From the NCBI GenBank assembly GCA_028276365.1, contig JAPYWL010000046.1, positions 1-9,571 on the forward strand: a stretch of DNA of 9,571 nucleotides. The letters are read 5' to 3'. Under the pieces are notes generated by a model. It was not told where the DNA came from. It made no database searches and was given only the letters and a program-made list of their open reading frames with translations. Made by a program: the position numbers and the translations under genes. The stretch is from Deltaproteobacteria bacterium (GTDB taxonomy: Bacteria; DRYD01). Shown here piece by piece: positions 1-9,571 of the stretch. The first letter of the stretch is position 1. The number at the start of each line of letters is the position of its first letter.

Positions 1-905
1 GTAGATAGCGCAATATTTGGACATAACTCCCTAAATTTATAAACTACTTCCAAAAATTTTTCTACAGTATATCTTCTTGCCATTCTTCTTAATATTTCAT
101 TGTTTCCACTTTGTAAAGGCAGATGCACATGTTTAGTTATTTTATCAATTGTACATATAGTTTTTATTTGTTTATCATTGAAATTAGTAGGATAAGGAGA
201 AGTAAATCTTATCCACTTTATTTCATCTATTAATGATACATCATGAAGTAAATCTGCAAAATCATAAGAATTTTTAAGATCTATTCCGTAAGCATTAACT
301 GTTTGTCCTAATAGTATTATTTCTTTATACCCTTTTTGAGCTAAATCTTGAATTTCTTTAATTATTTGTTCTTTAGGTCTGGATTGCATTTTACCTCGTG
401 TAAATGGTACTATACAAAAAGTACAATAATAATCACAGCCAAACATTATGGGAACATAAGCAGAGAATTTAGATAGCCTTCTTGGAGGAATATCAGGTTC
501 TGTCCTTCCTGTAAAATCTACATCCACTATTTTTTTATTTTTATTGTATTTTAGTTCTTGTAAAATTGTGGGTAACTGTGATATTCTATGAGTACCTAAA
601 ACTATATCCACATGATCTATATTAGAAATTTTAAGGTAGTCTTTTTGTGCTAAACACCCTGTTACTATTACTATCATGTCTTTTTTCTCATTTTTAATTT
701 TCTTTAGAGCACCTAATCTACCATAGAACTTATCTTCAGCATTCTTTCTTACCGCACAAGTATTAAATATAACTATATCTGCATCAATTTCATCATCTAC
801 TGGATTAGCTCCAAATTTTTCTAATATCCCTGCTATTAATTCACTATCATACTCATTGGCTTGGCACCCATACGTCTTTATAAAATACTTATAACCGTTT
901 AACAT
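1..905 (-). CDS. miaB: MiaB, tRNA-2-methylthio-N6-dimethylallyladenosine synthase (5' part, runs off the left edge)
   Basis: Radical-SAM methylthiotransferase that adds the 2-methylthio group to N6-isopentenyladenosine-37 of tRNAs, using two [4Fe-4S] clusters. About 301 residues are present of roughly 440 usual for the family. The N-terminal methylthiotransferase domain shows its three cluster cysteines: C14 in KTYGCQANEYDSE, C50 in FNTCAVRKNAEDK and C84 in VTGCLAQ. The radical-SAM domain has the CxxxCxxC triad at C157, C161 and C164 (FGCDYYCTFCIVPFTRG). Family motifs follow: LLGQTVNAYG, FTSPYPTNF and HVHLPLQSGNNEILRRM. The rest of the radical-SAM domain and the TRAM domain lie outside the window. 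The start is the ATG at 905-903, preceded on the minus strand by an AAAGGGTGA ribosome-binding site. MiaB is favoured over MtaB or RimO because of the NTCAVR and QSGNNE motifs. The gene is transcribed away from all the others here. Confidence 0.95.
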   Translation of the reverse strand, partial: MLNGYKYFIKTYGCQANEYDSELIAGILEKFGANPVDDEIDADIVIFNTCAVRKNAEDKFYGRLGALKKIKNEKKDMIVIVTGCLAQKDYLKISNIDHVDIVLGTHRISQLPTILQELKYNKNKKIVDVDFTGRTEPDIPPRRLSKFSAYVPIMFGCDYYCTFCIVPFTRGKMQSRPKEQIIKEIQDLAQKGYKEIILLGQTVNAYGIDLKNSYDFADLLHDVSLIDEIKWIRFTSPYPTNFNDKQIKTICTIDKITKHVHLPLQSGNNEILRRMARRYTVEKFLEVVYKFRELCPNIALS

Positions 906-1037
906 ATAATCACCCTTTATTTAATTATTCTATAACTTCTTATAATTAACCTTTGTATTATTTAATTTTTTAATAAAATAGTAAGTAAAAGGATGTATTA
1001 TTATTTTGTTTAATTTTATAAAAAAGGGGGCAAAATT
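906..1037. promoter_or_regulatory. Divergent intergenic region between miaB and the plus-strand gene run
   Basis: A 132-bp gap separates two genes transcribed away from each other, so it must hold a start of transcription in each direction unless one comes from further upstream. The stretch is almost all A/T, and -10-like and -35-like hexamers can be read at many places. One example is TTGTAT at 953-958 with TAAAAT at 974-979 on the plus strand, but its 15-nt spacing is short. No single promoter can be defended. The ribosome-binding sites of both genes lie at its two ends. I saw no operator palindrome and no terminator. Confidence 0.4.
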
Positions 1038-1490
1038 ATGAATTTAAAGGAAGAAATAGAAATAAATGCTAATCAAGATATAGTATTTAAAGTTATGCTT
1101 GATTTGGAAAAATTCCCTGAATTTATGGAAGATGTTAAAAAAATAACTATTTTACAAGATGAAGGAAATAAAAGAATTAGTGAATGGGAAGCTGAAATAG
1201 ATGGACTCCTTTTTAAATGGCAAGAAGAAGATATATATTACCCCCAAGAATATAAATTAACCTATAAATTAATCAAAGGAGATTTAGATAAATTCGAAGG
1301 ATATTGGGAAATAATTAAACTAAATGATAATAAATCAAAATTAGTAATATTCTTAAGCTTTGATTTAAATATCCCTACTTTAAAAAGTTTAATAATGCCA
1401 ACTATAAAATTTAAAGTAAAGAAGAATTTAGCTTTAATGCTTAAAGCTATCAAATCAAGAGCAGAAAGCTTAGCTATTAATCAAATTTAG
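1038..1490 (+). CDS. SRPBCC (START/COQ10-like) family protein
   Basis: A 150-residue protein with no signal peptide or membrane segment, likely cytoplasmic. It fits the polyketide-cyclase/COQ10-type branch of the SRPBCC helix-grip fold, whose members bind lipids or other hydrophobic ligands in a deep pocket. The N-terminal strand (KEEIEINAN) runs into the family's helix signature FKVMLDLEKFPEFMEDVKKI (residues 17-36). Strands with the SEWEAEIDGLLFKWQEED pattern follow at 48-65, then GDLDKFEGYWEI at 81-92, and a long C-terminal amphipathic helix from about 117. The ATG at 1038 has a GGGGG run seven bases upstream. The gene lies 49 bp before atpH. A link with quinones or membranes would be in keeping with COQ10, but no ligand can be read from the sequence. 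Distant relatives include RatA-like proteins and aromatase/cyclases, so the function stays open. Confidence 0.75.
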   Translation: MNLKEEIEINANQDIVFKVMLDLEKFPEFMEDVKKITILQDEGNKRISEWEAEIDGLLFKWQEEDIYYPQEYKLTYKLIKGDLDKFEGYWEIIKLNDNKSKLVIFLSFDLNIPTLKSLIMPTIKFKVKKNLALMLKAIKSRAESLAINQI

Positions 1491-1539
1491 CTTTTAATTC
1501 AAGAATTTAAATTTAAAAAATATAAACTGGAGGAGATTT

Positions 1540-2127
1540 ATGTTATCCTTAGCTAATAGATATGCAGACTCACTTTTTGAAATAGCTGCTAAATATAACT
1601 TAGAAGAAACTATCCTAAAAGAATTAGAAAATTTTTATAATCTAATAAATAAGGATAAATTAATTGATGAGATTTGGCATTCAAAATCTTTAACCACATC
1701 TGATAAATCTAATATGCTTATAGATCTATTACCTTTTAATTACCTTACTAAAGAGTTTTTAAAACTAATAGCTTCTAAAAAACGAGAAAAACTATTAAAA
1801 CTTATTATTTACTATTATAAAAAAAACTATGAAAACAAATATGGAATATTTGAAGGAACCCTAATTTTAGCTAAAAAAATAGATAACCTTATTCTAAATG
1901 AACTTCTAAAAAGTATAGAAAAAATATTAAATAAAAAAATATTAGTAAATCAAATAAAAATAAATCCAGAAATTATGGGAGGATTTATCTTAATTAGTGA
2001 TGAAACTATTTTAGACTATTCTATTAAGAACAACTTTGAAAAACTTTTAAAAGAAATAAATATTAATATAGAAAAATTCCTACTTAAATCTAATTTATTT
2101 AGCAAAATAAATTACAACTTAAATTAA
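1540..2127 (+). CDS. atpH: F1Fo ATP synthase subunit delta (OSCP family), away from an atp operon
   Basis: Subunit delta sits on top of F1 and joins it to the peripheral stalk (subunit b) of the proton- or sodium-driven ATP synthase. The 195-residue protein is slightly longer than the usual ~180. The N-terminal helical domain begins with the family pattern LANRYADSLFEIA (4-16). Helices continue to about residue 105. The C-terminal domain holds the diagnostic segment INPEIMGGFILISDETILDYSIKNNFEKL (141-169), matching the family's P-x-x-x-GG-F...D-x-S-x-x-x-x-L pattern. Residues 180-195 are a short tail that varies in the family. The ATG at 1540 follows a strong GGAGGAG (1529-1535). In most bacteria atpH lies between atpF and atpA. 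Here it sits between a SRPBCC gene and rplQ, so the other subunits must be encoded elsewhere. Confidence 0.9.
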   Translation: MLSLANRYADSLFEIAAKYNLEETILKELENFYNLINKDKLIDEIWHSKSLTTSDKSNMLIDLLPFNYLTKEFLKLIASKKREKLLKLIIYYYKKNYENKYGIFEGTLILAKKIDNLILNELLKSIEKILNKKILVNQIKINPEIMGGFILISDETILDYSIKNNFEKLLKEININIEKFLLKSNLFSKINYNLN

Positions 2128-2143
2128 TTAGATTAATTAAATA

Positions 2144-2203
2144 GGATTTGGTAAAAATATATTTGATTTCCGCTTAATCTGGGAGCGGAATATAAATCCC
2201 CAG
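2144..2203 (+). promoter_or_regulatory. Predicted pseudoknot RNA in the rplQ leader
   Basis: Seen directly: TTCCGCT (2168-2174) is exactly complementary to AGCGGAA (2184-2190), giving a 7-bp stem with a 9-nt loop. The loop contains CTGGG (2179-2183), exactly complementary to CCCAG (2199-2203) just 3' of the stem, so an H-type pseudoknot can form. In addition GGATTT (2144-2149) can pair with AAATCC (2194-2199) as an outer helix. The outer helix and the pseudoknot compete only for base 2199, so GGATTT/AAATCC and CTGG/CCAG fit together side by side. It ends 24 nt before the rplQ ribosome-binding site. This G/C cluster stands out in an A/T-rich gap. No T tract follows on either strand, so it is not a standard terminator. 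I do not recognise it as any named riboswitch. Its position suggests control of rplQ translation or mRNA stability, which is inference. Confidence 0.5.
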
Positions 2204-2238
2204 AAAAATAAAATAAAAAATAACCTAGGGAGTAAATT

Positions 2239-2679
2239 ATGAGACATAGAAGAAGATATAAGAAATTAAGAAGATATAGTGAGCATAGAATTTCTATGTT
2301 AAAAACTTTATTTAAGAATATAATAAATAGTCCAAAACTAGAAATAGTAACTACTATATCACGAGCCAAAGCCTTAGTTAATTATTCTTCTAAATATATT
2401 ACTTTTGCTAAAAAAGCTGCTAAAATTAAAGAATTACTTAATAATGCTCCTGAAGAAGAGAAACCTAAACTTAGAACCCAATTAGTTAATTTCTCTAGAA
2501 AAATATATTCAGTGTTAAGGGATAAAAAAATGGTTAAAGCTTTAATAGATTTAGGCGTAGTTTTAAATTCTGCTAAAAAAGGAGAAAGTGGTAGTGTTGG
2601 GGGCTATTTTAAAATATATAGACTAGGTTTTAGAAGAGGAGATGCTGCACCTGTTGCTTTAGTTAAATTAGTATCATAA
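2239..2679 (+). CDS. rplQ: 50S ribosomal protein L17
   Basis: Large-subunit ribosomal protein that lies near the peptide exit tunnel. The protein has 146 residues, within the upper part of the bacterial range. It starts with the family N-terminus MRHRRRYKKLRRYSEHRISML (compare MRHxxxxxKLGRxxxHRxAML; the usual Gly of LGR is Arg here). The core follows with SRAKALVNYSSKYITFAKKA, the SVLRDKKMVKALIDLG helix, and the highly typical C-terminus GGYFKIYRLGFRRGDAAPVALVKLV. A Glu/Pro-rich segment near residues 70-76 (NAPEEEK) and a Lys/Gly/Ser stretch near 115-121 look like small lineage-specific insertions. The ATG at 2239 has GGGAG about six bases upstream. In most bacteria rplQ closes the alpha operon directly after rpoA. 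Here it follows atpH and a 111-bp gap with a structured leader, and precedes tlyA. Confidence 0.95.
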   Translation: MRHRRRYKKLRRYSEHRISMLKTLFKNIINSPKLEIVTTISRAKALVNYSSKYITFAKKAAKIKELLNNAPEEEKPKLRTQLVNFSRKIYSVLRDKKMVKALIDLGVVLNSAKKGESGSVGGYFKIYRLGFRRGDAAPVALVKLVS

Positions 2680-2700
2680 AATCACATTTTATTTATTAAA

Positions 2701-3489
2701 GTGAAAGATAAAGAAAATCAAACTGTAAATAAAAATAAATCACTAAAACTAAGGTTAGATGAATATTTAGTTATTAATAAGTACGTAGATAGTAGAGTAT
2801 TAGCTCAAAAATTAATCTTAGATTCTAAAGTTTTTATAAATAATATAGTAATAAATAAGCCAAGTTACAAAGTTAAGGAAAACGATACAGTTAAGGTAGA
2901 ATTAAATAATGAGAGGTATGTATCTAGAGGGGGTTATAAATTAGAAGCAGCTATTAAAGAATTTAATATAGATGTAAAAGATAAAGTTTGCTTAGATATA
3001 GGAGCTTCTACAGGAGGATTTACTGATTGCATGTTATATCATAATGCTAAATTAGTTATAGCCTTAGATAATGGATATAATCAGCTACATCCTAAACTAA
3101 GAAATAATTCCAAAGTCATAAATATAGAAAAATTTAATGCCAAAGAAATACATACTATATATGATAAATTAGTATCTTATGGTAAGATAGATATAATTAC
3201 AATAGATGTATCCTTTATCAGTGTTTTAAAAATATTTGAATCACTTAATAGATGTAATTTAGACAATGTTAAGATAATTCCCTTAATTAAACCTAATTTT
3301 GAGCTTAATAAAGATGAGAGAAAGTATATAAAAAAAGGTGTTCTTAAAGATAAAAAAATTATATTTAAAGTAGTATTAAGAGTTTTAAAAAATATAAGAA
3401 AAATGGGATTTGTTTTTAAAGGAATTATTAAATCCCCTATTTTAGGAACTAAAGGAAATCAAGAGTTTTTGGCTCTATTTGAAAAATAA
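2701..3489 (+). CDS. tlyA: TlyA-type rRNA (cytidine-2'-O)-methyltransferase
   Basis: S-adenosylmethionine-dependent methyltransferase of the TlyA family, often annotated as hemolysin. Characterised members 2'-O-methylate cytidines in 16S and/or 23S rRNA. In 262 residues it shows an N-terminal S4 RNA-binding domain (KLRLDEYLV...SRVLAQKLI, about 16-75), the linker VSRGGYKLEAAIKEF, and a FtsJ-like Rossmann methyltransferase domain. The SAM-binding loop is LDIGASTGGFTDC (98-110), and the DVSFIS motif is at 169-174. The K-D-K-E tetrad of the family appears as K80, D169, K197 and E255. The start is a GTG 21 bp after rplQ, and no Shine-Dalgarno sequence is visible. No other ATG or GTG lies in frame between the rplQ stop and the S4 domain, so GTG at 2701 is the best choice. 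Whether the target is 16S, 23S or both cannot be read here. Confidence 0.92.
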   Translation: MKDKENQTVNKNKSLKLRLDEYLVINKYVDSRVLAQKLILDSKVFINNIVINKPSYKVKENDTVKVELNNERYVSRGGYKLEAAIKEFNIDVKDKVCLDIGASTGGFTDCMLYHNAKLVIALDNGYNQLHPKLRNNSKVINIEKFNAKEIHTIYDKLVSYGKIDIITIDVSFISVLKIFESLNRCNLDNVKIIPLIKPNFELNKDERKYIKKGVLKDKKIIFKVVLRVLKNIRKMGFVFKGIIKSPILGTKGNQEFLALFEK

Positions 3490-3510
3490 CTATTAATTTA
3501 TTTAATTTTT

Positions 3511-4191
3511 ATGAGAGTTTCTTTATTTAGTGGTACATTTAATCTTATACATATTGGCCATCTTTTAGTTATCAACTTAGCTATTGAGAAATTTTTAATA
3601 GATATCCTTTATATTATACCTAATAAAATTCCTGTTCATAAAAAAAAAGATTTTATTTTACCCCCTAAATTAAGATTGAAATTAATACAAATTAGTATAA
3701 AAGAACTAAAATATAAAGATAAAATAATTGTTTCAGATTTTGAAATTAAGAATAAATTAAGTTCTTTTTCTTATTATACCGTTAAAAATTTTAGAGAGAT
3801 ATATAGAAATGATGAATTATATTTTTTAATTGGTGATGATAGTTTAGTATTTTACAAGTGGTTTAATTTTAATGAAATTTTTAATTTGATCGATAAATTT
3901 ATCATTATTGATAGATATTATAAATATGAAAATAAACAGGATTTTATTAATAAAATTAGTGAAATTTATAATAGTGATTTATTTAAAAACAGAGAATTAA
4001 ATTGGGAATTATATGAATTAATTAATAAAAGTTATTTTCCAGATAAAATAGAGATACTAGGTTTACCTAAAATAGAAATATCTTCCACTTATATAATCAA
4101 TAGATTAAAAAGTGGTTTATCTGTAGATTATATGCTTAATAATCAGGTAAAAAAAATAATAGAAAAAAGATTTTTTTTTGGATCTAGTTAA
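3511..4191 (+). CDS. nadD: Nicotinate-nucleotide adenylyltransferase
   Basis: Makes nicotinic acid adenine dinucleotide from NaMN and ATP, the step before NAD synthetase in NAD biosynthesis; cytoplasmic. The 226-residue protein opens with the nucleotidyltransferase phosphate-binding loop SGTFNLIHIGHL (7-18), with H14 and H17 as the (H/T)xGH pair. IIPNKIPVHKK (35-45) matches the PxxxPxHK substrate loop. LIGDDSL (106-112) stands in for the usual GADSL. The C-terminal signature IEISSTYIINRL...GLSVDYMLNNQVKKII (188-217) matches ISSTxIRxRLxxGxSIxYLVPxxVxxYI, with Ile in place of the Arg after STxI. The ATG at 3511 follows tlyA by 21 bp, and no Shine-Dalgarno sequence is visible. A run of nine T (4171-4179) lies near the 3' end and encodes the Phe-rich tail, so a sequencing slip could alter the last residues. 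Confidence 0.93.
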   Translation: MRVSLFSGTFNLIHIGHLLVINLAIEKFLIDILYIIPNKIPVHKKKDFILPPKLRLKLIQISIKELKYKDKIIVSDFEIKNKLSSFSYYTVKNFREIYRNDELYFLIGDDSLVFYKWFNFNEIFNLIDKFIIIDRYYKYENKQDFINKISEIYNSDLFKNRELNWELYELINKSYFPDKIEILGLPKIEISSTYIINRLKSGLSVDYMLNNQVKKIIEKRFFFGSS

Positions 4192-4197
4192 TGGAAG

Positions 4198-4222
4198 AAG
4201 ATAATTTAATTAAAATTATCTT
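4198..4222. repeat. Perfect 10-bp inverted repeat just before the PilT-like gene
   Basis: AAGATAATTT (4198-4207) and AAATTATCTT (4213-4222) are exact reverse complements around the 5-nt loop AATTA. The repeat fills most of the 45-bp gap between nadD and the PilT-like gene and abuts that gene's AAGGAGGT ribosome-binding site (4223-4230). Each arm has only one G/C base and no T tract follows, so it is a poor terminator. It could be a protein-binding palindrome or a weak mRNA hairpin that presents or masks the ribosome-binding site. In DNA this A/T-rich, chance palindromes are not rare. Confidence 0.5.
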
Positions 4223-4236
4223 AAGGAGGTACTTTT

Positions 4237-5298
4237 ATGAATATTTTAGATAAATTATTAATACTTATGTTTCAGCAGAACGCTGAAAGTATCTTCTTTA
4301 TTGAAGGTAATGAACCTTTTATGAAATACAAAGATGGAAAACTACAAAATTTAGTTGACGAAAAATTAGATAAAGAACAAATAGAAGAATTAATAAAAAT
4401 ATTTTTAAGTGATAAAGATAGAATTGAATTAAAAAAATGGGGATATTGGTTAGGGAATTATACTACACCTAATAATTTAACTTTTAAAGGAATTTCTTTT
4501 TACCAAAAAGGAAAATTAAGCATAATATTTTACCCTGCTATAGTTGAGAGTTATTCTATCCAAGATTTAGATTTACCTCCTATTTTTGTTGAGGCTTTAA
4601 ATAAGAATAAGGGATTAATAATAATAAGTGGGCCTAGGAAAAGTGGGAAAACTACTATTTTTAATAGCTCTATTGAGTATATACTTAATAATAGATCTAT
4701 TACGCTTGCTACTGTTGAAGATTTCATTGAAAAAGAGTTTACTAATTCTAAAGGAATTGTTTATCAATTTTTAGTAGGTAAGGATTATAGTAATCTTAAA
4801 GAAGTTTTAAATATAATAAGAAGGGTTAAACCAGATGTCGTAGCTATTCAGGAAATAGTTAATTACGATTATCTTAGTTTAGCTTTGGATTTAGCCTTAA
4901 GTGGATTATTAGTTATTTGTACTTTAAATGCTGATGGTATAATTTCTGCGTTTGAAAAAATTGGTGGTATGGCAGGAGATCAAAAAGAAAACGTATTTAG
5001 ATACTTATCTATGGTCTTAGAAATATTAATTTCAGGTAATCTTTTTCAAACTACTGAAAATATTTTAAAATATGTATATGATTTTTATTTTAATGATATT
5101 GAATTTATAAAGAATATAGCAAAGGGAGATATAACTGAAGTTTATTTAAAGATGGTAGAAAGAAGGGAAAAAGGATTTAGGGTTCAAGAGTATACTTTAA
5201 AAGCACTTATAAAGAAAGGTTTAATAAAGGAAGAAGAAGCTATTTTAAAAGCTGCTAGACCTAATGAATTAAAAAAAGTACTTGCTGCTCCTTTTTAA
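4237..5298 (+). CDS. Divergent PilT/GspE-family secretion-type ATPase
   Basis: A 353-residue protein, the usual length of PilT, the hexameric ATPase that retracts type IV pili. The N-terminal PAS-like domain is about residues 1-100, then the RecA-like core. Walker A is ISGPRKSGKTT (130-140). The Asp-box region is TVEDFIEKEF (159-168). The Walker B region reads KPDVVAIQEIVNYD (198-211): its glutamate (E206) is kept, but the preceding Gly and following Arg-Asp of the usual VGExRD are replaced. The His-box of PilT (SGHLVFGTLHT) reads SGLLVICTLNADG (222-234), with both histidines gone. The C-terminus, KKGLIKEEEAILKAARPNELKKVL, matches the PilT tail. The ATG at 4237 has a strong AAGGAGGT. No other pilus or secretion gene is nearby. 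The fold is confident. Pilus retraction is not, and it may be a repurposed or regulatory paralogue. Confidence 0.75.
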   Translation: MNILDKLLILMFQQNAESIFFIEGNEPFMKYKDGKLQNLVDEKLDKEQIEELIKIFLSDKDRIELKKWGYWLGNYTTPNNLTFKGISFYQKGKLSIIFYPAIVESYSIQDLDLPPIFVEALNKNKGLIIISGPRKSGKTTIFNSSIEYILNNRSITLATVEDFIEKEFTNSKGIVYQFLVGKDYSNLKEVLNIIRRVKPDVVAIQEIVNYDYLSLALDLALSGLLVICTLNADGIISAFEKIGGMAGDQKENVFRYLSMVLEILISGNLFQTTENILKYVYDFYFNDIEFIKNIAKGDITEVYLKMVERREKGFRVQEYTLKALIKKGLIKEEEAILKAARPNELKKVLAAPF

Positions 5299-5328
5299 TT
5301 ATTATAAGGATAAGGAGGGATTTAGTTC

Positions 5329-6447
5329 ATGGTTAAAAACTTAAAAAATATTTCTAAAATTATTTTCTTTATCTTCTTTAGTTTTGTTATTTTTATTTTT
5401 AGTTTCAATTTATTAAAGGTTAGTTCAAAGATAGATAAGCCAATTTTATATCAATTACAGAATGAAATAAGAGATGTTGTAGATAGTTCAAAGGAAAGTA
5501 TAGTTAGTGTAGTTTCTATTAATGTTGATGTTGATCCTACTTTAAGGCAATGGTATGAGCAATTTAAAGGTACTCCTTTTGAATATTACTTTAAAGACTA
5601 TGTGGATCAAACACCAAAGATAGTTGGTAGCGGGGTTATAGTATCTAAGGATGGTTTAGTTATTACAAATGCCCATGTAGCTTTAGGAGCTCCTAATATC
5701 ACTATTAAAATAAATGATAAAATCTTTAAAAAAGTAAAAATATTAGCAGTTAGCAAGAAATTAGATTTAGCTCTGCTTAAAATAGAAGATAATAATTTAA
5801 ATTTAAAGCCTATAGTTTTTGCTAATTCTGATAATGTTAAAGTAGGAGATATTGTTTTTGCTATTGGTAATCCTTTTGGATTTGAATTAACTGTTACTAT
5901 GGGAATAATTTCTGCTACTAATAGAAAATTAGATACTTATGTAGGATTTAAATACAGTAATTTAATTCAAACAGATGCTCCACTAAATCCTGGCAATTCT
6001 GGAGGAGCTTTAATTGATATCAATGGCAGGTTAGTAGGTATAAATACTGCAATTGCTTCTACTAGTGGTAGCTCCTCAGGTATTGGATTTGCTATTCCTT
6101 CTAATATTGTCTCTAAATTTATTCAAGATAGTAAAAATAAAACTCAAACTTACTCTGATTCAAGACCATTTTTAGGGGTTAGAGTAGCTGATTTACCTGA
6201 TTACCTTAAAAATTATCTTAATATAAGTTATGGAGTAATTGTTGTTGAAGTTATCAAAGATAGTCCTGCTGATAAAGCTGGTATTAAAAAAGATGATATC
6301 ATCCTGGAATTTGATGATAAACCTGTTAATTCTTATGACGATTTAGTAGATTTAATTATGCAATCTAAAATAGGTCAAAAAGTTAAAATTAAAATATTAA
6401 GAAAAAATCAAGAAATTTACCTTTTCCCTGTTATTGGAAAACAATAA
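5329..6447 (+). CDS. HtrA/Deg-type trypsin-like serine protease with one PDZ domain
   Basis: Envelope quality-control protease (family S1C) that degrades or handles misfolded extracytoplasmic proteins. Of 372 residues, 10-30 form one hydrophobic segment after a Lys-rich start, so it is either a cleaved signal peptide or, more likely, an anchor with the protease outside. The protease domain (about 40-270) has the full triad: H116 in VITNAHV, D146 in KLDLALLKI and S224 in NPGNSGGALID. GIGFAIPSNIV (251-261) is the conserved segment after it. A single PDZ domain covers about 277-368 (FLGVRVADL, SPADKAGIKKDDIILEFDDKPV). One PDZ and an N-terminal anchor resemble DegS or Gram-positive HtrA more than two-PDZ DegP. 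The ATG at 5329 has AAGGAGG (5312-5318). The gene is followed 40 bp later by an envelope protein gene, which suits a shared envelope role. Confidence 0.93.
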   Translation: MVKNLKNISKIIFFIFFSFVIFIFSFNLLKVSSKIDKPILYQLQNEIRDVVDSSKESIVSVVSINVDVDPTLRQWYEQFKGTPFEYYFKDYVDQTPKIVGSGVIVSKDGLVITNAHVALGAPNITIKINDKIFKKVKILAVSKKLDLALLKIEDNNLNLKPIVFANSDNVKVGDIVFAIGNPFGFELTVTMGIISATNRKLDTYVGFKYSNLIQTDAPLNPGNSGGALIDINGRLVGINTAIASTSGSSSGIGFAIPSNIVSKFIQDSKNKTQTYSDSRPFLGVRVADLPDYLKNYLNISYGVIVVEVIKDSPADKAGIKKDDIILEFDDKPVNSYDDLVDLIMQSKIGQKVKIKILRKNQEIYLFPVIGKQ

Positions 6448-6487
6448 TAATTTAAAAATTTAAACAAATTTAAAAAGGGGATAAGAT

Positions 6488-7846
6488 ATGAATTTAAATG
6501 TTTTTTTAATAAAAAAAATACTTAAAAAAATTATTTTTATTCTTTTTGTTATTTTAGTTTTTTTTATTAATAATTCGTTTGTAGATCAGTATGGTAATGA
6601 TATAACTATAAAGCCTTGGGTTTCTAAAAATGTCGTCTCTTTAGGAGAAACATTTTATTTAAAAATAAATATTCATTTTAAAAGTCCTTCTAAAACTCAT
6701 TGGTATGTAGATAGTAAATTTAAATTGCTAAAAATAGAAGAATTCCTTAATAATTTTACCGTTGTCTCTCAATCAATTGATACTACCGTTAATCAAACTA
6801 ACGATTATGATATAATGGATTTAAGTTATACGTATGTATTACAAGCAAGATCAGTGGGGGATTTCACTTTAAAGGATATAGGCTTAATGTATTATGTTGT
6901 TGATAACAATAATACTTATACATTATATGCTAATATGGATAACAATGATGCAATAACCATAAAAGTAGTTAATACTCCAAATACAACTACTCCAAATTTT
7001 CCTAATAATCCTAATATTCCTAATAATCCAAATACCCCTAATAACCCAAATATGCCTAATACCCCAAATACTCCAAATATCCCTAATAATCCCAATAATC
7101 CCAATAATCCTAATAATCCTAATAATCCTAATTTTCCTAACACTCCACCTACCACTTCATTTCCTAATCTTCCAAATCCTTTTACTACCAATCCTACTCC
7201 TAATTATCAAAACCCATTTACTAATACCAATCCTACTAATACTCCTCCTAATAACCCTTATTTAACTAATACTACTACTAATGTAGATGAGAGTAATTAT
7301 GTTAATATTTTATTAATGGTTTTAGGGGGATTAATTGCTTTAGTTATAGTTATCCTTGGAATATATTGGATATATAAGATCTTATCTACTCCCCCTAAAA
7401 CTGAAACAATTTCAAAAGATCAAGATAACCAAGTTTTAACATTAGATAAATTTGAGAAAGCTAAATCTGAAGTAATAGAAAAAATTAATTTAGTTGATTA
7501 TTCCAAGGTTAATTTTTATTCTAAATTAGATGAATTAAAAAGGAATTCACAATATGAAAAATGGGAAGACCTTAAAAATAATCTTAGTTTGCTTATTTAT
7601 CATTTATACTATAAAATAGACTCTATTTTTAATAAAGGAAATTTAAAGGAATCCTTAGAAATTTTAAAAAATATCAATAAAGAAAGTTATGAACTTATTT
7701 CTAATCTTTACAATAAAGTATATAAATTTTTATTATATGATTTTGATCAATTAGATAATTATCAGAAAAAAGAATTTGTTAATGAAATTACTAAAGAACT
7801 AGAAAAAGTTTATAAAAGTATTTCTGATTTCAAAGTTTATAAATAA
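6488..7846 (+). CDS. BatD-like membrane protein with Pro-Asn-rich linker
   Basis: A 452-residue protein of uncertain function, with clear architecture. A hydrophobic N-terminal segment (about 9-28) acts as signal peptide or anchor. Residues 38-160 form a beta-rich extracytoplasmic domain beginning ITIKPWVSKNVVSLGETFYLKINI. This resembles the repeated beta domains of BatD ('oxygen tolerance') proteins, as does the later LQARSVGDFTLKDIGLMYY segment. Residues 162-268 are a low-complexity linker of P, N and T, largely PNN and PNT units. A second membrane span is at 272-299 (LLMVLGGLIALVIVIL), followed by a Lys/Glu-rich helical cytoplasmic domain (about 300-452). This signal-beta-TM-cytoplasmic order matches BatD, but no BatA, BatB or BatE gene is seen. 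The ATG at 6488 follows GGGG (6477-6480). The call rests on topology and weak pattern matching. Confidence 0.55.
   Translation: MNLNVFLIKKILKKIIFILFVILVFFINNSFVDQYGNDITIKPWVSKNVVSLGETFYLKINIHFKSPSKTHWYVDSKFKLLKIEEFLNNFTVVSQSIDTTVNQTNDYDIMDLSYTYVLQARSVGDFTLKDIGLMYYVVDNNNTYTLYANMDNNDAITIKVVNTPNTTTPNFPNNPNIPNNPNTPNNPNMPNTPNTPNIPNNPNNPNNPNNPNNPNFPNTPPTTSFPNLPNPFTTNPTPNYQNPFTNTNPTNTPPNNPYLTNTTTNVDESNYVNILLMVLGGLIALVIVILGIYWIYKILSTPPKTETISKDQDNQVLTLDKFEKAKSEVIEKINLVDYSKVNFYSKLDELKRNSQYEKWEDLKNNLSLLIYHLYYKIDSIFNKGNLKESLEILKNINKESYELISNLYNKVYKFLLYDFDQLDNYQKKEFVNEITKELEKVYKSISDFKVYK
7082..7132 (+). repeat. In-frame 9-bp tandem repeat encoding Pro-Asn-Asn
   Basis: Inside the linker of the BatD-like gene, the unit CCY-AAT-AAT repeats head to tail more than five times with only C/T change at the third base of the Pro codon. 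It is the purest part of a longer degenerate array of PNN, PNT, PNI and PNF codons (about 6971-7132). Gain or loss of whole 9-bp units keeps the frame, so linker length could vary between strains. On the opposite strand the array gives an open LGLLGL reading frame, which is a by-product of the repeat. Confidence 0.85.
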
Positions 7847-7869
7847 ATTGATAATATAGAATAATTAAA

Positions 7870-8982
7870 ATGAAATATGTTTATTTAGTTTTTTTATTAC
7901 TATTTTTTGGATATATATTAAAGGATTATGTTAATTTTATTTTAGCGATTATAGTTTTTTCCTATTTTAGTGAAGTTTTTATTGATATTTTTTCTAATTT
8001 AAAACAAAAGGTCTTAACCAATTTGCAAAAAAGAGATATTAATGATTCTAAGTTCATTAAATATTTTAAGGATTTTGTTTTTAAAATTCTAACCTTTATT
8101 AAGATAGATATAGCTTTCATATATTTGTTCTATTTAGTGTGTTTATTTTTAATAGTTTTTGTAATCATACCCCCAATTTTCTCAGATTTAAAAAATATAT
8201 TTGCTCAGCTAATTAATAATTTACCTACAATTTTAAATGATGTAAAAAATTATATAAATAATAACAGAATTATAAATAATTTCTTCCTAAAAAATAACAT
8301 TAACCTTTTAGAAGTTATTAATAATATGAATTTTAACGAATTACTAAGAAATTATACGGATTTTATACAAAAGGTAATAACTTATATTTTAAATTTTATT
8401 ACCTCTAATTTAAGTGTATTATTTTTAATTTTTGTGCCTTTATTTAGCATTTATTTTTTAAAATCTAAAGAGGATTTTAAGAAGTGGATTTTTGAGAATT
8501 TTAGTTATATTAAGGAAGTAGAGATTTTTATAAACTCTTATGATAAATATCAAAAACTATATTTCAAAGCTATTTTAGTTAATATTTTTTTTATAATAGT
8601 TTTTTCAGCTTTGGTTTTTAATTTTATATTTGGTTTAAAAGGTATTTCCTTAGGGATATTATATGGTATGTTTTCTTTTATTCCATTAGCAGGTCCTATT
8701 TTAGGGAGCTTACCCGCTATTATTTTAGCTTTTTCTAAATCCTTTTCCTTAGGGATTATTATTATAATTATAGTTTTTATTATTCAGCAGTTATCAGATA
8801 ATTTTATTATGCCTAAGATTATAAAAGATCATCTTAATTTAAATCCATTGATAACTATCTTTTCTATACTAGGTTTTTCAAGTATTTTGGGATTTTGGGC
8901 AGTATTTATTGCTCCTCCATTAGTACTTACTATTAAAGATTTAATTGAATTCACTTCAAAAAATAAAAATGAAACATTATGA
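7870..8982 (+). CDS. AI-2E/PerM-family membrane protein
   Basis: Polytopic inner-membrane protein of the AI-2E transporter family (relatives of YdiK, PerM, YtvI and TqsA). Members are proposed exporters or permeases, some for autoinducer-2, some for Na+/H+ exchange; the substrate cannot be told here. The 370-residue protein has the family pattern. An N-terminal membrane pair is at about 4-40, then a span at about 84-102. A long, poorly conserved region with few membrane segments covers 105-165. A cluster of C-terminal spans follows (about 170-197, 234-256, 258-288, 292-308, 325-357). Signature motifs are IPLAGPILGSLPAIILAF (271-288) and DNFIMPKIIKDHLNLNPLITIFSILG (310-335), ending with GFWAVFIAPPLVLTIKDL. 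The ATG at 7870 comes 23 bp after the previous stop with no visible Shine-Dalgarno sequence. Its TGA stop overlaps the next gene's start (ATGA), which suggests coupled translation. Confidence 0.88.
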   Translation: MKYVYLVFLLLFFGYILKDYVNFILAIIVFSYFSEVFIDIFSNLKQKVLTNLQKRDINDSKFIKYFKDFVFKILTFIKIDIAFIYLFYLVCLFLIVFVIIPPIFSDLKNIFAQLINNLPTILNDVKNYINNNRIINNFFLKNNINLLEVINNMNFNELLRNYTDFIQKVITYILNFITSNLSVLFLIFVPLFSIYFLKSKEDFKKWIFENFSYIKEVEIFINSYDKYQKLYFKAILVNIFFIIVFSALVFNFIFGLKGISLGILYGMFSFIPLAGPILGSLPAIILAFSKSFSLGIIIIIIVFIIQQLSDNFIMPKIIKDHLNLNPLITIFSILGFSSILGFWAVFIAPPLVLTIKDLIEFTSKNKNETL

Positions 8983-9571
8983 AGGGAAACTTTGTTTTTG
9001 GAGAATTTATTGAATATAATCTAACTATTGATGATTTAGAATTTATATTTAAAAAAGCTAGAAGTAAACTAAATGAGATTTATTACATTCCTATTTATAA
9101 GATAATAGATAGTGTTGATAAGGTAATGAATTTATGGAAGGATGAAAATAGTTTTTATTATCAAGAAGCATTAAGATTAATGCCTTCTATTGTCGGATTT
9201 AGTGAGAAGATGATTAAGTTAGCTATCGATGAATTAATTAAAAATTTTACAAAGGAAAATTTAGTTAATAGATTAAATATTGAGTTAAAAGATATTAATT
9301 TATTAGATAAATGGCTTTATGATAATAAATCTAATGTATTTTTAAGGGTAAATCCAATAGGGTTATTGGTACATATAACTGCGGGTAATGTGTTTGTTTC
9401 TGCTATTGATTCATTATTAAGTGGTTTAGTTACTAAAAATATTAATATAATAAAGACTTCATCAAAAGTAGGTACTACTTTTGGGTTACTGTTTGCTAAG
9501 AGTTTTTTAGAGATAGATAGACAATTAGCTTCTTTATTTGCTATTGTTAATTTTGATTATAAATCTAAAAA
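8979..9571 (+). CDS. LuxC-type acyl-CoA reductase (5' part, runs off the right edge)
   Basis: Open frame of 197 codons from the ATG at 8979 with no stop before the edge. LuxC-family enzymes reduce fatty acyl-CoA or acyl-enzyme to aldehyde with NADPH and belong to the aldehyde-dehydrogenase superfamily. The N-terminal 110 residues are helical and variable. The recognisable core is FLRVNPIGLLVHITAGNVFVS (121-141), with the family HITAGN motif, then SLLSGLVTKNINIIKTSSKVGTTFGLLFAKSFLEID (145-180), which matches the nucleotide-binding region. The catalytic cysteine would lie beyond the window, so activity cannot be judged. The start overlaps the AI-2E-family stop by 4 bp (ATGA), so no separate ribosome-binding site is needed. 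In non-luminous bacteria such genes are often beside a LuxE-like acyl-protein synthetase, which may follow off the edge. Luminescence is not implied. Confidence 0.8.
   Translation, partial: MKGNFVFGEFIEYNLTIDDLEFIFKKARSKLNEIYYIPIYKIIDSVDKVMNLWKDENSFYYQEALRLMPSIVGFSEKMIKLAIDELIKNFTKENLVNRLNIELKDINLLDKWLYDNKSNVFLRVNPIGLLVHITAGNVFVSAIDSLLSGLVTKNINIIKTSSKVGTTFGLLFAKSFLEIDRQLASLFAIVNFDYKSK

Follow-up and report, generated by a model that had tools for sequence, protein, structure and literature searches.

The accepted determinants of bacterial start sites are Shine-Dalgarno (SD) pairing, an unstructured start region, ribosomal protein S1, or a leaderless 5' end. The RepZ/RepA pseudoknot of the IncI-alpha, IncB and IncL/M plasmids (work credited to Asano & Mizobuchi 1998 and Athanasopoulos 1999) is reportedly short, lies just upstream of a start codon, promotes translation, and adjoins the stop codon of an upstream frame. 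In preQ1 riboswitches an A-rich strand runs along the stem. Some leaders of r-protein genes, such as those of the S4 alpha operon and S15 rpsO, carry a pseudoknot at the ribosome-binding site that serves gene-specific autoregulation. Studies of the repZ/repA plasmid pseudoknot are cited in PMC10724649. Standby-mediated initiation on tisB requires a pseudoknot, and in a related toxin mRNA a pseudoknot governs translation of the toxin (PMC7708055, PMC11228461). The dicistrovirus IGR IRES, a pseudoknotted intergenic RNA, drives translation in E. coli, where its tertiary structure is dispensable and S1 and an SD-like element are required (PMC9458429). S1 on the 30S subunit normally binds and unfolds mRNA in E. 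coli (PMC3858243).

We analyzed a stretch of 9,571 nucleotides from a Deltaproteobacteria bacterium (the window), in which an H-type pseudoknot occupies positions 2168-2204 between an atpH-like gene and rplQ. The coordinates of its parts and of the neighboring genes are listed in the table. The initial annotation had noted three nested complementarities here, and all of them were located as claimed: GGATTT (2144-2149) with AAATCC (2194-2199), TTCCGCT (2168-2174) with AGCGGAA (2184-2190), and CTGGG (2179-2183) with CCCAG (2199-2203). The second and third, which form helices P1 and P2, are far above chance level and recurred among 105 parsed copies from six genomes, while the outer helix proved to be a chance match. 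A 6-bp match of that kind was found in 6.7% of copies versus 7.7% with shuffled flanks, it was missing from the G001 orthologue, and it is incompatible with the pseudoknot because it would sequester the conserved linker together with some of P2. By minimum free energy folding alone, the pseudoknot region was not unusual (z -1.1). The gene order over 1540-3489 is atpH-like, rplQ and tlyA-like, with rplQ apart from rpoA and no other atp gene adjoining the atpH-like gene. Elsewhere in the window, a long Pro/Asn-rich repeat tract (NPNxPN...) was seen at 6961-7290 within a predicted membrane protein (6488-7846).

Table. Positions of the pseudoknot strands and the genes around them in the window
Feature	Position	Strand	Remarks
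P1, 5' strand	2168..2174	+	TTCCGCT; conserved core CCGCT at 2170-2174; pairs with 2184-2190
P1, 3' strand	2184..2190	+	AGCGGAA; GCGG nearly invariant across copies
P2, 5' strand (hairpin loop)	2178..2183	+	TCTGGG; pairs with 2199-2204
P2, 3' strand (tail)	2199..2204	+	CCCAGA; swap test and covariation
Linker L3	2189..2197	+	AATATAAAT; family consensus NATANAAAT
rplQ Shine-Dalgarno	2227..2232	+	AGGGAG
rplQ, ribosomal protein L17, gene served by the window's copy	2239..2679	+	TIGR00059, E 4e-13, below curated cut-off
atpH-like upstream co-directional gene	1540..2127	+	named from sequence resemblance; no pseudoknot, strong SD GGAGGAG

When the leader was compared with related genomes by blastn, short matches appeared before other genes. 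Copies were collected by this search, then by a pattern search and two covariance models, and 105 were parsed. The consensus, about 36 nt in size, consists of P1 (CCGCY/RGCGG), the linker NATANAAAT, and the loop-to-tail helix P2. The CCGCY core was present in nearly all of the 105 copies, and P1 was nearly invariant save for its fifth pair, which was T-A in 52, C-G in 25 and T-G in 17 copies and which also covaried among 64 distinct aligned cores. In the linker, A2, A6 and A7 were found in 105/105 copies, A4 in 104/105 and T3 in 103/105; the linker probably lies in the minor groove of P1. The sequence of P2 was free and its complementarity was kept: 99/105 copies scored as strongly paired, versus 18% when tails were swapped between copies and 5.5% after shuffling. 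All six P2 pairs showed two-sided changes, with four to six pair types each in the 64 distinct aligned cores, and this signal was destroyed by sliding the partner one base. Pairing in that alignment is necessarily 100%, since the P2 register was picked per copy, and the fair, unbiased test of P2 is therefore the swap of tails. The compensatory changes among relatives' copies bore out the pseudoknot proposed before rplQ, and covariation establishes the structure; the function is inferred. Loop 2 was expanded to more than 30 nt in some copies. An extra helix, P0, formed by the 5' flank with loop 2, gave three mutually crossing helices at L127 585-660, L135 565-670 and L301 1487-1560; it was seen in the G147 copy and in an orthologous pair of G000 and G001.

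Each of the six genomes of the family (G000-G005) had the pseudoknot: between 11 and 16 copies per genome passed E<=1e-3, and between 14 and 33 passed E<=1. Chance matches are to be expected among the weaker hits (E<=1), many of which come from G001, and the model E-values are rough because calibration was short; we put the copy number at roughly 15-30 per genome. In G006, of the sister family in the same order, no convincing pseudoknot rose above noise. Among the several hundred other genomes in two samples, each of 386, there was a single match in all, before argG in the complete genome G147, with P1, P2 and a matching linker. Two further hits were set aside: the one in G392 did not keep the consensus core, and the one in G404 (L304, near contig position 52000) was marginal, with CCGCA/TGCGG, a possible 7-bp loop-to-tail P2, AATAGAAAT, and no clear downstream gene. 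A viral origin was rejected, in that at least 120 IMG/VR stretches matched the core pattern and only 17 of the 85 retrieved reached the pairing score, about the swap-control rate; these look like chance matches in coding DNA. The copies are likewise not a mobile repeat of the REP or MITE kind, as P2 and the flanks differed between copies with pairing kept, copies with a callable gene all stood before start codons, and the targets were common to several species. The initial annotation could match the element to no known class, and Rfam 15 agreed: the window, the G147 copy and three other copies all scored below gathering threshold, with no relevant match. No account of this pseudoknot family was found in the open-licence papers searched. 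By these searches the pseudoknot is a so far undescribed RNA structure, dispersed within one bacterial family.

With start codons called from open reading frames, 104 of the 104 copies with a callable gene ended 4-55 nt before the start codon, mostly at junctions within operons. The distance to the upstream gene varied by genus. In the sister genus, P1 mostly began 0-5 nt beyond the stop of a co-directional gene, occasionally overlapping that codon, and in the window's genus the gap from stop codon to P1 was mostly 17-55 nt. The downstream gene was constant between species: cutA, an aldolase gene, acpP and a BioF/Kbl-like gene each kept the pseudoknot in front of them with other upstream neighbors from one species to the next. 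The pseudoknot is attached to the downstream gene, not to the upstream one. At least 47 downstream gene families were counted, most of them non-ribosomal. By NCBIfam they included rpsB, rpsD, rplE, rplL, rplQ, rpmE, rpmF, ssb, tig, frr, acpP, gapA, mdh, nuoE-like, jag, acetate-CoA ligase and the CRISPR gene csm2; recA, rpsO, atpH, alaS and asnS were named by sequence resemblance only. Many of these genes encode products that are usually needed in quantity. In two species (L123, L163), the pseudoknot precedes csm2 in a presumed type III-A CRISPR operon. Two copies followed a tRNA-Leu rather than a protein gene. These tRNA-Leu(CAA) genes (L127 500-585, L135 479-565) end about 16-36 nt upstream of the pseudoknot, and the RNA may therefore begin at the tRNA-processing site.

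Since the downstream families are so many and unrelated, the element is probably not a regulator of rplQ or of r-proteins. The initial annotation had suggested a leader bound by L17 or another r-protein, explained by the departure of rplQ from its usual operon, but the same element stands before all of these families. Furthermore, rplQ orthologues in the sister genus have no pseudoknot and carry a strong SD in its place. Autoregulation by L17 is thus not supported. Membership in the class of r-protein autoregulatory leaders is not supported either, for the element is not restricted to the genes or operons of one r-protein, its 47 downstream clusters being mostly non-ribosomal; the pseudoknots of the S4 and S15 leaders are gene-specific, whereas this one serves at least 47 families.

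The closest working analogue is the RepZ/RepA pseudoknot, with which the present family has in common a loop-to-tail pseudoknot just before the start codon of the gene served. It differs in that RepZ/RepA concerns a single plasmid gene with long-range pairing and antisense control, whereas the present family is dispersed over chromosomes, and no common consensus is known. One common antisense RNA aimed at P2 is unlikely because the P2 sequence differs between copies. The standby pseudoknot of tisB (PMC7708055) is a second working analogue. The tisB and toxin-mRNA pseudoknots lie at a distance from the start codon or close to the 5' end of the mRNA, serve one gene each, and have no common motif; unlike the present family, neither the repZ/repA nor the tisB pseudoknot is dispersed over many genes. 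preQ1 riboswitches (PMC11625349) are likewise compact H-type pseudoknots near the ribosome-binding site, but the present family has no Rfam match, no queuosine genes downstream, and no conservation of loops 1 and 2. A preQ1 identity was rejected on the lack of a consensus match and on downstream genes unrelated to queuosine or preQ1.

We further compared SD strength, scored as duplex energy, between genes with and without the pseudoknot. Of the genes behind a pseudoknot, 34-36% reached an SD duplex of -4.4 kcal/mol or lower versus 52-54% of control genes, with controls that included a 585-gene sample from two genomes, with 800 kb of stretches used, and with an anti-SD sequence that was assumed because the 16S rRNA gene was not found in the assembly of the window's genome. 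Among orthologues in nine gene families, 13 of 13 pseudoknot-less leaders had a strong SD (-7.8 to -12.9 kcal/mol), and pseudoknot-bearing orthologues had a weaker SD in nine of nine families. Essentially no SD was present at the pseudoknot-bearing atpH, rplE, PilT-like ATPase and argC-like leaders. The exchange can be followed gene by gene. Of the two signals, the window's atpH-like gene carries only the SD, and its G001 orthologue only the pseudoknot. The PilT/GspE-like ATPase gene of the window (4237-5298) likewise carries a strong SD alone, where its orthologues in G003, G004 and G005 carry the pseudoknot alone; a further orthologue, that of G002, has an SD. The exchange would be an indirect sign that formation of the pseudoknot may raise translation, as in the RepZ type. 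The substitution is incomplete, because about a third of the copies, the window's included, keep a usable SD. The rplQ copy keeps both the pseudoknot and an SD, whose duplex energy is about -7.4 kcal/mol with an assumed CCUCC-type anti-SD, and its long spacer (34 nt) is without a hairpin. Of the 23 spacers of at least 24 nt, 18 held a hairpin abutting P2 (9% in shuffles). Collapsing this hairpin left 11-16 nt to the AUG in nearly all of them, the same distance as in most short spacers. An element recognized by the initiating ribosome would have to keep such a fixed distance to the AUG. In the G147 copy the spacer folds up to the AUG, and equal spacing is not claimed for it.

Ribosomal protein S1 was sought with an S1-domain search and with an rpsA model. 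In the six family genomes the domain search gave single-domain matches only, the best being PNPase, and the rpsA model detected no S1 protein in these assemblies, which are 71-90% complete. The same model found S1 in G006, G147 and other genomes tried, and the S1 protein of G006 has four S1 domains. Judging by the agreement of the six incomplete assemblies, S1 was apparently lost in the whole family; it is unlikely that six joint absences are assembly gaps. The loss coincides with the pseudoknots in one clade, which is suggestive and represents a single evolutionary event; in the lone copy outside the family, the host G147 has S1. The present family is in this respect the reverse of the IGR IRES in E. 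coli, with the structure conserved and S1 apparently absent.

Several functions could be considered for such an element. The near-invariance of P1 and the linker beside a variable P2 is what a recognition site would show, translation genes are numerous among the targets, and the location is as for pseudoknots of the S4, S15 or preQ1 type. These features would suit a regulatory leader, in which a single protein, be it an r-protein or a global RNA-binding regulator, or a single metabolite binds and thereby turns a regulon's translation on or off. However, targets as unrelated as the ribosome, glycolysis, csm2, acetate-CoA ligase and trigger factor suit no single metabolite, loops 1 and 2 hold no conserved ligand pocket, and a pure switch does not predict the exchange with SD, so that we consider a regulatory leader unlikely. 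An element of mRNA processing or stability appears improbable. It would have the knot block exonucleases (RNase J or PNPase) or mark a cut, giving a stable 5' end and higher expression of the downstream cistron, and it would fit the intercistronic placement, the abundance of targets with products needed in quantity, and the two copies just behind a tRNA, where tRNA processing would expose the knot near the 5' end; yet it predicts neither the fixed distance to the AUG nor the strong SDs of orthologues that lack the element.

The position of P1 at the stop codon in the sister genus, where it mostly starts within 5 nt and sometimes overlaps, would be expected of a coupling device, in which the ribosome terminating on the upstream gene melts the knot and the downstream start opens only if the upstream gene is translated. 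The wider gap that prevails in the window's genus, and the copies behind tRNA genes or in intergenic regions without adjacent upstream translation, make coupling quite improbable. Finally, the resemblance of the linker to a -10 box and the palindromic CCGC...GCGG might point to an element at the DNA level, namely an operator of the inverted-repeat type that overlaps a TATAAAT promoter box. DNA would have no use for a fully covarying match between loop and tail, a search of the pseudoknot site gave no promoter-like pair, and most copies sit inside operons at a position tied to the AUG. The promoter or operator reading was rejected on the P2 covariation and the lack of a promoter-like site, and it is very improbable.

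We favor a role in translation initiation: on comparative sequence evidence, the pseudoknot is probably a translation-initiation element in the mRNA for the gene just downstream, and the best reading is that it would substitute for or supplement the SD at internal cistrons. On the 30S subunit the folded pseudoknot would dock at the mRNA exit or platform side, some 11-16 nt before the start codon, and would activate initiation by holding or positioning the mRNA there for start selection. Initiation at internal cistrons could then run with little or no SD pairing, and the benefit would arise where S1, which usually binds and unwinds mRNA at that site, is missing. The likely recognition surface would be the scarcely varying P1 and linker, with P2 needed only as a helix. 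More tentatively, and with the case for and against nearly in balance, the S1-less lineage may rely on a dispersed pseudoknot some 36 nt long for a second general initiation signal, independent of the SD, at operon-internal cistrons; this would be a bacterial equivalent, spread over many genes, of structure-driven internal ribosome entry. If this is true, a conserved fold that alternates with the SD from gene to gene among related species would add to the known kinds of start signal, the loss of S1 would be tied to a compensating innovation in the mRNA, and the fold itself would offer a ready-made part, variable in sequence and conserved in shape, for setting start sites within operons.
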